Part shown: in pieces, positions 1 to 64,000 of the stretch
Layout: every line of letters starts with the position of its first letter
Position numbering within the stretch: position 1 is the first letter of the stretch
Source of the DNA: Thioclava sp. GXIMD2076
GTDB taxonomy: Bacteria > Pseudomonadota > Alphaproteobacteria > Rhodobacterales > Rhodobacteraceae
Length of the DNA: 64,000 bases
Direction of reading: 5' to 3'
Assembly (NCBI RefSeq): GCF_037949795.1
Contig: NZ_CP149932.1
Span: 434,001 to 498,000, forward strand
Translations under genes and position numbers: made by a program
The notes under the pieces: generated by a model
Databases searched by the model: none
What the model was told of the DNA's origin: nothing
What the model saw: the letters and a program-made list of their open reading frames with translations, nothing else

Positions 1-698
1 GCATTCTCGCGGTCCGAGCGGTCCACCACCAGCGCGCGATATTCGATATCGCTGTGCTGGGCCTTGCGGTCGATGGTCGAGATGCGCTGCGCATCTTTCT
101 GGAAGGTACCCGCCAGACGCTCGATCTCGGGCGAGACGGTCGCCGAGAACATCAGCGTGCGGCGTTCTTCGGGCGCCTCGTTGAGGATGAATTCCAGATC
201 CTCGCGGAAGCCCAGATCCAGCATCTCGTCGGCCTCGTCCAGAACCGCGACCTGCAGTTCCGACAGATCCAGCGCGTTACGGCGGATATGATCGCAGATC
301 CGGCCCGGCGTCCCCACGACAATATGCGCCCCGCGTTCCAGCTGACGGCGCTCATTGCGCGGATCCATGCCCCCAACAGCACCCGCGATGATCATACCGG
401 CTTCGGCATAGAGCCATTCCAGCTCGCGCTTCACCTGCAACGCCAACTCGCGCGTCGGCGCGATGACGATGGCGCGCGGCACATCGGCACGGGTGTGCAG
501 CCCTTCGGCCAGAAGCTGGGCCGACATCGCAAGCCCGAAAGCCACGGTCTTGCCCGAGCCGGTCTGTGCCGAGACCAGAAGATCCTGTTCTGCCAGAGCG
601 GGGTCACCCACCGCATGCTGCACGGAGGTGAGGGTTTCGTAGCCCTTCTTTTCCAGCGCGGACTGCAGCGCGGGGTGAATGGCGATATCAATGCTCAT
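1..698 (-). CDS. DEAD-box ATP-dependent RNA helicase, N-terminal part
   Basis: This gene runs off the left edge; about 232 N-terminal residues are visible. It reads from an ATG at 698 (MSIDIAIHPALQ). The helicase core 1 motifs occur in order: Walker A AQTGSGKT (residues 44-51), PTREL (81-85), TPGR (130-133), DEAD (154-157) and SAT (185-187). Such enzymes unwind short RNA duplexes using ATP, in ribosome assembly, mRNA decay or cold adaptation. The N-terminus resembles the DeaD/CsdA type, but the second RecA domain and the C-terminal tail that would separate the subfamilies lie outside the window. The neighbour hemF is on the same strand 117 bp upstream, so they may or may not share a transcript. 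Family assignment is sure; subfamily is not. Confidence 0.93.
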   Translation of the reverse strand, partial: MSIDIAIHPALQSALEKKGYETLTSVQHAVGDPALAEQDLLVSAQTGSGKTVAFGLAMSAQLLAEGLHTRADVPRAIVIAPTRELALQVKRELEWLYAEAGMIIAGAVGGMDPRNERRQLERGAHIVVGTPGRICDHIRRNALDLSELQVAVLDEADEMLDLGFREDLEFILNEAPEERRTLMFSATVSPEIERLAGTFQKDAQRISTIDRKAQHSDIEYRALVVDRSDREN

Positions 699-815
699 GG
701 CGGGGGACTTTCGGGTCTGGAATGGAACGGGCGCACTCAACTGCGGCGCAAGGGGCGGCTCATACGCCCTTTGCGGCCTTCTGTATAGGGGTAATCTGCG
801 CCCTTGGTTACGCGC

Positions 816-1712
816 TCACACCCATTTCGCTATCGGCGGAAGGCTCATCAACACCGCATCGGGGTTGTGACCGGTTTCCAGACCGAATTTCGTGCCGCGA
901 TCGTAGACCAGATTGTATTCGGCATAAAGCCCGCGATGGACAAATTGCGTCTCGCGGTCGGCATCGGTCCAGGGCTGGTTGCGGCGTTTCTCGGTCACCG
1001 GCACGAATGCCTTGAGGAAGGCACGACCCACATCCTGGGTAAAGGCGAAGTCCTCCTCCCAGTTACCGGTGTTCAGATCGTCATAGAAGATACCGCCCAC
1101 CCCGCGGGCGCGGTTGCGGTGCGGGATATAGAAATACTCGTCCGCCCATGCCTTGAAACGCGGATAGTAGCTTTCGTCATGCGCATCGCAAGCCGCTTGC
1201 ATCGCCGCGTGGAACTCGGCGGTGTCGTCTTCATATTCGATACAGGGGTTGAGGTCCGCCCCACCGCCAAACCACCATGCGCCCGGCGTCCAGAACATCC
1301 GCGTGTTCATATGGACCGCAGGCGTCTGCGGGTTCTGCATATGCGCCACAAGGCTGATCCCCGAGGCCCAGAAGCGCGGGTCCTGATCCATCCCCGGCAC
1401 GCCGCGCGCGGCCATCGCCTTTTGCGCGCGCTCGCCCAGAGTGCCCCAGACCGTGGAGATATTTACCCCGACCTTCTCGAACACACGCCCCCCGCGCATG
1501 ACGCTCATTTTGCCGCCGCCATGATCCTCGCCCTCGGGGCCGGTGCGCACCGTGGGTGTGACCTCGAACCGGCCTGCGGGAATTTCGGCATGGGGACCCG
1601 TGACCTGACTGTCCTCAAGCCCCTCGAAGGCCGCAACAATCTGGTCGCGCAAATCGGAAAACCACTGGCTGGCGCGGGATTTCTCATCCGCGAATAGGGG
1701 CTGGTCGGTCAT
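816..1712 (-). CDS. hemF: Coproporphyrinogen-III oxidase, oxygen-dependent (HemF)
   Basis: The 298-residue protein has the normal HemF length and conserved blocks, including GGGKMSVMRGG, FGGGADLNP and the C-terminal YNLVYDRGTKFGLETG stretch. It uses O2 to convert coproporphyrinogen III to protoporphyrinogen IX in the cytosol, late in haem synthesis. The ATG at 1712 is preferred: AAGGAG lies 5 nt before it, whereas an in-frame GTG 6 nt upstream (1718) would overlap that Shine-Dalgarno. The window also encodes the oxygen-independent counterpart hemN (18741-20096), so the organism can make haem with or without oxygen. No FNR-type box is visible upstream of hemF. Confidence 0.96.
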   Translation of the reverse strand: MTDQPLFADEKSRASQWFSDLRDQIVAAFEGLEDSQVTGPHAEIPAGRFEVTPTVRTGPEGEDHGGGKMSVMRGGRVFEKVGVNISTVWGTLGERAQKAMAARGVPGMDQDPRFWASGISLVAHMQNPQTPAVHMNTRMFWTPGAWWFGGGADLNPCIEYEDDTAEFHAAMQAACDAHDESYYPRFKAWADEYFYIPHRNRARGVGGIFYDDLNTGNWEEDFAFTQDVGRAFLKAFVPVTEKRRNQPWTDADRETQFVHRGLYAEYNLVYDRGTKFGLETGHNPDAVLMSLPPIAKWV

Positions 1713-1837
1713 GGGCACTCCTTTTCTTGGGCGCAGTCTTAGCGGGCCGCGCTGGCGGGGGCAAATGCCTCTTTCGCATGAGCCCTCTAGCCGCGCGGCC
1801 TGCTAAAAGCTAATCTGATCGCCAAAGGAGCCAAGCA

Positions 1838-2263
1838 ATGATCCGCATCTTCTCTCCCGCCATTCTGGGCCTCGGCGCATTGGCGTTTCTGGCCGCCTGC
1901 GGCACGCCGCAGGAACGCTGCATCGGCCGCTCCACCAAGGAGATTCGCGTGCTCAACGGGCTGCTCGAAGAGGTCAACAGCAACCTCGCGCGCGGCTACG
2001 CATGGGAAAGCTACGAGGTCGAACGCTCGCGCTACACGGTCTGCGGCTATGACGAGCATGTCACCAAGGACGGCAAGAAGATCCGCCGCCCCTATCATTG
2101 CTGGCAGGACTATACAGAGACGCTCCAGCGCCGCGTGCCGATCGATCCGGCCTCCGAGACCCGTAAACGTGACGGGCTGGTGGCCAAGATCAAATCGCTC
2201 GAGCCGCAGGCGCGCGCCAATATCGCCGCCTGCAAGGTGACCTATCCCGAAACCGAGAGTTGA
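1838..2263 (+). CDS. Putative lipoprotein of unknown function
   Basis: This 141-residue protein begins with a hydrophobic signal and a lipobox (LAAC, Cys21), so it is predicted to be lipid-anchored after signal peptidase II cleavage. The mature part is charged, with four further cysteines (in ERCIG, TVCGY, YHCWQ and AACKV) that could form disulfides in the periplasm. A strong Shine-Dalgarno (AAAGGAG) precedes the ATG. It stands alone between divergent hemF and convergent SDR genes. I do not recognise a named family; lipoproteins with this cysteine layout are, to my knowledge, common but uncharacterised in Rhodobacterales. Confidence 0.8.
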   Translation: MIRIFSPAILGLGALAFLAACGTPQERCIGRSTKEIRVLNGLLEEVNSNLARGYAWESYEVERSRYTVCGYDEHVTKDGKKIRRPYHCWQDYTETLQRRVPIDPASETRKRDGLVAKIKSLEPQARANIAACKVTYPETES

Positions 2264-2273
2264 CCGGTCCCCG

Positions 2274-3083
2274 TCAGAAGACGGGAACCTGCACCGCATC
2301 CAGTAGCCCGCGCCCGCCATCGATGCGGATGATCTGGCCGGTGGTGAAGCTGGCCCCTGACGAGGCAAGGAACTGCACCGTTTCGGCCAGCTCGCTCGGC
2401 GCCGCGATCCGGCCCAAAGGCGTGCCCCCGATGATCTCCTCGCGCCATTCGGAGTTTTCCTTCAGCGCGTCCTGCAGCGAACGGCTCATGACAGAGGCGA
2501 AGCTGACCCCGTTCACGCGGATACGATGCGGCGCAAGCGCCACCGCCAGTCCGCGCACGGCCTGTTCCTGCGCGGCGCAGGCAATGGAATAGGCCAGCGT
2601 CTCGGGTTGCGAGCGGGTCGAGGCCAGCGTCGAGATATTGACGATGGAGCCGATCTCGCCCTCGGTCCGCCCGTCCTTCTCGGCCTGCGCGATCATGCGC
2701 TTGGCGGTCAGCTGCGAGATCCGCAGCGAGGATTTCATGTTCTGGCTCAGCATGTCGTCGAGCACGGTCTGGTCGGGGTCAAGCGGATCGCAGGGCGTGA
2801 AGCTGCGGTTCGTGTTCACCAGAATATCGATCCGGTCAAACGCATCGATCGTGGCCGACAGAAGGTTGGCGACATTCAGCTTCTGGCACAGATCGCCTGC
2901 AAAGATCCGCACCGGACCTTCCGAGGTATCGGTGTCGGCAAATTCATCCTTCAGACGGCTCTCGTCGATATCGGCGAACATCACATTGGCACCGCGGTCC
3001 ACGAAATGGCGCGCGATGGCGAGCCCGATCCCGTGGGCGGCGCCCGTCACGATGGCAGTCTTGCCGGAAATGGAAAGCGACAT
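2274..3083 (-). CDS. SDR-family protein lacking the catalytic lysine
   Basis: This 269-residue protein has the short-chain dehydrogenase Rossmann fold: TGAAHGIG nucleotide-binding loop (residues 13-20), a D at the end of beta-2 (ADIDES), and the C-terminal TGQIIRIDGG block. Ser151 and Tyr165 of the active site are present, but the YxxxK motif reads Y-S-I-A-C, so Cys169 replaces the catalytic lysine. The usual NNAG motif is also altered (VNTNRS at 89-94). Classical dehydrogenase activity is therefore doubtful; it could be a pseudo-enzyme, a structural or binding protein, or act by another mechanism. The gene lies 40 bp downstream of the RsmC-like methyltransferase gene on the same strand. Confidence 0.9.
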   Translation of the reverse strand: MSLSISGKTAIVTGAAHGIGLAIARHFVDRGANVMFADIDESRLKDEFADTDTSEGPVRIFAGDLCQKLNVANLLSATIDAFDRIDILVNTNRSFTPCDPLDPDQTVLDDMLSQNMKSSLRISQLTAKRMIAQAEKDGRTEGEIGSIVNISTLASTRSQPETLAYSIACAAQEQAVRGLAVALAPHRIRVNGVSFASVMSRSLQDALKENSEWREEIIGGTPLGRIAAPSELAETVQFLASSGASFTTGQIIRIDGGRGLLDAVQVPVF

Positions 3084-3123
3084 GCAGTCTCCTGCGGAGT
3101 GGTTGAAGCAAAGACGCGGCCGG

Positions 3124-4155
3124 TTAGCGGCCGCGTTTCGTCTGTGTAGGGGCAGCCTTGGCGACCTGCGACTTGCTCAGCGGCTTTTCGGCGAAGAACA
3201 GTTTGAACTGGGTATTGCCACCGATTTCCTCGACATGGTGGAACACCTGCCTGAGCGTGTCCTCATAGGGAAGATGGCGGTTGGCGACCATCCATAGCTT
3301 GCCTGAAAGCGACAGGATAGAGGCTGCTTTACGGATAAAGGCCTGACCGAGGTTCGGATCGCCCGCATGGCCCACATGGAAGGGCGGGTTCATGACGATC
3401 CCCGAATAGCGGGCGGCGGGCTCGAAGCCCGTGACATCTTCCCAATGGAAGCTTGCACGCTGATCGGTGATATTCTGCTTGGCGCAGTCAAGGGCTGCAA
3501 AATCTGCCTCGACCAGATCGAGCGTCTCGACCCCCTCGCGAGCGAGAATCTGCGCCGAGAGCCAGCCCCAGCCCGCCCCCAGATCGGCCATACGCGCCGG
3601 AAGGCGTCCGGGCAGCGCCTGCGCCAGCAGTGCCGAGCCTGCATCGACCTTATCGGCCGAAAACACGCCCGGTGTGGTAACGAATCCCTCTGTCGGGGTC
3701 TGGGCCTGCACGACCCACTCGTCCAGCACATCGCGCCGCGCGGCAAAGCGGAACACCTTGCCATGCGCCTTGGCGATGGCGCTTGAGGGCGAAACCAGTG
3801 GTTTGAGGGATTTCAGAACCGAATCCACCCCGTCATTCTTGGCACCGTCCACGAGGATCATACCGCCCTCCGCGACCAGGGCGCAGAGACGGGCCAGCGC
3901 GTTGCGGGCCTCCTGCTTGGCGCGCGGCAGAAAGAGGACTGCCGCCGCATATCCCGTGCTTTGAGGCGCGGGGCTGACGGTATAGCCACGGGCCGAAAGC
4001 CCCGCATGATCAGGGGCAAACCCCTGCACCAGCTCCAGCCTGTCCTTGGGCAGATCGGAAAGATCGGTATCGGCCAGAGCACCGAGCACGAGGATCGTGC
4101 CCGTCTCCGGCAGGGGCGCCTGTTCGAGCGCCAGCGAAAGTCGCGGATGTGTCAT
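3124..4155 (-). CDS. RsmC-like class I methyltransferase (16S rRNA m2G1207 type)
   Basis: This 343-residue protein has the two-part RsmC/RsmD layout: a degenerate N-terminal methyltransferase-like half (about 1-155) and a catalytic C-terminal half with the SAM-binding DLGAGWGW (191-198), an acidic end of beta-2 (LVEAD) and the NPPFH motif (256-260) typical of N2-guanine and other base-amino methyltransferases. The likely reaction is SAM-dependent methylation of a guanine in 16S rRNA, probably G1207. Length and motifs fit RsmC better than RlmG, but the two cannot be separated by eye. The SDR gene follows at 40 bp and clpS precedes it at 24 bp. Confidence 0.86.
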   Translation of the reverse strand: MTHPRLSLALEQAPLPETGTILVLGALADTDLSDLPKDRLELVQGFAPDHAGLSARGYTVSPAPQSTGYAAAVLFLPRAKQEARNALARLCALVAEGGMILVDGAKNDGVDSVLKSLKPLVSPSSAIAKAHGKVFRFAARRDVLDEWVVQAQTPTEGFVTTPGVFSADKVDAGSALLAQALPGRLPARMADLGAGWGWLSAQILAREGVETLDLVEADFAALDCAKQNITDQRASFHWEDVTGFEPAARYSGIVMNPPFHVGHAGDPNLGQAFIRKAASILSLSGKLWMVANRHLPYEDTLRQVFHHVEEIGGNTQFKLFFAEKPLSKSQVAKAAPTQTKRGR

Positions 4156-4179
4156 TGGGTTCGTCGCGGAAGGCCGCGC

Positions 4180-4533
4180 TCATTCCTTTTCCATCGTGCA
4201 TTGCAGAGGGTGCTGGTGGCGGCGGGCGAAATCCATCACCTGCGCAACCTTGGTCTCGGCAATCTCGAAAGAGAACACCCCCACCACAGCCAGCCCCTTC
4301 TTGTGCACGGTCAACATGATCTCGAAGGCCTGCGCATGATTGAGCCCGAAGAAACGTTCGAGGATATGCACCACGAATTCCATCGGCGTATAGTCATCAT
4401 TGAGCAGCATCACCTTATATAACGGAGGCTTACGGGTCTTGGGCCGCGTTTTCGTGGCCAGACCGGCATCGCCGTCATTGCCATTCTCGTCGTCGGCCAT
4501 CATGCTGAACGGCTTGAAGTCGCCTGTCATCAT
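4180..4533 (-). CDS. clpS: ATP-dependent Clp protease adaptor ClpS
   Basis: The 117-residue protein carries the ClpS core: [16 protein letters not shown], then a helix with [15 protein letters not shown], and [13 protein letters not shown]. ClpS delivers N-degron substrates to ClpAP. The first 35 or so residues are a low-complexity, charged extension, as expected for the flexible N-terminus that modulates ClpA. The tandem ATGs at 4533 and 4530 are the best starts; the Shine-Dalgarno is weak. No clpA is adjacent. It is divergent from the HAD-phosphatase gene across a 135-bp gap. Confidence 0.95.
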
Positions 4534-4668
4534 CGCTTTTCCCGGGTTCCGAATATCTCAGGTCTTGTGGCGAATATAGGAAGACGGGAGCAGAAGAAAA
4601 CCCTTTCTGCCCCGGCTCGCAATTCGAAATGTAATCTCTTACCCGACAATAGGAAGGAAACAGGGCCA

Positions 4669-5367
4669 ATGACAATGCTGGGTTTCGATGCCGATGACAC
4701 GCTATGGCATAACGAGCGGTTCTTCACGCTTACTCAGGCGCGATTTGCTGAATTGATGGGCGATTTTGCCGGACGGGATCATCTGGAGGACCGCCTTCTG
4801 GCCGCTGAGCGCCGAAATATCGGACGCTATGGCTTTGGGGTAAAAGGATTTACGCTCTCGATGATCGAAACCGCGATCGAGGTTTCGAAGGCACGGGTCA
4901 GCGCCACGGTGATCGCCGAGCTGTTGGAGGCGGGCCGCGAAATGCTAGCGCATCCGATCGAGCTGCTGCCGCATGTGGAAACCACGATCACCACCCTCGC
5001 CGCATCGTATAAACTCGTGCTGATCACAAAAGGCGATCTGCTCGATCAGGAACGCAAGCTGGCACAATCCGGGCTTGGACCGTGTTTTCAGGCGGTCGAG
5101 GTGGTGTCGGAGAAAACGCCCGAGATCTATACCCGCATTTTTGACCGTCACGGTATGGGGGTCCGACAGGGCATCATGGTGGGCAACTCCATGAAATCGG
5201 ACATCCTCCCGATGCTCGAGGCCGGTGGGCGCGCCATCCACATTCCCGATCGGGGGGTCACATGGGCGCTCGATCATGCCGAGGCCCCCGCCTCCCATCC
5301 GCGCCTGTTAACACTCGAATCGATGGAAAATCTTGCCGAGGCTCTGCACAAATTCGCGCTCGAGTGA
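4669..5367 (+). CDS. HAD-superfamily hydrolase (phosphatase)
   Basis: The 232-residue protein starts MTMLGFDADDTLWHNE, with the HAD motif I DxDxT (Asp7, Asp9, Thr11) at the extreme N-terminus. Motif II is probably the Thr in LVLITKGD, the lysine is in SEKTPE, and motif IV is the VGNSMKSDI block. It is a cytosolic phosphohydrolase with a helical cap; the substrate cannot be read from sequence. AGGAAGG lies 11 nt before the ATG at 4669. Reading could continue upstream to 4567, but that part looks like leader. It ends 264 bp before the carboxypeptidase gene. Confidence 0.88.
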   Translation: MTMLGFDADDTLWHNERFFTLTQARFAELMGDFAGRDHLEDRLLAAERRNIGRYGFGVKGFTLSMIETAIEVSKARVSATVIAELLEAGREMLAHPIELLPHVETTITTLAASYKLVLITKGDLLDQERKLAQSGLGPCFQAVEVVSEKTPEIYTRIFDRHGMGVRQGIMVGNSMKSDILPMLEAGGRAIHIPDRGVTWALDHAEAPASHPRLLTLESMENLAEALHKFALE

Positions 5368-5483
5368 ATCCCTTCGAGTAAAAAACACTCACTGCCCCGT
5401 GAACGAGGCTTGACTGCCGCAAGGGAATATAAGGTTAAGGATCAGTTAACAACACAACTTGAGGTATCGCAACCCATTGCAAC

Positions 5484-5500
5484 CACCACATGATGTGGTG
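5484..5500. promoter_or_regulatory. Perfect 17-bp palindrome upstream of the D,D-carboxypeptidase gene
   Basis: The arms CACCACAT and ATGTGGTG are exact reverse complements around a single G at 5492. The site lies about 130 bp before the GTG start of the carboxypeptidase gene, in a 264-bp AT-richer gap. A dyad of this size is typical of a dimeric repressor or activator site. The protein that would bind is unknown. As RNA it would leave almost no loop, which argues for a DNA operator. A second hairpin (GCCCCG/CGGGGC, 5581-5604) lies in the presumed leader. Confidence 0.5.
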
Positions 5501-5631
5501 ATGCAGGAAAAACGCAGTTAATGTGATTTGAACTTCCTAATTTTCACATTCAATCCTCCGTGCTATCTTTCCAATCATAAGCCCCGGTCAAAAAACAACG
5601 GGGCATCGAGGCAGATATAAGGATAAGAACC

Positions 5632-7284
5632 GTGACCACGCTTTCGCGCTGGATCCGAGCAGGGGTATGCGCGTTCTTCACATTGGTGCTTTTGCCGCTG
5701 GCCGTTCAAGCCGCGCCCTTTGCTGCCTATGTGATGGACATGCGCTCTGGTGAGGTCCTCTACGAGAAAAACGCCGACACGCGACTCTACCCCGCGTCGC
5801 TTACGAAAATGATGACGCTCTACATCACCTTTCAGGCCATTGAAGCCGGTGAGGTGAGCCTCGACAGCGAAATCACGGTGTCGAAGAATGCTGCCTCGCA
5901 ACCGCCCTCGCGTCTGGGGCTGCGCGCCGGACAGAAGATCAAACTGCGCTATCTGATCCGCGCCGCCGCCGTGAAATCCGCAAACGATGCGGCTGCCGCG
6001 ATCGGCGATGCGCTGGGTGGCAACGAGGAGAACTGGGCCGCGCGGATGACCGCCACTGCCAAGACCCTCGGCATGAAAAACTCGACCTTCAAGAATGCCA
6101 ACGGTCTGACCCGCGAGGGACACCTCTCCAGCGCCCATGACATGACCATTCTGGGCCGTCACCTGTTTTATGATTTTCCGCAATATTACAATATCTTCTC
6201 GCGCCGCTCCGCTGATGCGGGCATGAAGACCGTCTACTCCACCAACCGTCGTTTCCTCGATGCCTATAAAGGCGCCGACGGGATCAAGACGGGCTATACC
6301 GTGGCATCCGGGTTCAACCTGACGGCTTCGGCACAGCGTGGCAATGACCGTATCATCGCGACCGTCTTCGGCGGCACCTCGACCGCCCAGCGGAACGCGA
6401 AGATGATGGAGCTCCTTGATCTGGGCTTCAAGCGCGTGAATGAGAACAGCCCGCTGCGCCGCCCCGATGCCCCCGAAATCATCGATCTCAACCGTCCGAC
6501 CCGCGGTCTTCTCGTGGCGAACGGTCCGATGCAGAGCAGCCCGCGCCCGCTTGTCCGCCCCGGTGCGACCTCGCATGACGCGGATGCGATTGCCGCCGCC
6601 GTGGCCGTGGCAAATGCCGACCCCGCGCCCGAGACCAGCCCTGTCGATGCCGATGCGGTGGACGAGGCCGTGACCATGGCCTCTGCCGAGGCGCTTGATG
6701 CCAGCCCCCGTCCCGTTCTGGCGCCCAACCGAGCCGTGGCGCAAGCCGCACCGGTCGAGGCTCCTGTCGAGGATCTGGCGGGAGAGGAGGTTCAGGTTGC
6801 CGCAGCTGAAACCGGCGCCGAGGACGGCGCGCCCGACCAGGACGAGGAGCAATTCGCCGGCCAGATCGCGCAGGGCGATACCGATCCGGGCGGTCCGATC
6901 TTCCAGCAGACCAGCAAACCGCAACCCGAGACACTCGCTCTGATGGGGAAGGACAAGAAAGCCGATACCGTCATTCTGGCGGCCCTGAACCCGCCGCAGG
7001 CCGCAGCCTCCGAGACGCCGCGCGTCGTCGCCCGCGCCTCGACTTCGGGCGGGCGCAACTGGGGCGTGACCATCGGGCTGAAAACATCCGAATTCCACGC
7101 CCAGCAGGACATGCTGAAGATCGCGCTGATGGAAAGCGATACGCTGGGCGACGCCCTGCGCAAGGTGGTCAAGCGCAAGCTTGGCTACGAGGCGACCTTT
7201 GTGGGCATGAGCCAGCAACAGGCCAGCCTCGCCTGCGCCAGACTGGCCGCGCGCAGCATGGAATGCGGGGTCGTGGGGCCCTGA
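5632..7284 (+). CDS. D-alanyl-D-alanine carboxypeptidase (PBP5/DacC type) with C-terminal SPOR domain
   Basis: This 550-residue periplasmic enzyme trims the terminal D-Ala from peptidoglycan pentapeptides. A signal peptide ends at about AQA-27. The S11-family motifs are SxxK (Ser56-Lys59), SxN (Ser116-Asn118) and KTG (219-221). After the catalytic domain comes a long acidic, Ala/Pro-rich linker (about 290-470). The C-terminal 75 residues (NWGVTIGLKTSEF onward) look like a SPOR domain, which binds denuded glycan strands at the division site. The GTG start is supported by AAGGA 8 nt upstream. A clear terminator follows. This architecture is common in alphaproteobacteria. Confidence 0.93.
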   Translation: MTTLSRWIRAGVCAFFTLVLLPLAVQAAPFAAYVMDMRSGEVLYEKNADTRLYPASLTKMMTLYITFQAIEAGEVSLDSEITVSKNAASQPPSRLGLRAGQKIKLRYLIRAAAVKSANDAAAAIGDALGGNEENWAARMTATAKTLGMKNSTFKNANGLTREGHLSSAHDMTILGRHLFYDFPQYYNIFSRRSADAGMKTVYSTNRRFLDAYKGADGIKTGYTVASGFNLTASAQRGNDRIIATVFGGTSTAQRNAKMMELLDLGFKRVNENSPLRRPDAPEIIDLNRPTRGLLVANGPMQSSPRPLVRPGATSHDADAIAAAVAVANADPAPETSPVDADAVDEAVTMASAEALDASPRPVLAPNRAVAQAAPVEAPVEDLAGEEVQVAAAETGAEDGAPDQDEEQFAGQIAQGDTDPGGPIFQQTSKPQPETLALMGKDKKADTVILAALNPPQAAASETPRVVARASTSGGRNWGVTIGLKTSEFHAQQDMLKIALMESDTLGDALRKVVKRKLGYEATFVGMSQQQASLACARLAARSMECGVVGP

Positions 7285-7312
7285 GCCCCCGCCCCTCTCT
7301 GCTTCAACTAAG

Positions 7313-7346
7313 CGGGCCGCCTCCTATTGGGAAGCGGCCCGTTTTT
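7313..7346 (+). terminator. Rho-independent terminator of the carboxypeptidase gene
   Basis: Stem arms CGGGCCGC (7313-7320) and GCGGCCCG (7334-7341) enclose a 13-nt loop and are followed by TTTTT. It lies 29 bp after the stop codon at 7284 and separates this gene from the convergent cco cluster. Confidence 0.88.
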
Positions 7347-7381
7347 CTATGCGATGACAGGTCGGGGGGCGCTGACCGGAA

Positions 7382-7540
7382 TCACCGTTTCGGATGGTCA
7401 TCCCATGCGTTCGAAAGGATGCGCTCGGCATCGCCTTTGGGATCGTCGAACTGGCGGGACTTCAACGCCCAAAAGAATGCCAGAAGCCCAACGCCCCCCA
7501 GAACAAGCGAGATCGGGATCAGAAAACCGAGAATCGACAT
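7382..7540 (-). CDS. ccoS: cbb3-type cytochrome oxidase assembly protein CcoS
   Basis: A 52-residue membrane protein encoded as MSILGFLIPISLVLGG..., with one N-terminal transmembrane helix that continues into LLAFFWALKSRQFDD, followed by a short polar tail ending DDHPKR. The AFxWAlksgQFdD signature and position after ccoI identify it as CcoS (FixS/RdxS). CcoS is needed to insert haem b and copper into CcoN. The start at 7540 has GGAAGG upstream, and the gene begins 18 bp after ccoI ends, so it is the last gene of ccoGHIS. Confidence 0.93.
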   Translation of the reverse strand: MSILGFLIPISLVLGGVGLLAFFWALKSRQFDDPKGDAERILSNAWDDHPKR

Positions 7541-7558
7541 AAGGTAACCTTCCAGAGC

Positions 7559-9736
7559 CTATTTCATCCGTAAAGAATTAAGAGAGACGGTGATCGAACT
7601 GGCCGACATGGCAAGGGCCGCCGCCAGTGGCGTCGCCAGTCCGCAGAGCGCCAGCGGCACCGCGACCAGATTATAGCCGATCGAGATCACGAAATTCTGC
7701 TTGATCCGCGCCCGTGCATTGCGGGCCGTCACCACTGCCTGCGCAACCGGCGCAAGGCTCCGTCCCAGCAGCACGATGTCAGACGCCGTGCGCGCCGCAT
7801 CGAGTGCCGAGGCCGGCGAGATCGAAACGTGGGCCTGCGCGAGCGCGATCGTATCGTTGAGCCCGTCGCCCACCATCAGCGCTGAATGCCCCCCGGATGC
7901 CAGATCTGCCAGAATGCGGGCTTTGTCTTCGGGGCGGGCCGCGGCCTGCCAATCGGCTATCCCCAACCGTTCGGCCAAGGCCGCAACCGCGGGCACCGTA
8001 TCCCCCGACAGAAGCCGGACCGAAAGCCCCAGATCCTGAAGGGCTACAACCGCCTCGGCCGCACCCTCGCGCAGACGGTCCCGATAACGGACCCGGTGGA
8101 CGCGACCCTCGCCGAGGCAAAGCCACGTCCCCTCGCCCTCCGCCCCGACCCAATCGGCGCGGCCCAGCCGCACGATCCGGCCCCGATACCGCGCCTCGAC
8201 CCCGCAGCCGGAAACCTCGCGCAGATCATCGAGCGCTGCAGGCATGGTCCCACGCGCAGCCAGCGCCCGGGCCAGCGCCTGCGACAGCGGATGCGACGAG
8301 CCCGCAGCCAGGGCCAGCGCCACGCCGCCTGCCGCCTCGCCCAGCCCCTCCAGATCGGCAGGTTCGGGCAGGCCGGTGGTCAGCGTGCCGGTCTTGTCGA
8401 AGACCACCGTATCAATCTCGGCCAGCCGCTCGAGCGCGGAGCCGTCCTTCACCAGAAGCCCCTGCCGGAAGAGCCGCCCCGAGGCCGCCGTCACCACCGC
8501 AGGCACCGCCAGCCCCAGAGCGCAGGGGCAGGTGATGATCAGCACACTCGCCGCGATATTCAGCGCCAGACGCAGATCGCGCGAGGCCCAGAGCCAGCCG
8601 CCAAAGGCCGAAAGCGCCAGCAGATGCACGAGCGGCGTATAGGCGCGGGTCGCGCGTTCGGCGAGCGTGGTGTATTTCGTGCGCGCGCTTTCGGCTGCGG
8701 CCACCAGCTGCGCCATCCGGTGGAGCGAGCTGTCTCGCCCTACGGCTGTCAGGCGCACCGTCAGCGGCCCGGTCAGATTGACCTCTCCCGACGCGAGCAC
8801 AGCCCCCGGCCCCACGCTCACCGGCAAGCTCTCCCCCGTCAGAAGCGAGCGGTCCATTTCGGATCGGCCCTCGATGATCATCCCATCCGCCGCCAGCCGC
8901 CCGCCCGCGCGCAGATGCAGATGATCGCCCACGCGCAGATCGGCCACGGGCAATTCGACCTCGGCCCCGTCACGCCACACAAAGGCGCGCGGCACCTCCA
9001 ACGCGGCCAGCTCCTCGGCGGCAGAGCGCGCCGCCGCCCGCGAGCGGTAATCGAGATATCGTCCGACCAGCAGGAAGAAGATCAGCATGACGGCGGCATC
9101 GTAATAGGCATGCCGCCCCGAATGGATCGTCTCGTAAAGCGACATGCCACTGGCCAGAAGGATCGCCAGCGAAATCGGCACATCCATACCCAGACGCCGC
9201 CCCCTCAGTGCCCGATAGGCTGAGGCAAAGAAGGGCTGGCCCGCAAAGATCACGGTGGGAAAGGCAATCGCCGCCGAGATCCAGTGGAACATGTCGCGGG
9301 TCGCCTCTCCCGCCCCCGACCAGACGGCCACCGACAAAAGCATGATATTCATCATCGCGAATCCCGCGACGCCGATGCGCATCAGATAATCGCGGCCCTG
9401 ACGGTCGGCCTCGGTCCCCTGCAGCTGGTCGGGGTCCAGCTCATGTGCCTCGACGCCAATCGCCCCCAGCACGCCGACCAAGATGTCGGGCGTCACCCCC
9501 TCCGCCCGCACCGCGACCCGTTTGAGCGTCAGGTTCACCCGTGCATCCCGCACCCCCTCGACACCAAGAAGCGCCGTCTCGACATCAGTGATACAGGCCG
9601 CACAATGCACCTGTGGCAAGGACAGCATCAGATCGGGCGAAGCCATCCCCCGCCGCGCGATATCCTGCGCCGCGGGTGCGGCGATACAGGCCGGACAGGC
9701 CGAGATACGGCTCTCGATATCGGGGGCGGACGTCAT
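7559..9736 (-). CDS. ccoI: Copper-transporting P1B-type ATPase CcoI (FixI)
   Basis: A 725-residue inner-membrane ATPase that supplies copper for cbb3 oxidase assembly. Visible features in order: an N-terminal CPAC pair (14-17), a heavy-metal-associated domain with CAAC (45-48), paired helices near 120-200, the TGES actuator motif (300-303), the ion-path CPC (403-405), the phosphorylation site DKTGTLT (Asp447) and the GDGLND hinge. The extra CPxC before the HMA domain is usual in FixI-type pumps. ccoI starts 3 bp after ccoH ends and is followed by ccoS. The context separates it from a detoxifying CopA. Confidence 0.96.
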   Translation of the reverse strand: MTSAPDIESRISACPACIAAPAAQDIARRGMASPDLMLSLPQVHCAACITDVETALLGVEGVRDARVNLTLKRVAVRAEGVTPDILVGVLGAIGVEAHELDPDQLQGTEADRQGRDYLMRIGVAGFAMMNIMLLSVAVWSGAGEATRDMFHWISAAIAFPTVIFAGQPFFASAYRALRGRRLGMDVPISLAILLASGMSLYETIHSGRHAYYDAAVMLIFFLLVGRYLDYRSRAAARSAAEELAALEVPRAFVWRDGAEVELPVADLRVGDHLHLRAGGRLAADGMIIEGRSEMDRSLLTGESLPVSVGPGAVLASGEVNLTGPLTVRLTAVGRDSSLHRMAQLVAAAESARTKYTTLAERATRAYTPLVHLLALSAFGGWLWASRDLRLALNIAASVLIITCPCALGLAVPAVVTAASGRLFRQGLLVKDGSALERLAEIDTVVFDKTGTLTTGLPEPADLEGLGEAAGGVALALAAGSSHPLSQALARALAARGTMPAALDDLREVSGCGVEARYRGRIVRLGRADWVGAEGEGTWLCLGEGRVHRVRYRDRLREGAAEAVVALQDLGLSVRLLSGDTVPAVAALAERLGIADWQAAARPEDKARILADLASGGHSALMVGDGLNDTIALAQAHVSISPASALDAARTASDIVLLGRSLAPVAQAVVTARNARARIKQNFVISIGYNLVAVPLALCGLATPLAAALAMSASSITVSLNSLRMK

Positions 9737-9739
9737 CGC

Positions 9740-10198
9740 CTAGCCCCGCACGAAGAGGTCGATCCGCTGCCGGAAGGGCGTGCCATCGCTCGCTACGGCC
9801 TCCAGATGCACGAGCCATGCTCCGGGTGCCAGGTCGAGATCGGTCACATAGGCCCCGTTCACACGCCGGAACACGGGCGTGACATCCTCGCGCGCCATCG
9901 TAGTGCGCCCGATAAGTGCCGAGAACTGCGCGATCTGCGCCGGCAGCCCGTCCATCCCCAGAATACGGAAACTCAGCTGGCCATCGGCATATCGAGGCTC
10001 CACCCGCCAACCAAGCGCCACCTGCGCCGTGCGCAGCCGGTCGAATTCCTGACTGGCGACATAGGAGTTCGAGACCTCCAGGCCCGGAAAGCTATGGACC
10101 GCGTTATAGGCCATGAAGATATTGACCCCGATAATCACCGAGAACGCCCCTATGGTGATGGAAAGCACATGCTTTCCGGTCAGTTCGCGTGTCATCAT
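9740..10198 (-). CDS. ccoH: cbb3 oxidase assembly protein CcoH (FixH)
   Basis: A 152-residue protein with one N-terminal transmembrane segment (about residues 8-30, LSITIGAFSVIIGVNIFMAYNAV) and a periplasmic FixH domain containing YVASQEFDRLR, WRVEP and the final HLEAVASDGTPFRQRIDLFV. CcoH interacts with CcoP during oxidase assembly and helps stabilise the complex. Its ATG overlaps the ccoG stop codon by 4 nt (ATGA), indicating translational coupling; ccoI begins 3 bp downstream. Confidence 0.93.
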   Translation of the reverse strand: MMTRELTGKHVLSITIGAFSVIIGVNIFMAYNAVHSFPGLEVSNSYVASQEFDRLRTAQVALGWRVEPRYADGQLSFRILGMDGLPAQIAQFSALIGRTTMAREDVTPVFRRVNGAYVTDLDLAPGAWLVHLEAVASDGTPFRQRIDLFVRG

Positions 10199-11649
10199 TG
10201 CTGTCCTGCTCCATTGAAGACCGTCTGTTCCGTCACCGAGCCAGCGCCATCGCGTTGGCTGACACGCAAGACCACATCGGAGCGCTTGGCCTGTGCCAGC
10301 GCCGTTCCGCGCGCGGCCTCGAGGTAGAGCCGCGCCGAGAGCGTGGCATCGGGGGCCACCTCGACCACCCCGCCTGCATGCCCCTCGACCGATGCCACCA
10401 GCCCCTCAACCGGCTGGCCATCCGGCCCCGCGACCGAGATCACATAGGCCGTGGGTGCATGGTCCTTGTTGCGCAAGCGCAGCGTGTAAATGTTACGGAT
10501 CGTGCCATCGGGCTGGGTCACATAAAGCGGCGAGCGGCTGGGGGTCACGTTGAACTCGATGGGCGAGCGCATCAGAAGCGCCACGACAAGCCCTACACCG
10601 ATCCCGCCCCAAAGCAGGAAATAGATGATCGTGCGCAGGCGGAAGATGTGGCGCCACGGGCTGACACGGGCCTCTCCACGCTTCTCGCGTTCTTCATCGC
10701 GCAGCGCCATATAGCCGATCAGCCCGCGCGGCTGGTCCGTTTTATCCATGATTTCGTTGCAGGCATCGATACAGAGCCCGCATGTGATGCACTCCATCTG
10801 CTGGCCATTGCGGATATCGATCCCCATCGGGCAGACCGCGACACAAGCATTGCAATCGATACAATCGCCCTGCGCCGCGTCGAGTTTCACGCCTTTCTTC
10901 AGCTTGCCACGTGGCTCGCCGCGCCAGTCGCGATAGCCGATGGTCAGCGTATCCTCATCCATCATCGCCGCCTGGATGCGCGGCCACGGGCAGGCATAGA
11001 TACAGATCTGCTCGCGGGCAAACCCGCCAAAGAAGAAGGTCGTGGCGGTCAGGAAGGCCATCGTCAGATAGGCCACCAACGCCGCTTGGCCCGTGACCAG
11101 ATCGCGCATCAGGGTGGGAGCGTCGGCGAAATAGAACACCCATGCGCCCCCCGTCCCCAGCGCGATCACCAGCCATAGCGCCCATTTGAGGGCGCGTTTG
11201 CGGATCTTCTCGGCGCCCCATGGCGCGCGCAACAGGCGGATCTGGGCGTTACGATCGCCCTCCACCCATCGCTCGACATGCATGAAAAGATCGGTCCAGA
11301 CCGTCTGCGGACAGGCATAGCCGCACCAGACCCGCCCCATCGCGGCGGTAAACAGGAACAGCCCCAGCCCCGCCATGATCAGAAGCCCCGCCACGAAATA
11401 GAATTCATGCGGCCAGATCTCGATCATGAAGAAGAAAAACCGACGGTTCGCCAGATCCACTAGCACCGCCTGATCGGGCAGCGCCGGACCGCGGTCCCAA
11501 CGGATCCACGGCAGGAGGTAATAGACCCCGAGCATCACCGCCATCAGCCCCCATTTCAGCTGCCGGAAACGGCCACGCACATGGCGCGGAAAAACGGGTT
11601 CGCGGCTGGTATAAAGGGGCGGCGGGGCAACAGGGTCTGGCATGCTCAT
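10195..11649 (-). CDS. ccoG: cbb3 oxidase maturation polyferredoxin CcoG (RdxA/RdxB/FixG)
   Basis: A 484-residue membrane protein with about five transmembrane helices. It has two 4Fe-4S ferredoxin clusters (CIDCNACVAVCP and CITCGLCIDAC), conserved WCGYACPQTVW and CIYACPWPR motifs, and a C-terminal periplasmic FixG domain. CcoG is described as the cupric reductase that prepares Cu(I) for cbb3 assembly. GAGGAGA precedes the first of two ATGs (11649). It heads ccoGHIS, and an FNR-type box lies 65 bp upstream, so low oxygen probably induces it. Confidence 0.95.
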   Translation of the reverse strand: MSMPDPVAPPPLYTSREPVFPRHVRGRFRQLKWGLMAVMLGVYYLLPWIRWDRGPALPDQAVLVDLANRRFFFFMIEIWPHEFYFVAGLLIMAGLGLFLFTAAMGRVWCGYACPQTVWTDLFMHVERWVEGDRNAQIRLLRAPWGAEKIRKRALKWALWLVIALGTGGAWVFYFADAPTLMRDLVTGQAALVAYLTMAFLTATTFFFGGFAREQICIYACPWPRIQAAMMDEDTLTIGYRDWRGEPRGKLKKGVKLDAAQGDCIDCNACVAVCPMGIDIRNGQQMECITCGLCIDACNEIMDKTDQPRGLIGYMALRDEEREKRGEARVSPWRHIFRLRTIIYFLLWGGIGVGLVVALLMRSPIEFNVTPSRSPLYVTQPDGTIRNIYTLRLRNKDHAPTAYVISVAGPDGQPVEGLVASVEGHAGGVVEVAPDATLSARLYLEAARGTALAQAKRSDVVLRVSQRDGAGSVTEQTVFNGAGQQ

Positions 11650-11713
11650 GTTGCGGTCTCCTCGGATCGGTCTGCGCGTTGGTCCTCAATGCGCGTTTGC
11701 GGTCCGTGCTTCT

Positions 11714-11727
11714 TTGACATGCGTCAA
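11714..11727. promoter_or_regulatory. FNR/FnrL box upstream of ccoG
   Basis: The site is TTGAC-ATGC-GTCAA, a perfect dyad that continues one base each side (T...A). It matches the FnrL pattern TTGAY-N4-RTCAA and lies 65 bp before the ccoG start and downstream of the ccoP terminators, so it can serve ccoG only. The distance suits an activator site near -41.5 of a ccoG promoter. Confidence 0.85.
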
Positions 11728-11772
11728 AATCGCGATTTCGGATGCATTTTTCCCGATGCGATGGCGCCGGAT

Positions 11773-11804
11773 AAAAAAGCGCCCCGGGCAAAGCTCCGGA
11801 GCGC
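11773..11804 (-). terminator. Second terminator downstream of ccoNOQP
   Basis: On the minus strand GCGCTCCGG pairs with CCCGGGGCGC (with a small imperfection) around a loop containing TTTG and is followed by six T. It sits after a stronger hairpin at 11835-11888, giving tandem terminators between ccoP and the ccoG promoter. Confidence 0.72.
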
Positions 11805-11834
11805 GCGCGACAGGACGTCGCGAAGGTCAGGGAC

Positions 11835-11888
11835 AAAAAACACCGGCACCCTGCATATGAAACGCGCGAACGGGACAGGGTGCCGGTG
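11835..11888 (-). terminator. Main terminator of the ccoNOQP operon
   Basis: Arms CACCGGCACCCTG (11841-11853) and CAGGGTGCCGGTG (11876-11888) pair perfectly over 13 bp around a 22-nt loop. On the minus strand the hairpin is followed by TTTTTT. It starts 52 bp after the ccoP stop codon. Confidence 0.85.
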
Positions 11889-11940
11889 AGCCCCGCAGCC
11901 GCGCCCTATCCGCGGCCACGGGGATCTGGTGGGGAGCGGC

Positions 11941-12816
11941 TTACTGCCCGCCCCCGAGCCCGTGGACATAAGAGGCCACTGCGCGGATCTCGGCCTCGCT
12001 CAGGCGGGCGTTCCAGTTGGGCATGACGCCTGCGCGGGCCTCACGGACCGTTTGGGTAAGGGTTGCGACATCGCCTCCATAGAGCCAGACCGCATCCGTC
12101 AGATTGGGTGCGCCCTGCGACGGGTCGCCCTTGCCCGCATCACCATGGCAGGCGGTGCAATTCTCGGCAAAGACGGTGGCCCCTTCGGAGGCCAGCGCCG
12201 GATCGGCCTCCTGCCCCGAAATCTGGCGGACAAACTGCACCACCTGATCGATCTGCGCCTCTTCCAGAATGCCATCCGTTCCAAAAGCAGGCATCTGGCT
12301 GAAGCGCGCCTCGGGGTCATCCGCATTACGGATACCATGGGTTACGGTGGTGTAGATATCACCGATCCTGCCGCCCCAGAGCCAGTCGCTATCGAGCAGG
12401 TTCGGATAGCCCAGCCCCTGCTGGCCTCCCGCCCCCGCACCATGGCATTGCGCACACCATGTCTGGAAGACGGCCGCGCCCGCATTCTGGGTATAGTTCG
12501 CAAGCTCCGGATCGGAGGCGATCGCCCCCAGATCCGCGGCCACGAGCCGCGCCTCGACGGGGGCATTCAGCGCGTCGAACCGCTCCAGATCGGCGGCCAG
12601 ATCGGCACGGGTCGATTTGTGCAACAAACCCGGTGTCGCCCCATTCAGGAGCGGCCATGCGGGCATCGCGACCGTATAGCCGAGCGCGAAAAGGATGCAG
12701 GCATAGAAGGTCCAGAGCCACCAACGCGGTAGCGGATTGTTGAACTCCTCGATTCCGTCCCAGCTATGGCCGGTCGTCGACGGGTCGTCGGGCAGGTTCT
12801 TGTTCAGCTTGCTCAT
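11941..12816 (-). CDS. ccoP: cbb3-type cytochrome c oxidase subunit III, dihaem CcoP
   Basis: A 291-residue membrane-anchored dihaem cytochrome c. An N-terminal cytoplasmic stretch and one transmembrane helix (about 33-58) precede two cytochrome c domains with CAQCH (121-125) and CTACH (220-224); candidate axial methionines are in SQMPAF and VMPNWN. CcoP receives electrons from soluble or membrane cytochromes and passes them to CcoO. Its ATG overlaps the ccoQ stop by 4 nt. It is the last gene of ccoNOQP. Confidence 0.97.
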
Positions 12817-13013
12817 TGATCCAACTCCCTTTTGGCCAACCCGCTTGGGGCCGTTGCGGGATGGTCCTCGTGGCGGAAGGGAATGGCGGCACTGTCGGCC
12901 TGCGATTTGCGCGCTCCCGGACGGAAGGCCCAGAGGATGGCAATCACGAACATCGCCACCATGAACAGGAGCATCCAGCTATCGGCGAATTCGCGGAAGA
13001 TATGATAATCCAT
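12813..13013 (-). CDS. ccoQ: cbb3 oxidase subunit CcoQ
   Basis: A 66-residue protein starting [16 protein letters not shown], with one transmembrane helix (about 12-32) and a polar tail. CcoQ stabilises the cbb3 complex, and in Rhodobacter it has also been linked to redox signalling to the PrrBA system. GAGGAG precedes the ATG at 13013. Reading could extend upstream into ccoO, but the Shine-Dalgarno and usual CcoQ length support this start. It starts 10 bp after ccoO and overlaps ccoP by 4 nt. Confidence 0.94.
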
Positions 13014-13023
13014 CTCGCTCTCC

Positions 13024-13752
13024 TCAGCGGCTCGGTGCGGGTTCGAAGGTCGAGAAATCGACCATCGTGCCCAGCACCTGCAGGTAGGCCACCAGCGCAT
13101 CCATCTCGGTCACGGCAGGCTGGCCATCGAAATTGCGCACATTCACCCGCGCGTCATAGCGGGCGAAAAGACCATCGGTATCGGCATAGGGGTCCAGCTG
13201 GGCCGCGAAATCCGTCTTGGCCGCCTCGATCATGTCGGAGGTATAGGGCACCCCGACCAACGCGTCGGTTTCCAGACGTTCTTCCAGATGGCCGGTATCG
13301 AGGAGCCTATGCTTGAGGAAGCCGTATTTCGGCATCACCGATTCCGGCACCACCGATTGCGGGTCGCTCAGGTGATCGACATGCCACGCATCCGAATAGC
13401 GCCCGCCAACCCGCGCCAGATCGGGGCCGGTGCGCTTGGAGCCCCATTGGAACGGGTGGTCATACATCGATTCCGCGGCCAGCGAGTAATGCCCGTAGCG
13501 CTCGTATTCGTCACGCATCGGACGGATCATCTGGCTGTGGCAGACATAGCAACCCTCGCGGATATAGATATCGCGGCCGGTCAACTCGAGCGGAGTGTAG
13601 GGACGCACGCCCTCGACCTTCTCGATCGTGTTCTCGAGATAGAAGAGCGGGGCGATTTCAACGATGCCGCCGATAGTGACCACGAGGAAGGAGCCGATCA
13701 AAAGAAGCGTCGCGTTCTTCTCGATGATCCCGTGTTTATCCAGAATGGACAT
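13024..13752 (-). CDS. ccoO: cbb3-type cytochrome c oxidase subunit II, monohaem CcoO
   Basis: A 242-residue membrane-anchored monohaem cytochrome c. One transmembrane helix (about 15-38) is followed by a periplasmic domain with the haem motif CYVCH (68-72) and the highly conserved [14 protein letters not shown] and [13 protein letters not shown] stretches. It passes electrons from CcoP to the CcoN low-spin haem. AAGGAG lies upstream, and the gene follows ccoN by 11 bp. Confidence 0.97.
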
Positions 13753-13764
13753 AGGTCTGTCTCC

Positions 13765-15363
13765 TTACTCTGCCGCAACGGCGTGGGCGGCAACGCGCGC
13801 TTTCGGTTGCTTGGCGACCGTCGCCCAGAGGTTCCATGCCATGATCAGCGAGCCGGTCAGATACATCACGCCCCCCAGAGCCCGGACGACATACATCGGG
13901 AATTTGGCAGCCACCGTGTCGGCGAAGGAGTTCACGAGGAAGCCCTGCGCATCGACCTCGCGCCACATCAGGCCCTCCATGATCCCCGTGACCCACATCG
14001 AGGCCGCGTAGAGCACGATCCCGATAGTGGCGAGCCAGAAATGCCAGCTTACGGCTTTGAGCGAATAGAGCGCCTCGCGTTTCCACAGTTTCGGCACAAG
14101 GAAATAGAGCATCCCGAAGGTGATCATCCCGTTCCAGCCGAGCGCGCCCGAATGCACATGGCCGATGGTCCAGTCCGTATAATGCGAGAGCGAGTTGACC
14201 GCCTTGATCGACATCATCGGGCCCTCGAAGGTGGACATGCCGTAAAAGCCGATCGACACCACCATCATGCGGATCACCGGATCGGTGCGCAGCTTGTCCC
14301 AGGCGCCCGAGAGCGTCATCAGACCGTTGATCATACCGCCCCACGAGGGCATCCACAGCATGATCGAGAACACCATCCCCAGCGTCGAGGCCCAATCGGG
14401 CAGCGCGGTATAATGCAGATGGTGCGGACCAGCCCAGATATAGAGGAAGATCAGCGCCCAGAAGTGGATGATCGAGAGTTTGTAGGAATAGACGGGACGC
14501 CCCGCCTGTTTGGGTACGAAGTAATACATCATGCCGAGGAAGCCTGCGGTCAGGAAGAAGCCCACCGCGTTATGGCCATACCACCATTGCGTCATCGCAT
14601 CCTGCACACCCGCAAACAGCTGCACCGATTTCGACCCGAAGACCGAGACGGGCACCGCGAGGTTATTGACGATATGCAGCATTGCCACGGTCACGATGAA
14701 AGAGAGGTAGAACCAGTTGGCCACATAGATATGTGGCTCGCGGCGCTTGAGGATCGTGCCGAGGAAAGTGATCAGATAAGCCACCCAGACCACGGTCAGC
14801 CACAGGTCCACATACCATTCGGGCTCGGCATATTCCTTCGATTGCGTGGCCCCGAGGATATAGCCCGAGGCCGCCAGAACGATGAACAGGTTATAGCCCC
14901 AGAACACGAACCAGCCGAGGCTGCCGCCAAAGAGACGTGCGGCGGAAGTTCGTTGCACCACATAGTAGGACGACGCGATCAGGGCGTTACCGCCAAAGGC
15001 GAAGATCACTGCCGAGGTATGCAGGGGCCGCAGCTTTCCGAAATTCAGATAGCCCTGAGCCCATTCGAAATTCAGCGCCGGAAAGGCCAGCTGGAAGGCG
15101 ATAAAGACCGCGACCAGAAACCCCACGAGCCCCCAGAATACCGTCGCCACCACGCCATAGCGGATGACACTATCGAAATACTCGGTCTGCGAGACGGGGC
15201 TGGTTTTCTCCATGCCCCGCATCACCCAGATCAATGCGATCACTGCCGCCACGAATACTTCGATCGCATTCACGGTATAGGCGAGATCGCGACCATAGCT
15301 TGCGGCGATCGCCGCCAGAACGGCGACAAGGCCCAGCATGGCAAGCTTGAGGTAATCCCACAT
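13765..15363 (-). CDS. ccoN: cbb3-type cytochrome c oxidase subunit I, CcoN
   Basis: A 532-residue, about twelve-helix catalytic subunit that reduces O2 to water at a haem b3-CuB centre. Candidate haem and copper ligands are in [28 protein letters not shown] and [14 protein letters not shown]; the last contains the haem histidines. The ATG at 15363 ([10 protein letters not shown]) with AGGGA upstream gives the usual 532-residue length; earlier in-frame codons would add a non-conserved leader. High-affinity cbb3 oxidases serve microaerobic respiration. A perfect FNR box lies 88 bp upstream. Confidence 0.97.
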
Positions 15364-15450
15364 ATTGCGTCCCTTTGTCTTATTCTGCCCTGCACGAAGG
15401 AATGCGGGCACGACTTCAGTCCCTTTTGCGGGGAGGCCGATCACACTGCC

Positions 15451-15464
15451 TTGATCTGCATCAA
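15451..15464. promoter_or_regulatory. FNR/FnrL box upstream of ccoN
   Basis: The site is TTGAT-CTGC-ATCAA, a perfect match to the FNR consensus dyad. It lies 88 bp before the ccoN start and 113 bp before the usp start, on the ccoN side of the divergent region, so it probably activates ccoNOQP under low oxygen. Confidence 0.9.
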
Positions 15465-15503
15465 CTGTTCGGGAGCATAAAAAACGGGTCTGCGATCCAT
15501 GAT

Positions 15504-15517
15504 TTGATCTTGGTCAA
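15504..15517. promoter_or_regulatory. FNR/FnrL box upstream of the universal stress protein gene
   Basis: The site is TTGAT-CTTG-GTCAA, an FNR dyad with one relaxed position. It is 60 bp before the usp ATG and 40 bp from the ccoN-side box, so the divergent promoters appear to carry one box each. Confidence 0.83.
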
Positions 15518-15576
15518 AGTCGCCGATCGCAAGCAGGCCTATGATCGTCGGTGAAATCAAACGACGAGGCAAAGCC

Positions 15577-16416
15577 ATGTCCTACAAAACCATTCTTTCT
15601 ATCGTTACCGATCTCGACGCGGCCAAAGCCCAGCTGGACGCCGCTATCGTGATGGCGCGCCAGGAGCAGGCACATCTGGATGTGCTGTGCCTGGGCGTCG
15701 ATGTCTCGCAGACCGGATATTACTACGCGGGCGCCACGGCCTATGTCCAGAAAGAGGTCATCGAGCAGGCACAGGACGAGGCCGCCAAGGTCGAGGCCGG
15801 TGTGCTGGCGCGGCTGAAAAACGAGGATATCCGCTGGGCCACCGAGACGATGGTCGTGCAGCTTGGCGCCATCGCGCCTGCCGTGGCGCTGCGGGCGCGC
15901 TTTGCCGATCTGGTGGTGATGGGCCGCCCCTATGGCGAGGATCGTGGTCAGGAGATCGAGGCGGCCATCGAGGCGGCGCTCTTCGAGGGCAATGTGCCCG
16001 TGCTGATCGTGCCCGATGATTTCAATGGCCGTCTCAGCGGGCGCCGTGTGGTGGTGGCATGGAACGGCTCGGACGAGTCGCTCGATGCCGTGCGCGATGC
16101 GCTGCCGCTCCTCAAAGCCGCCGAGAAGGTTGATATAACGGTCATCGCGCCGCCCGCCCACGGGCCTGAACGCGCCGATCCGGGTTCGGCGCTCTGCCAG
16201 ATGCTGGTGCGTCACGGGGTGGCCGCCGAGGTGACGGTTCTGCCCAAGACCATGCCGCGCATCTCCGACGTGCTGAATCGCCATGTCAGCGATACCAGCG
16301 CCGATATGATCGTGATGGGTGCCTATGGCCATTCGCGCTTCCGCGAGGCGATTCTGGGTGGGGCCACCCGCCATATGCTGGAGATGGCCGATGTTCCGGT
16401 GCTGATGTCGCACTGA
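15577..16416 (+). CDS. Universal stress protein, tandem-domain UspA family
   Basis: A 279-residue cytosolic protein with two UspA-type domains (about 1-140 and 150-279). The second ends with the nucleotide-binding pattern GAYGHSRFREAILGGATR (G-2x-G-9x-G-S/T type), so ATP binding is likely; the first domain lacks a clean copy. The start at 15577 (MSYKTILSIVTDLD) fits the family better than an upstream in-frame ATG. The gene diverges from ccoN and has its own FNR-type box 60 bp upstream, so it should respond to low oxygen. A usp gene at this place is, from memory, usual in Rhodobacter relatives. Its molecular function is not known. Confidence 0.93.
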   Translation: MSYKTILSIVTDLDAAKAQLDAAIVMARQEQAHLDVLCLGVDVSQTGYYYAGATAYVQKEVIEQAQDEAAKVEAGVLARLKNEDIRWATETMVVQLGAIAPAVALRARFADLVVMGRPYGEDRGQEIEAAIEAALFEGNVPVLIVPDDFNGRLSGRRVVVAWNGSDESLDAVRDALPLLKAAEKVDITVIAPPAHGPERADPGSALCQMLVRHGVAAEVTVLPKTMPRISDVLNRHVSDTSADMIVMGAYGHSRFREAILGGATRHMLEMADVPVLMSH

Positions 16417-16461
16417 CCGACGGCCTGGCGGACCGGCGGAAATACACCGGATATGATCCCG

Positions 16462-16484
16462 ACGGGCGGCTTCTTGCCGCCCGT
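16462..16484. terminator. Strong hairpin after the usp gene
   Basis: ACGGGCGGC and GCCGCCCGT form a perfect 9-bp stem with the 5-nt loop TTCTT, 45 bp after the usp stop. There is no T-tract after it, so termination would be partial or need Rho; it may also act as an mRNA 3' end. Confidence 0.55.
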
Positions 16485-16568
16485 TCTGCTGTGGGCTGGA
16501 CAGTTCGGGCTGCAGCTCCAATGGTTTATTCCGATCCTGATGACTGTATATCCGACCGGAGGCATTCG

Positions 16569-16982
16569 ATGAGACCCTTGGCCCTTCCGCTTCTGGCGAC
16601 CCTGACGCTTGCCGCCTGCATGCCGCCCGGAGGTGCCAGCCAGAGCGCCGACAAGATGGCCGCCGGACCGATCCCCGCGGGGTTTCAAGGCCGCTGGGGC
16701 ATGAGCCTCAATGATTGCACCCCCGGCCGTGATGATGCCAAGGGGCTGATGAGCGTCAGCGCCGACACCCTCACCTTCTACGAATCGCGCGGCGTGTTGA
16801 CCGAACCGCAGGAACAGCAACCGGCCCGCCTGTCCGGCATGTTCGACTTTACCGGCGAGGGACAGTCTTGGTCCTATCACGAGCTTCTCGAACTGAAGGA
16901 TGACGGCCAAACCCTGATCCGCACCGAGACCGGTGATGGCGCAGCGCCTGCGCCCCTGCGTTATATGCGCTGCCCCGCCTGA
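16569..16982 (+). CDS. Putative lipoprotein of unknown function
   Basis: A 137-residue protein with a short signal and lipobox (LAAC, Cys17). The mature part contains GFQGRWGMSLNDCTPGRDDAKGLM, then a likely beta-rich domain (LTFYESRGVL, QSWSYHELLELKDDG) and a final RYMRCPA; Cys residues in SLNDC and YMRC could pair. The FxGrWG...DC start is seen in many small alphaproteobacterial periplasmic proteins, but I cannot give a function. GGAGG lies 6 nt before the ATG at 16569. It stands between the usp gene and convergent phzF. Confidence 0.8.
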   Translation: MRPLALPLLATLTLAACMPPGGASQSADKMAAGPIPAGFQGRWGMSLNDCTPGRDDAKGLMSVSADTLTFYESRGVLTEPQEQQPARLSGMFDFTGEGQSWSYHELLELKDDGQTLIRTETGDGAAPAPLRYMRCPA

Positions 16983-16992
16983 CGGGGCACCT

Positions 16993-17043
16993 CAGGCCCG
17001 TAGTTAGCAGACCGGTATGGAACAGGCCCGTAGTTAACAGACC
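16993..17043. repeat. Two 21-bp direct repeats with 30-bp period
   Basis: The sequence caggcccgtagtta-R-cagacc occurs at 16993-17013 and 17023-17043 with one mismatch (G/A), in the 67-bp gap between two convergent genes. The origin is unclear: it may be a local duplication or a paired binding site. Confidence 0.75.
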
Positions 17044-17049
17044 AAAGCG

Positions 17050-17967
17050 TCAGGGGGCGGGCACCCTGATGCGGCCCTGCGAGATCTCGACCGCCGAGCC
17101 CGAGACATGGACCGCGCTCAGTGCGCCGTCCTTGCAGATGACCCGTAGTCCCAGCTCGGAGGGGCGGCCCATCTCGACACCCTGACGCAGCGAGAGCCGC
17201 GTCTCGCCCTCGGCCAGGGCCCCCATCGCCAGAAGCTGCGCGGCAAACAGCGCCGTAGCCGAACCGGTGGCGGGATCCTCGGGGATCCCGCCACCGGGGT
17301 CGAACATCCGCGCCTGCCAGCTTTGCGCGCCGGTCTGCGCATAAACATAGACCCCGCCCGCCGAAAGCGCGGTCTGCACCGTGTCGAACGCGGGTTGCAT
17401 GGGACGCGCACGGCCCAGGGCTTCGGCATCCGTCACCCCGATAAAGGCAAAGCTCGGCCCGCCCGAGATCACGGCCATCGACTCGGCGCGCAGGTCCTGC
17501 GGACTGATCCCCAAAGCCTCGGCACAGGCCCCGTGGGAGGCTGCCTGCGGCTGGATCTCGGGCAGAACGGGTGCCTGGAACTCGGCCCGGAGCGCACCGT
17601 CCTTGCGAGTTACATGCACGGGCACCAGCCCCGCCTCTTCTTCCAGCACCAGCACGCGGTCGAAATCCCCCTCGCCCGCATCCTGCGTGGCCAGCCAGAT
17701 CGCACAGCCCAATGTCGGATGGCCGGCAAAAGGCATCTCGCCCCCCGGATAGAAGATTCGCACCCGCGCGCGATGCGCCGGATCGGCGGGCGGCAGCACG
17801 AAGATGGTCTCCGATAGGTTGAACTCGCGCGTGATCGCCTGCATCTGCGCCGTGCCCAGCCCGCAGGCATCGGGCAGAAGCGCCAGCGGATTTCCGGCAA
17901 AGGGCCTGTCGGTGAACACGTCGAGCGTCACAAAGTCCCTAGTTGAACAATCCGCCATCGGCATCAT
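17050..17967 (-). CDS. PhzF-family isomerase/epimerase
   Basis: A 305-residue cytosolic protein with PhzF (DapF-fold) hallmarks: TLDVFTDRPFAGNPLAL near the start, the catalytic glutamate in FNLSETIFV, GGEMPFAGHPT and DPATGSATA near the middle. PhzF enzymes catalyse metal- and cofactor-free isomerisations; most are of unknown substrate. The start is uncertain: ATGs at 17967 and 17958 lie inside the end of fnrL (29-bp overlap), while a GTG at 17930, just after the fnrL stop and preceded by AGGGA, would also give a typical PhzF N-terminus. Because it follows fnrL on the same strand it may share its transcript. Confidence 0.9.
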   Translation of the reverse strand: MMPMADCSTRDFVTLDVFTDRPFAGNPLALLPDACGLGTAQMQAITREFNLSETIFVLPPADPAHRARVRIFYPGGEMPFAGHPTLGCAIWLATQDAGEGDFDRVLVLEEEAGLVPVHVTRKDGALRAEFQAPVLPEIQPQAASHGACAEALGISPQDLRAESMAVISGGPSFAFIGVTDAEALGRARPMQPAFDTVQTALSAGGVYVYAQTGAQSWQARMFDPGGGIPEDPATGSATALFAAQLLAMGALAEGETRLSLRQGVEMGRPSELGLRVICKDGALSAVHVSGSAVEISQGRIRVPAP

Positions 17968-18691
17968 CCCCCGCTTCCAGCAACAGCGCCTCCATATCGG
18001 GCACCGTCACATGGCGCTTGCCATCCAGTATAATGATCCCGTCGCGCTTGAGCGCCGAAATCTGGCGCGAGACGGTTTCGAGCGTCAGCCCCAGATAATC
18101 CGCCATCGCCTCGCGGGTCAGCGGCAGATCGAAGGTCATGCTCTCGGACGGGTTCTTCATCTGCAAGGACGCATTGCGCCGCGCGATGATCGACAGAAGC
18201 GAGGCGATCTTTTCCCGCGCGGTCTTGCGGCCCAGCAGAAGCATCCACTCGCGCGCGGCATCCAGTTCGTCGAGCGTCATCTGCAACAGGCGCTGCGCCA
18301 GATGCGGTGTGCGCTCGATCATCGCTTCAAAAGGCTTGCGCCGGAAGCAGCACATCAGAACATCGGTGGTCGCGGTCACGTTATAGGCCGCCGTCGTGCG
18401 CCCCGGACGGCCCACGAAATCCGAGGGCAGCAAGAGCCCCACCATCTGCGTACGGCCGTCCTCCATCGCCTGCGTGATGGTGGCGATCCCTGTCACCACC
18501 GAGGCCACGAATTCCATATCATCACCGGCCCAGACAATCGTCTGGCCCGCCTCGTAGGTGCGGTAGAATTTGATCTTCTCGAGATCGGAGACCTCATCCG
18601 GCGTGCAACGCGCGCAGACCGCCCGATGGCGGATCGTGCAGTCGCCGCATTGCAGCGTGACCGAGGGCACTTCGTCTTTCGTAATGGACAT
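17939..18691 (-). CDS. fnrL: Oxygen-responsive regulator FnrL (Crp/Fnr family)
   Basis: A 250-residue regulator with cysteines C15, C18, C26 and C29 near the N-terminus and C-C in VLMCCFRRK, giving the ligands for an oxygen-labile 4Fe-4S cluster. A cyclic-nucleotide-binding-like barrel is followed by a winged helix-turn-helix, TREAMADYLGLTLETVSRQIS, whose E-x-x-S-R pattern recognises TTGA half sites. The ATG at 18691 gives the length known for Rhodobacter FnrL; reading could extend to 18742 but would run into the divergent hemN start. No Shine-Dalgarno is obvious, because an FNR box touches the start codon, suggesting autoregulation. Confidence 0.95.
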   Translation of the reverse strand: MSITKDEVPSVTLQCGDCTIRHRAVCARCTPDEVSDLEKIKFYRTYEAGQTIVWAGDDMEFVASVVTGIATITQAMEDGRTQMVGLLLPSDFVGRPGRTTAAYNVTATTDVLMCCFRRKPFEAMIERTPHLAQRLLQMTLDELDAAREWMLLLGRKTAREKIASLLSIIARRNASLQMKNPSESMTFDLPLTREAMADYLGLTLETVSRQISALKRDGIIILDGKRHVTVPDMEALLLEAGDDADGGLFN

Positions 18692-18705
18692 TTGATATGG
18701 GTCAA
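18692..18705. promoter_or_regulatory. FNR/FnrL box between fnrL and hemN
   Basis: The site is TTGAT-ATGG-GTCAA. It lies 36 bp before the hemN ATG and directly abuts the proposed fnrL ATG (18691). For hemN the site is close enough to sit near the promoter core only if the leader is very short; for fnrL it would overlap the translation start region. Confidence 0.85.
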
Positions 18706-18740
18706 TTTCTGTTGCGCGTTGATATCGTAACGATAGGCGC

Positions 18741-20096
18741 ATGGAACATAAATCGCAACTCGCCCGTCTCGGATTGTTCGACGCGCGCGTCCCCCGTTAC
18801 ACAAGCTATCCGACGGCCCCGCATTTCAATGCGGATGTGGGACCGCAGACGTTCTCCTCCTGGATCGAGGCGATCCCTGCGGGAAGCGCAATCTCGCTCT
18901 ACATGCATGTGCCCTTCTGCCGTAGGCTGTGCTGGTTCTGCGCCTGTCGCACGCAGGGCACACAAAGCGCCGAGCCGGTGCAAGCCTATTCCAAGGTGCT
19001 CCTGCGCGAGTTGAAGATGCTGAAAGAGCGTCTTGCCCCCGGCGTGACGCTCTCGCGGCTGCATTGGGGCGGCGGCACGCCCACCCTTATGCCTGCCGGT
19101 ATGATAGCCCGTCTGGCCGAAGCCACGTTCGAGGCCGTCCCGCTGGCCGAGGGGGCGGAATTTTCGGTCGAGATCGACCCCTGCGAGATCGATGCGGCCC
19201 GCCTTGATGCGCTGGCTGGTGCGGGCATGAACCGTGCCTCGATCGGGGTGCAGGATTTCGACCCCGAGATCCAGAAGATCATCGGCCGCGAGCAGAGTTT
19301 CGAGGAGACCGCCCGCGCCGTCGAGATGATCCGTGCCCGCGGTATCGCGAGCCTGAATGCCGATATCCTCTTCGGTCTGCCGCGCCAGACGCCCGAGAAG
19401 ATCTCCGCCTCGGTGCAGAAGCTCCTGTCCCTCGCCCCCGACCGCGTGGCGCTCTATGGCTATGCCCATGTGCCATGGATGGCACGGCGCCAGAACATGC
19501 TGCCCTCCGACGAGTTACCGACGCCCGAGGAACGGCTCGACCTGTTCGACCGTGCCGCGATACTGTTCCGAGCCGATGGTTACCATGCGATCGGCATCGA
19601 CCATTTTGCGTTGCCCGCGGACGGGCTGGCTGTCGCCCAGCGCACAGGCCGCCTCCGGCGGAATTTCCAGGGCTATACCGACGATCAGGCGGAGGTTCTG
19701 GTCGGGCTTGGCGCAAGCGCCATCTCGCGCTTCCCGCAGGGCTATGCACAGAATGCTCCGGCCACCGGAAAATATGTGGGCGCCATACGCGAGGGCCGTT
19801 TCTCGACCGCGCGCGGGCATAAGCTCTCGTCCGAAGATCAGCTACGGGCGCGGATTATCGAGGCGCTGATGTGCGATTTCGAATTGAAGACGGATGAATT
19901 GATCCGGACCCATGATGTGTCACTGGCGCAGTTGAGCCAGATGCTGGGCCAGTGCGCGGCCGAATTCGAGGATTGCGTCGAGATGACTCCGTCCGGGCTG
20001 CGCATTCCAGAGAAGGGCCGCCCGCTCACCCGCCTGATCGCCCGGCATTTCGACGCCTATGATTTGTCGAGAGCGGGTCACAGCTCTGCCATTTGA
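18741..20096 (+). CDS. hemN: Oxygen-independent coproporphyrinogen III oxidase (HemN)
   Basis: A 451-residue radical-SAM enzyme that decarboxylates coproporphyrinogen III without oxygen. The 4Fe-4S motif is CRRLCWFCAC (Cys60, 64, 67, plus 69 as in HemN), preceded by SLYMHVPFC and followed by the GGGTPT SAM-binding block. Length and YTSYPTAPHF at the N-terminus identify true HemN rather than the HemW homologue. It is divergent from fnrL with an FNR box between. With hemF elsewhere in the window, the cell has both aerobic and anaerobic routes. Confidence 0.96.
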   Translation: MEHKSQLARLGLFDARVPRYTSYPTAPHFNADVGPQTFSSWIEAIPAGSAISLYMHVPFCRRLCWFCACRTQGTQSAEPVQAYSKVLLRELKMLKERLAPGVTLSRLHWGGGTPTLMPAGMIARLAEATFEAVPLAEGAEFSVEIDPCEIDAARLDALAGAGMNRASIGVQDFDPEIQKIIGREQSFEETARAVEMIRARGIASLNADILFGLPRQTPEKISASVQKLLSLAPDRVALYGYAHVPWMARRQNMLPSDELPTPEERLDLFDRAAILFRADGYHAIGIDHFALPADGLAVAQRTGRLRRNFQGYTDDQAEVLVGLGASAISRFPQGYAQNAPATGKYVGAIREGRFSTARGHKLSSEDQLRARIIEALMCDFELKTDELIRTHDVSLAQLSQMLGQCAAEFEDCVEMTPSGLRIPEKGRPLTRLIARHFDAYDLSRAGHSSAI

Positions 20097-20122
20097 GTGC
20101 CACGCAAGAGGCCGGGGCTGGA

Positions 20123-20185
20123 GGGGGCTCTGCCCCCGACCGAATTGCGGCGGGGCTCAATGCCCCGCTGCAATTCGGCCCCCCC
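20123..20185. repeat. Structured intergenic element with long stem-loop (copy A)
   Basis: The element reads GGGGGC-tct-GCCCCC, then GAC, then a stem with outer arms CCGAATTGC (20140-20148) and GCAATTCGG (20170-20178), inner arms GCGGGGC and GCCCCGC and loop TCAAT, then a run of seven C. It lies between convergent hemN and the glycosyltransferase gene and could terminate both. The same plan with a different stem occurs at 43069-43129. Confidence 0.75.
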
Positions 20186-20193
20186 GGGATATT

Positions 20194-21441
20194 TCAGGAC
20201 GCTGGAAGCGCGCGGCCCGGCCCCTGTCCAGCCGTCTCGACGAACTCCACCAGTCTCGGCAGGCAGTAGCGTTTGAGATCATAGCGCTCCACCATCGCGC
20301 GGCGCGCGGCCACCCGTTGCGGAATGAATCTTTCGGACGAGGAAAGCGCCTCGGTCAGCCGTGCGGACCAGCCCTTGATATCGAAGAAATCAACCAGATG
20401 GCCGGTCTCGCCATGGCGGATCATCTCCCGCACAGGCGCAGTATCCGAGCCGATGACATGACAGCCCACGCTCATGCTTTCCATCAGCGACCAACTCAGG
20501 ACGAAGGGATAGGTCAGATAGGCATGCACGCGACTGACCTGTAACATCTTGATATATCTGTCATAGGGGATGCGGCCCAGAAAATGCACACGCGCCAGAT
20601 CCAGCCGGTCGCGCACCTCGTTCAGGTAGCGTTCCTTCCAGCTGATCCCGTCTGTTGGCGCCGCACCATAGCTCTGCCCCTCCTCGCCGACGATCAGCAC
20701 ATGCGCTTGGGGCCGTGCCGCCAGCACATCGGGCAGCGCCCGCATGAAGCTGTGGTACCCGCGGTAAGGTTCGAGCGAGCGGTTCACGAAGGTGATCACC
20801 TCATCCCCCGGCCGGAAGCTCACCCCCTTTTCGGGGATCTCGAAGACAGCATTCGGGTCCGGGCAGAGCCTGTCGGTATCCACCCCATCATGACAGACCG
20901 TAATCTTGGAACGGAATTCGGGTTGAAAGGTATCGGCCTGGAATTGCGTCGGACAGAGGGCGGCATCCGCCTGGGCGATAGTCTGGATCAGATGGGCAGA
21001 GCGCGCCACTGTCGAGATCCGGCTGTCGAACCCGTCGCGGGCGAATTCGGGGTCGAAATCGGTATCGAGCCCCGTTGTCCGATACATCAACTCACCATAG
21101 ACCAGCAGCCGCGCCTCGGGCCATATCTCGCGCAGATAGAGCGTCTCGCCCCAGCCGGGATGGCCGAAGATCACATCCGGCACGTAGCCATGATCGCGGC
21201 GCATCTGGCGCGCGGCCCGTGCCGCTCGCAACCCGCGTTCGGAGACCTGCGCATACATGCGGGTCAGCCGCGAGGACAATGTGATCTCTTGCGGTTCACG
21301 ATATTTGACCACTCTCACCGGCGAGGGGCGGTTGTTATTTTCCGCCGTCAGGGCCGTCACCTCATGTCCACGCGCCTGCAAGGCCGGGGCCAGATGCGGA
21401 AACTGGCCCGGAAAGTTCTGGTGGACAAAGAGGATTTTCAA
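20194..21441 (-). CDS. Glycosyltransferase, GT4-like (GT-B fold)
   Basis: A 415-residue protein starting (M)[27 protein letters not shown], the N-terminal fold of GT-B glycosyltransferases. The C-terminal half has FVNRSLEPYRGYHSFMRALP, HVLIVGEEG and LMESMSVGCHVIGSDTAPVREMI, the nucleotide-sugar-binding region of GT4 enzymes. Donor and acceptor are unknown. It starts with TTG whose TTGA overlaps the yejF stop, with GGAG 8 nt upstream, so translation is coupled to the peptide transporter. This is an odd partner for a peptide transporter; the pairing may be only positional. Confidence 0.88.
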   Translation of the reverse strand: MKILFVHQNFPGQFPHLAPALQARGHEVTALTAENNNRPSPVRVVKYREPQEITLSSRLTRMYAQVSERGLRAARAARQMRRDHGYVPDVIFGHPGWGETLYLREIWPEARLLVYGELMYRTTGLDTDFDPEFARDGFDSRISTVARSAHLIQTIAQADAALCPTQFQADTFQPEFRSKITVCHDGVDTDRLCPDPNAVFEIPEKGVSFRPGDEVITFVNRSLEPYRGYHSFMRALPDVLAARPQAHVLIVGEEGQSYGAAPTDGISWKERYLNEVRDRLDLARVHFLGRIPYDRYIKMLQVSRVHAYLTYPFVLSWSLMESMSVGCHVIGSDTAPVREMIRHGETGHLVDFFDIKGWSARLTEALSSSERFIPQRVAARRAMVERYDLKRYCLPRLVEFVETAGQGPGRALPAS

Positions 21442-23021
21442 ACAGTCTCTCCGAGGGCTGCGGCCATAAGGTCGCGGGTATAGCCGGATTTCGGGTTGGC
21501 GAAGACATCCTCCGCTCGCCCCTGCTCGACCACTTCGCCGCGTTTCATCACCATCACCTTATGACTCAAGGCCCTAACCACCCGTAAATCGTGACTAATG
21601 AAAAGATAGGCCAGCCCGTGCTTGCGCTGTAGATCGCGCAAAAGGTCGACGATCTGCACCTGCACCGTCATGTCGAGTGCCGAGGTCGGCTCGTCGAGCA
21701 CCACCACCTTGGGGCGCAGGATCATGGCGCGCGCAATGGCGATCCTCTGGCGCTGCCCGCCCGAAAACTCATGCGGATAGCGATGCATCGCTTCGGGGGG
21801 CAGACCGACCTCGGTCATGATCTCGGCCACCATCTCGGTGCGGTCACGACCAGGCTCGACCCCGTGCACGGTCAGCCCCTCGGCGATGATCTGCTCGACA
21901 GTCATCCGCGGGCTGAGCGAGCCGAACGGATCCTGGAACACGATCTGCATGTCGCGGCGCAGTGCGCGCAGGCGCTTGCCTTCCCATGCGGCGATATTCT
22001 CGCCCGCATAGATGATCGGCCCATCGCTCTCGATCAGCCGCATGATGGCCAATGCCAGCGTGGTCTTGCCCGAGCCCGACTCGCCCACAATGCCCAAGGT
22101 TTCCCCTGCCCGCACCGAAAGCGATGCGCCATTGACGGCCTTCACATGGCCGGTGACCTTGCGCAAAAGCCCGCGCTTGACCGGAAACCAGATCTTGAGA
22201 TCCTCGGTGCGCACCAGCTCGGGCGCACCTTCGGGTACAGGCTCGGCAGTGCCTTTGGGTTCGGCCGCCAGAAGCTTGCGCGTATAGGGGTGCTGAGGAT
22301 TAGCGAAGATCTCCTCGGCTGTCCCCTGCTCGACGATCTCGCCATTCTGCATCACGCAGACACGGTCGGCGATGCGGCGCACCACGCCCAGATCATGGCT
22401 GATGAACAGAAGGCTCATCCCCATATCGCGTTTCAGATCCGCAAGCAGTTCGAGGATCTGCGCCTCGATCGTCACATCAAGCGCGGTGGTCGGCTCGTCT
22501 GCAATCAGCAGATCCGGCCCATTGGCCAGTGCCATCGCGATCATCACCCGCTGGCGCTGCCCACCCGAAAGCTGGTGCGGATAATCGGCCAGACGGCTCT
22601 CGGGATCGGGGATGCCAACCTTATCCAAAAGCTCGATGATCCGCGCCTTGGCTTGTGCGCCCCGCACCCCCTGATGCAGCGCCAAGCTCTCGCCCAGCTG
22701 TTTTTCCAGCGTATGGAGGGGATTGAGAGAGGTCATCGGCTCCTGGAAGATGAAGCTGATATCATTGCCGCGCACCTTGCGCAGAAGGCGTTCGGGGGCG
22801 CCAACCATCTCTTGGCCCTTATAGCGCACAGATCCTGTCAGATGGGCATTCGGCCCCAGAAGCTGCACCGAGGACAGCGCGGTGATCGACTTGCCCGAAC
22901 CACTCTCGCCCACCAGCGCCACGGTCTCTCCCTCGGCCACGGTGAAGCTTACGCCTTTCACCACCTCCGGCCCGCGACCGAAGCTGATCTTGAGGTCTTT
23001 GACATCGAGGATCGTGGTCAT
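21438..23021 (-). CDS. yejF: Microcin C/peptide ABC transporter ATPase, fused double NBD (YejF type)
   Basis: A 527-residue cytosolic ATPase with two complete nucleotide-binding domains. The first has Walker A GESGSGKS (38-45) and signature LSGGQRQRV; the second has GESGSGKTT and FSGGQRQRI. Each is of the oligopeptide/dipeptide (OppD/OppF) class, fused as in YejF. It energises the YejB-YejE channel. Its ATG overlaps the yejE stop by 4 nt. In enterobacteria YejABEF imports microcin C; here general oligopeptide uptake is as likely. Confidence 0.94.
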
Positions 23022-24124
23022 TGGAACACCTTGCGCGGGTCGAAGGCATCACGCACACCCTCGAAGATGAAGATCAGAAGTGACAGCATGGCCGCGAATG
23101 TGAAGAAGGCCGAGAGTCCGAGCCACGGGGCCTGCAGGTTCTCCTTGCCCTGCTGCGCGAGTTCGCCCAGCGAGGGCGCCGAGGAGGGCAGCCCGTAGCC
23201 GAGGTAATCGAGCGAGGCCAGCATCGAGATCGTCGCGGTCACGACAAAGGGCAGCATGGTCAGCGTCGCGACCATCGCATTGGGCAGGATATGGCGGCGC
23301 ATGATCGTGCCGTCGGTCACGCCCAGAGCGCGCGCGGCGCGGACATATTCGAAGTTCCGTGCCCGCAGGAACTCGGCGCGCACCACCCCCACCAAGGCGG
23401 GCCAGCCGAAGAGGATCGAGACAAAGACCAGAAGCCAGAAGCTCCGTCCCAGAATGGCGAAGAGGATGATGATGACATAGAGCGAGGGCGTCGAGGCCCA
23501 GATCTCCAGAAGCCGCTGGAAGACAATATCGACCTTGCCGCCGAAATAGCCCTGCACCGCCCCCGCCGCGATCCCGATCAGCGAGCCCACGCCGGTGACG
23601 ATCAGCGTGAACAGGATCGAGGTGCGGAAGCCGTAGATCACCCGCGCCAGGACGTCATGGGCAGTATTGTCAGTGCCCAGCCAGTGCTCGCCATCGGGGG
23701 GCGAGAACGCAGGGGCATCGTTGGAGATCGTGCGGTAATTATACCGGATCGGCGGCCAGATCATCCAACCAGTATCGACCTTCTCGCCATCAACGGTGCC
23801 CTTCTCCTGCGCCTCTTTCATATAGGCGTCAGGGTCATCCCAGCAGGCCTCGTTGCCGCCCGTGACAATCAGGCATTGCACCTCGGGCTCGCGGTAAACG
23901 GCCTCGGTGCGGAAATCGCCGCCAAAGGCCGTCTCGGGATAGAACTTATAGGCGGGGAAATAGTAATGCCCCTGATAGTTCACCACGATCGGTTTGTCAT
24001 TGGCCAGCACCTCGGCAAAGAGCGAGGCGATAAAGAGCACCGTGAAGATGATCAGCGACCAGAGCGCCCGACGGTTGGCCTTGAAATTGGCCCAGCGGCG
24101 CTGGTTCAGCGGAGAGAGAGCCAT
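23018..24124 (-). CDS. yejE: Peptide ABC transporter permease (YejE type)
   Basis: A 368-residue inner-membrane permease. After a first transmembrane helix (about 22-42) comes a long periplasmic loop (EVLANDKPIVVNYQGHYYFPAYKF...), then the HWLGTDNTAHDVLARVIYG block and five helices with the permease signature near RAARALGVTD. The large loop and LGTD motif are typical of YejE/DppC-type permeases. The ATG at 24124 directly follows the yejB stop (TGA-G-ATG); an in-frame codon further up would extend into yejB. Confidence 0.93.
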   Translation of the reverse strand: MALSPLNQRRWANFKANRRALWSLIIFTVLFIASLFAEVLANDKPIVVNYQGHYYFPAYKFYPETAFGGDFRTEAVYREPEVQCLIVTGGNEACWDDPDAYMKEAQEKGTVDGEKVDTGWMIWPPIRYNYRTISNDAPAFSPPDGEHWLGTDNTAHDVLARVIYGFRTSILFTLIVTGVGSLIGIAAGAVQGYFGGKVDIVFQRLLEIWASTPSLYVIIILFAILGRSFWLLVFVSILFGWPALVGVVRAEFLRARNFEYVRAARALGVTDGTIMRRHILPNAMVATLTMLPFVVTATISMLASLDYLGYGLPSSAPSLGELAQQGKENLQAPWLGLSAFFTFAAMLSLLIFIFEGVRDAFDPRKVFQ

Positions 24125-24125
24125 C

Positions 24126-25322
24126 TCAGCCACCCCTCTTCTCGAAATCGATCCGTGGATCGACAAAGACATACATCAGGTCCGACAGGATCCCCACGAC
24201 CAGCGAGATCAGCCCGAAGACATAGAGCGTGCCGAAGATCACCGGATAATTGCGCTCGACCGCCGCCTGAAAGCCCAGAAGCCCCAAGCCATCAAGCGAG
24301 AAGATCGTCTCCACGATGATCGAGGAGCCGAAGAACACGCCAAGGAAGGTCGCCGGAAAGCCCGCGATCACGATCAGCATCGCATTGCGGAACACATGGC
24401 CGTAAAGCACGCGATGTTCGGTCAGGCCCTTGGCGCGGGCGGTAACGACATATTGCTTGTTGATCTCGTCGAGGAAGGAGTTCTTGGTCAGAAGCGTCAG
24501 CGTGGCGAAGCTGGAGATCGTGATTGCCGTAATCGGCAGCACGATATGCCAGAGGTAATCCTTGGCCTTGCCCAAGGTGCTCAGCGCATCGAAATTATCC
24601 GAGGTCAGGCCGCGCAACGGGAACAGCCTGTAACAGGTCGGGTTCCAGCTTTCGGGGACAAACGGGATATGGAAGCAGTTGCCCGAGACGAATAGCACCA
24701 GCAGAAGCACCGCAAACAGGAACCCCGGAATGGCATAGGCCACCACGATCACCGCCGAGGTCCATGTGTCGAAGGACGTGCCATCGCGCACCGCCTTGCG
24801 GATGCCCAGCGGGATCGAGATCAGATAGGCCAGAAGCGTCGACCAGAGCCCCAGCGTGATCGAGACCGGCATCTTCTCCATGATCAGCTGCATCACGGTC
24901 TCGTTGTGGAAATAGCTCTTGCCGAAATCGAAGGTCAGGTAATGGCCCATCATGATGAAGAACCGCTCGACCGCGCCGATTTTCTCGGTGGTGCAGCCGG
25001 GGGCGCCGATGGTAGGCTCGCCCTGATGGCTCGCATCACAGACGATGCGCGAGAAGCCCATCTGCACCTCGAGCTGGGCAAGCTGCTGTGGCGAGATGCC
25101 CCGCGCACCCTGATAGCCGCCCTCTTCTACGCCCCCCTGACCGGCACCGGCATCGCCGCCGCCCGTGAGGTTGCGCATGCTATCGCCCGATCCCTCGACC
25201 CGCGCGAGGATCTGCTCGATCGGGCCACCGGGCACAAATTGCGTCAGGGTGAAGTTCACGATCATGATCCCGAGAAGTGTCGGTATCACGAGAAGCAACC
25301 GCTTCAGGATATAGGCGCCCAT
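24126..25322 (-). CDS. yejB: Peptide ABC transporter permease (YejB type)
   Basis: A 398-residue inner-membrane permease with an N-terminal helix (YILKRLLLVIPTLLGIMIVNFTL), a long periplasmic region containing a Gly-rich stretch and PQQLAQLEVQMGF, and the C-terminal binding-protein-dependent permease domain with TARAKGLTEHRV. The FVPGGPIEQI motif is characteristic of the DppB/YejB group. It lies 39 bp downstream of yejA and 1 bp before yejE. Confidence 0.93.
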   Translation of the reverse strand: MGAYILKRLLLVIPTLLGIMIVNFTLTQFVPGGPIEQILARVEGSGDSMRNLTGGGDAGAGQGGVEEGGYQGARGISPQQLAQLEVQMGFSRIVCDASHQGEPTIGAPGCTTEKIGAVERFFIMMGHYLTFDFGKSYFHNETVMQLIMEKMPVSITLGLWSTLLAYLISIPLGIRKAVRDGTSFDTWTSAVIVVAYAIPGFLFAVLLLVLFVSGNCFHIPFVPESWNPTCYRLFPLRGLTSDNFDALSTLGKAKDYLWHIVLPITAITISSFATLTLLTKNSFLDEINKQYVVTARAKGLTEHRVLYGHVFRNAMLIVIAGFPATFLGVFFGSSIIVETIFSLDGLGLLGFQAAVERNYPVIFGTLYVFGLISLVVGILSDLMYVFVDPRIDFEKRGG

Positions 25323-25361
25323 AAGTGGCCTCGCCCCTTTCTGCCCGTGCCCCGACCCGCG

Positions 25362-27272
25362 TTACAGCGCGCCGGAGGCCTTCAGTTTTTCTGCTTTTGC
25401 GGCGTCATACCACCAGAAATCCATCTCGCCCAGCGAATAGGGCGGCAGGGTCTCGGGGTGGTCATACATATCATAATAAGCGACCGTATAAGTGTTCTTG
25501 TACCATTGAGGCACCCAGAAGCGGATCGCCCGCAGCACGCGGTCCAGCGCATGGACGCGGGTGGTCAGCTCGTCCTCGGTCTGCGCCTGCTCGACCAGCG
25601 TGATCAGCTTGTCAACCGCCGGATTAGCAAGGCCCATCCCGTTGAACACATCGCCTGTGGATTTAGAGCCGAAATACTGCTGTAGCCCCGAGCCCGGCAG
25701 CAGGTCCTGCCCGATCTGGCTGGTGATCATGTCATAGTCGTGGCTTCTTTGGCGGTTTTGATATTGCGCGTCATCGACCCGCTCGTTAACCGCCTCGATT
25801 CCCAGCTGTTTGAGATTCTCGATATAGGGGTTGATGATCCGGTCGAAGCTCTGGCTGTCATTGAGAATATCAATATGCAGCACCTTGCCATCCTTGCGGC
25901 GCAGCCCGTCATCGCCCACGATCCAGCCCGCTTCCTCAAGGAGCTTGGCGGCCTTGCGCAGGTTCTTACGGTCGAGCGGGCGATCCCCCGAGACCGGCGC
26001 CATCACCGCATCATCGGTCAGCACGCCTTCGGGCAGATCGGCCTTCAACGGCTCGAGGATCTTCAGCTCTTCGGGTGAGGGTTTGCCGGTCGCCTCCAGA
26101 GACGAGTTCTCCCAGATCGAATTCACCCGTTCGTAGAGCCCGTAGAACAGCGTTTTGTTCGACCATTCGAAATTGAAGGCAAGCCCGACGGCCTCGCGCA
26201 CTTTCGGGTCTTCAAAGACCGGATGGCGCATGTTCAGCAGGAACGCCTGACCCGAGGCCACATTGCCATTGGGTAGCTCGGTCTTGATCACCTGCCCGTT
26301 CTCGACGGCAGGGAAGGTATAGCCCGTGGCCCATGTATTGGACGACGCCTCGTTGCGGAAGGTATAGATCCCCGCCTTGAACGCCTCGAATGCCGCGTTG
26401 TAATCGCCGAAATACTCGATGCGCAGCTTGTCGAAATTGTTGCGCCCCACATTGATCGGCAGATCCTCGCCCCAATAGTCGGGATTGCGCTTCCATGTGA
26501 TCGTGCGGTTGTTCTTGTCGCTGTCATACATATAGGGGCCGGTGCCCACCAGCGCCTCTGGGAAGGTCTTGTCGAGCGTCAGACCCAGCCGTTCGAACTG
26601 CTTTTGTTCAAACACCGGCAGCCCGCCCACCAGCTGGATGATGTCACGGCGCGGCGCATCGGGGGTGAAGGTAAATTTGATCGTCCTGTCGTCGATCACC
26701 TCGGCCTTCGCCACCTGTTGCTCCAGCACCTGACGGAAGCTCGACAGCCCGTAATCACGCAGCTGCTCGTAGGAGAAGAGGATATCTCGAGCGCTCATCG
26801 GCGTGCCATCCGAGAAGGTGATGCCCTCACGCAGATGGAAGGTCACCCAGTCCTTGCTCTCGGGATAGTCCATCGTGGTGCACATCAGGCAATAGGCCTG
26901 CCCCACGGTATCGGCAGTCGTCGCAAGGATGCTTTCCTGCGGCGCCGAAGACAACGCTGCCGCACGGCCCTGAATGGAATAGGGATTGTAATTATCGAAC
27001 GATCCCGTGGTCCATTCCGAGATCTCGCCGCCCTTGGGTGCACCGGGGTTCACATAGTCCAGATGTTTGAAATCCGCCGGATATTTCAGGTCGTTCAGGG
27101 TCGAGATGCCATAGGCCGAGATCACTGTCTGGCCGCCCTCCTGCGCCTCGCTCACCTCACCTGCCACATCTTGTGCGACTGCGGGTGTCCCCAAGGCCGC
27201 CATCATGGCGAAAGGCATCAGATACCGCCGCATTCCCTTCGGCTGCGCATAGGCCCTCGTCCGTTCCGGCAT
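25362..27272 (-). CDS. yejA: Extracellular solute-binding protein of the peptide transporter (YejA type)
   Basis: A 636-residue periplasmic binding protein, family 5 (SBP_bac_5). A signal peptide (MRRYLMPFAMMAALGTPAVAQ) ends near residue 34. The mature protein begins with the YejA-like HLDYVNPGAPKGGEISEW and includes LREGITFSDGTPMSARDILFSY, the family 5 signature region. The ATG at 27272 has AGGGGATAGGA upstream; a second ATG (GMRRYLM) with AAGGG in front is an equally sensible start and would leave a cleaner signal peptide. It is the first gene of yejABEF. Confidence 0.93.
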   Translation of the reverse strand: MPERTRAYAQPKGMRRYLMPFAMMAALGTPAVAQDVAGEVSEAQEGGQTVISAYGISTLNDLKYPADFKHLDYVNPGAPKGGEISEWTTGSFDNYNPYSIQGRAAALSSAPQESILATTADTVGQAYCLMCTTMDYPESKDWVTFHLREGITFSDGTPMSARDILFSYEQLRDYGLSSFRQVLEQQVAKAEVIDDRTIKFTFTPDAPRRDIIQLVGGLPVFEQKQFERLGLTLDKTFPEALVGTGPYMYDSDKNNRTITWKRNPDYWGEDLPINVGRNNFDKLRIEYFGDYNAAFEAFKAGIYTFRNEASSNTWATGYTFPAVENGQVIKTELPNGNVASGQAFLLNMRHPVFEDPKVREAVGLAFNFEWSNKTLFYGLYERVNSIWENSSLEATGKPSPEELKILEPLKADLPEGVLTDDAVMAPVSGDRPLDRKNLRKAAKLLEEAGWIVGDDGLRRKDGKVLHIDILNDSQSFDRIINPYIENLKQLGIEAVNERVDDAQYQNRQRSHDYDMITSQIGQDLLPGSGLQQYFGSKSTGDVFNGMGLANPAVDKLITLVEQAQTEDELTTRVHALDRVLRAIRFWVPQWYKNTYTVAYYDMYDHPETLPPYSLGEMDFWWYDAAKAEKLKASGAL

Positions 27273-27408
27273 TCCTATCCCCTTTGCGTGATTTCCCTTG
27301 AATATAGGTAAAGGGCGGAACGGGCTGCTATCAAGTTGCTTCTCTGTGAAAGGCCTGTGAAATCATGATTTTCCCTGTCAAACAGCAAAATTGTGAAGCA
27401 GGGGCATG

Positions 27409-27435
27409 AAAAAAGGGCCGCGTGGGATGCGGCCC
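27409..27435 (-). terminator. Rho-independent terminator of the cytochrome c gene
   Basis: Arms GGGCCGC (27415-27421) and GCGGCCC (27429-27435) form a 7-bp stem with a 7-nt loop; on the minus strand it is followed by six T. It lies 22 bp after the cytochrome stop and upstream of the yejA promoter region. Confidence 0.88.
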
Positions 27436-27457
27436 TTCGGAACTATGGTGCGTCGGC

Positions 27458-27964
27458 TTATTGAAGACTTTCGAGATAGGCGACCACATTGGCGCGGTCT
27501 TCCGCTTTTTTCAGCCCCGCGAAGGTCATCTTGTTGCCCGGCGCATAGGCTTTGGGGTCGCTCAGCCACGCATCAAGTGCCGCGTAATCCCAGCTCCCCC
27601 CGTGGTTTTGCAGAGCCGCCGAGTAGTTGAAGCCCTCCGCCGAGCCCACGGGGCGGTTCACCACACCATCCAGATGCGGACCAACGCCATTGGTGCCATT
27701 CACCTTGTGGCAGGCCTTGCATTTGTTGAACACCTTGGCCCCTGCGGCAGGATCCCCCTCGCCCATCGCGATCACCTCTACAGGCGCTGCAGGGGCGGCC
27801 GCCTCGCCGCCGATCAACCCGCCAGGTGCATCCGACATGCCCGCCGTCTCCACATCGCCGCCCACGGTGTAAAGCGCCTGCGCCGCCCAGCTTCCGATCA
27901 GGAAAAACACCAGCGCGCCCGCCAGACCGAGCACCGTTTTGATAAGGTTAGTAAGTGTGAACAT
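27458..27964 (-). CDS. Membrane-anchored class I cytochrome c (CycM/cytochrome c552 type)
   Basis: A 168-residue cytochrome with an uncleaved N-terminal membrane anchor (about 8-30), an Ala/Pro/Gly linker (40-65) and a class I cytochrome c domain with haem motif CKACH (82-86) and the methionine ligand in GNKMTFAG (Met146). It resembles the membrane-bound cytochromes (CycM, CytC552) that carry electrons from the bc1 complex to terminal oxidases, so it is a plausible partner for the cbb3 or aa3 oxidases. It is a single-gene unit with its own terminator. Confidence 0.93.
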   Translation of the reverse strand: MFTLTNLIKTVLGLAGALVFFLIGSWAAQALYTVGGDVETAGMSDAPGGLIGGEAAAPAAPVEVIAMGEGDPAAGAKVFNKCKACHKVNGTNGVGPHLDGVVNRPVGSAEGFNYSAALQNHGGSWDYAALDAWLSDPKAYAPGNKMTFAGLKKAEDRANVVAYLESLQ

Positions 27965-28063
27965 CGCTCGTCCCGGGATGGATCATCATCATAATATAAC
28001 GATCATCTACCCTCACCGGAAGGTGAGCACTTTGACCGAGATCATGTTTGTCCCGAAATCCGC

Positions 28064-30166
28064 TCAGGTCCTGCGCCGCCTGCCTCGCCCTTCCCAGAGC
28101 CATGCCCCGATGCTCAGCAGCGCCGCCAGCACCAGCCATGCCCAAGGCGGCAGCACCGGCATCACGCGGATATCGGCCACTTCCGAGGCTCCACGCGGCG
28201 TGATCCCGATCCAGCCGGTGCCTGCCGAGGGCCGCCCCTCGCGCACGGTGCGGATCTGCGGGATGCCATCCTCGAGCCGCGTCACGCCGCCGTTCGAGCC
28301 CGCCACCGCCTGCGCCAGCACATCGCCCGAGGCGATCGTATGCTCGTATTCACGCGGGCTGGCCGGACCCAGCGCCACAACCCGCTCCAGATCGCCCTGT
28401 TTCAGCCGGTAGAGCCCTGCCTCGGGCGCGGTCCATTGCGCTGTAAAGCGCCCCGGTGCGGTCTCCTGCAGCGCAACCGTCGTGCTGGTGCCATCGGGGC
28501 CGGTGATGGTCACAGGCCCCGCCTCTTTGGCCATGCTCCGGCGCACGATGGTAAAGCCCAGTGATCCGGGCTGGACCTCGGCAAAGAGCGCCTCTTCCTC
28601 CAGCTCGGGCTCCTTCATTTCCCAATGCGCGATCCGGCGCAGCAGCTCCAGCTGCGGCCCGCCGCCATCATAGCCGCGATCCCACAGCCATGCCTGATCG
28701 GAAGCCAGAAGCGCCACGCGCCCCTTGCCCTCGCGGCTCATCACCAGCAAGGGCGAGCCCTCGGCACCGGTCATCACCGTCTCGCCGGTCACATCACCCA
28801 GCTCGATCTGGCGCAGCCAATGGCCCCAATGCGGCGCCTCGCCATCCTTGGACGGATCCACTGGCGGTGCCCCCGTCAGCCCTGCCGTCACCGGATGGCG
28901 CAGCCCCAGCTCGGTCGGGCGCGGCAGGTAGCTTTCCGAGAAGACCCGCCCCGTGGGACGTGCCGGAAGGATATCTTTCAACGGCGTCTGCCAGAGGCTC
29001 TCGACGGTGGCGAATTCCGGCCCCGCCGAAACCAGCACCGCGCCCCCATCACGCACATATTGCGCGATATTAGCAAAATAGCCCTGCGGCAGGATCCCTC
29101 GCGCCGCATAACGGTCGAAGATGATCAGATCGAACTCATGGATCTTCTCGACAAACAGCTCCCGCGTCGGGAAAGCGATCAGCGACAGTTCCGATACCGG
29201 CACCCCGTCCTGCTTTTCGGGCGGACGCAGGATAGTGAAATGCACCAGATCGACCGCCGCATCCGATTTCAGCAGGTTGCGCCATGTGCGCTCGCCCGCA
29301 TGCGGCTCGCCCGAGACCAGAAGCACGCGCAGCCTGTCACGCACCCCGTTCATCTGCACCACGGCCTCGTTATTGCGGTCGGTCAGCTCGCCCGCCACCG
29401 GCGTCAGCGAGAACTGCACCACATTCTGCCCGCCATGATCGAGCGTCAGCGGCAGTTCCAGATCCTCGCCCACATTGACCTGATAGCTCTGCGGCGAAGC
29501 GCCATCGATGGCGATCTTCAGCTCGGCAGTCTTGGGCGCATCCGTGGGCACCTGCCCCATATCCTCGACCTTCAGCCGGATCGAGACCGGCTCGCCGATG
29601 ATCCCGAAACTCGGCGCGGACTGGATCACCAGACGGCGGTCCCAATCGGTTTTATGGCCCGTCAGCAGCACCTGAAGGGGCGCGGGCAGATCTGGCATCA
29701 GGGCCGCGTCATGCGCCTGCCCGTCGGTGACCATCAGCGCCCCCGCCACCCGCGCACGCGGCTCGGCAGCCAACGCCTCGGCCATGGCCGAGCCCAGAAG
29801 CGATCCGGCATTATCGGGCGCATCGCCCACCGTGATCCGGCGCAACTCGGTATTGGGCCGCGCCTCGATCTGGCGGGTGAGGTTCGCCACGGCCTCATCG
29901 GTCTGCTCGGCCCGATCCGAGAGTTTCTGGCTCGACGAGCGGTCATCGAGCAGGAAGACGATATCCGAGAGGCTCTTGCCCTCCTCCGTCTGGATCGAGG
30001 GCTGGGCAATGGCCAACAGGATCACGCCGAGCGCCAGACCGCGCAGGATCCATCCGCGCAGGCCCCGCCAGACCGCAAAGCCCAGCAGCACTACGCAGAT
30101 CGCGCCCGCAATGGCCAGAATTTCCCATGGCACCAGAGGCGCCCAGATCACCGAGAGGGTGTTCAT
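28064..30166 (-). CDS. Large membrane protein of the MoxR/DUF58/DUF4159 operon
   Basis: A 700-residue protein with two N-terminal transmembrane helices (about 12-55), a region with DIVFLLDDRSSS that resembles a von Willebrand A MIDAS (DxSxS), then a glutamine-amidotransferase-like segment (RVLLVSGEPHAGERTWRNLL ... LIIFDRYA), a beta-rich region and a C-terminal helix before a basic tail GRGRRRRT. The plan suggests an inner-membrane protein with a large periplasmic or cytosolic sensing part. It starts at TAATG overlapping the DUF4159 gene, completing a four-gene operon with a MoxR ATPase. Function is unknown; related operons are thought to work as chaperone-like assembly or stress systems. Confidence 0.82.
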   Translation of the reverse strand: MNTLSVIWAPLVPWEILAIAGAICVVLLGFAVWRGLRGWILRGLALGVILLAIAQPSIQTEEGKSLSDIVFLLDDRSSSQKLSDRAEQTDEAVANLTRQIEARPNTELRRITVGDAPDNAGSLLGSAMAEALAAEPRARVAGALMVTDGQAHDAALMPDLPAPLQVLLTGHKTDWDRRLVIQSAPSFGIIGEPVSIRLKVEDMGQVPTDAPKTAELKIAIDGASPQSYQVNVGEDLELPLTLDHGGQNVVQFSLTPVAGELTDRNNEAVVQMNGVRDRLRVLLVSGEPHAGERTWRNLLKSDAAVDLVHFTILRPPEKQDGVPVSELSLIAFPTRELFVEKIHEFDLIIFDRYAARGILPQGYFANIAQYVRDGGAVLVSAGPEFATVESLWQTPLKDILPARPTGRVFSESYLPRPTELGLRHPVTAGLTGAPPVDPSKDGEAPHWGHWLRQIELGDVTGETVMTGAEGSPLLVMSREGKGRVALLASDQAWLWDRGYDGGGPQLELLRRIAHWEMKEPELEEEALFAEVQPGSLGFTIVRRSMAKEAGPVTITGPDGTSTTVALQETAPGRFTAQWTAPEAGLYRLKQGDLERVVALGPASPREYEHTIASGDVLAQAVAGSNGGVTRLEDGIPQIRTVREGRPSAGTGWIGITPRGASEVADIRVMPVLPPWAWLVLAALLSIGAWLWEGRGRRRRT

Positions 30167-32913
30167 TACTGACCGAGCCTTTCCAGAAGTGCGGGCACAT
30201 GCACCTGATCGGATTTATAATTGCCGGTGAGCACATGCATGATGAGGTTCACCCCGAACCGCAACGCCATCTCGCGCTGGCGCTCTCCGCCCATCCCGCG
30301 TCCCACCGGCAGCATCGGCGCGCCGCGTGCATCCACCGCCCAGGCACCTGCCCAATCGTTGCCGCCGATGACCACCGGCGTCACGCCGTCATTGAGGTCG
30401 CGGAACGGCATTCCCTCGGCCTGCGCCGCCTGCGGATTGGCCGCCTCGACCCAGATCGGCCCGTCATATCGGCCGGGGAAACTATTCAGGAGATAGAAGG
30501 TCCGCGTCAGCACATGATCGGGCGGGATCTGCGTGAGCGGCGGAATATCGAGCGGCGCGGCCAGCGCCTTCAGCCGCTGCCCCTCGGGCGAGTTGCCCAT
30601 CCCCGCCATATTTGCATCGCGCGTATCGAACAGGATCATGCCGCCGCCGCGCAGAAACCGGTTGAGTTTCGCATAGGCTTGGGGGCTGGGTGCGGGCTCG
30701 TCAGCCGTCACGGGCCAGTAGATGAAGGTAAACAGCGCCAGATCATCGGTTTCGAGGTTCAGCGCCATCGGCGTCGAGGGCTCGACCGTGGTGCGCGCAA
30801 AAAGCGTATCCGACAGCCCCTGAAGCCCCGCCTGCGCGATCCGGTCGACCTCGGCATCGCCCGTCACCACATGGGCCAGCACCACATTGGACGCGGCCTC
30901 GATGGCACGGTCCACCGGCATCTTTTCCTCCTGTGCCCGCGCATCGGGCGCCATCAGCCCCACCGCCAGCGCCACGATCGCAATGCCCGCCAGACGCTGC
31001 GCCCGCGGCCCTGAAAGCCTGCCAGACACGAAAAGCGAGGCCAGAATATCCACGAGAAGCGCCAGCAGGGCCAGCCCCAGTATCACACCTTTCAACGGCC
31101 GTGCCTCCTGTGTCTGCGCTCCCTCCACGGGAATGTCAGCGGCCCATAGCGCGGGCTTGAGCACCCTGTCGGGCGCCACCGCATTGAGCGCAATCGCACG
31201 GTCATCGGCGGTATAGAGGCCCGGCTTCAGATCCGGTCCGGCAGGTCCTTCGGCCAGTTTCTCGCCCGCCACACCGCCGGCATTCTCTGCGGTCGACAAC
31301 CGCCCGAACCCGTCGATCAGCTTTTGCGGCACCCATGTGGTGCCCGCCAGCTCCCCCGGATCGGGCTGCGTGGGGCGGCTGGAAATCGCAAGCCGTTCAA
31401 GCATTTGCGGGAACAGCCCCGAAAGCGGCAGCGTCGACCATTCGGCATCGGCCGCCACATGGAAGAGCACGATCTGCCCGTCACCCAGCTCAGAGCGCGT
31501 CACCAGAGGCGTGCCATCGGCCAGCCCCGCAATCGTGCGATCGGCCAGATCGGGAGAGGGGTCGGCCATCACCTGTGCCTTCACGGTGACATCGGGCGGC
31601 ACGGTCAGCCCCTCGAAGGGCGAGCCCGCCGGAAATGGCGCAAGCGCGCGCGGCTGGCCCCAACTCATGGTGCCCCCGATCGAGCGCCCGCCCGCCCGCA
31701 GATGCACCGGCAGCAGGGGATCGTTGCTCAGATCGGCCGCAGCCATATGCGGACCGGCAAAGCGCACCAGAAGGCCCCCTTCCTCCACCCATTCCGCCAG
31801 ACGGTCGGGCGCGGAGATCTCGGCCACATCGGCCAGAATGATCACATCGGGATTTGCCACCAGCACGTCATCGAGCGTCCCCTCGATCAGATCTGCGGTG
31901 GGTTTCAGGGCCTCGCGCAGATAATGCGCAGGGTCCAGAAGCTCCAGCCCCTCCTGCGAATTGGTCCCCGAGACCAGCGCCACCTTGCGCCGCTTGACCG
32001 CATCATCGGTCAGGCTCACAGCCCCCGCCGAGCGGATGCCCGCCACGGCAAAACGGCTCACGCGGTTGCGCAGCTCGGGCGGCAGATCGAACCGCGCCAT
32101 GCCCGCAACGCCCGCCATCCCGACCGGCACACGGGCCAGTTCCCGCTCGATCCCGTTAGGGTCGAGCCCGATGGCCGTGACCTCGATGGTCGCGGTCAGC
32201 GGGGCCTGGGTGTTCACCGGAACCTCGACCTGACCATCGGTGATCTTGGCATGCCCCAGCGCGATCACCGGCGCGCCCGATTGCCAGACGGTCAGTGGCC
32301 CCCGCGCCTGCAGCGCCTGCGTCAGGCGTGCCCGGCCCGGGCGGTCGAGCCCGTCCGAAATCCACAGCGTCTCGAAATTCCCCTGCGGCAGAATCTTTGC
32401 CGGATCAGTATCCTGCGGCTCCCATGCCACAGGCTTCACCCCCGCGAGCCCCCGCGCCACCGTATCGGCATTCACAAAAGGCGGCGGCTCGGGCGGGGGA
32501 TCGCTCAGCGAGATCAGCGCCACGGGCCGACCGTCGGCCTGCGCCTGCGTCAATGCCTGCGAGATCCGCTCCTGACGACGCGCCCAGTCCCGCGCCGAGG
32601 CCCAGCTGCCATCGGTCAGGATGACCAGCGGCCCCGAAGTGCCATGCGCGGACATCACGGGGTTCAGCACCGGTCCCGCAAAACCGATGATCGCGGCGGC
32701 CACGGCCAGCATCCTGAGCGCCATCAGCCACCATGGCGTGCGCGCGGCCTGCACCTCCTCATCCGAAAGGCCCAGCAGAAGCGCCACCCCCGGAAAGCGG
32801 CGGCGCACCGGCGCGGGCGGCGTGGCCCGCAACAGCAGATACAGAACCGGCAGCGCGATCAGCCCCAGAAGGAGCCACGGCGCGGTAAATCCGACAGGTC
32901 CAAGACCCCACAT
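30166..32913 (-). CDS. DUF4159-domain membrane protein with BatA-like N-terminus
   Basis: A 915-residue protein. The N-terminus (MWGLGPVGFTAPWLLLGLIALPVLYLLL) and following helix match the BatA/Aerotolerance N-terminal region; a vWA-like domain follows (LVILTDGSWASARDW). Two transmembrane helices lie near the start of the last third, before the C-terminal DUF4159 domain (MPVDRAIEAASNVVLAHVVTGD ... GGGMILFDTRD). The ATG at 32913 overlaps the DUF58 stop by one base (TGATG), which supports this start over one 33 bp upstream. Its job is unknown beyond the MoxR-linked operon. Confidence 0.87.
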   Translation of the reverse strand: MWGLGPVGFTAPWLLLGLIALPVLYLLLRATPPAPVRRRFPGVALLLGLSDEEVQAARTPWWLMALRMLAVAAAIIGFAGPVLNPVMSAHGTSGPLVILTDGSWASARDWARRQERISQALTQAQADGRPVALISLSDPPPEPPPFVNADTVARGLAGVKPVAWEPQDTDPAKILPQGNFETLWISDGLDRPGRARLTQALQARGPLTVWQSGAPVIALGHAKITDGQVEVPVNTQAPLTATIEVTAIGLDPNGIERELARVPVGMAGVAGMARFDLPPELRNRVSRFAVAGIRSAGAVSLTDDAVKRRKVALVSGTNSQEGLELLDPAHYLREALKPTADLIEGTLDDVLVANPDVIILADVAEISAPDRLAEWVEEGGLLVRFAGPHMAAADLSNDPLLPVHLRAGGRSIGGTMSWGQPRALAPFPAGSPFEGLTVPPDVTVKAQVMADPSPDLADRTIAGLADGTPLVTRSELGDGQIVLFHVAADAEWSTLPLSGLFPQMLERLAISSRPTQPDPGELAGTTWVPQKLIDGFGRLSTAENAGGVAGEKLAEGPAGPDLKPGLYTADDRAIALNAVAPDRVLKPALWAADIPVEGAQTQEARPLKGVILGLALLALLVDILASLFVSGRLSGPRAQRLAGIAIVALAVGLMAPDARAQEEKMPVDRAIEAASNVVLAHVVTGDAEVDRIAQAGLQGLSDTLFARTTVEPSTPMALNLETDDLALFTFIYWPVTADEPAPSPQAYAKLNRFLRGGGMILFDTRDANMAGMGNSPEGQRLKALAAPLDIPPLTQIPPDHVLTRTFYLLNSFPGRYDGPIWVEAANPQAAQAEGMPFRDLNDGVTPVVIGGNDWAGAWAVDARGAPMLPVGRGMGGERQREMALRFGVNLIMHVLTGNYKSDQVHVPALLERLGQ

Positions 32914-33818
32914 CAGCGCCCCCTTTCCAGTGCCGAATGCAGCCACAAGAGCGCGGCCTGTGCCGTCTCGCCCGTGTGATGGGTGCCGAACTGCCAGCCC
33001 GCCGCATGGGCCATCTGCGCCAGACGGTCGCGCCGCTCGGCCAGACGCAGCCGGTAGCGCTCGCGCAGATCACCCGCCTTGCGGGTCTCGTGGCGCAGGC
33101 TGCCCGACATGGATTCGAATATGGTGCGGCCATCGAAGGGGAAATCCTCCTCGACAGGGTCCAGCACCTGCAACATCACCCCTGTCACCCCGCGCCCCGA
33201 CAACCGCCGCAGGCTTTCGGCCATCCGCTGCGGGTCGCCCAAGAAATCCGACAGGAACACCACCTTGGACTGCGCCCGCACAGCGGAGGTCTCGGGGATG
33301 CCATAGTCATCGACCTCGCCCGCCTGCGACATCATCTGCGCCAGGGTCATGATCTGCCCGCGTCCCGGCTTGGGGTTCACCAGTGCTCCGGTCAGCCCGA
33401 CACGTTCGCCCGAGCGCACCGACAAAATTGCCAGCGCCAGCGCCAGAAGCCGTGCCCGCGCGCCCTTCTCGGGCCGTGCCGCACGGCCGGTTTCCATGCC
33501 GGTAAACCGCATCGAAGCCGCATCATCGACCCATAGATGCAGCGTCTGCGCCAGCTGCCATTCGCGCTCGCGCACGAATTGCGCGTCCGACCGCCCCGAG
33601 CGCCGCCAGTCCACGAAGCGGGCCTCGTCGCCCGCATGCATGGGGCGGTATTGCCAGAATTCCTCGCCCATCCCCGCACGGCGCTTGCCGTGGAACCCCA
33701 TCTGCACCGTGCGCGCCAGTTGCTCGGCGGCCAGCATCAGGGGCGGCAGGGTGGAAGCTTCCTGATCGGCCGCCTGCCGCAGGCCCAGAACGGTTGCCGG
33801 GGAGCCGGTTGCGCTCAC
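32913..33818 (-). CDS. DUF58-domain protein
   Basis: A 301-residue protein with the DUF58 signature in the middle of the N-terminal half (GMGEEFWQYRPMHAGDEARFVDWRRSGRSDAQFVREREWQ), followed by a vWA-like fold (LHLWVDDAASMRF). DUF58 proteins are regularly encoded with MoxR AAA ATPases and are suspected clients or adaptors. The GTG start overlaps the moxR stop by 4 nt (GTGA), and the stop overlaps the next gene by one base. Confidence 0.92.
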   Translation of the reverse strand: MSATGSPATVLGLRQAADQEASTLPPLMLAAEQLARTVQMGFHGKRRAGMGEEFWQYRPMHAGDEARFVDWRRSGRSDAQFVREREWQLAQTLHLWVDDAASMRFTGMETGRAARPEKGARARLLALALAILSVRSGERVGLTGALVNPKPGRGQIMTLAQMMSQAGEVDDYGIPETSAVRAQSKVVFLSDFLGDPQRMAESLRRLSGRGVTGVMLQVLDPVEEDFPFDGRTIFESMSGSLRHETRKAGDLRERYRLRLAERRDRLAQMAHAAGWQFGTHHTGETAQAALLWLHSALERGR

Positions 33819-34831
33819 GCCGCAGCTTCTTTCATGGCTTTGGACGCCACTTCTTCGGCCACGGCCGCGATGATCTTGGTCAGGTCATCCCCCCGCGCCC
33901 GTGCCGAGAAACTAAGCGCCATACGGTGCACCAGAATGGGCTCGGCCATCGCCAGCACATCCTCGACCGAAGGCGCGAGCCGCCCGTTCATCAGCGCGCG
34001 TGCGCGCACCGTCAGCATCAGCGCCTGTGCCGCCCGCGGGCCCGGACCCCAGCTGAGCTTGTCCTGCACCAGTGCCGAGGCATCGGGTTCATTCGGGCGG
34101 CAGGCACGCACCAGATCGAGGATCATCTCGACCACGCTCTCGCCCACCGGCATCTGCCGCACAAGGCGCTGCGCCTTGAGAAGCTCCTCGGGGGTGAAAA
34201 CCTCATGGGCCTCGCCCATTTCGGCCCCCGTCGTCGCCAGCAGGATCTCGCGCTCGGTCGCGCGGTCGGGATAGACCACATTCACCTGCACGAGGAAACG
34301 GTCAAGCTGCGCCTCGGGCAGCGGATAGGTGCCCTCCTGATCGATCGGGTTCTGGGTGGCCAGCACATGGAACGGACGCCCCAGCGGACGGCTCTCGCCA
34401 GCAATCGAGACCTCCTGCTCCTGCATCGCCTGCAACAGCGCCGACTGGGTGCGCGGGCTCGCGCGGTTGATCTCGTCAGCCATCAGGAGCTGGCAGAAGA
34501 CCGGCCCCTCAAGGAAGCGGAAGGCTCGCGAGCCATCGGCTGCGGTCTCGAGCACCTCGGAGCCCAGAATATCGGCGGGCATCAGATCTGGCGTGAACTG
34601 GATGCGGCTCGATTTCAGCCCCATCACGGTAGACAACGTATCCACCAGCATCGTCTTGCCCAGACCGGGCAAGCCCATCAAAAGCGCATGCCCCCCCGAC
34701 AGCATCGAGGCCAGAACCAGTTCGACCACCCTCTCCTGCCCTATGAAGCGCTTGTTGACCGAGGCTTTGGCCTCCATCAGCTTCGTGCCAAGCGTTTCGA
34801 TTTCAGCAACAAGATCTGTAGGCTCGGTCAT
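33815..34831 (-). CDS. MoxR-family AAA+ ATPase
   Basis: A 338-residue cytosolic AAA+ ATPase. Walker A is GLPGLGKTM, Walker B is LLMADEINRASPRTQSALLQAMQE, and sensor residues follow in VLATQNPIDQEGTYPLPEAQLDRFL, the MoxR hallmark. MoxR proteins are chaperone-like and help mature metal- or cofactor-containing complexes. GGAGC precedes the ATG. It heads the operon moxR-DUF58-DUF4159-membrane protein and is divergent from the DUF1285 gene by 78 bp. Confidence 0.95.
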   Translation of the reverse strand: MTEPTDLVAEIETLGTKLMEAKASVNKRFIGQERVVELVLASMLSGGHALLMGLPGLGKTMLVDTLSTVMGLKSSRIQFTPDLMPADILGSEVLETAADGSRAFRFLEGPVFCQLLMADEINRASPRTQSALLQAMQEQEVSIAGESRPLGRPFHVLATQNPIDQEGTYPLPEAQLDRFLVQVNVVYPDRATEREILLATTGAEMGEAHEVFTPEELLKAQRLVRQMPVGESVVEMILDLVRACRPNEPDASALVQDKLSWGPGPRAAQALMLTVRARALMNGRLAPSVEDVLAMAEPILVHRMALSFSARARGDDLTKIIAAVAEEVASKAMKEAAA

Positions 34832-34909
34832 GACAATGCTCCGCGAAAAGTATTAGGTATAGAAAACCAGATTACACCCCAAAACCAAATAGCTAATTCT
34901 TGAGGCTGC

Positions 34910-35497
34910 ATGACTGAGACACACAAGCCTGTGAAGACACCTAGCGCCGATGGCCTCGCGGCCGCGGCCGGGGAGGCAGCAAAAAAGGGGCCGCCGCCGG
35001 TGCATCTGTGGGATCCGCCATTCTGTGGCGATCTGGATATCGAGATCCGGCGCGACGGGACTTGGTTCTATCTTGGCACACCCATCGGCCGCGAGCCACT
35101 GGTAAAACTCTTTGCCTCGATTTTGAAACGCGAGGGCGATGATTACTTTCTGGTCACGCCCGTCGAAAAGGTGGGCATCCGTGTGGTGGATGCACCCTTT
35201 GTTGCGGTGGATGCCGAGGCGGTCGGCGCAGGCGAGGCACAAAGCCTGCGGTTTCGCACCAATGTGGGCGACGAGGTCACCGCAGGGCCTGAACATCCGA
35301 TCCGCATAAGCTTCGACGCTTCGGGCGAGCCCTCGCCCTATATCCATATCCGGCGCGGGCTCGAGGCGCTGATCGACCGGAAAACTTTCTACCGGCTGGT
35401 TGACCTCGCGCAAAGCGGGAAACATGGTGAAGAAGACTGGTTAGGGTTGTGGTCGGAACACCGATTCTTCCCCATCATCCCCATGGCGGAGCTCTGA
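34910..35497 (+). CDS. DUF1285-domain protein
   Basis: A 195-residue cytosolic protein. After a short charged leader it has the DUF1285 core: PPVHLWDPPFCGDLDIEIRRDGTWFYLGTPIGREPLVKLFASILKREGDDYFLVTPVEKVGI, and ends with a region that includes HIRRGLEALIDRKTFYRLVDLA. The family has a known structure but no proven function. It begins a rightward run: the TIM-barrel gene starts at the next base after its stop codon, so they are likely co-transcribed. Confidence 0.9.
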   Translation: MTETHKPVKTPSADGLAAAAGEAAKKGPPPVHLWDPPFCGDLDIEIRRDGTWFYLGTPIGREPLVKLFASILKREGDDYFLVTPVEKVGIRVVDAPFVAVDAEAVGAGEAQSLRFRTNVGDEVTAGPEHPIRISFDASGEPSPYIHIRRGLEALIDRKTFYRLVDLAQSGKHGEEDWLGLWSEHRFFPIIPMAEL

Positions 35498-36292
35498 ATG
35501 CCGAAATTTGCAGCCGATCTGGATCATCTGTTTTCCGACCGCCCGCTGATGACCCGTTTCTCTGCCGCCAAATCCGCCGGTTTCGACGCGGTCGAGATGC
35601 GCAGCCCCTATGATGCGCCCGCCTCGGATCTGCGCTACCAGCTGGTGATGAACGATCTTTTCTGGACCGGCCTCGATGCGCCGCCGCCCAATTATACTGG
35701 CGGGCTGCCCGGTTTTGCAGGCGTGGCGGGGCAGGAAGACCGTTTTCTGCGCGATCTCAAGCGCGCGCTCAGGGTGGCCGATGTGCTGAAATCCGGCTTT
35801 TTGACGCTGGTTGCGGGGCCGGAGGCCGATCCGGGTGTATTGGCTGCCAATCTGAAGGCCGCCTGCAAGACCCATCCCAAGGCCCGTTTCCTGATCGGGC
35901 CGGAAGGGGCGCAAAGCCCCCTGCCAGATCTGGATGCCTGTGCGGGCGTGCTGGAAACGGTGGGCGCCAAAAATCTCGCGCTCTCGGCCGATCTCGGGGC
36001 CATTCTGGCGCAAGGGTGCGACCCACTGGCCGAAATAACCCCGTATCTGCCAAAGCTCGGTCATATCCGACTGGCGGGCGCCGACGGGCAAGAGCCCAAT
36101 GACATGGATCTGGCCGGTTTATGCGCCCATCTCGACGCGGCCGGCTATAAGGGCTATGTCTGCGCCAGTTACACACCACGCGAGACCACCGAAGGCGGGC
36201 TGGCATGGCTGAGACGCATCATCGGGGATGCCCCTTCCGAGGAGCCTGCCCCCAAGAAGGCACGGGGGCGGCCCCGCAAGGCGAAAGGCTAG
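35498..36292 (+). CDS. TIM-barrel protein (sugar-isomerase/AP-endonuclease-like) with AT-hook-like tail
   Basis: A 264-residue protein. The pattern KFAADLDHLFSDRPLMTRFSAAKSAGFDAVEM and the later RLAGADGQEPNDMDLAGLCAHLDAAGYKGYVCASYTP fit a xylose-isomerase-like TIM barrel of the hydroxypyruvate-isomerase type. The expected metal-ligand acidic residues are only partly recognisable. The C-terminal tail (about 247-264) is basic and contains RGRPRK (256-261), the core of an AT-hook minor-groove motif, which is unusual for such an enzyme. It starts immediately after the DUF1285 stop. Substrate is unknown. Confidence 0.82.
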   Translation: MPKFAADLDHLFSDRPLMTRFSAAKSAGFDAVEMRSPYDAPASDLRYQLVMNDLFWTGLDAPPPNYTGGLPGFAGVAGQEDRFLRDLKRALRVADVLKSGFLTLVAGPEADPGVLAANLKAACKTHPKARFLIGPEGAQSPLPDLDACAGVLETVGAKNLALSADLGAILAQGCDPLAEITPYLPKLGHIRLAGADGQEPNDMDLAGLCAHLDAAGYKGYVCASYTPRETTEGGLAWLRRIIGDAPSEEPAPKKARGRPRKAKG

Positions 36293-36298
36293 AGCGCC

Positions 36299-37105
36299 AT
36301 GATCAAACAGGTGATCTGCATCAATTGGGGCACCAAATACGGGCCTCCCTTCATCAATCGCCTCTATGCCATGGTCGCGCGCAATATCACGCCGCCTTTC
36401 ACCTTCACCTGCTTTTGCGACAATCCCGAGGGCATCCGCCCCGAGGTGCTGACCGAGCCGCTGCCCGAGATCCCGATCGAGATCCCCAAGACAAAAAAGG
36501 GCATCTGGCCGAAATCGCGCCTCTGGGGGCCGAAGCTGGGCAGCCTGAAAGGGAATGTGCTGTTTCTCGATCTGGATCTGGTAATCACCGGATCGCTCGA
36601 TGATCTCTTTACCTATGGCGACCCTGATGGCGTGGTTCTGTCACGCAACCCCGCCAAACCTTTCGAACGGCTGGGCCAGACCTCCTGCTTCCGCTTCCCC
36701 GTGGGCAAACTCCTGCCGTTGCAGGAGAAATTCTGCGCTGATCCGCTGGGGGTCGCCGAGGAATATGTCTACGAGCAGCGTTTCGTGACCCGCAATGCGC
36801 CGGGGGGGATCGACCTCTTCCCGAAAAACTGGGTGCAGCATTTCCGCTATCAATGCCTGCCGACCTTCCCGCTCAACTGGATGCTGCCCGCGCGCAAGCA
36901 CCCCGATGCGCGGGTCGTGATCTTCCCGGGCGGGGTCTATCCGCAAACGGCGATCGAGGGCGGCTGGCAGGGGCGCGAGGGGTTCACCCTGCGCGACCAC
37001 CTCGCCAATTTCCCGAACCGTCCGGCCAACGAGGGCTCGGCCTTCCGCTATCTGCGCCATTTCATGAAACCTACCCCGTGGATCGAGGAGGCGTGGCGCG
37101 AGTAA
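36299..37105 (+). CDS. Putative glycosyltransferase (GT8-like fold)
   Basis: A 268-residue protein starting MIKQVICINWGTKYGPPFINRLYAMVARN, with the DxD metal/sugar-nucleotide motif DLDLV at Asp91-Asp93 (LFLDLDLVITGSLDDLF), as in GT8 and related enzymes that act on nucleotide sugars. The lower half has PARKHPDARVVIFPGG and no signal peptide or membrane helix. It follows the TIM-barrel gene by 6 bp. Donor and acceptor cannot be told; a lipopolysaccharide or capsule role is possible. Confidence 0.83.
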   Translation: MIKQVICINWGTKYGPPFINRLYAMVARNITPPFTFTCFCDNPEGIRPEVLTEPLPEIPIEIPKTKKGIWPKSRLWGPKLGSLKGNVLFLDLDLVITGSLDDLFTYGDPDGVVLSRNPAKPFERLGQTSCFRFPVGKLLPLQEKFCADPLGVAEEYVYEQRFVTRNAPGGIDLFPKNWVQHFRYQCLPTFPLNWMLPARKHPDARVVIFPGGVYPQTAIEGGWQGREGFTLRDHLANFPNRPANEGSAFRYLRHFMKPTPWIEEAWRE

Positions 37106-37123
37106 CTCTCGGGCCGCTCTGTC

Positions 37124-38056
37124 TCAGGCGGGCTGTGTATCGGCACAGCCCAGAGCGGGGCTCTCGGGCTCCAGCGTGACATGGGTCAGTCCGAACCGCG
37201 AGACCAGCATCGCCTTGGCCCGCGCGATGGTCTGCGCGTAATCCGCGCCCTCCGCCAGCACCAGATGCGCCTCGCACGAGGTCCGCTTCTCGTCGATCTG
37301 CCATAGATGGACATGGTGGACCCCGACGACCCCCTCGATCTGGCCGAGCGCCTCCTTGACCTCGGAGGTGTCACGCGCGGCAGGCGCGCCCAGCATCAGG
37401 ATGCGGGTGACGGGTTTGAGATCGCCAAAGATATGCCACAGGATGAAGACCGAAATCAGCACAGTCAGGATCGGGTCGACCATGCGCCAGTCCCAGATCA
37501 GGATGACCGCGCCGCCTATGATGACGGCCACCGATGCGCCTGCATCGGCCAGATTGTGCAGGAAGGCCGCGCGGATATTGAGGCTGTCTTTCGAAAGTTT
37601 GAAGGTCAGAGCGGCGGTGCCCAGATCGACCACCAGCGCCAGCCCCGCGAGGATCAGCACCGTCCAGCCCTCAACCTCCGGCGGGTCGATCATGCGGCCC
37701 ACCGCCTCGACCACCAGCCAGATCGAGATCAGGATCAGCGTGATGTAATTGGTGAAGGCGGCCAGCACTTCGGCGCGGGACCAGCCGAAGGTCATGGCCG
37801 CGTCATGGCCGCGCCGCGCCAGACGCCGGGCCCCAAACGCAAGGATCAGCGCTGCCGCATCGGAGAAATTATGCACCCCGTCGGCCACCAAGGCCATGGA
37901 CCCCGCCAGCGCTCCGCCTACGACCTGCGCGACCGTCAGCGCCATATTGATCGCCACCGCCCAGATCACCGCCTTGTCGCCGCTATCGGGGTCGAGATGA
38001 TGGTGATGGTGGTGCCCGTGGTCATGTGAATGACCATGATGGTGATCGTGCGGCAT
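37124..38056 (-). CDS. Cation diffusion facilitator (Zn/Co/Cd efflux, CzcD type)
   Basis: A 310-residue inner-membrane transporter. It starts with a very His-rich tail (HDHHHGHSHDHGHHHHHH) and has six transmembrane helices with the two metal-binding sites of CDF transporters (HNFSDA in helix 2 and HNLADA in helix 5), followed by a cytosolic C-terminal domain. It exports Zn or related divalent ions by proton exchange. GGGAGG lies before the ATG at 38056 (MPHDHHH); an in-frame codon 24 bp upstream is less likely. Confidence 0.95.
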   Translation of the reverse strand: MPHDHHHGHSHDHGHHHHHHLDPDSGDKAVIWAVAINMALTVAQVVGGALAGSMALVADGVHNFSDAAALILAFGARRLARRGHDAAMTFGWSRAEVLAAFTNYITLILISIWLVVEAVGRMIDPPEVEGWTVLILAGLALVVDLGTAALTFKLSKDSLNIRAAFLHNLADAGASVAVIIGGAVILIWDWRMVDPILTVLISVFILWHIFGDLKPVTRILMLGAPAARDTSEVKEALGQIEGVVGVHHVHLWQIDEKRTSCEAHLVLAEGADYAQTIARAKAMLVSRFGLTHVTLEPESPALGCADTQPA

Positions 38057-38133
38057 GCGTAGCCTCCCTTTACACCCCACCCTAGCGCGCAGCTGGCCGA
38101 TGAACAGCCAGTCCGCGCATCACGGTCCTGTGA

Positions 38134-40980
38134 TCAATGCGCCTCGGCCCAGGACATGCCCTGCCCCGCATCGACGATCAGCGGCACGTCGAGCTTCACC
38201 GCAGGCTCGGCCGCCCCTTCCATGACGGCGCGCGCCGTGGCGATGAGCCGGTCCACATCGGCCTCGGCCACCTCGAAGATGAGTTCGTCATGAACCTGCA
38301 ACAGCATGGTCGCATCAATGCCCCTGATCGCCTCGGGCATGCGCACCATGGCACGGCGGATGATATCGGCGGCCGCCCCCTGAATGGGCGCGTTGATGGC
38401 GGCGCGTTTGGCAAAGCCCGCCCCCGGACCTTTGGCATTGATCTCGGGGGTGTTGATCCGGCGCCCGAAGAGCGTTTCCACATAGGAATGCTCTTTGGCA
38501 AAGGCGGTAGTGTCGTCCATATATTGGCGGATACCGGGGAAGCGCTCGAAATAGCGGTCGATGAAGCCCTGCGCCTCGGCGCGAGGAATCCGCAGATTGC
38601 GCGCGAGGCCGAAGCCCGAGATACCATAGATGACGCCGAAATTGATCGCCTTGGCCTGACGGCGGATCATCGGATCCATGCCCTCGAGCGGCGTGTTGAA
38701 CATCTCCGAGGCGGTCATCGCGTGAATGTCCACGCCCTCGCGGAACGCCTGTTTCAGCGCATCGATCTGCGCCACATGGGCAAGGATGCGCAGCTCGATC
38801 TGGCTATAGTCGAGGCTGACGATCCGGCGGCCTTCGGGGGCCACAAACGCCTCGCGGATGCGGCGGCCCTCTTCGGAGCGAACGGGGATGTTCTGCAGGT
38901 TCGGGTCGGTCGAGGCGAGCCGTCCCGTGTTGGCCCCCGCGATGGAATAGGAGGTATGGACGCGGCCCGTTTCAGGGTTCACATGGTTCTGGAGCGCATC
39001 CGTATAGGTGGATTTCAGCTTGGAGATCCCGCGCCAGTCCAGCACCGCCGAGGCCAGCTTGGCGGCTGCGGGGTTGCGGTCTTCCATCGTGGTGATGTCT
39101 TCGAGCACATCCGCGCCGGTCGAATAGGCGCCGGTCTTGCCCTTCTTGCCACCCTCGACGCCCATCACGTCAAACAGGATCTCGCCCAGCTGCTTGGGCG
39201 ACCCCACATTGAATTTCTGGCCCGCGATCTCGGTAATCTCGTCCTCAAGCTGGGCCATCTTCTGGGCAAAGACATTGGACATGCGCGCCAGCACCGAGGC
39301 ATCGACCTTCACGCCCGCCATCTCCATATCGGCCAGAACCGGCACGAGCGGGCGTTCCTCGGTCTCGTAAATGGTGGTGGCCTTCTGGGTGTGGAGCTGC
39401 GGCTTGAACAGTTGCCACAGGCGCAGGGTGATATCGGCATCCTCGGCGGCATAGGCCACGGCCTTGTCGACGGGCACCTTGTCGAAGGTGATCTGGGATT
39501 TCCCCGAACCGATCAGATCCTTGATCGGGATCGGCTGGTGGCCGAGGTAGCGGTCCGAAAGCGTGTCCATGCCGTGGCCATGCAGCCCTGCATGAAGCGA
39601 GTAGGACAGCAGCATCGTATCCTCGATCGGCGCCATGCGGATGCCGTGGCGGGCGAGGATCTTGAAATCGTATTTCATATTCTGCCCGATCTTGAGGATC
39701 GAGGGGTCTTCCAGCACGGGCTTGAGAAGCGCGAGCGCCTCCTTGAGGTCCATCTGTTCGGGCGCAAGCTGGGCACCGCCGAAGAGATCATCGCCGCCCT
39801 CGGTATGACCGAGCGGCAGATAGGCGGCCTCGTTGGGGGTGATGGCCAGCGAGACGCCAACCAGTTCGGCCTGCATCTCGTCCAGCGAGGTGGTCTCGGT
39901 ATCGATGGCGAGCCAGCCGCATGCGCGGGCGCGATCAAGCCATTTGGCAAGCGTCGCGGCATCCTTGATGTGCACGTAGGTCTCGGGGGTGAAGGGGGCC
40001 GCTTCGGGGAGGGTCACTGCGCTCCCCCCCGCCTCGGCGGCCCCGCCCGCGGCTTGCGCCACGGGCTCTGGCGCGGGTGGCGGCGTGGTGCCGGATTTCT
40101 CGGCGACACGGCGGGTCAGCGTGCGGAATTCCATCTCGTTGAGGAATTTCATCAGCGTCGCTGGCTCGGGATCGCGGACCTCGAGATCGTCCAGCGTGAA
40201 ATCGATAGGCGTCTCGGGATCAAGCGTCACCAGTTTCTTCGACAGGCGGATCTGCTCGGCATTGTCGATCAGGGTCTGGCGGCGCTTGGGCTGCTTGATC
40301 TCTCCCGCGCGCTCCAGAAGGGTCTCCAGATCACCGAATTCATTGATCAGGAGCGCCGCCGTCTTGATACCGATCCCCGGAGCGCCCGGAATATTATCGA
40401 CCGAATCGCCTGCAAGCGCCTGCACGTCGATGACCTTATCGGGGGTGACGCCGAATTTCTTCTCGACCTCGTCGGGGCCGATCTGGACGTTCTTCATCGG
40501 GTCCAGCATCTCGACACCGCCGCCCACCAGCTGCATCAGATCCTTATCGGAGCTGAGGATCGTCACACGGCCACCGGCCTCGCGTGCCTGACGCGCGAGA
40601 GTGGCGATGATGTCATCGGCCTCATAGCCCGCCAATTCCTTGCAGGCGATATTGAACGCCTCGGTAGCCGTGCGCGTCAGCGGGATCTGCGGGCGCAAAT
40701 CCTCGGGCATGGCATCCCGATTGGCCTTATACTGGTCATAGAGATCATTGCGGAACGTATGGCTGCCCTTGTCGAAGATCACCGCCACATGGGTGGGCGC
40801 GTCCGAGCCCTTGGCCTCTTCGACATATTTGAAGAGCATGTTGCAGAACCCCGACACCGCCCCGATCGGCAGCCCGTCGGATTTACGCGTCAGTGGCGGG
40901 AGCGCGTGATAGGCTCGGAAGATAAACGCCGATCCATCGATCAGATGCAGGTGGCACCCCTTGCCAAAACCTTCCGCCAT
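38134..40980 (-). CDS. polA: DNA polymerase I
   Basis: A 948-residue three-domain polymerase. The N-terminal part is the 5'-3' exonuclease (SSDKDLMQL, DSVDNIPGAPGIG), the middle part the 3'-5' exonuclease with DTETTS and later proofreading motifs, and the C-terminal part the family A polymerase with motif A (DYSQIELRI), motif B (RRQAKAINFGVIYG) and motif C (VHDELIFEV). It removes Okazaki primers and fills repair gaps. The length is normal for alphaproteobacteria. It is a single gene, flanked by the CDF transporter gene and by a 332-bp gap. Confidence 0.98.
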   Translation of the reverse strand: MAEGFGKGCHLHLIDGSAFIFRAYHALPPLTRKSDGLPIGAVSGFCNMLFKYVEEAKGSDAPTHVAVIFDKGSHTFRNDLYDQYKANRDAMPEDLRPQIPLTRTATEAFNIACKELAGYEADDIIATLARQAREAGGRVTILSSDKDLMQLVGGGVEMLDPMKNVQIGPDEVEKKFGVTPDKVIDVQALAGDSVDNIPGAPGIGIKTAALLINEFGDLETLLERAGEIKQPKRRQTLIDNAEQIRLSKKLVTLDPETPIDFTLDDLEVRDPEPATLMKFLNEMEFRTLTRRVAEKSGTTPPPAPEPVAQAAGGAAEAGGSAVTLPEAAPFTPETYVHIKDAATLAKWLDRARACGWLAIDTETTSLDEMQAELVGVSLAITPNEAAYLPLGHTEGGDDLFGGAQLAPEQMDLKEALALLKPVLEDPSILKIGQNMKYDFKILARHGIRMAPIEDTMLLSYSLHAGLHGHGMDTLSDRYLGHQPIPIKDLIGSGKSQITFDKVPVDKAVAYAAEDADITLRLWQLFKPQLHTQKATTIYETEERPLVPVLADMEMAGVKVDASVLARMSNVFAQKMAQLEDEITEIAGQKFNVGSPKQLGEILFDVMGVEGGKKGKTGAYSTGADVLEDITTMEDRNPAAAKLASAVLDWRGISKLKSTYTDALQNHVNPETGRVHTSYSIAGANTGRLASTDPNLQNIPVRSEEGRRIREAFVAPEGRRIVSLDYSQIELRILAHVAQIDALKQAFREGVDIHAMTASEMFNTPLEGMDPMIRRQAKAINFGVIYGISGFGLARNLRIPRAEAQGFIDRYFERFPGIRQYMDDTTAFAKEHSYVETLFGRRINTPEINAKGPGAGFAKRAAINAPIQGAAADIIRRAMVRMPEAIRGIDATMLLQVHDELIFEVAEADVDRLIATARAVMEGAAEPAVKLDVPLIVDAGQGMSWAEAH

Positions 40981-41312
40981 TTTTCTTCCCTTCGGTCAGC
41001 TTCTACATACCCGTATTCCGAGACGTTATTGGCATGATCCGCATCTTTCTTCCAGTTCTGACGGGACTTTCTTTTGCGCCCGTCGCCCGCATGGTTCGGG
41101 CGCCGCAACCGGCGATGGGAAGAACGGGAGGATCGGCTGTGGTCCGGCGAAAGCGGAGCCTGTGGAGCGGACGGGACAACGGACGGGGCAGCCGCCGCGC
41201 GGATCAGGGGGCAGGCCCCGTAGGGCCGGACTGCAACCACCGGCACATGGCCGACCGCCAATGCCCGAAGGCCAGTCGGGGTGCGATATCCCGGACCTCG
41301 GGCTACCGGACC
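40981..41312. other. 332-bp region without a convincing gene
   Basis: The region lies between the polA start and the globin stop. An open frame from 41034 (MIRIFLPVLTGLSF...) runs on into the globin gene on the opposite strand and has a low-complexity Arg/Gly/Ser-rich body unlike a real protein. A short imperfect direct repeat (ccggacctc, around 41290-41320) is present. I see no tRNA, RNase P or tmRNA motifs. It should hold the polA promoter. Confidence 0.4.
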
Positions 41313-41732
41313 TCAGGCGGCCGCGTCAGCCGCACCTGCCAGCATCTCGGCACCGACAAATCCCAGAAGTCCGCGCCACGCTGTTTCATATGACTCAGTC
41401 CAGTCGCGGCCCAGCTGGATCGCCAATGTCTCGACCAGCGCATCGACCACCGCGGGATAATGCTCGGGCCGCGCCCCATAGCCCTGATGGTCCCGCCCGA
41501 GCCGGCGCAGCGCCCGCGACAGATCGTCGGGCGCGTTGGCATAGGAAAGCAGGAGCTGCAGCGCCCCCGAGAACTTGTCAGCCTGCCTTGCGAGCGAGCG
41601 GGGAAAGAGCGGCTCCAGATCGGGGTGGCGCGCCAGCAGGAACAAATAGAAATCCTGCATCAGGCAGGGCCTGCGCGACAGCGCCAGCGCATAACTTTCC
41701 CGCACGATCGCAACAGTCGACTGGTCCAGCAC
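41313..41732 (-). CDS. Single-domain globin (bacterial haemoglobin type)
   Basis: A 139-residue cytosolic globin (MLDQSTVAIVRESYALAL...). It fits the flavohaemoglobin/Vitreoscilla class: CD1 phenylalanine in PLFPRS (about Phe43), a B-helix tyrosine (Tyr29), a possible distal glutamine (Gln50) and the proximal histidine in GRDHQGYGARPEHYPAVV (His82). No reductase domain follows. The GTG at 41732 with CGGAG 7 nt upstream is preferred over a TTG 18 bp earlier that lacks a Shine-Dalgarno. Such globins bind O2 or NO and may protect respiration; the exact role is unknown. Confidence 0.83.
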   Translation of the reverse strand: MLDQSTVAIVRESYALALSRRPCLMQDFYLFLLARHPDLEPLFPRSLARQADKFSGALQLLLSYANAPDDLSRALRRLGRDHQGYGARPEHYPAVVDALVETLAIQLGRDWTESYETAWRGLLGFVGAEMLAGAADAAA

Positions 41733-41835
41733 GACACAACTCCGCTTCAACTCTAGGGTGAGAGTAGAAGACGGCTGTTTAACGAAGACCTAAGACCGAA
41801 ACGCCCGTTGACTCAAATTTGAATCGCGCGGCGGA

Positions 41836-42054
41836 TCAATGTCCCGCTTTGGCGCGGTCGATCACATATTTCTTGTCGCAATAGCCGCATTCGACAAAGC
41901 CGGTGTCATGGGGGATCGACAGCCAGACACGCGGATGGCCCAAGGCCCCCACACCGCCATCACAGCACACTTTCCAAGAGGTCACGACCTCGGTTTCGGG
42001 CGCATCGGGAGCGGTTACAGCGGGGGTCGTTTCGGTCTGGGTGGTGGCGGTCAT
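41836..42054 (-). CDS. Small zinc-finger protein (zf-CHCC type)
   Basis: A 72-residue protein with an unstructured Thr/Pro-rich N-terminus and the CHCC zinc finger: Cys30 or Cys31, His40, Cys56 and Cys59 in VCCDGG...[10 protein letters not shown]...[10 protein letters not shown]. The same domain occurs in the mitochondrial complex I subunit NDUFS6, and in alphaproteobacteria it is a small accessory protein of complex I. GTGGAG precedes the ATG at 42054. It is divergent from the ABC ATPase gene. Confidence 0.9.
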
Positions 42055-42135
42055 CGATAGCTCCACTATATTGAGGTCAGGCAAAGGTGCCCTGTTCTGG
42101 GGCCTATGATACAGCAAGGCGAAAAGGACCGGCAA

Positions 42136-43065
42136 GTGGCAGGATCGGCAATCGAGATCAAAGGTTTACGCAAAACTTACGCGGGCTCGCGTCACGCCGC
42201 CCCGAAAGAGGCGCTGAAAGGGCTGGACCTCGATATCCCCGAAGGCTCGATCTTCGGCCTCCTCGGCCCCAACGGCGCGGGAAAATCGACCACGATCAAT
42301 ATCCTCGCAGGGCTTGTGCGCAAAAGCGCAGGTTCGGTGAAAATCTGGGGCTTCGATCAGGACGAGAACCCCCGCCAGTCGCGCGCGGCCATCGGGGTGA
42401 TGCCGCAGGAAATCAACATGGACCCGTTCTTCAAACCGCGCGATCTGCTGGAATTACAGGCGGGGCTTTACGGTGTGCCCAAGGCCGAGCGCTGGACCGA
42501 CGAAATCCTCGAACTGGTGGGCCTCGCAGATAAGGCCGAGACCTATGCCCGCAGCCTCTCGGGCGGGATGAAGCGCCGCCTGCTGCTGGCCAAGGCGCTG
42601 GTCCACAAGCCGCGGATTCTCGTTCTGGATGAGCCAACGGCGGGGGTGGATATCGAGCTGCGCAACATGCTCTGGCGCAATGTCCGCAAACTCAACGAGC
42701 AGGGGATGACGATCATCCTCACGACGCATTATCTGGAAGAGGCGCAGGAGATGTGCGACGAGATCGCCATCATCAATCATGGCGAGCTGATCGTGCGCGA
42801 CAGGACCGAGGCGCTGCTGGCCCAGATGGATGCCAAGACCATGCTGATCACGCCGATGAATGATGCGCCCGACATTACCCTGCCGCAGGGTGTGCAGCTC
42901 AACCGTCGCGCCGACGGGCTGCTGGCGTTCGACTATAACCGCCACCAGACCTCGGCCAATGCCATTCTCGATGCGGTCCGCGCCGCCAATATCGAGATCG
43001 CCGATGTCAAAACCACCGAGGCCGATCTGGAAGACGTGTTCCTCTCCCTCACCTCGGGCCGCTAG
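42136..43065 (+). CDS. ABC transporter ATP-binding protein (ABC-2/YadG-like)
   Basis: A 309-residue cytosolic ATPase. Walker A is GPNGAGKST (44-52), the signature is LSGGMKRR and Walker B is [12 protein letters not shown], followed by the [16 protein letters not shown] switch ([14 protein letters not shown]). The C-terminal 60 residues are the extension common to ABC-2 exporters. The GTG at 42136 with AAGGA 7 nt upstream is preferred; an ATG 30 bp earlier is possible. No permease gene follows directly, so its membrane partner is elsewhere. Confidence 0.9.
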
Positions 43066-43068
43066 GGA

Positions 43069-43129
43069 GGGGGCAACGCCCCCGACCGGTTTTGTCGGGG
43101 CCTCGATGGCCGCGGCAAAACCGCCCCCC
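43069..43129. repeat. Structured intergenic element with stem-loop (copy B)
   Basis: GGGGGC-aac-GCCCCC, then GAC, then a stem with arms CGGTTTTG (43087-43094) and CAAAACCG (43116-43123), then six C. It starts 4 bp after the ABC gene stop. It shares its plan and several exact blocks with the element at 20123-20185, but the stem sequence is different, so the family keeps structure rather than sequence. Confidence 0.7.
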
Positions 43130-43136
43130 TCAGAAC

Positions 43137-43162
43137 AAAAAAGGGCACCCCGAAAGGTGCCC
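43137..43162 (-). terminator. Rho-independent terminator of the ectABC-ask operon
   Basis: On the minus strand GGGCACC and GGTGCCC form a 7-bp stem with a 6-nt loop, followed by TTTTTT. It lies 39 bp after the ask stop codon. Confidence 0.88.
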
Positions 43163-43200
43163 CCTTCCCCGCAACGGGAAACCTGGTCGGGAAAGCGCCC

Positions 43201-44643
43201 TCAGGCCGCTTTCAGTTGCAGCTCGCAAGGCGCGATAAACTCGCCATGCAGCGCCGCAATCACCGGCTTCAGGCTCGGGCGCTCCAGCACAAACTGCACA
43301 TCCACATTGCGCGGACCCTGCGTCGCGCCCAGCGCTTCATGGCCTGCCGCCGCAATCGCCTGCAGCCCGCGTGTCAGCGTGGAGAGCCCGTTCAGATCGC
43401 GCCCGATGATCGAGGCCATCGCCAGAGGCCGCGCCGAGACCTTGGCCGAGGGGTAGATCCGGTTCAGGTCCTTCTCCACCTGCCGCGCCACTTTCAGCGA
43501 ACAATCGACATAATGGGTAATCGTATTGGCATTCGACGCCTTGGAGATGATACGCACATCATGGCGCGTCAGCACCTCGAGGATCGCGGCATCATAGCCC
43601 TTCACCCCCACCATATCCTGCTCGAACAACTCGAGGGCGAGGATATCTAGGCCAGTGATGATCTCGACCGCTGGAGTATCCGCCGGTTTGTCATCGATCA
43701 GCGTGCCCGGATCCTCCGGCTCGAAGGCGTTGGTCACGCGCAAAGGCACCTCGGCCTGACGCAGCGCCTTGGCCGCCTTGGGGTGGATCGCCTCCATCCC
43801 CATATTCGACAGCTGGTCCGCCACATCATAATTGGTATGGCCCAGCTTGCGCACGGCCTCCTGACCCACAAGGTTGGGATCCGCCGAGGACAGGTGGAAT
43901 TCCTTATGGATGATCGCCTCGCGCGCGCCGGTCAGAGCCGCCAAGCGCGAGAAGGTCACTTCGGAATAGCCACGGTCGAACTCGGCCATCAGCCCCTCGA
44001 CGCATTGGGCATAGCCCGTGACGATCGGCATCTCGGAGGTCAGATCCACGCCCGCGAGCCCCGCCTTCAGGCGGTCCTCGAGATCGTATTCCGCCTCTTC
44101 ACGCCAGCCCGACAGGTCCACGAAGCGCGCGTTCACGCCCGCGCGTTGCAACATCAGCGCGGTGACATAGGCCGAATGTGCCTCGCCCAGCCCCGACAGC
44201 ATCTCGCGCATGGCCAGCATATGGTCCGACAGACGGAAATGCCCGTAGGAGCACAGTCTTCCGAGATCGATCAGGCAGTTGCGCGCACCATCGATCCGGT
44301 CACGCACGAAACTGTCAGCCGCGCCCAGATCGGCGGGATGGTCGAGCACCTTGCGATGCGCCTCTCCCATGGCCTGCGCCACGCTATCCAGCGCTTCCAG
44401 CCAGCCGTGATCGTTATCGGCATCGGCGAAACGGGCATAGACCCCGCGCTCGCCGGTCTTCTTGTGCTCAAGAAGCAGGTTGGTGATGCCGCCGAAGGCC
44501 GAGACCACGAAGACGCGCCCGTAAATGTCTGCGCCCTCGCGTGTGCCGATGAACAACGTGTCGCGCAGTTCGCGCACACGGCTCATCGACGTGCCACCGA
44601 TCTTCTCGACGGTATGAGCGGGATATTGCGGTGCACTGGCCAT
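43201..44643 (-). CDS. ask: Ectoine-operon aspartate kinase (Ask_Ect)
   Basis: A 480-residue aspartokinase that makes aspartyl phosphate for L-aspartate semialdehyde, the precursor of diaminobutyrate. The kinase start VEKIGGTSMSRV is the phosphate-binding motif; two ACT domains sit at the C-terminus (about 330-480). Ask_Ect enzymes are known to escape the lysine/threonine feedback of house-keeping aspartokinases, so the operon can draw carbon into ectoine. It follows ectC by 6 bp and ends in a terminator. Confidence 0.94.
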   Translation of the reverse strand: MASAPQYPAHTVEKIGGTSMSRVRELRDTLFIGTREGADIYGRVFVVSAFGGITNLLLEHKKTGERGVYARFADADNDHGWLEALDSVAQAMGEAHRKVLDHPADLGAADSFVRDRIDGARNCLIDLGRLCSYGHFRLSDHMLAMREMLSGLGEAHSAYVTALMLQRAGVNARFVDLSGWREEAEYDLEDRLKAGLAGVDLTSEMPIVTGYAQCVEGLMAEFDRGYSEVTFSRLAALTGAREAIIHKEFHLSSADPNLVGQEAVRKLGHTNYDVADQLSNMGMEAIHPKAAKALRQAEVPLRVTNAFEPEDPGTLIDDKPADTPAVEIITGLDILALELFEQDMVGVKGYDAAILEVLTRHDVRIISKASNANTITHYVDCSLKVARQVEKDLNRIYPSAKVSARPLAMASIIGRDLNGLSTLTRGLQAIAAAGHEALGATQGPRNVDVQFVLERPSLKPVIAALHGEFIAPCELQLKAA

Positions 44644-44649
44644 GATGGC

Positions 44650-45057
44650 TTACGCTTTCTCCATTTCGTCGGCCGGCGCATAGGAGCCGTCCTCACGATG
44701 GACTTCCTTGCCGGTCACCGGCGGATTGAAACAGCAGGCCATGACCAGATCCGCACCTTCATCGGCGATCAGGCGGTGACGGTCATGGAGGTTGAGCGCA
44801 TACATCACGCCCGGCTTGATCTCGTGAGTCTTGTTGCCGTTATCCAGCTCGATGATGCGCCCCGTGCCGGACATGCAATAAACGCTCTCGAAATGGTGCT
44901 TATAGTGGAACTCGTGTTCCGAGCCTGCTTCCAGCGTGGTGATATGGAACGAGAAGTTCATATTGTCATCGGCCAGCAGCATGCGGACCGAGGTCCAGCG
45001 CTCGTTGCCTACGTTCTTGTCGGTGTGCTTCAGTTCGTTGAAATCGCGTACAATCAT
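44650..45057 (-). CDS. ectC: L-ectoine synthase
   Basis: A 135-residue cupin that closes N-gamma-acetyl-diaminobutyrate into ectoine with loss of water. It has the EctC pattern MIVRDFNEL ... EFHYKHHFESVYCMSGTG ... YALNLHDRHRL; Glu57 and the later Tyr/His cluster (Tyr86, His91, His94) lie in the metal and substrate pocket known for the family. Normal length. It lies 64 bp after ectB and 6 bp before ask. No ectD gene (5-hydroxylase) is present. Confidence 0.97.
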   Translation of the reverse strand: MIVRDFNELKHTDKNVGNERWTSVRMLLADDNMNFSFHITTLEAGSEHEFHYKHHFESVYCMSGTGRIIELDNGNKTHEIKPGVMYALNLHDRHRLIADEGADLVMACCFNPPVTGKEVHREDGSYAPADEMEKA

Positions 45058-45121
45058 ATTGATCTCCTATCGGTTTTGGGAAGGAAGCGCCCGGGGACGC
45101 TACACCAGTCACCAGTCCGGG

Positions 45122-46405
45122 TTATTGGCCAGCGGCCTCGGATGCTTTCACTTCACGGGCCGACTGGATCAGGATGTCCAGACCTTCGCGGAAAATCGCA
45201 TCCGGTGTGGTCAGCGGTGCCAGCACCTTGACTACCTGATCCTCGTTGCCCGAGGTCTCGATCACGAGGCCCTTCCCGAAGCAGAGGCCGCAGATCTCGG
45301 AGGCGCGTTCGCCGGTTCCGACATCCACACCCTGCATCAGGCCACGGCCCTTCAGGAAGGCACCGTCGAACATCTCGGCAACTTCGGACAGCGCGGTGGT
45401 CAGCACCACGGCCTTATCGGCCAGCTGGCGCTGGAAGGCGTTATCGGCCCAGAACTTCTCGATCGCGGTTTTCGCGGTCAGGAAGGCATGGGTATTGCCG
45501 CGGAAGGTGCCGTTGTGCTCGGCAGGGCCCATCACGTCATGCTCGGGACGCACCAGAACCAGCGCCATCGGCAAGCCCATGCCCGAGACCGATTTCGCCA
45601 TGGTGACAATATCGGGGGTCACGCCCATCTCCTCGAAGGAGAAGAAAGTGCCGGTGCGGCCACAGCCTGCCTGAATATCATCAACAATAAACAGCGCGCC
45701 ATGTTTGCGGGCCACGGCCTCGACGCCGCGCACGAACTCCGGCGATGCGGCATTCAGACCGCCCTCGCCCTGCACGGTTTCCATCATGATCGCGGCAGGC
45801 GCATCCACCCCACCCGAGGCATCCGACAGCATCTGGTCAAGAAGCGCCACCGAATCCACGCCATCGGCATAGTTATCGAATGGCATACGCGTCACGCCTT
45901 GCGGCATCATGCCGGCACCGCCGCGGTGGTAGCCATTGCCGGTCGCGGCCAGCGCGCCCATGGTCACGCCGTGGAAGCCATTGGTGAAGGCGATGATATT
46001 CTGGCGGCCCGTCGATTTGCGCGCGATCTTCATTGCGGCTTCAACGGCATTGGCGCCGGTTGGGCCGATGAACATCAGCTTGTGGTCCATATCGCGCGCA
46101 CGCAGGATCAGATCCTGGAACACCTCGAGGAATGCGCCCTTGGTATCGGTATGGAAATCGAGTGCATGGCCCAGCTTGTCACCCGTCAGGTGATCGACCA
46201 GCGCCTGTTTCATATCGGGGTCGTTATGGCCGTAATTCAGCGAGGAACAGCCTGCCAGAAAATCGATGTAGCGCTTGCCATCGGCATCGAACAGCTCCGA
46301 GCCACGGGCATGGGTAAATACGGTATCGAAACCACGGCAATAGGAGCGGGCGTCAGATTCGCGTTGGGTAAAGATCGACCGATCGTTTGTTTTATCAAAC
46401 GGCAT
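45122..46405 (-). CDS. ectB: Diaminobutyrate-2-oxoglutarate transaminase
   Basis: A 427-residue PLP-dependent class III aminotransferase that converts aspartate semialdehyde to L-2,4-diaminobutyrate. PLP-binding residues include Asp242-Asp243 and Gln245 in FIVDDIQAGCG and the Schiff-base lysine in MAKSVSG (Lys271). Length and GCSSLNYGHNDPDMK near residue 52 match EctB. It is the second gene of the operon, with 51 bp after ectA. Because the reaction is reversible, it could also consume diaminobutyrate. Confidence 0.97.
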   Translation of the reverse strand: MPFDKTNDRSIFTQRESDARSYCRGFDTVFTHARGSELFDADGKRYIDFLAGCSSLNYGHNDPDMKQALVDHLTGDKLGHALDFHTDTKGAFLEVFQDLILRARDMDHKLMFIGPTGANAVEAAMKIARKSTGRQNIIAFTNGFHGVTMGALAATGNGYHRGGAGMMPQGVTRMPFDNYADGVDSVALLDQMLSDASGGVDAPAAIMMETVQGEGGLNAASPEFVRGVEAVARKHGALFIVDDIQAGCGRTGTFFSFEEMGVTPDIVTMAKSVSGMGLPMALVLVRPEHDVMGPAEHNGTFRGNTHAFLTAKTAIEKFWADNAFQRQLADKAVVLTTALSEVAEMFDGAFLKGRGLMQGVDVGTGERASEICGLCFGKGLVIETSGNEDQVVKVLAPLTTPDAIFREGLDILIQSAREVKASEAAGQ

Positions 46406-46456
46406 AAGAACCTCTTGGGTTTGGTATTTCTGGATGATGGAAGGAGGGGGCAGCCC

Positions 46457-46984
46457 TTAGGCCGCCACTTTTGCCTCTTCCTCGAAAGTAATGGTGACCA
46501 TATGCTCGGTGGCCGCATGGCCGTCGAAATGATCGTCTTCAGTGAAATGTGCCTTGGAGGTCAGCTCGCCGCCAGCCGAGCGGGCGAAGGACCTGAACAG
46601 GCCCCATGAGGCCTCGTTCGATTTGGTGATCGTCGTTTGCAGGCGTGTGCACTGCGCCGCTTCGGGACGGTCGAGCAGATGGGACAGCATACGCTTGCCC
46701 AGCCCCAGACCACGCGCTTCGGGCGCCACAGCAACCTGCCAGACGAAGAATGTATCGGGTGCCGAAGGGGTGATGTAGCCCGAGACCCAGCCCATAGGCG
46801 CGCCGTCTTTCTCGACCAGCACGCAGGTGTCGCGGAAATGGTCGCATTGCAGCAAGTTGCAATACATCGAATTCTCGTCGAGCGGCTTGCAGCGCGAGAT
46901 AAGCGACCAGATTTCTGATCCGTCCTCGGCGGACGGCTTCCGGAATGTAAGCTTGGGCTGTTTCATGACTTCGACTGTCGGCAC
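46457..46984 (-). CDS. ectA: L-2,4-diaminobutyrate acetyltransferase
   Basis: A 175-residue GNAT-family enzyme that acetylates diaminobutyrate at the gamma-amino group. The acetyl-CoA motif is VAPEARGLGLGKRML and the LQTTITKSNEASWGLF helix follows, as in EctA. The GTG start at 46984 has GAGGAAA in front; a downstream ATG has no Shine-Dalgarno. It heads ectA-ectB-ectC-ask, and its upstream DNA holds a striking dyad shared with the divergent regulator. Confidence 0.96.
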   Translation of the reverse strand: MPTVEVMKQPKLTFRKPSAEDGSEIWSLISRCKPLDENSMYCNLLQCDHFRDTCVLVEKDGAPMGWVSGYITPSAPDTFFVWQVAVAPEARGLGLGKRMLSHLLDRPEAAQCTRLQTTITKSNEASWGLFRSFARSAGGELTSKAHFTEDDHFDGHAATEHMVTITFEEEAKVAA

Positions 46985-47001
46985 GATTTCATTTCCTCAG
47001 T

Positions 47002-47033
47002 TGCTTCGCTAATCTAATTAGATCATCGAAGCA
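47002..47033. promoter_or_regulatory. 32-bp near-perfect dyad, candidate EctR operator
   Basis: Outer arms TGCTTCG (47002-47008) and CGAAGCA (47027-47033) flank a perfect 12-bp core ATCTAATTAGAT (47012-47023); only two base pairs of the 32-bp dyad fail. It starts 18 bp before the ectA GTG. MarR proteins bind such dyads, and the EctR-like regulator gene begins 128 bp away, so this is the best candidate for its operator. Confidence 0.72.
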
Positions 47034-47052
47034 TAAATTTCAATATTCAAAG

Positions 47053-47080
47053 TAATTTTCTTTTCCAACATTGAAAATTA
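47053..47080. promoter_or_regulatory. Second inverted repeat in the ectA/ectR intergenic region
   Basis: TAATTTTC (47053-47060) and GAAAATTA (47073-47080) form an 8-bp inverted repeat with a 12-nt spacer, centred 49 bp from the larger dyad. It lies between the two divergent promoters and could be a second binding site. As AT-rich DNA it may also arise by chance. Confidence 0.4.
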
Positions 47081-47160
47081 GAGCGATAATTTGCTAATAA
47101 CCCTTATGTACCCTAAGTGAAATGGGGATAAAATCTTAGCTCAACTAAAGGAGATCGTAA

Positions 47161-47709
47161 TTGCCTGCCGCCTCCAGCTCTGCAATATTAAGCCATTCGA
47201 AGCTTCTAACCAGTTATGGAGACGGTATGAGCAGCGACCGTACCGATATGAGTCTTATTGCCCTGCGCCGTATCCTGCGCGCGACCGAACTGTTTGGCCG
47301 GGATCTGGCCAAATCTGCCGGGCTGACGCCCGTGCAATTCCGCGTGCTGCAAGTCGTGGCGGAAAAGGGCTGGTCGACCGCCAAGACCATCTCGATGCGC
47401 ATGGGGGTCAGTCAGGCCACCATCACCTCGCTCGTCGACAAGCTGGTCGACAAGGGAATGGTCAAACGCCAGCGTTCGGAAATCGACCGCCGCCAGACCG
47501 ATATCGTCATCACCGAGGCCGGTCATCATGCGCTCGACGAGGCCCCCGACGCCCTGCAGCAGCGCTTCGTGAAGAAATTCGAGGGTCTGCAGGACTGGGA
47601 ACAGGCACAGCTCGTAGCCTCGCTGGAACGGGTCGCCGCGATGCTCGATGCCAATGCGATGGATGCCTCTCCGGTGCTGCATTCGGGCGATATAATGCCG
47701 CGACAATAA
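47161..47709 (+). CDS. MarR-family regulator, EctR-like
   Basis: A MarR-family winged-helix protein. The DNA-binding part is KTISMRMGVSQATITSLVDKLVDKGMVKR, followed by the wing SEIDRRQTDIVIT. It is divergent from ectA, as EctR (Methylophaga, Methylomicrobium) and CosR are, and probably represses ectABC-ask at low salt. Two starts are possible: TTG at 47161 with AAAGGAG 7 nt upstream (182 residues), or ATG at 47227 with GGAG 5 nt upstream (160 residues). The former has the stronger site. The ectoine hydrolase gene follows on the same strand after 104 bp. Confidence 0.85.
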   Translation: MPAASSSAILSHSKLLTSYGDGMSSDRTDMSLIALRRILRATELFGRDLAKSAGLTPVQFRVLQVVAEKGWSTAKTISMRMGVSQATITSLVDKLVDKGMVKRQRSEIDRRQTDIVITEAGHHALDEAPDALQQRFVKKFEGLQDWEQAQLVASLERVAAMLDANAMDASPVLHSGDIMPRQ

Positions 47710-47813
47710 GCCGTTAGAAGAGGCTTGCAGATTTCCGTTTGACGCCCGCTTCCATGCGGTGTCCCATGGGACCATCGCCCGAGTGACGCGTTGCTGGTTC
47801 AGACGGAGATCCC

Positions 47814-48998
47814 ATGCCCATCGAGAATGCCCCCTTCAGCCTGCCCGAATATCAACGCCGGATCGCGCTGGTGCGCCAATCCATGGCCGAGCGCGGGCTG
47901 GATGTGCTGTTTGTCACCAACCCTTCCAACCAGTTCTGGCTGACAGGTTATGACGGCTGGTCCTTCTACACCCATCAGGGCGTGATCCTGACAATGGAAG
48001 GCGACCCGATCTGGTGGGGCCGGATGATGGATGCCAATGGTGCCAAGCGCACCGTGTGGATGAGTGACGACCAGATCCGCTGGTATGCCGACCGCATGGT
48101 TCAATCCGACACCGTGCATCCGATGGAAGATCTCGCCTCCCATCTGCGTATCCTTGGCCATGGTCAGGCGCGAATCGGGGTGGAGATGGAGACTTATTTC
48201 TACACCGCCCGCGCCCATGCCGTGCTGGCCGAGGGGCTGCCCGAGGCCACGCTGGTGGATGCCTCGGTGCTGGTGAACTGGCAGCGGCTGATCAAATCCG
48301 ACGAGGAGCTGCGCTTCATGCGCCGTGCCGCGCGGATCTCGGAACTGGTGATCACCCGCGCGGTCGAGCTGATCGAGCCGGGCTATCACAAGCATGATCT
48401 GGTGGGCGAGCTGTACAAGACCGCCGTGCAGGGCGAGGATGACAGCTGGGGCGATTATCCCGCCATCGTGCCGATGCTGCCATCCGGCGCGGATGCCTCG
48501 GCCCCGCATCTGACATGGAATGGCGAGGCGTTCCAGAAAGACCAGATGACCTTTGTCGAGCAATCGGGTTGCTACCGGCGTTATCATGCGCCGCTCTGCC
48601 GCTCGGTTTACCTGGGCAAGCCGCCGCAACATATGCTGGATGCCGCCGAGGCGCTGACCGCGGGGCTGAATGCCGGCATCGAGGTCGCCCGCCCCGGCAA
48701 CCGTGCCTGCGACATCGCCCGCGCCCTCGATACCGAATTGCTGAAAGTGGGCATCGAGCGCCCTGCCCGCTGCGGCTATGCGGTGGGCTGCTCCTACCCG
48801 CCGGATTGGGGCGAGCATACCGTCTCGCTGCGCGCGATGGACGAGACCGTGCTGCAACCGGGGATGACCTTCCACTTCATGCCGGGGCTCTGGATGGACG
48901 ATTGGGGGATGGAAACCACTGAAACCATCCTCATCCGCGAGGATGGCCCCGCCGAGCCTTTGTGCAATATCGAGCGCAAGCTCTTCGTGAAGGACTGA
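47814..48998 (+). CDS. doeA: Ectoine hydrolase (DoeA/EutD type, M24 fold)
   Basis: A 394-residue protein with the creatinase/prolidase fold of ectoine hydrolase. The N-terminal half has FVTNPSNQFWLTGYDGWSFYTHQGV; the C-terminal half has FVEQSGCYRRYHAPLCRSVYLG, where Glu249 stands where normal M24 enzymes have metal ligands. From family knowledge EutD acts through a glutamate in this motif rather than metals; I infer Glu249 is that residue. The enzyme opens ectoine to N-acetyl-diaminobutyrate. GGAG precedes the ATG. The next gene, 2 bp on, encodes a deacetylase. Confidence 0.88.
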   Translation: MPIENAPFSLPEYQRRIALVRQSMAERGLDVLFVTNPSNQFWLTGYDGWSFYTHQGVILTMEGDPIWWGRMMDANGAKRTVWMSDDQIRWYADRMVQSDTVHPMEDLASHLRILGHGQARIGVEMETYFYTARAHAVLAEGLPEATLVDASVLVNWQRLIKSDEELRFMRRAARISELVITRAVELIEPGYHKHDLVGELYKTAVQGEDDSWGDYPAIVPMLPSGADASAPHLTWNGEAFQKDQMTFVEQSGCYRRYHAPLCRSVYLGKPPQHMLDAAEALTAGLNAGIEVARPGNRACDIARALDTELLKVGIERPARCGYAVGCSYPPDWGEHTVSLRAMDETVLQPGMTFHFMPGLWMDDWGMETTETILIREDGPAEPLCNIERKLFVKD

Positions 48999-49000
48999 TC

Positions 49001-50155
49001 ATGTCGGACCTCCAGCGTGCGAAGGCGATTCTGGGCGACCTGATCGGCTTTGCCAGCATCTCGTCGGAGAGCAATCTCGATATTATCGGCTATTGCGCCC
49101 GTCACTTGGAGGCGGCAGGCGCGCGGGTCGAGGTCTTGCGTGATCCGATGGGCAGGAAGGCCAATCTCTGGGCCACGTTGGGGCCGGAGGGCGATGGCGG
49201 GCTGGTGCTGTCGGGGCATTCCGATGTGGTGCCGGTGGCAAACCAGAACTGGAGCTCGGACCCGTTTGTGATGCGCGAGGAGGACGGCAAGCTCTTTGGC
49301 CGTGGCGCCTGCGACATGAAGGGCTTTATCGCCTGCTGTCTGGCCAAGGCCGAGGAGCTGGCGATGATAGCCCATCATCAGCCGATCCATTTCGCCTTCA
49401 CCCATGACGAGGAGATCGGTTGCTTCGGTGCCCGCGCCCTGACCGAGGTTCTGGCCCAGCGCGGGCTGCGGCCCCGCCTATGCGTGATCGGCGAACCCAC
49501 CGAGATGCAGGTAATCGAAGGCAACAAGGGCTGTTGTGAGTATAGCGTGACCTTCTCGGGGCTCGAGGGCCATAGCTCGGCCCCCGAGCGCGGGGTGAAT
49601 GCGGTGGAATATGCCGCGCGCTATATCGGGCGACTCCTCGACCTGCGCAGCGATCTGGTCGCCCGCGCGCCCGACGGATCGCGGTTCGACCCGCCCTGGA
49701 CCACGCTGAATGTCGGACGGCTCGAAGGGGGCGTCGCGCATAATGTGATTGCCAATCATGCAGTTCTCGATTGGGAATTCCGGCCCGTGAGCATGGAGGA
49801 TATGAGCTTCGTGAAAACGGAAGTTGCCGGCTATGTCGAAACCCTGCTGGGCGAGATGCGCCGGACGCATCCCAACGCCTCGATCACCACCGAAACCATC
49901 GGCGAGGTCGCGGGACTGGAACCGATGCCCGAGAATGCCGCGCGCGATCTGGTCTTCGGCCTGACAGGGCGTAACGAGGCGTCCTGTGTGCCCTTCTCGA
50001 CCGAGGCGGGGCTGTTTCAAGCGCTGGGCACCGATGTTGTGATCTGCGGGCCAGGATCCATTGCGCAAGCGCACAAGCCTGACGAATTTGTCAGCCTTGA
50101 CCAGATGCAAACCTGCCTGAGCATGTTCGATCGGCTGATATCCGACCGTTCATAG
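49001..50155 (+). CDS. ArgE-like M20 deacetylase, probable N-acetyl-diaminobutyrate deacetylase
   Basis: A 384-residue M20-family amidohydrolase. The zinc motif residues are visible: LSGHSDVVPV, GRGACDMKGFIACC, FTHDEEIGCFGARAL (catalytic Glu-Glu) and the C-terminal histidine in IAQAHKPDEFV. Length and motifs match acetylornithine deacetylase ArgE. AAGGA lies 6 nt before the ATG at 49001, 2 bp after the ectoine hydrolase gene. Position argues for deacetylation of N-acetyl-diaminobutyrate, in place of the usual AstE/AspA-type DoeB. Acetylornithine remains a possible substrate. Confidence 0.82.
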   Translation: MSDLQRAKAILGDLIGFASISSESNLDIIGYCARHLEAAGARVEVLRDPMGRKANLWATLGPEGDGGLVLSGHSDVVPVANQNWSSDPFVMREEDGKLFGRGACDMKGFIACCLAKAEELAMIAHHQPIHFAFTHDEEIGCFGARALTEVLAQRGLRPRLCVIGEPTEMQVIEGNKGCCEYSVTFSGLEGHSSAPERGVNAVEYAARYIGRLLDLRSDLVARAPDGSRFDPPWTTLNVGRLEGGVAHNVIANHAVLDWEFRPVSMEDMSFVKTEVAGYVETLLGEMRRTHPNASITTETIGEVAGLEPMPENAARDLVFGLTGRNEASCVPFSTEAGLFQALGTDVVICGPGSIAQAHKPDEFVSLDQMQTCLSMFDRLISDRS

Positions 50156-50256
50156 GCAGAAAACCGTTCATGGGGCAATATTTACGATAATTACGGAACT
50201 TGCGGAACCGGCGCGTTTTTCGTGTGTTATGGCGACAGAGACAAAGGAGTCGCATC

Positions 50257-50394
50257 ATGACCAAACTACTTATCCCCGCCTTTATTCTGGCCTCGCTTGG
50301 CGTATCCGCCTGCTCGACCGTGCATGGCTTCGGGCAGGACGTGACGACCGCAGGCCATGTGGTCCAGCGTGAATCCATCGAAGCCGCACAATAA
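50257..50394 (+). CDS. Entericidin-like small lipoprotein
   Basis: A 45-residue lipoprotein: MTKLLIPAFILASLGVSAC with a lipobox (Cys19), then STVHGFGQDVTTAGHVVQRESIEAAQ. The VHGFGQDVTTAG pattern is that of EcnA/EcnB entericidins, small stress-related membrane lipoproteins. AAAGGAG precedes the ATG at 50257, and a terminator follows 21 bp after the stop, so it is a single-gene unit. The role is unclear. Confidence 0.88.
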   Translation: MTKLLIPAFILASLGVSACSTVHGFGQDVTTAGHVVQRESIEAAQ

Positions 50395-50415
50395 GCGCAT
50401 CCTGACAAACTGCAG

Positions 50416-50448
50416 GCCCCCGCAGAGCTTTCAGCCGCGGGGGCTTTT
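50416..50448 (+). terminator. Rho-independent terminator after the entericidin gene
   Basis: Arms GCCCCCGC (50416-50423) and GCGGGGGC (50437-50444) form an 8-bp stem with a 13-nt loop followed by TTTT. Confidence 0.85.
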
Positions 50449-50481
50449 ACTTGCCGAACAAAGCCCTCGCCGAAAAAGGGC

Positions 50482-51303
50482 TTAACGCTTGGCTCCCCAA
50501 GAGACCGACGCATATTGGCGTGTATAGAATTCGCCCATCAGCCCGATCATCATAAGCGCCAGCCCGACATAGAGTGCGTAGTGCCAGCTCGAGAAATGCG
50601 GGTTGTAATTGATGAAGGTAAAGCCCCTCGCCTGATCGATCGTGTGAAAGAGCGGATTCCAGTTGAACAGGACCAGCATCTTATGCGGCAGGGTATTGGC
50701 CAGAAACATCTTGCCCGAGGCGATCATATTGGCGCGGGAATAGATCTGGTGGATGACCCGCACGACATCGGGAGCCCAGGGTTTTGCCGCCAGCAGGACC
50801 ATGCCGATGGCGGCGCCGGTGAACCAGCTCAGAAACACCATCCCCATCGCCCCTACCCAATCATAGATAGTGATCGGAGTGAAAGCGGCATGGTAGAGAT
50901 AAAGCACCACGATCATCGAGAGCAGCTGGATATAAAGCGCGCTCAGGGCCGCCGCCGAGATCGAGATCGCAGTCGTCATCGGTGCGTGCTTCATCATCGC
51001 CGAGGTCGGGCCCTCTGCCCCGAAGACCGCGCTCATCGCCTTGGTATGGGTCAGGAACAGGAAGATCCCGCTCATGATATACAGAAGGAAATCGCCCCGC
51101 ACCGCGCTGCCGCGCAGCCCCAGCACACCGAACATGATGTAGAAGGTGAAGACGAGGATCACCACCTGCAGCATATTGAGCAAAAGCCCGATGACCGCGT
51201 TTCCGTGGCTTTTGCGCAGCTCGCGGACGGTCGCGTGATAGATCAGCCCCAGAAGACTGAAGCCCGACCCGATCGTTGAATTACTCTGTTGCGCTTTGAA
51301 CAT
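50482..51303 (-). CDS. ABC-2 type polysaccharide export permease (KpsM/Wzm-like)
   Basis: A 273-residue inner-membrane protein with about six transmembrane helices (VVILVFTFYIMFGVLG, FLLYIMSGIFLFL, LLSMIVVLYLYH, MVFLSWFTGAAIGMVLL, near the C-terminus LYVGLALMMIGLMGEFY). The order and the NWNPLFHTIDQARGFTF stretch fit ABC-2 permeases that export capsule or O-antigen. The ATG at 51303 follows GCGGGAT. No matching ATPase gene is adjacent. It stands at the edge of a polysaccharide region, divergent from cysQ. Confidence 0.88.
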   Translation of the reverse strand: MFKAQQSNSTIGSGFSLLGLIYHATVRELRKSHGNAVIGLLLNMLQVVILVFTFYIMFGVLGLRGSAVRGDFLLYIMSGIFLFLTHTKAMSAVFGAEGPTSAMMKHAPMTTAISISAAALSALYIQLLSMIVVLYLYHAAFTPITIYDWVGAMGMVFLSWFTGAAIGMVLLAAKPWAPDVVRVIHQIYSRANMIASGKMFLANTLPHKMLVLFNWNPLFHTIDQARGFTFINYNPHFSSWHYALYVGLALMMIGLMGEFYTRQYASVSWGAKR

Positions 51304-51426
51304 AATCCCGCACTCTGCCGCGTAAGACACAATATGTCTTGCAAAACTTGCTGTTTGCTTGATGCCCTATCATAACTGTGACAGCTAGACAGTAATAAGC
51401 CGCAATCGCGACGAATTGGAGACCTC

Positions 51427-52221
51427 ATGGATTATGAAAAGCTCGTTCCCACCATGCGCAAGCTGGCGCTCGAAGCCGGTGACCGAATCATGGAAATCTA
51501 TGATGGCCCCGATTTCGAGATCAAATCCAAATCCGATGACAGCCCTGTCACGGCGGCGGATGAAGCGGCCGACAAGATCATCTCGGACGGGCTGCGCGCG
51601 GCCTTCCCCGATGTAGCGCTGGTGACCGAAGAGCAGGCTACAAGCCATAATCTGGAGGTTTCGACCTTCCTCATCGTCGATCCGCTCGACGGCACTAAAG
51701 AGTTCATCAAACGTCGCGGCGAGTTCACCGTAAATATTGCCTATGTCGAGAATGGCGTGCCGAAGGCGGGTATTGTCTATGCGCCTGCCATCAAGCGTCT
51801 CTTCTATACGCTGGCCGATGGGCGCTCGGTCGAGGAGAAGGGCAGCTTCGACAAGGATCAGCCGGGCGAGTTGAGCCCGATTGCCGTCTCCACCCCCGAT
51901 AACCGCGCTCTGATGGTCGTGGCCTCAAAATCGCACCGCGATCAGGCCACCGACGACTATATCGGCCAGTATGGCGTGAAGGACATGACCTCGGCGGGCT
52001 CCTCGCTGAAATTCTGCCTGGTGGCCACAGGCGAGGCAGATCTCTATCCGCGCCTCGGCCCGACTATGGAATGGGATACGGCGGCAGGTGACGCGGTCCT
52101 GCGCGGCGCGGGTGGCCTCATGGTCACCTTCGACGAGCACAAGACCTTCGTCTATGGCAAGGACGGCTTCCGCAATCCCTTCTTCATCGCCTATGCTCCG
52201 GGCGTTCTGCTGGTAAAATAA
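51427..52221 (+). CDS. cysQ: 3'(2'),5'-bisphosphate nucleotidase CysQ
   Basis: A 264-residue inositol-monophosphatase-fold enzyme that removes the 3'-phosphate of PAP, the by-product of PAPS-dependent sulfation. The metal-binding motif is DPLDGTKEFIKRRGEFTVNIA, with the upstream Glu in VTEEQAT and the final MEWDTAAGDAVL block. It starts with an ATG preceded by GGAGACC. Its stop overlaps the kdsB start by one base (TAATG). A sulfotransferase is encoded 7 kb downstream in the same region, so PAP removal may be linked to glycan sulfation. Confidence 0.94.
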   Translation: MDYEKLVPTMRKLALEAGDRIMEIYDGPDFEIKSKSDDSPVTAADEAADKIISDGLRAAFPDVALVTEEQATSHNLEVSTFLIVDPLDGTKEFIKRRGEFTVNIAYVENGVPKAGIVYAPAIKRLFYTLADGRSVEEKGSFDKDQPGELSPIAVSTPDNRALMVVASKSHRDQATDDYIGQYGVKDMTSAGSSLKFCLVATGEADLYPRLGPTMEWDTAAGDAVLRGAGGLMVTFDEHKTFVYGKDGFRNPFFIAYAPGVLLVK

Positions 52222-53018
52222 TGTCGACCCTTATCGTTATTCCGGCGCGCTACGCGTCGACCCGCTATCCGGCCAAGCCGCTGGTGGCGCTGACCGGCTC
52301 GACCGGCGAGAAAAAGACCCTGATCCGCCGGAGCTGGGACGCGGCCATGTCGGTGGAAGGCGACCTGCGGGTCGTGGTGGCCACTGACGACGACCGGATC
52401 AAGGCCGAGGCCGAGAGCTTTGGCGCCGAGGTCGTGATGACCTCGCCCGAGTGCCGCAATGGCACCGAGCGATGTGCCGAGGCCCATGCCAATCTGGGTG
52501 GCGGGTTCGATTATGTGGTCAACCTGCAGGGCGATGCCCCGCTGACGCCGCCTTGGTTCATCGAGGCGCTGATCGAGGGCATCAAGGGAAGTGACCTGGA
52601 TCTGGCCACACCGGTGCTGCGCTGTGAGGGCGCCATGCTCGAGGCCCTGAAGGAAGACCGCCGCAACGACCGCGTGGGCGGCACGACGGCGGTTTTCGGC
52701 GCGGCCCATCAGGCGCTTTATTTCTCGAAGGAGGTCGTTCCCTTTACCGGCCAGACCTATGCCCCCGATGCGCCGACCCCCGTCTTCCACCATGTGGGCG
52801 CCTATGCCTATCGGGCCGAAGCGTTGGCCCGCTATCCCGAATGGGAGATCGGCCCGCTCGAACAGCTTGAAGGGCTCGAGCAGCTGCGATTCCTCGAGAA
52901 CGGCCATGACATCCTCTGCGTGGAGGTCGAATCGAAAGGCCGGCAGTTCTGGGAGTTGAACAACCCCTCGGATGTGGCGCGGATCGAGGCCATGATGGCC
53001 GAAATGGGACTCGCCTGA
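52221..53018 (+). CDS. kdsB: 3-deoxy-manno-octulosonate cytidylyltransferase (CMP-KDO synthetase)
   Basis: A 265-residue enzyme that activates KDO with CTP for lipid A core or capsule linkers. The N-terminal nucleotide-binding stretch is PARYASTRYPAKPL, followed by LVVVATDD-like DLRVVVATDD, PECRNGTERCAEA and VVNLQGDAP. Length is slightly above the usual 250. It starts within the cysQ stop codon. In capsule-forming bacteria a second kdsB copy is often found beside kps genes; this one may serve that purpose. Confidence 0.95.
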   Translation: MSTLIVIPARYASTRYPAKPLVALTGSTGEKKTLIRRSWDAAMSVEGDLRVVVATDDDRIKAEAESFGAEVVMTSPECRNGTERCAEAHANLGGGFDYVVNLQGDAPLTPPWFIEALIEGIKGSDLDLATPVLRCEGAMLEALKEDRRNDRVGGTTAVFGAAHQALYFSKEVVPFTGQTYAPDAPTPVFHHVGAYAYRAEALARYPEWEIGPLEQLEGLEQLRFLENGHDILCVEVESKGRQFWELNNPSDVARIEAMMAEMGLA

Positions 53019-53354
53019 CGGCTTTGGCGCATGGCGTATCGAGCCATGCGCCCCAAGATCCAGTCAAAGATCCACTGTTTTGCTTAAAATTTTCGCTACG
53101 TTAACCTGTTCATATACTGATTGATCAACGCAAAGATGGCGAAGTTCAGCCGAAGGTTCCATATGCTAACTTGATTAATCGGTAAATCTCAACACATTGA
53201 ACAACAGAGCCGGCCGGTAGCCGCGACAGAATCGCAATCGCGCCGGATTAATTTATGCGCACACGCAGACTTGTTTGGAACCAAACTCCGTGTGTAGCAT
53301 TGAGTAACATGCATTGGGTGCAGCTCCGCACTCGGATAACAAAAAAGGTGCTTG
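53019..53354. other. 336-bp AT-rich intergenic region upstream of galU
   Basis: The stretch has clearly lower GC content than its neighbours and no plausible gene. It contains short dyads: GTTTGG/CCAAAC (53273-53286) and TTGATCAA (around 53121-53130). The galU promoter and leader must lie here. AAAAAAGG at the end supplies its Shine-Dalgarno. I see no FNR-type box or riboswitch. Confidence 0.45.
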
Positions 53355-54260
53355 ATGACACGCAAGGTCACTAAAGCTGTCTTTCCCGTGGCAGGTCTTG
53401 GAACCCGATTCCTGCCAGCGACCAAATCCATTCCGAAAGAAATTCTTACGCTGGTTGACCGCCCACTGATCCAGTATGCGATCGACGAGGCGCGTGCTGC
53501 AGGCATCACCGAATTCATCTTCGTCACCTCGCGCGGCAAGTCCGCGCTCGAGGATTACTTCGACGACGCCCCCGAGCTCGACGCCTCGCTGCGCGCCAAG
53601 GGCAAGACCGCAATCCTCGAGGAACTCGAGAAAACGAACATGCCGTCGGGCGCCATCGCCTATGTCCGCCAGCGTCGCGCGCTGGGTCTGGGCCACGCTG
53701 TCTGGTGCGCACGCCGCATGATCGGCGACGAGCCCTTTGCCGTCATCTTGACCGATGACGTAATCGCCGCGGACAAACCCTGTCTCGCGCAGATGATCGA
53801 GGCCTATAACGAGAATCCCGGCAACTATGTGGCCGCGATGGAAGTACCGAACTCGAAGATCTCGTCCTACGGTGTGCTTGATTGCGATCAGGTGAACAGC
53901 ACGACCTATAAGGTCAATGGCATGGTGGAGAAACCGCCGGCGGAAGAAGCGCCGTCCAATCTCGCTGTAATCGGCCGCTATATCCTGACGCCCGAGATCC
54001 TGAACAATATCGACGCCGCAATCGAATCGAAGACCACCGGCGCCGGTGGCGAGTACCAGCTGACCGACGCGATCGCGCAGGAAATCGAAGCCGGCAATCC
54101 GGTCTATGGCTACCGCTTCAACGGCCAGCGCTTCGATTGCGGCTCCAAAGCGGGCTTCCTGCAGGCCACCGTGGCCTTTGGCTTGGCGCGCGACGACCTC
54201 AAGGACGAATTCGCGGAATATCTCGGCGATGTCATGACCATGCGGGCTGCTGCCGAATAA
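53355..54260 (+). CDS. galU: UTP-glucose-1-phosphate uridylyltransferase
   Basis: A 301-residue enzyme that makes UDP-glucose. The N-terminal nucleotide motif is VFPVAGLGTRFLPATKSIPKEILTLVDRPLIQYAIDEA, followed by VRQRRALGLGHAVWCARRMIGDEPFAVILTDD with the metal Asp. The ATG at 53355 with AAGGTG upstream is used (a TTG just before it is less likely). galE follows at 1 bp, giving UDP-glucose then UDP-galactose for the following glycosyltransferases. Confidence 0.97.
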   Translation: MTRKVTKAVFPVAGLGTRFLPATKSIPKEILTLVDRPLIQYAIDEARAAGITEFIFVTSRGKSALEDYFDDAPELDASLRAKGKTAILEELEKTNMPSGAIAYVRQRRALGLGHAVWCARRMIGDEPFAVILTDDVIAADKPCLAQMIEAYNENPGNYVAAMEVPNSKISSYGVLDCDQVNSTTYKVNGMVEKPPAEEAPSNLAVIGRYILTPEILNNIDAAIESKTTGAGGEYQLTDAIAQEIEAGNPVYGYRFNGQRFDCGSKAGFLQATVAFGLARDDLKDEFAEYLGDVMTMRAAAE

Positions 54261-54261
54261 T

Positions 54262-55248
54262 ATGACGAAACATGTTCTTGTGACGGGTGGTGCGGGCTAT
54301 GTCGGCTCGCATGCCTGTAAAGCTCTCCAGCAGGCGGGCTATGTCCCCGTCTGTTTCGACAATCTTTCCACCGGCTGGAAAGAGGCCGTCAAATTCGGTC
54401 CTCTCGAAGTCGGCGATCTTCATGACCGGGCCCGCCTTGACGAGGTAATCGCCAAATACCAGCCTGTCGCCGTGATGCATTTCGCGGCGCTCTCGCTCGT
54501 TGGCGAGTCGATGAAGAACCCTTCGAAATACTGGGCGACCAATGTGAATTGCGCGCTCAACCTGATCGAGGCCGCCATCGATGCGGGGATCGACAAATTC
54601 GTCTTTTCCTCGACCTGCGCGACCTATGGCGATCAGGACGGTGTGGTTCTCAATGAAGAAACCCCGCAATTCCCGATCAATGCTTATGGCGGCTCGAAAC
54701 GTGCCATCGAGGATATGCTGCGCGATTTCGGCAAGAGCCACGGCTTGCGCTCGGTGATCTTCCGCTACTTCAACGTGGCCGGTGCCGATCCGGAGGCGCA
54801 GGTGGGCGAGCAACATGTGCCCGAGACCCATCTGATCCCGCTGATGCTGGATGCGATTGCCGGGAAACGCGCGGCTCTGACCGTTTTCGGCTCGGATTAC
54901 GACACCCGCGACGGCACCTGCATCCGCGATTACGTCCATGTCTCGGATCTGGTCGATGCCCATGTTCTGGGGCTGAAATGGCTCGAGGAAGGCAAGCCCT
55001 CCGAGGTCTTCTGCCTTGGCACCGGCAACGGGTTCTCGGTGCGGGAAGTGATCGCGCAATCGCGCAATGTCACCAATCGCGAAGTGCCGATCACAGAGGG
55101 CGAACGCCGCGAGGGCGATGCCGCTGTTCTGGTCTCGGGGTCGGTGAAGGCCAAGGATGTCCTTGGCTGGGAGCCCAAACGCGCCGAGCTGGAAACCATG
55201 ATTGCCGATGCATGGCGCTGGCATCAGGCGCCGGAATATGCAGAATAA
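54262..55248 (+). CDS. galE: UDP-glucose 4-epimerase
   Basis: A 328-residue extended SDR enzyme. The NAD motif is VTGGAGYVGSHACKALQQAGY, the active site is FSSTCATYG with the tyrosine in NAYGGSKRAIE (YxxxK), and the C-terminus has RRVGDAAV-like GDAAVLVSGS. It converts UDP-glucose to UDP-galactose. It starts one base after the galU stop. Together with galU it feeds the downstream sugar transferases. Confidence 0.96.
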   Translation: MTKHVLVTGGAGYVGSHACKALQQAGYVPVCFDNLSTGWKEAVKFGPLEVGDLHDRARLDEVIAKYQPVAVMHFAALSLVGESMKNPSKYWATNVNCALNLIEAAIDAGIDKFVFSSTCATYGDQDGVVLNEETPQFPINAYGGSKRAIEDMLRDFGKSHGLRSVIFRYFNVAGADPEAQVGEQHVPETHLIPLMLDAIAGKRAALTVFGSDYDTRDGTCIRDYVHVSDLVDAHVLGLKWLEEGKPSEVFCLGTGNGFSVREVIAQSRNVTNREVPITEGERREGDAAVLVSGSVKAKDVLGWEPKRAELETMIADAWRWHQAPEYAE

Positions 55249-55276
55249 TTCCTGACCCAGTCAGGAGTGCTGTCCG

Positions 55277-56299
55277 ATGCAGACCCACACGCTCTGGTCT
55301 GCATACCGGTTGCGACAAAAACGACGGAACGCCCTTCTGCGCGCCTATCTGGCGCGCAGAAAATTGTCGCCGCCCACGCGCGCATTTACCGCCGGCCCGG
55401 ATGACATCCGGCTGTTCTGCTGTTTGCGCAACGAGATGGAGCGCCTCCCCGATTTCCTGAAACATTACCGCCGTCTCGGGGTGCGCCATTTTCTCATGGT
55501 GGATAACGGGTCGGATGATGACAGCGCCGCCTATCTGGCCGCCCAACCCGACGTCTGGCTGTGGCAGACACGTGCGAGCTACCGCGATGCCCGTTTCGGT
55601 ATGGACTGGATCAACGGGCTTCTTCTGGCCCATGGGCAGGGCGCATGGTGTCTGACGGTGGATGCCGACGAGCTTCTTGTCTATCCCGACCATGACACAA
55701 CCCCCCTCCCCGCGCTGACCCGCCAGCTCGATGCGGCTGGCCAGGACGTGATGGCGGCGCTGATGCTGGATCTCTATCCCGAAGGCCCGCTGTCTGGTGC
55801 CTTGTCGCTCGATGATCTTACCGCATTCGACGCATGGGGCTATGATTGGGAATATCAGCCCCGCTATGGAAACATCTCGATCCGTGGTGGCCCCCGCAAG
55901 CGGTGCTTCTTCCGTGAGAGGCCCGATCATGCGCCCCATCTGCACAAAACACCGCTGCTGCGCTGGCACTGGCGCTATGCCTATCTCAGCTCGACCCATC
56001 TTCTGCTGCCGCGCCGCCTGAACCGCGGTTTCGATCCACGGCATGGACTGATGACAGGTGCCCTTCTGCATAGCAAGTTTCTGGCCTCGTCGATGGATCG
56101 CGCCCGCGAGGACCAGCATCGCAAGCAGCATTTCACCCATGTCGAGAATTACACCCGGTATTACGACGCCCTGACCGATGACCCGATTCTTGCAGGACCG
56201 CCAACCGCCACGGGCCCCACGGCCGCGCATCTCGAGGCTCTGGGCCTGATCACGCGCGGCAGCAGGGGCACAAAATCCGATGAAACCACAGCTAATTAA
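55277..56299 (+). CDS. Glycosyltransferase family 2-like protein (copy 1)
   Basis: A 340-residue protein with a strongly basic N-terminus (RLRQKRRNALLRAYLARRKL), then a GT2-like core: DDIRLFCCLRNEMERLPDFLKHYRRLG, MVDNGSDDDSAAYLAAQPDV and the DxD metal motif TVDADE (Asp129-Asp131). It has no membrane helix. GGAG lies 9 nt before the ATG. It is a paralogue of the next gene, with many identical blocks, so a tandem duplication is likely. Donor and acceptor are unknown; UDP-Glc or UDP-Gal from the upstream galU/galE is plausible. Confidence 0.88.
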   Translation: MQTHTLWSAYRLRQKRRNALLRAYLARRKLSPPTRAFTAGPDDIRLFCCLRNEMERLPDFLKHYRRLGVRHFLMVDNGSDDDSAAYLAAQPDVWLWQTRASYRDARFGMDWINGLLLAHGQGAWCLTVDADELLVYPDHDTTPLPALTRQLDAAGQDVMAALMLDLYPEGPLSGALSLDDLTAFDAWGYDWEYQPRYGNISIRGGPRKRCFFRERPDHAPHLHKTPLLRWHWRYAYLSSTHLLLPRRLNRGFDPRHGLMTGALLHSKFLASSMDRAREDQHRKQHFTHVENYTRYYDALTDDPILAGPPTATGPTAAHLEALGLITRGSRGTKSDETTAN

Positions 56300-56454
56300 C
56301 CACGAATTATTTACCCCCACCGCGAGATGGCCTAGCGTGACCGCACCCGGTCAACCCGCCATCAGACGACAGATGCCATGGTAAAATATTGGCCCGTTAA
56401 TCCTGTTGAAAAGAAGATCGGGCAATAAAGCCACATGCGGGCGCGAGTGATTGA

Positions 56455-57465
56455 GTGACAGTCAGGCAACTTTATAAATTACGTCTGGAACGCAAGAAGT
56501 TCCTGTTCCGTGCGTTCCGCAAACGCCGCGAGCTGCGCTCTGTTGCCGATAGAACCCGCGCGATCCGTCCCGATGATATCCTCGTGTTCGTGACCCTGCG
56601 CAACGAGCGTATCCGCCTGCCCTATTTCCTGCGCTACTATCGCGAGATGGGCTGCCATCATTTCATCATGGTCGATAACGGCTCGGATGACGGCTCACGC
56701 GAATATCTCGCGGCCCAGCCCGATGTCTCTCTCTGGCGCACCGATGCGAGCTACCGGCGCTCGCGCTTCGGGATGGACTGGATCAACCATCTACTGCGCC
56801 GCTATGGCACAGGGCATTGGTGCCTGACCGTCGATCCCGACGAATTCTTTATCTTCCCCTTCTGCGATACCCGCACGATCGATGCGCTGACCGACTGGCT
56901 TGATACCTACGAGATCCCGCATTTTCCGGCGATGCTGCTGGATATGTATCCCAAGGGTCGGCTCGAGGATCAGCCCTATCAGGAGGGCCAGAACCCGTTC
57001 GATATCGCCTGCTGGTTCGATAGCGGCAATTACACGATCAGCAAGAACCATCTGCACCAGAACCTGTGGATACAGGGCGGGCCACGCGCGCGGAAATTCT
57101 TTGCCGACGCCCCCGATCAGGCACCCTCGCTCAACAAGATCCCGCTGATCCGCTGGCAGAAGCACTACGTCTATCTCAGCTCGACCCATATGGCCCTGCC
57201 CCGCAACCTGAACCTGACCTATGATGAATGGGGCGGCGAACGGACCTCAGGCTGCCTGCTCCATGCCAAATTCCTGTCGGTTCTCAACGACAAGGTCGAG
57301 GAAGAGATCACCCGCAAACAGCATTATTCGGGCTCGCGCGAATATAAGGCCTATGCCGAAGTGCTGGCCGATGACGGCGAGCTGTGGTGCCGCTGGTCCG
57401 AAAAATACATCAACTGGCGCCAGCTGGAAATTCTGGGCCTGATGTCCAAGGGGAACTGGGCATGA
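56455..57465 (+). CDS. Glycosyltransferase family 2-like protein (copy 2)
   Basis: A 336-residue protein with the same plan as the gene upstream: basic N-terminus (LRLERKKFLFRAFRKRRELR), DDILVFVTLRNERIRLPYFLRYYREMG, MVDNGSDDGSREYLAAQPDV and TVDPDE (Asp127-Asp129). It starts with GTG; only GCGAG-like sequence precedes it. A TGA overlapping the ATG of the next gene by 4 nt implies coupling to the GT14 gene. It lies 155 bp after copy 1. Confidence 0.88.
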   Translation: MTVRQLYKLRLERKKFLFRAFRKRRELRSVADRTRAIRPDDILVFVTLRNERIRLPYFLRYYREMGCHHFIMVDNGSDDGSREYLAAQPDVSLWRTDASYRRSRFGMDWINHLLRRYGTGHWCLTVDPDEFFIFPFCDTRTIDALTDWLDTYEIPHFPAMLLDMYPKGRLEDQPYQEGQNPFDIACWFDSGNYTISKNHLHQNLWIQGGPRARKFFADAPDQAPSLNKIPLIRWQKHYVYLSSTHMALPRNLNLTYDEWGGERTSGCLLHAKFLSVLNDKVEEEITRKQHYSGSREYKAYAEVLADDGELWCRWSEKYINWRQLEILGLMSKGNWA

Positions 57466-59159
57466 GCGTGGGCTTTGTCATGATGTGCCACACGGCACTC
57501 GACCGCGCGGCGGAGGTCGCCCGCCACTGGGCGGTGCAGGATGCTCCTGTGGTCATCCATGTCGACAAACGCGTCTCCGCCTCGGCCTATGATGGCATGG
57601 TCAAGGCGCTTGCCGAGTTTCCGCATGTCTCGTTCTGCGAGCGCTTCGCCTGTGAATGGGGCACATGGTCGCTGGTAGCCGCGGCGCAGGCGGGGGCCGA
57701 GCAGATGCTCGACCGCCACGCAGACGCCCGCCATGTCTATCTGGCCTCTGGCTCCTGCCTGCCGCTGCGCCCGCTCGACGAGCTACGCGCCTTCCTTGAT
57801 GCCCGTCCCTGGACCGATTTCATCGAGTCGGTCACCACATCAGAGGTCGGCTGGACACAGGGCGGGCTGGATATGGAACGCTTCACATTGCGCTTCCCCT
57901 TCTCGTGGCGCAAACACCGCCGCCTCTTCGATGATTACGTCGCCCTCCAGCGCCGGCTGGGTGTGAACCGCAAGCTTCCCGAAGGGCTCGTGCCGCATAT
58001 GGGCAGCCAATGGTGGTGTCTGACCCGCAAGACCCTGACCGCGATCCTCAAAGATAAGGACCGTGCCATCTATGACCGCTACTTCAAGAAGGTCTGGATC
58101 CCCGACGAGAGCTATTTCCAGTCGCTCGCCCGCATCTATGCCACCTCCATCGAAAGCCGCTCGCTCACCCTGACCAAATTCGATTTTCAGGGCAAACCGC
58201 ATATCTTCTACGATGACCACCTGCAGCTTCTGCGCCGCTCGGACTGTTTCATGGCGCGCAAGATCTGGCCCAAGGCGGACCGGCTCTATTCGACCTTCCT
58301 GCGTGTCAAGAAACCCGCCGAGAAGATTGCCGAGCCGAACCCGTCCAAGATCGACCGGCTGTTTACCAAAGCGGTTGAACGCCGGACGCGCGGTCGACCC
58401 GGCCTCTATATGCAGTCGCGTTTTCCGCATCGCGACCACGAGAACGGCAAGACCGCTGGCCCCTATTCGCTGTTTCAGGGGTTCTCCGACCTTTACGAGA
58501 ATTTCGAGGGCTGGCTGTCGAAACATGTGGCCGGACGCGTGCACGGGCGGCTTTTTGCGCCTTGGGGGGTGGAGTTTGCGGGCCGTGACCCGATGTTCAA
58601 CGGCTGCCTGCCCGCCAATAAGGAGATCCGTGACCATGCTCCGCAGGCCTTCCTGACCAACCTGCTCTGGAACGCGCGCGGCGAGCGGCAGTGTTTCATG
58701 ATGAGCGCCAAGGACAATCAGGCGCTTGGCTGGTTCACCGCAACCGATCCCAATGCGCAGATCTCGATCATCACGGGCGCCTGGGCCATCCCGCTTTTCC
58801 GCTCGACCGAACCCTTTTCGGTGGTGCGCAAAGAGGCCGCATGGCTGCAGAAGAACGAGCTGGCCGAGCTGGAGATCCTGCGGTCTATGTATGTGAAGGC
58901 ACGGGTGCGGTTCTGGAACCTGCAGGAATATCTGGAAAATCCGACCGAGCATATGCAGACCATCATCGACGAGATCAGCCCGCGCTCGGCGCGCCGCATC
59001 ACCGAGATGCCACAGATGGTGGACCTGACCGGCTTCGGGCAATTCCTGCAGAACCTCAAGAACCAAGGCATGCAGCCGCAACTGATGGGGGATTTCTCTA
59101 TCGTGAGTTCTCCCGACTCCCTGACATCGCGCCGCAAGCGCGCTCCATTATTGAAGTGA
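57462..59159 (+). CDS. GT14 (core-2/I-branching-like) glycosyltransferase with C-terminal DUF5928-type domain
   Basis: A 565-residue protein. The N-terminal part (about 1-245) is a GT14 branching-enzyme fold: FVMMCHTALDRAAEVARHW, VIHVDKRVSASAYDG, FACEWGTWSLVAAAQAG, VYLASGSCLPLRPLDELRAFL. The C-terminal part (about 260-540) is what I know as the DUF5928-type extension, found in Rhodobacterales: SRFPHRDHENGKTAGPYSLFQGF, AGRVHGRLFAPWGVEFAG. The ATG at 57462 overlaps the upstream gene (ATGA). Function of the extension is unknown; a role in branching of a surface glycan is likely. Confidence 0.87.
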   Translation: MSVGFVMMCHTALDRAAEVARHWAVQDAPVVIHVDKRVSASAYDGMVKALAEFPHVSFCERFACEWGTWSLVAAAQAGAEQMLDRHADARHVYLASGSCLPLRPLDELRAFLDARPWTDFIESVTTSEVGWTQGGLDMERFTLRFPFSWRKHRRLFDDYVALQRRLGVNRKLPEGLVPHMGSQWWCLTRKTLTAILKDKDRAIYDRYFKKVWIPDESYFQSLARIYATSIESRSLTLTKFDFQGKPHIFYDDHLQLLRRSDCFMARKIWPKADRLYSTFLRVKKPAEKIAEPNPSKIDRLFTKAVERRTRGRPGLYMQSRFPHRDHENGKTAGPYSLFQGFSDLYENFEGWLSKHVAGRVHGRLFAPWGVEFAGRDPMFNGCLPANKEIRDHAPQAFLTNLLWNARGERQCFMMSAKDNQALGWFTATDPNAQISIITGAWAIPLFRSTEPFSVVRKEAAWLQKNELAELEILRSMYVKARVRFWNLQEYLENPTEHMQTIIDEISPRSARRITEMPQMVDLTGFGQFLQNLKNQGMQPQLMGDFSIVSSPDSLTSRRKRAPLLK

Positions 59160-59163
59160 TCCT

Positions 59164-60561
59164 ATGGCAAATTTCGAAAGCTTCGTCATTCTGGCCGAGA
59201 TGCGCACCGGCTCCAACCTGCTGGAAGCGGCCATCAATATGCTGCCCGATACCCATTGCCATGGCGAGGCCTTCAACCCTGTCCTGATTGGCTATCCCAA
59301 CAAGGCCGAACTGTTGGGCGTCAGCAAGGCCACGCGCGATGCCGACCCCAAGGAGCTGTGGAAAAAGATCCGCAAGGCGCCGGGTCTGAACGGCTGCCGC
59401 TATTTCCACGAACATGATCCGCGCGTGCTCGGGCCGATGCTCAACGACCCCAAATGCGCCAAGATCGTGCTGACCCGCAATCCGATCGAAAGCTATGTCA
59501 GCCTGAAGATCGCGCGCTCGACCGGTCAGTGGAAGCTTGGCGATGCCAAGCACCGCCGCGTGGCACAAGCCGAGTTTGATGCGGTGGAATTCGAGGACCA
59601 TCTCGAGGCACTGCAGAATTTCCAGATCAAGATAATGAACGCGCTTCAGGTCTCGGGCCAGAGCGCCTTCTATATCGATTACGAGGATGCGCAGGATATC
59701 GAGGTGCTCAACGGATTGGCCAAATGGCTGGGCGTGGCCGATGGCCCCGATGCCCTACCCGACAGTCTGGTCGTGCAGAATCCCGAAGGGTTGGAGGAGA
59801 AGGTCACGAATTTCGCGCAGATGGAGGCCTCACTCGCCCGTCTGGACCGGTTCAACCTCTCACGCACCCCCAATTTCGAGCCCCGCCGCGGGCCGAATGT
59901 GCCGGGTTTCATCGGGACCAGCTCCGGCAAGGCCGGCCTGCTTTATATGCCGCTACGCCCTGCCTCCGATGTGGAGCTGCGCGGCTGGATGGGGACATTG
60001 GGCGACATCACCGAAGGTTTCTCGCAAAAGACCCTGCGACAGTGGAAACGCCAGACCCCGCAGCATCGTAGCTTCACCGTGTTGCGCCATCCGGTGATGC
60101 GGGTGCATCTGGCCTTTATCGCTCTCCTGGATTGGGACAATTTCGCCCAGACCCGCGAGGCGCTGCGCATGACCTACAAACTGCCCTTGCCCAAGGACGG
60201 ACAGTCGCTCGATCTGACGGCCCATCGCGCTGCCTTGCTGGAGTTTGCGCTCTGGTTGAAATCCAGCCTCAACAGTCAGACCAGCCTGCCTGTGCACCAG
60301 CTCTGGGCGAGCCAGTCGACCATGCTGCAGGCCTTTGCCAGCTTTGCTACGCCAGACCTGCTGGTGCGCGAGGACCGGATGGCCACGGACCTGCCCTATC
60401 TCCTGAAAACGGTGGGGCTGGACAGCAAAGCGCCCCTGCCGGTGTCCGATCAGGGGCGTGTCGCCTTGGCCGACCTTTATTCGGCAGAGCTGGAACAGGC
60501 GGTGAAAGACGCCTATTCCCGTGATTACATGCAGTTCGGCTTCACCGACTGGACGGACTAG
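59164..60561 (+). CDS. Large sulfotransferase (NodH/Stf0-like)
   Basis: A 465-residue cytosolic protein with the PAPS-binding 5'-PSB loop AEMRTGSNLL (about 11-20) and the 3'-PB motif VLTRNPIESYVSLKIA (102-117). The later region has a second sulfotransferase-like stretch, FTVLRHPVMRVHLAF (304-318), which resembles another 3'-PB motif. It could be a fused duplicate or a two-domain enzyme with one active half. It starts 4 bp after the GT14 stop and its stop codon overlaps that of ptsN in a shared CTAG. Confidence 0.82.
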   Translation: MANFESFVILAEMRTGSNLLEAAINMLPDTHCHGEAFNPVLIGYPNKAELLGVSKATRDADPKELWKKIRKAPGLNGCRYFHEHDPRVLGPMLNDPKCAKIVLTRNPIESYVSLKIARSTGQWKLGDAKHRRVAQAEFDAVEFEDHLEALQNFQIKIMNALQVSGQSAFYIDYEDAQDIEVLNGLAKWLGVADGPDALPDSLVVQNPEGLEEKVTNFAQMEASLARLDRFNLSRTPNFEPRRGPNVPGFIGTSSGKAGLLYMPLRPASDVELRGWMGTLGDITEGFSQKTLRQWKRQTPQHRSFTVLRHPVMRVHLAFIALLDWDNFAQTREALRMTYKLPLPKDGQSLDLTAHRAALLEFALWLKSSLNSQTSLPVHQLWASQSTMLQAFASFATPDLLVREDRMATDLPYLLKTVGLDSKAPLPVSDQGRVALADLYSAELEQAVKDAYSRDYMQFGFTDWTD

Positions 60562-61019
60562 GCCGCAAGCCCATGCGTGGTGGTCAATACGCCATGCAGG
60601 GCAGCCGGATCGGTGTTGGAGCGCAGTTTTTTGCAGGTGTCTTCATTGCGCATCGTGCGCGACACGAGCGCCAACGCTTTCAGGTGGTCCACGCCCGAGC
60701 TTTTGGGTGCCAGAAGGCCAAAGACCAGATCCACAGGCTGGCGGTCCACCGCATCGAAATCGAGCGGTTTTTCCAGACGCATGAACACGCCCACAACGTG
60801 ATCCAGCCCGTGCAGACGCGCATGCGGCAGCGCGACACCATGGCCCACACCGGTCGGCCCTAGGCTTTCGCGCTCCTGCAGCGCATCCACGATAACCGCG
60901 GCATCAAGCCCGTAAGCCTGTGCCGCGATATCTGCCAGATCCTGAAACAGACGCTTTTTGCTAGCCACATTGGCAACCGCGCGAACGGCTGACGGGCGAA
61001 GCAGAGAGGATAGATCCAT
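60558..61019 (-). CDS. ptsN: PTS IIA-Ntr regulatory protein PtsN
   Basis: A 153-residue EIIA-Ntr-type protein. The phosphorylated histidine is in GVALPHARL (His66). It receives phosphate from the Npr/PtsP chain and adjusts nitrogen, potassium and envelope responses. AAGGA precedes the ATG. It is the last gene of a run with hpf, 35 bp downstream of it. Confidence 0.94.
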   Translation of the reverse strand: MDLSSLLRPSAVRAVANVASKKRLFQDLADIAAQAYGLDAAVIVDALQERESLGPTGVGHGVALPHARLHGLDHVVGVFMRLEKPLDFDAVDRQPVDLVFGLLAPKSSGVDHLKALALVSRTMRNEDTCKKLRSNTDPAALHGVLTTTHGLAA

Positions 61020-61054
61020 CGGTCCTTTTTCCGCGCCTTTCGGAGATCAGGCGC

Positions 61055-61633
61055 TTACTTGCTGTGACGGGGGTCAATCCAGCCAATATTGCCATCTTCA
61101 CGCTGATAGACAACATTAACCCCGCCATGTTTTTCGTTGCGGAAGACCAAAAGCGGCTTATGGGCGAGCTCCATCTGCATCACCGCATCACCGACAGAGA
61201 GGGTCTGAACCCGCGTCTCCATCTCCGCCACGATCATGGGCGCATCGCCCCCTTCCGCACCGGTCGATTCGTCTTCCTCTTCCGGTGCCAGCACATAAAG
61301 CCCTGCCGCTTCGAATTCAACTGCGGTGGTGCGTGCCGCCTGATGGTCTTTCAGCCGGCGCTTATGGCGGCGCAGCTGTTTATCCATTTTTTCCTGAAGG
61401 GCGTCGAAGGCAGCATAGACCTCGGTCGCTACGCCTTTGGCCTGCGCAGTCAGACCCGTGGACAGGTGCACGGTCGCTTCGCAGATATACTCATGCGCGT
61501 TTTTCGAAAACACGACGGTGGCATCGGTCGGTCGTTGAGAATATTTCTCGACCGTGCTGCCCAGCTCGGTTTTGACATGGGTCTGCAGAGCTTCACCGAT
61601 ATCAAGCTGTTTGCCGCTAATTTGGTAACGCAT
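61055..61633 (-). CDS. hpf: Ribosome hibernation promoting factor, long form (HPF)
   Basis: A 192-residue long-form HPF. The N-terminal domain (MRYQISGKQLDIGEALQTHV) has the S30AE/HPF fold that sits in the ribosomal A and P sites; the C-terminal domain (about 130-190, with VQTLSVGDAVMQMELAHKPLLVFRNEKHGGVNVVYQREDGNIGWIDPRHS) promotes 100S dimers. GGAAGGAG precedes the ATG at 61633; upstream in-frame codons lack a Shine-Dalgarno. A GGTGC-tcg-GCACC hairpin (61663-61675) lies in the leader. It lies between lptB and ptsN. Confidence 0.95.
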   Translation of the reverse strand: MRYQISGKQLDIGEALQTHVKTELGSTVEKYSQRPTDATVVFSKNAHEYICEATVHLSTGLTAQAKGVATEVYAAFDALQEKMDKQLRRHKRRLKDHQAARTTAVEFEAAGLYVLAPEEEDESTGAEGGDAPMIVAEMETRVQTLSVGDAVMQMELAHKPLLVFRNEKHGGVNVVYQREDGNIGWIDPRHSK

Positions 61634-61935
61634 GGCGTCTCCTTCCTTTATGACTGACCAACGGTGCTCGGCACCATATTTACAGTCGGTTAAATTCTGT
61701 GAGGGGGCACACCTTTCCTGCTCGTTCCCGACATCGGGCAAGGAAAAAAGCGGACCGGGCAGCCACCGTGAGGGCTGCGCAAAGCATCGGGAATATGATG
61801 ACCAGATCACGCATTTGATTACATTTGGGAACGATCCCAAGGGGAAGTCAACGGGTGATCGTCGCCGCATTGCAGCACATGACAGCCATGTGACGGCACG
61901 TTCTTACGGCCTCACATCGCTGTAAAATCCGCCAG
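61634..61935. other. Leader and promoter region of hpf (302 bp)
   Basis: The gap between the hpf start and the lptB stop contains two dyads: GGTGC-tcg-GCACC (61663-61675), in the expected hpf leader, and TTGGGA-acga-TCCCAA (61825-61840), a perfect 6-bp inverted repeat with a 4-nt spacer that could be an operator or the terminator of lptB. No gene is convincing. rpoN, which commonly occupies this position in other proteobacteria, is absent. Confidence 0.5.
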
Positions 61936-62688
61936 TTACTGGAAGCGGAAATCCTGACCGAGATAGACGCGACGGACGTCCTCGTTATTGACGACCTCTT
62001 CCGTCGTGCCCGACATGAGCACCTGACCATCGTGCAGGATGTAGGCGCGATCAACGATTTCAAGTGTTTCACGCACGTTATGATCGGTGATCAGCACCCC
62101 GATGCCACGCTCTTTCAACTGCGCCACCAGATGGCGGATATCGCCCACCGCGATCGGGTCGACGCCCGCGAAGGGCTCGTCGAGCAGCAGATATTTCGGG
62201 TCCGCTGCGAGGCAGCGCGCGATTTCGCAGCGGCGGCGTTCGCCCCCCGAAAGCGCCAGAGCGGGCGAATTGCGCAGATGTTCGATCGAGAAATCGCTTA
62301 GCAATTCCTCGAGCCGTTCACGGCGGCGGTGACGGTCCTCCACCGCTATTTCCAAAACGGCCATAATATTTTGCTCGACCGTCAACCCGCGGAAGATCGA
62401 CGCTTCCTGCGGAAGATAGCCGATTCCGAATCGCGCGCGGCGATACATGGGCAGACCGGTCACGTTGCGACCATCAATGCTCACCTGCCCCGCATCCGGC
62501 GTGATCAGCCCCGCGATATTGTAAAAACAGGTGGTCTTGCCCGAACCGTTTGGGCCTAGCAGCGCTACCACCTCGCCACGGTTCAGCCGCAGCGACACAT
62601 CACGCAGAACCACCTTCTTGCGGTAGCCCTTGCGCAGATTGGTTACGCTCAGCCCATGGCTGGCCGGTTCGAGTGCTGCGTCCATCAT
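61936..62688 (-). CDS. lptB: LPS export ABC transporter ATP-binding protein LptB
   Basis: A 250-residue ATPase that powers LPS extraction by LptFG. Walker A is GPNGSGKTT (45-53), signature LSGGERRRCEI and Walker B LLLDEPFAGVDPIAV, with the LptB switch region QLKERGIGVLITDHNVRETLEIVDRAYIL. Tandem ATGs at 62688 and 62685 overlap the lptA stop (ATGA). It completes the lptC-lptA-lptB run. Confidence 0.97.
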   Translation of the reverse strand: MMDAALEPASHGLSVTNLRKGYRKKVVLRDVSLRLNRGEVVALLGPNGSGKTTCFYNIAGLITPDAGQVSIDGRNVTGLPMYRRARFGIGYLPQEASIFRGLTVEQNIMAVLEIAVEDRHRRRERLEELLSDFSIEHLRNSPALALSGGERRRCEIARCLAADPKYLLLDEPFAGVDPIAVGDIRHLVAQLKERGIGVLITDHNVRETLEIVDRAYILHDGQVLMSGTTEEVVNNEDVRRVYLGQDFRFQ

Positions 62689-63170
62689 TGCCCCCCGGGC
62701 GCCAGAATCGTGCGCACGCGCCCGTCCATCTGCCCTGTCCCGGTCGTCAGATCGACCGTCAGCTTGTTACCGGAGAGCGCGTTATCGCCTTGGGTCAGCA
62801 GCACATCACCCGTCATGACCAGATTGCCATTGCGCACGTCATAGACCGCATCCTGCGACTTGGCCGCATCACTCGCCGACACCAGCGTAACACCGCCTGA
62901 AGCGATCAGCCGGTTGATCTCGCTCTGCGTCTGACCGTATTCCACATGCAGTTCCGCCGCTTTCAGGCGCATATCGTCCTGCACAACGAGAACATTCCCA
63001 CGGAAGACAGCCTCACCGGTCGACTGGTCGACCTGCAGACTGTCGGAGGTGATCTCCACTGGAGCCTTCGTATTCGTCGACAGCCCGCCAAAATCCACCT
63101 GTTGCGCCGCGCCAAGCGACGGGATCGCCATCGAAGCCGCCACAATGATTGCCGTCAAGATTTGCCGCAT
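62685..63170 (-). CDS. lptA: LPS transport periplasmic protein LptA
   Basis: A 161-residue periplasmic OstA-like protein that bridges LptC and LptD. A signal peptide (MRQILTAIIVAASMAIPSLGAAQ) is followed by beta-jellyroll stretches such as VEITSDSLQVDQSTGEAVFRGNVLV and GNLVMTGDVLLTQGDNALSGNKLTVDL. The ATG at 63170 is used (a GTG directly before it is less likely), with AAGGTGG upstream. It overlaps lptB by 4 nt and follows lptC by 10 bp. Confidence 0.95.
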   Translation of the reverse strand: MRQILTAIIVAASMAIPSLGAAQQVDFGGLSTNTKAPVEITSDSLQVDQSTGEAVFRGNVLVVQDDMRLKAAELHVEYGQTQSEINRLIASGGVTLVSASDAAKSQDAVYDVRNGNLVMTGDVLLTQGDNALSGNKLTVDLTTGTGQMDGRVRTILAPGGQ

Positions 63171-63180
63171 CACACCACCT

Positions 63181-63783
63181 TCATTCTTGGGGCTGGTATA
63201 CCAGCTTCACGCCCTTGGTGAAGAGCAGATTATTGGACCCACCAGGCTCGGGCTGGGAAAGCTCCATCGCACCCGCATCGAGCACCCCCATCGGCGCCTC
63301 GCCATGCACCGCACCGGGCGAAAGGACGCGGGTCTGGTCCGTGCTGATCTCGATCAGGTCGGAGCGCATCCGGTAATCGGTCGATGTCTGCATCGCCACA
63401 CCCTCGCTCAACTCTATCAGATCTTCATCGGGGCGGATCTGACCCGCCGTCGCATTGAGATCGACCACGAGCCCGGACCGTGTCTGGAGCTTGGCCACAA
63501 GCTGCTGCACCGAACTCCCGTCGCCATTTCCGGGCTGGAGAATCGCCCGCGAACCGCGCACCGAAAGGGCAGCGCCTTCTTTTGTGACACCGGCATATTC
63601 CGGCGCCACCACTTGCGGCTCACGCGCCAGTTCCTCGATATCGACATCGGAATAGGGAATGACCGTGCCCGGCTCCACCCGATGCCCGATCAGGAAGACC
63701 GACGACAGCAGAACAAGCGCCGCAAGAGGAAGCAGCGTCTTGGCCCAGGTGACCAGCATGGAATGGCGGTTGTCACGGATCAT
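63181..63783 (-). CDS. lptC: LPS export protein LptC
   Basis: A 200-residue bitopic protein with one N-terminal transmembrane helix (TLLPLAALVLLSSVFLIG) and a periplasmic OstA-like domain. It receives LPS from LptFG/LptB and passes it to LptA. The ATG at 63783 has a weak Shine-Dalgarno but is 12 bp after the rnd stop. The order rnd-lptC-lptA-lptB is typical in alphaproteobacteria. Confidence 0.94.
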   Translation of the reverse strand: MIRDNRHSMLVTWAKTLLPLAALVLLSSVFLIGHRVEPGTVIPYSDVDIEELAREPQVVAPEYAGVTKEGAALSVRGSRAILQPGNGDGSSVQQLVAKLQTRSGLVVDLNATAGQIRPDEDLIELSEGVAMQTSTDYRMRSDLIEISTDQTRVLSPGAVHGEAPMGVLDAGAMELSQPEPGGSNNLLFTKGVKLVYQPQE

Positions 63784-63795
63784 GGGGGACTGGGA

Positions 63796-64000
63796 TTAGT
63801 GATGGAAGATATCGCTCGGCTCGTCCCATCCCAGAAGATCCAGTTGGGCACGGGCGGGCAGGAAGTCGAAACAGGCCTGGGCGAGCTGCAGACGGTCCTC
63901 GCGCACGAGACGCGGCAGAAGCCCCGCCTTCAGCTTGTGCAGATGCAGAACATCGGAGGCCGCATATTCTTTCTGCGCCTCGGTCAGAACCGGAGCGCCC
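63796..64000 (-). CDS. rnd: Ribonuclease D, C-terminal part
   Basis: The gene continues past the right edge; 67 residues before the stop are visible: ...EAQKEYAASDVLHLHKLKAGLLPRLVREDRLQLAQACFDFLPARAQLDLLGWDEPSDIFHH. The YAASDVLHL segment matches exonuclease motif III (YxxxD) of the RNase D DEDD family, which trims the 3' ends of tRNA and other structured RNAs. The short form (no HRDC domain) is usual in alphaproteobacteria. lptC follows after 12 bp. Confidence 0.92.
   Translation of the reverse strand, partial: GAPVLTEAQKEYAASDVLHLHKLKAGLLPRLVREDRLQLAQACFDFLPARAQLDLLGWDEPSDIFHH

Follow-up and report, generated by a model that had tools for sequence, protein, structure and literature searches.

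Why should genes for breaking down ectoine, a salt protectant, lie directly behind the regulator gene that faces the operon for making it? This arrangement occurs in a 64,000-nucleotide stretch of the Thioclava sp. GXIMD2076 genome (contig NZ_CP149932.1, positions 434,001 to 498,000; hereafter the window). Open reading frames and profile searches bore out the gene order described in an earlier sequence-only reading: ectABC-ask on the minus strand, followed on the plus strand by a divergent MarR gene of the EctR type, doeA and an M20 gene labelled ArgE. On the minus strand lie ask, the aspartokinase of the ect operon (43201–44643; NF006614/PRK09181, 657 bits against a cut-off of 536), ectC, ectoine synthase (44650–45057; PF06339, 181 against 27; NF009806, 176 against 128), ectB, diaminobutyrate transaminase (45122–46405; TIGR02407, 566 against 552), and ectA, diaminobutyrate acetyltransferase (46457–46966; TIGR02406, 178 against 121). 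All four exceed curated cut-offs and, with the divergent MarR gene, form an operon of the ectABC-ask/ectR type. The plus strand carries the ectR-like MarR gene (47227–47709; PF01047), which has an alternative longer TTG start at 47161, then doeA (47814–48998) and the M20 metallo-deacetylase gene, annotated as acetylornithine deacetylase (49001–50155), whose ATG is two bases past the doeA stop.

The window DoeA is a predicted ectoine hydrolase (DoeA/EutD) of peptidase family M24. Its full-length match to TIGR02993 scored 529 bits, under the cut-off of 613, and its best PDB match was Halomonas elongata DoeA (6TWK/6TWJ; E 1.1e-137 for 6TWK), with the aligned active-site motifs intact. In this alignment, H232, E249, H258 and E370 (window numbering) are the same as in the H. 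elongata enzyme; we take these to be active-site residues, by their roles in the M24/creatinase family. Compared with the nearest relative, dN/dS was 0.03 for doeA and 0.10 for the M20 gene, indicating purifying selection. The sequence-only reading had named a complete doe/eut cluster elsewhere, with a degenerate doeA here, as an outcome that would count against it. Separate doeC and doeD genes do exist in the genome; a decayed doeA was ruled out by its dN/dS and its status as the only copy.

The M20 protein is less simply named. It passed the acetylornithine deacetylase model TIGR01892 (376.7 against a cut-off of 297.7) as well as PRK07522, but two paralogues in the genome also pass TIGR01892, so that its cut-off cannot separate the three. 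Against PRK05111, the model of E. coli ArgE, it scored 262.9 against a cut-off of 460, compared to 711 bits for E. coli ArgE itself. Its metal-site motifs are conserved, E. coli ArgE is the nearest match to its predicted structure (pLDDT 92.5), and those homologues among the matches listed that have a name are annotated as acetylornithine deacetylase. A tree of M20 proteins did not resolve the deepest splits and gave E. coli ArgE a very long branch (5.84), so that the exact position of ArgE is uncertain. Among 51 families ranked for the protein, DoeB2 (NF038260, cut-off 550) fell outside the top 25, whose lowest score was 69 bits. Clade-specific residues in the protein may offer a lead. The suggestion that it is the genome's only ArgE was excluded by two further ArgE-like proteins and an ArgJ (C1:910376; 387.6 bits against a cut-off of 298), with which arginine synthesis should not need the M20 gene; none of its neighbours was recognised as an arginine gene. 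N-acetyl-diaminobutyrate, the product expected of DoeA, is one methylene shorter than N-acetylornithine.

The genomic distribution of the M20 protein points to the DoeB step. DoeB (TIGR02994) gave no match in the window genome at E 0.001, in keeping with the earlier proposal that doeA forms a unit with the M20 gene, whose product most likely acts at this step. Among 292 sampled Rhodobacterales genomes, all those listed carrying one family code, an M20 orthologue (at least 52% identity) was present in 116, DoeB in 73 and both in none. DoeB was called at E 1e-100 or better, which placed 66 of the 73 above the curated cut-off and excluded weaker aspartoacylase-like matches. doeA was present in 114 of the 116 genomes with the M20 orthologue and in 69 of the 73 with DoeB. 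Correction of this exclusion for kinship goes no further than a comparison at genus level, in which ten genera have species of either type. A genome from outside the sample (G028) has both genes, one in a doeA-M20-GntR module and the other in a doeA-DoeB-asnC-doeC-doeD module; with each beside its own doeA, this genome was counted both for and against replacement. Neither gene was found in 19 of 202 doeA genomes, which implies another deacetylase or an incomplete pathway there. Ten doeA neighbourhoods from these 19 had no DoeB or M20 match in a BLAST comparison confined to the reference set, and 5 of the 19 genomes hold an M20 relative of 40–44% elsewhere.

Directly downstream of doeA and on the same strand were 76 of 117 M20 genes. 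The 41 scored as non-adjacent comprise 27 lying away from the listed doeA of their genome, which could have another role, and 14 in genomes without a listed doeA; since doeA coordinates came from best matches only, adjacency cannot be judged for these 14, one of which (G015) ends at a contig end. Comparison of the surroundings of 20 non-adjacent M20 genes showed three to adjoin asnC and/or doeD (L211, L215 and L226); the remaining neighbours are too varied to assign. Taking together the linkage to doeA, the exclusion of DoeB, the genus comparison and G028, we propose that the M20 protein is an N-alpha-acetyl-diaminobutyrate deacetylase, very probably a non-orthologous replacement of DoeB/EutE and not an arginine enzyme. 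Two scores count against replacement, that of DoeA under the TIGR02993 cut-off and that of the M20 protein over the curated ArgE model TIGR01892.

Our preferred reading, to which we give a probability of about 0.8, is that the locus is a turnover module for a salt protectant in which the M20 protein replaces DoeB. Ectoine made by EctB, EctA and EctC would be opened by DoeA to N-acetyl-diaminobutyrate, from which the M20 protein would release acetate and diaminobutyrate; the latter could be used again by EctA for synthesis or, by way of DoeD and DoeC from a second locus, be converted to aspartate. Of this, the analysis establishes gene content, conservation, the lack of co-occurrence with DoeB among the sampled genomes, phylogeny and predicted fold, while the reactions, flux direction and regulation are inferred. 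The sequence-only reading had found DoeB, DoeC, DoeD, a GntR/EnuR-type regulator and an importer to be absent from the window, and indeed a homology search there gave no match covering at least 40% of reference DoeB, DoeC, DoeD, AsnC or EhuR, and for EhuA only 27–33% matches to ABC ATPases. The genome as a whole does carry asnC-doeC-doeD (C1:1170131–1173574), on the same contig about 690 kb from the doeA-M20 pair and 75, 76 and 82% identical, respectively, to the corresponding members of a complete catabolic cluster (L041), which provides a predicted route for diaminobutyrate out to aspartate. DoeC and DoeD were assigned by similarity to catabolic-cluster genes, and the DoeD model, PRK07482, is itself titled hypothetical protein.

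Could the pair serve mainly imported ectoine, with its place beside ect an accident of genome rearrangement? We consider this unlikely, though it is the most credible of the alternatives. In relatives, the same pair is clustered with EhuABCD, EutB, EutC, AsnC, DoeC and DoeD, the M20 gene occupying the DoeB position, and the presence of asnC-doeC-doeD in the window genome would also suit import. Among 80 doeA loci (the best of 102 that passed, picked by patterns from the window DoeA and thus biased to close kin, with near-duplicates such as L081 and L082), doeA was paired with M20 in 49 and adjoined by ect genes in just 5, so that the pairing is not confined to biosynthetic operons. Neither DoeB nor M20 lay directly behind doeA in 14 of these 80, at least 4 of which have a DoeB-family gene nearby (L092, L105, L110 and L114). 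Within the genus, EhuA exceeded its cut-off in 9 of 16 genomes, including three in which the pair lies next to ect (G002, G011 and G013). In the window genome, however, the best EhuA match was 316 against a cut-off of 345 and the best EhuR match 303 against 480, alongside 15 weaker matches of the MocR type. Among importers this search covered the Ehu type, and as neither EhuA nor EhuR is over its cut-off, turnover of ectoine made by the cell itself seems more probable than scavenging. Moreover, TGTRYACA boxes upstream of doeA and a GntR-FCD gene after M20, found together in 17 other loci, are both missing from the window locus, and the ect-adjacent state occurs on both genus branches of the M20 tree.

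A closed loop, in which DoeA and the M20 protein return all diaminobutyrate to EctA purely to control the pool, had been the original proposal, and we now regard it as improbable. The predicted return to diaminobutyrate stands, and the pair does adjoin ectABC-ask in 7 of 16 genus genomes, one of which (G004) lacks an aminotransferase of the DoeD type above the PRK07482 cut-off; the lack of EhuR and EhuA over cut-off in the window genome would fit a loop equally. As the sole fate it is opposed by asnC-doeC-doeD in the same genome, by a DoeD-type aminotransferase over that cut-off in 15 of the 16 genus genomes and by the import and catabolism clusters that house the pair in relatives. Least probable is an ordinary ArgE beside doeA by happenstance, for which the TIGR01892 and PRK07522 scores, homologue names and nearest solved structure speak, against the PRK05111 shortfall, ArgJ, the two paralogues that make TIGR01892 undiscriminating, linkage to doeA and the exclusion of DoeB in the sample.

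The turnover reading raises the matter of control. The MarR gene and ectABC-ask are divergent in 15 of the 16 genomes of the genus, the contig being too short in the sixteenth, and doeA-M20 follows the MarR gene in the 7 genomes mentioned above; because of this conservation, the arrangement in the window is not chance. Between ectA and ectR, an alignment of 19 loci placed a perfect palindrome of 12 bp, ATCTAATTAGAT (47012–47023, no strand). It occurs once in the window, is exact in no genome but this one and that of the nearest relative, and is a candidate EctR operator over the putative −10 of ectA. Between 46900 and 50600, a promoter scan gave 2 promoter-like sites compared to 1.4 expected by shuffling, neither in the ectR-doeA gap, and a terminator scan gave 0 terminator-like sites compared to 2.5 expected. 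Upstream of doeA, a TTGAC element common to several genus loci is not proof of a separate promoter. Tentatively, and with more doubt than confidence, we suggest that ectR, doeA and the ArgE-type deacetylase gene form one transcript opposing ectABC-ask, with EctR setting both arms reciprocally.

A cycle of synthesis and degradation is already known as a proposal: H. elongata, a producer that degrades ectoine through doeABX and doeCD, was suggested to control turnover by coupling breakdown back to synthesis in a cycle (Schwibbert et al. 2011, PMC3187862). Thioclava sp. GXIMD2076 likewise would be a producer that degrades ectoine via DoeA, a deacetylase, DoeD and DoeC, but its predicted deacetylase is of the M20 ArgE type instead of the AstE/AspA-type DoeB of H. 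elongata, and its pair lies beside ectR and ectABC-ask, far from doeCD (PMC3187862). With eutD/eutE clusters of the Ruegeria pomeroyi type (EnuR, UehABC/EhuABCD) it shares the DoeA/EutD step and homologues of AsnC, Ssd (DoeC) and Atf (DoeD), whereas EutE is absent (PMC8739950, PMC13188858). Methylomicrobium alcaliphilum 20Z also combines an EctR (MarR)-controlled ectABC-ask with ectoine breakdown, although its doeBDAC is a cluster of its own and not directly behind ectR (PMC7192451). Published surveys rested on eutE, with 363 eutD/eutE pairs in one case and 575 EutD, mainly with EutE and EutB present, in another (PMC8739950, PMC13188858). Surveys built in this way would miss ArgE-type clusters. 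Two other amidohydrolases, which we take to be M20-type, are NCBIfam DoeB2 (NF038260, N2-acetyl-diaminobutanoate deacetylase) and the abgB product of Bacillota. DoeB2 similarly replaces the AstE-type DoeB, but the protein that matches it is a TIGR01891-branch amidohydrolase and the window protein is of the ArgE/PRK07522 branch. Putative Bacillota ectoine clusters combine eutD with the putative amidohydrolase gene abgB and lack eutE; they belong to another phylum and another M20 branch, and sections 8 and 9 of the source assign abgB no EutE-step function (PMC13188858). Against the parts of these sources compared here, what appears new is the predicted ArgE-type deacetylase in ectoine breakdown, together with the position of its gene behind ectR.

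Should the protein indeed be this deacetylase, an "acetylornithine deacetylase" of the databases would carry out the second step in the breakdown of ectoine in 114 of the 202 sampled Rhodobacterales genomes with doeA, bacteria that EutE-requiring surveys would have missed. How organisms that both make and break down ectoine avoid wasting energy was posed as an open question in a 2018 review (PMC5924519), for which this locus would be a compact test bed. Should the two arms prove to be reciprocally set, the shared EctR region would give producer-degraders a built-in way to avoid, or to exploit, a futile cycle.

The window's genome (G000; 4.15 Mb, five contigs) has Thioclava (Rhodobacterales, Paracoccaceae) as its nearest named relatives. 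On the window's minus strand, ask, ectC, ectB and ectA are arranged as an ectABC-ask operon, and EctA, EctB, EctC and Ask all passed curated cut-offs in a profile search. Divergent from ectA runs a MarR gene (ectR), followed by doeA and, two bases after the doeA stop, by the ATG of an M20 gene (49001..50155, plus strand) annotated as acetylornithine deacetylase. DoeA gave a full-length match to the ectoine hydrolase profile TIGR02993, but its 529 bits fall short of the cut-off, 613. The closest PDB match was H. elongata DoeA (6TWK, E 1.1e-137), and alignment to that protein showed that DoeA keeps the histidine and glutamate motifs that make up the active site in M24 enzymes. The M20 protein scored over the cut-offs of TIGR01892 and PRK07522, each named acetylornithine deacetylase, and under that of PRK05111, which E. 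coli ArgE meets. Against the nearest relative, dN/dS was 0.03 for doeA and 0.10 for the M20 gene.

Comparison across genomes pointed to the step that the M20 protein may take. Directly behind doeA, 80 loci fetched by similarity to the window's DoeA (a sample biased to close kin) carried an M20 gene in 49 cases, classical DoeB in 17 and neither in that place in 14. Complete catabolic clusters were among the M20-type loci in several cases; one (L042) holds EhuABCD, EutB, EutC, AsnC, DoeC and DoeD, with M20 where DoeB would be. Among 292 Rhodobacterales genomes, with a single family code for all those listed, M20 orthologues (at least 52% identity, the next matches falling to 45%) were present in 116, doeA in 202 and DoeB in 73, and none of the 292 held both the M20 orthologue and DoeB. 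doeA was present in 114 of the 116 M20 genomes and 69 of the 73 DoeB genomes, and 19 of the 202 doeA genomes had neither deacetylase. The exclusion within doeA genomes gave a Fisher p of 7e-37, not corrected for kinship. In ten genera some species have M20 and others DoeB, so a single deep split does not account for the pattern. Distant M20 relatives (40–43% identity) do co-occur with DoeB, in eight DoeB genomes. Outside the sample, genome G028 has both in two separate modules (L266, L267), doeA-M20-GntR and, elsewhere, eutB-eutC-doeA-DoeB-asnC-doeC-doeD (DoeB 583 bits); it breaks strict exclusion, yet every doeA there has its own deacetylase partner. This distribution is the signature of non-orthologous replacement, and the comparative evidence argues strongly that the M20 protein replaces DoeB and takes its step.

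Of 117 M20 genes, 76 lay directly behind doeA, 27 lay away from the doeA listed for their genome and 14 could not be assigned to either state; among 20 neighbourhoods drawn from M20 genes for which no adjacent doeA was seen, 3 had asnC and/or doeD next to M20. L268-L273 and L243-L246 represent ten of the 19 doeA genomes lacking both deacetylases, and the stretches fetched gave no DoeB or M20 match; in several, a DoeD-like aminotransferase (38–40%) and ABC transporter ATPases adjoin doeA. doeA-M20 pairs also occurred in Acidimicrobiales/actinobacteria (L076-L080), where the next gene was of the sulfoacetaldehyde acetyltransferase (xsc) family in four of five loci and L080 ends after M20. Three SAR116-type loci (L109, L111, L115) carry agmatinase, doeA and a distant M20 gene (38–42% identical), then a gene of a drug/metabolite-type amino acid exporter family.

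The sequence-only reading had proposed that DoeA and the M20 protein form a closed ectoine cycle, on the ground that the window lacks DoeC, DoeD and a catabolic regulator. Their absence from the 64 kb held in a homology search; closure did not, as counterparts lie at C1:1170131-1173574 of the same genome. There, an AsnC-type regulator, an aldehyde dehydrogenase and a class III aminotransferase share 75, 76 and 82% identity with their equivalents in the L041 catabolic cluster, and the aminotransferase reached 831 bits with PRK07482 (cut-off 687). Given these counterparts, diaminobutyrate from DoeA and M20 could re-enter EctA or go onward to aspartate. Passages of PMC3187862 describe the same fork in H. 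elongata, with a proposed turnover role for the cycle, and an excerpt of PMC7192451 reports more ectoine in M. alcaliphilum upon doeA deletion. A loop that is closed and nothing more is therefore unlikely in the window's genome; it may apply in G004, a genus genome with the same locus and no such aminotransferase over the PRK07482 cut-off.

A second argE had been left as a question by the sequence-only reading; we found two further ArgE-like proteins (36–37% identical) plus ArgJ, so arginine synthesis should need no contribution from the M20 gene, and we rejected the reading of the M20 protein as the genome's only ArgE. On a tree with long outgroup branches and poorly resolved deep forks, 91 alphaproteobacterial doeA-type M20 proteins formed one supported group, doeA-adjacent and doeA-remote genes interleaved, with E. 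coli ArgE and both paralogues outside. The predicted structure (mean pLDDT 92.5) best matched E. coli ArgE (8uw6, TM 0.80). N-alpha-acetyl-diaminobutyrate is N-acetylornithine minus one methylene, so the substrate change would be small. E180, W258 and A205 are constant or almost constant across 96 group proteins and three distant doeA-linked proteins from SAR116 and relatives. At these positions E. coli ArgE and both paralogues have other residues, which offers a lead to candidate specificity residues.

Genome searches of G000 gave no EhuR over cut-off (best 303 vs 480, among 15 MocR-type matches) and no EhuA (best 316 vs 345); EhuA was present in 9 of 16 genus genomes, three of these with the ect-adjacent pair. 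TGTRYACA boxes, usually paired with about 80–130 bp between, lay 5' of doeA in 18 of 120 loci scanned (L040-L042, L044-L047, L050, L056, L060-L062, L161, L162, L164, L227, L228, L238). A GntR-FCD gene stands behind M20 or doeA in 17, the eighteenth (L162) being cut by a contig end, and GntR-FCD with these boxes likely controls ectoine breakdown as a second regulator in addition to EnuR. Among the loci fetched, those with the Thioclava doeA-M20 pair had neither boxes nor a GntR-FCD gene; boxes are retained at a second doeA of G013 (L161) and one G015 fragment (L162). The ectA-ectR region contains a conserved TTGAAA element; G000 and the relative closest to it also have there the perfect palindrome ATCTAATTAGAT (47012-47023), a plausible candidate EctR site; the EctR operator is described as an A/T-rich pseudo-palindrome in part of a review (PMC5924519). 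A single transcript may span ectR, doeA and M20: ectR and doeA are 104 bp apart, and a sequence scan of the three genes gave no terminator-like site. The gap also has a TTGAC element common to several loci.

Of 16 genus genomes, 15 have the MarR gene divergent from ectABC-ask, the contig of the sixteenth (G005) being too short to tell. The doeA-M20 pair lies behind it in seven (G000, G002, G004, G008, G010, G011, G013) and at other genome sites in seven; in G015 doeA is present only as fragments where contigs end, and a genome search of G005 gave no doeA match. Ancestral ect adjacency with one later relocation would suit the M20 tree, because ect-adjacent members occur on both genus branches. 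The second doeA of G013 (L161, C3:130001-150000) stands with ehuBCDA, eutBC and a GntR-FCD gene and has no M20 gene after it; the M20 gene of that genome is at the ect locus. In another genus of the family, L164 (G035:C10:308001-328000) joins synthesis, import and breakdown genes in one contiguous block: ectR-ectABC-ask, doeD, a second DoeA-like gene (31%), eutCB, ehuADCB and doeA-M20-GntR. In Thioclava marina/pacifica-type genomes (L038, L155, L169), a TIGR01891-branch amidohydrolase is divergent from doeA; at 180 bits, that of L038 is far under the DoeB2 cut-off of 550.

The NCBIfam DoeB2 model belongs to another branch than the window's M20 protein, and 'doeB2' was not found in openly searchable literature. 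In the same openly searchable papers, 'ectoine hydrolase' never appeared together with 'acetylornithine deacetylase' or 'M20'. Part of PMC5320631 places ArgE in GABA regulons, not ectoine regulons. Surveys resting on EutE give, in excerpts, 363 eutD/eutE pairs (PMC8739950) and 575 EutD, mainly where EutE and EutB are present (PMC13188858); passages of the latter note that some Bacillota clusters lack eutE and carry an abgB amidohydrolase gene, a related idea in different bacteria. The pathway is known; we propose a new enzyme variant for its second step, and the placement of the genes is uncommon.
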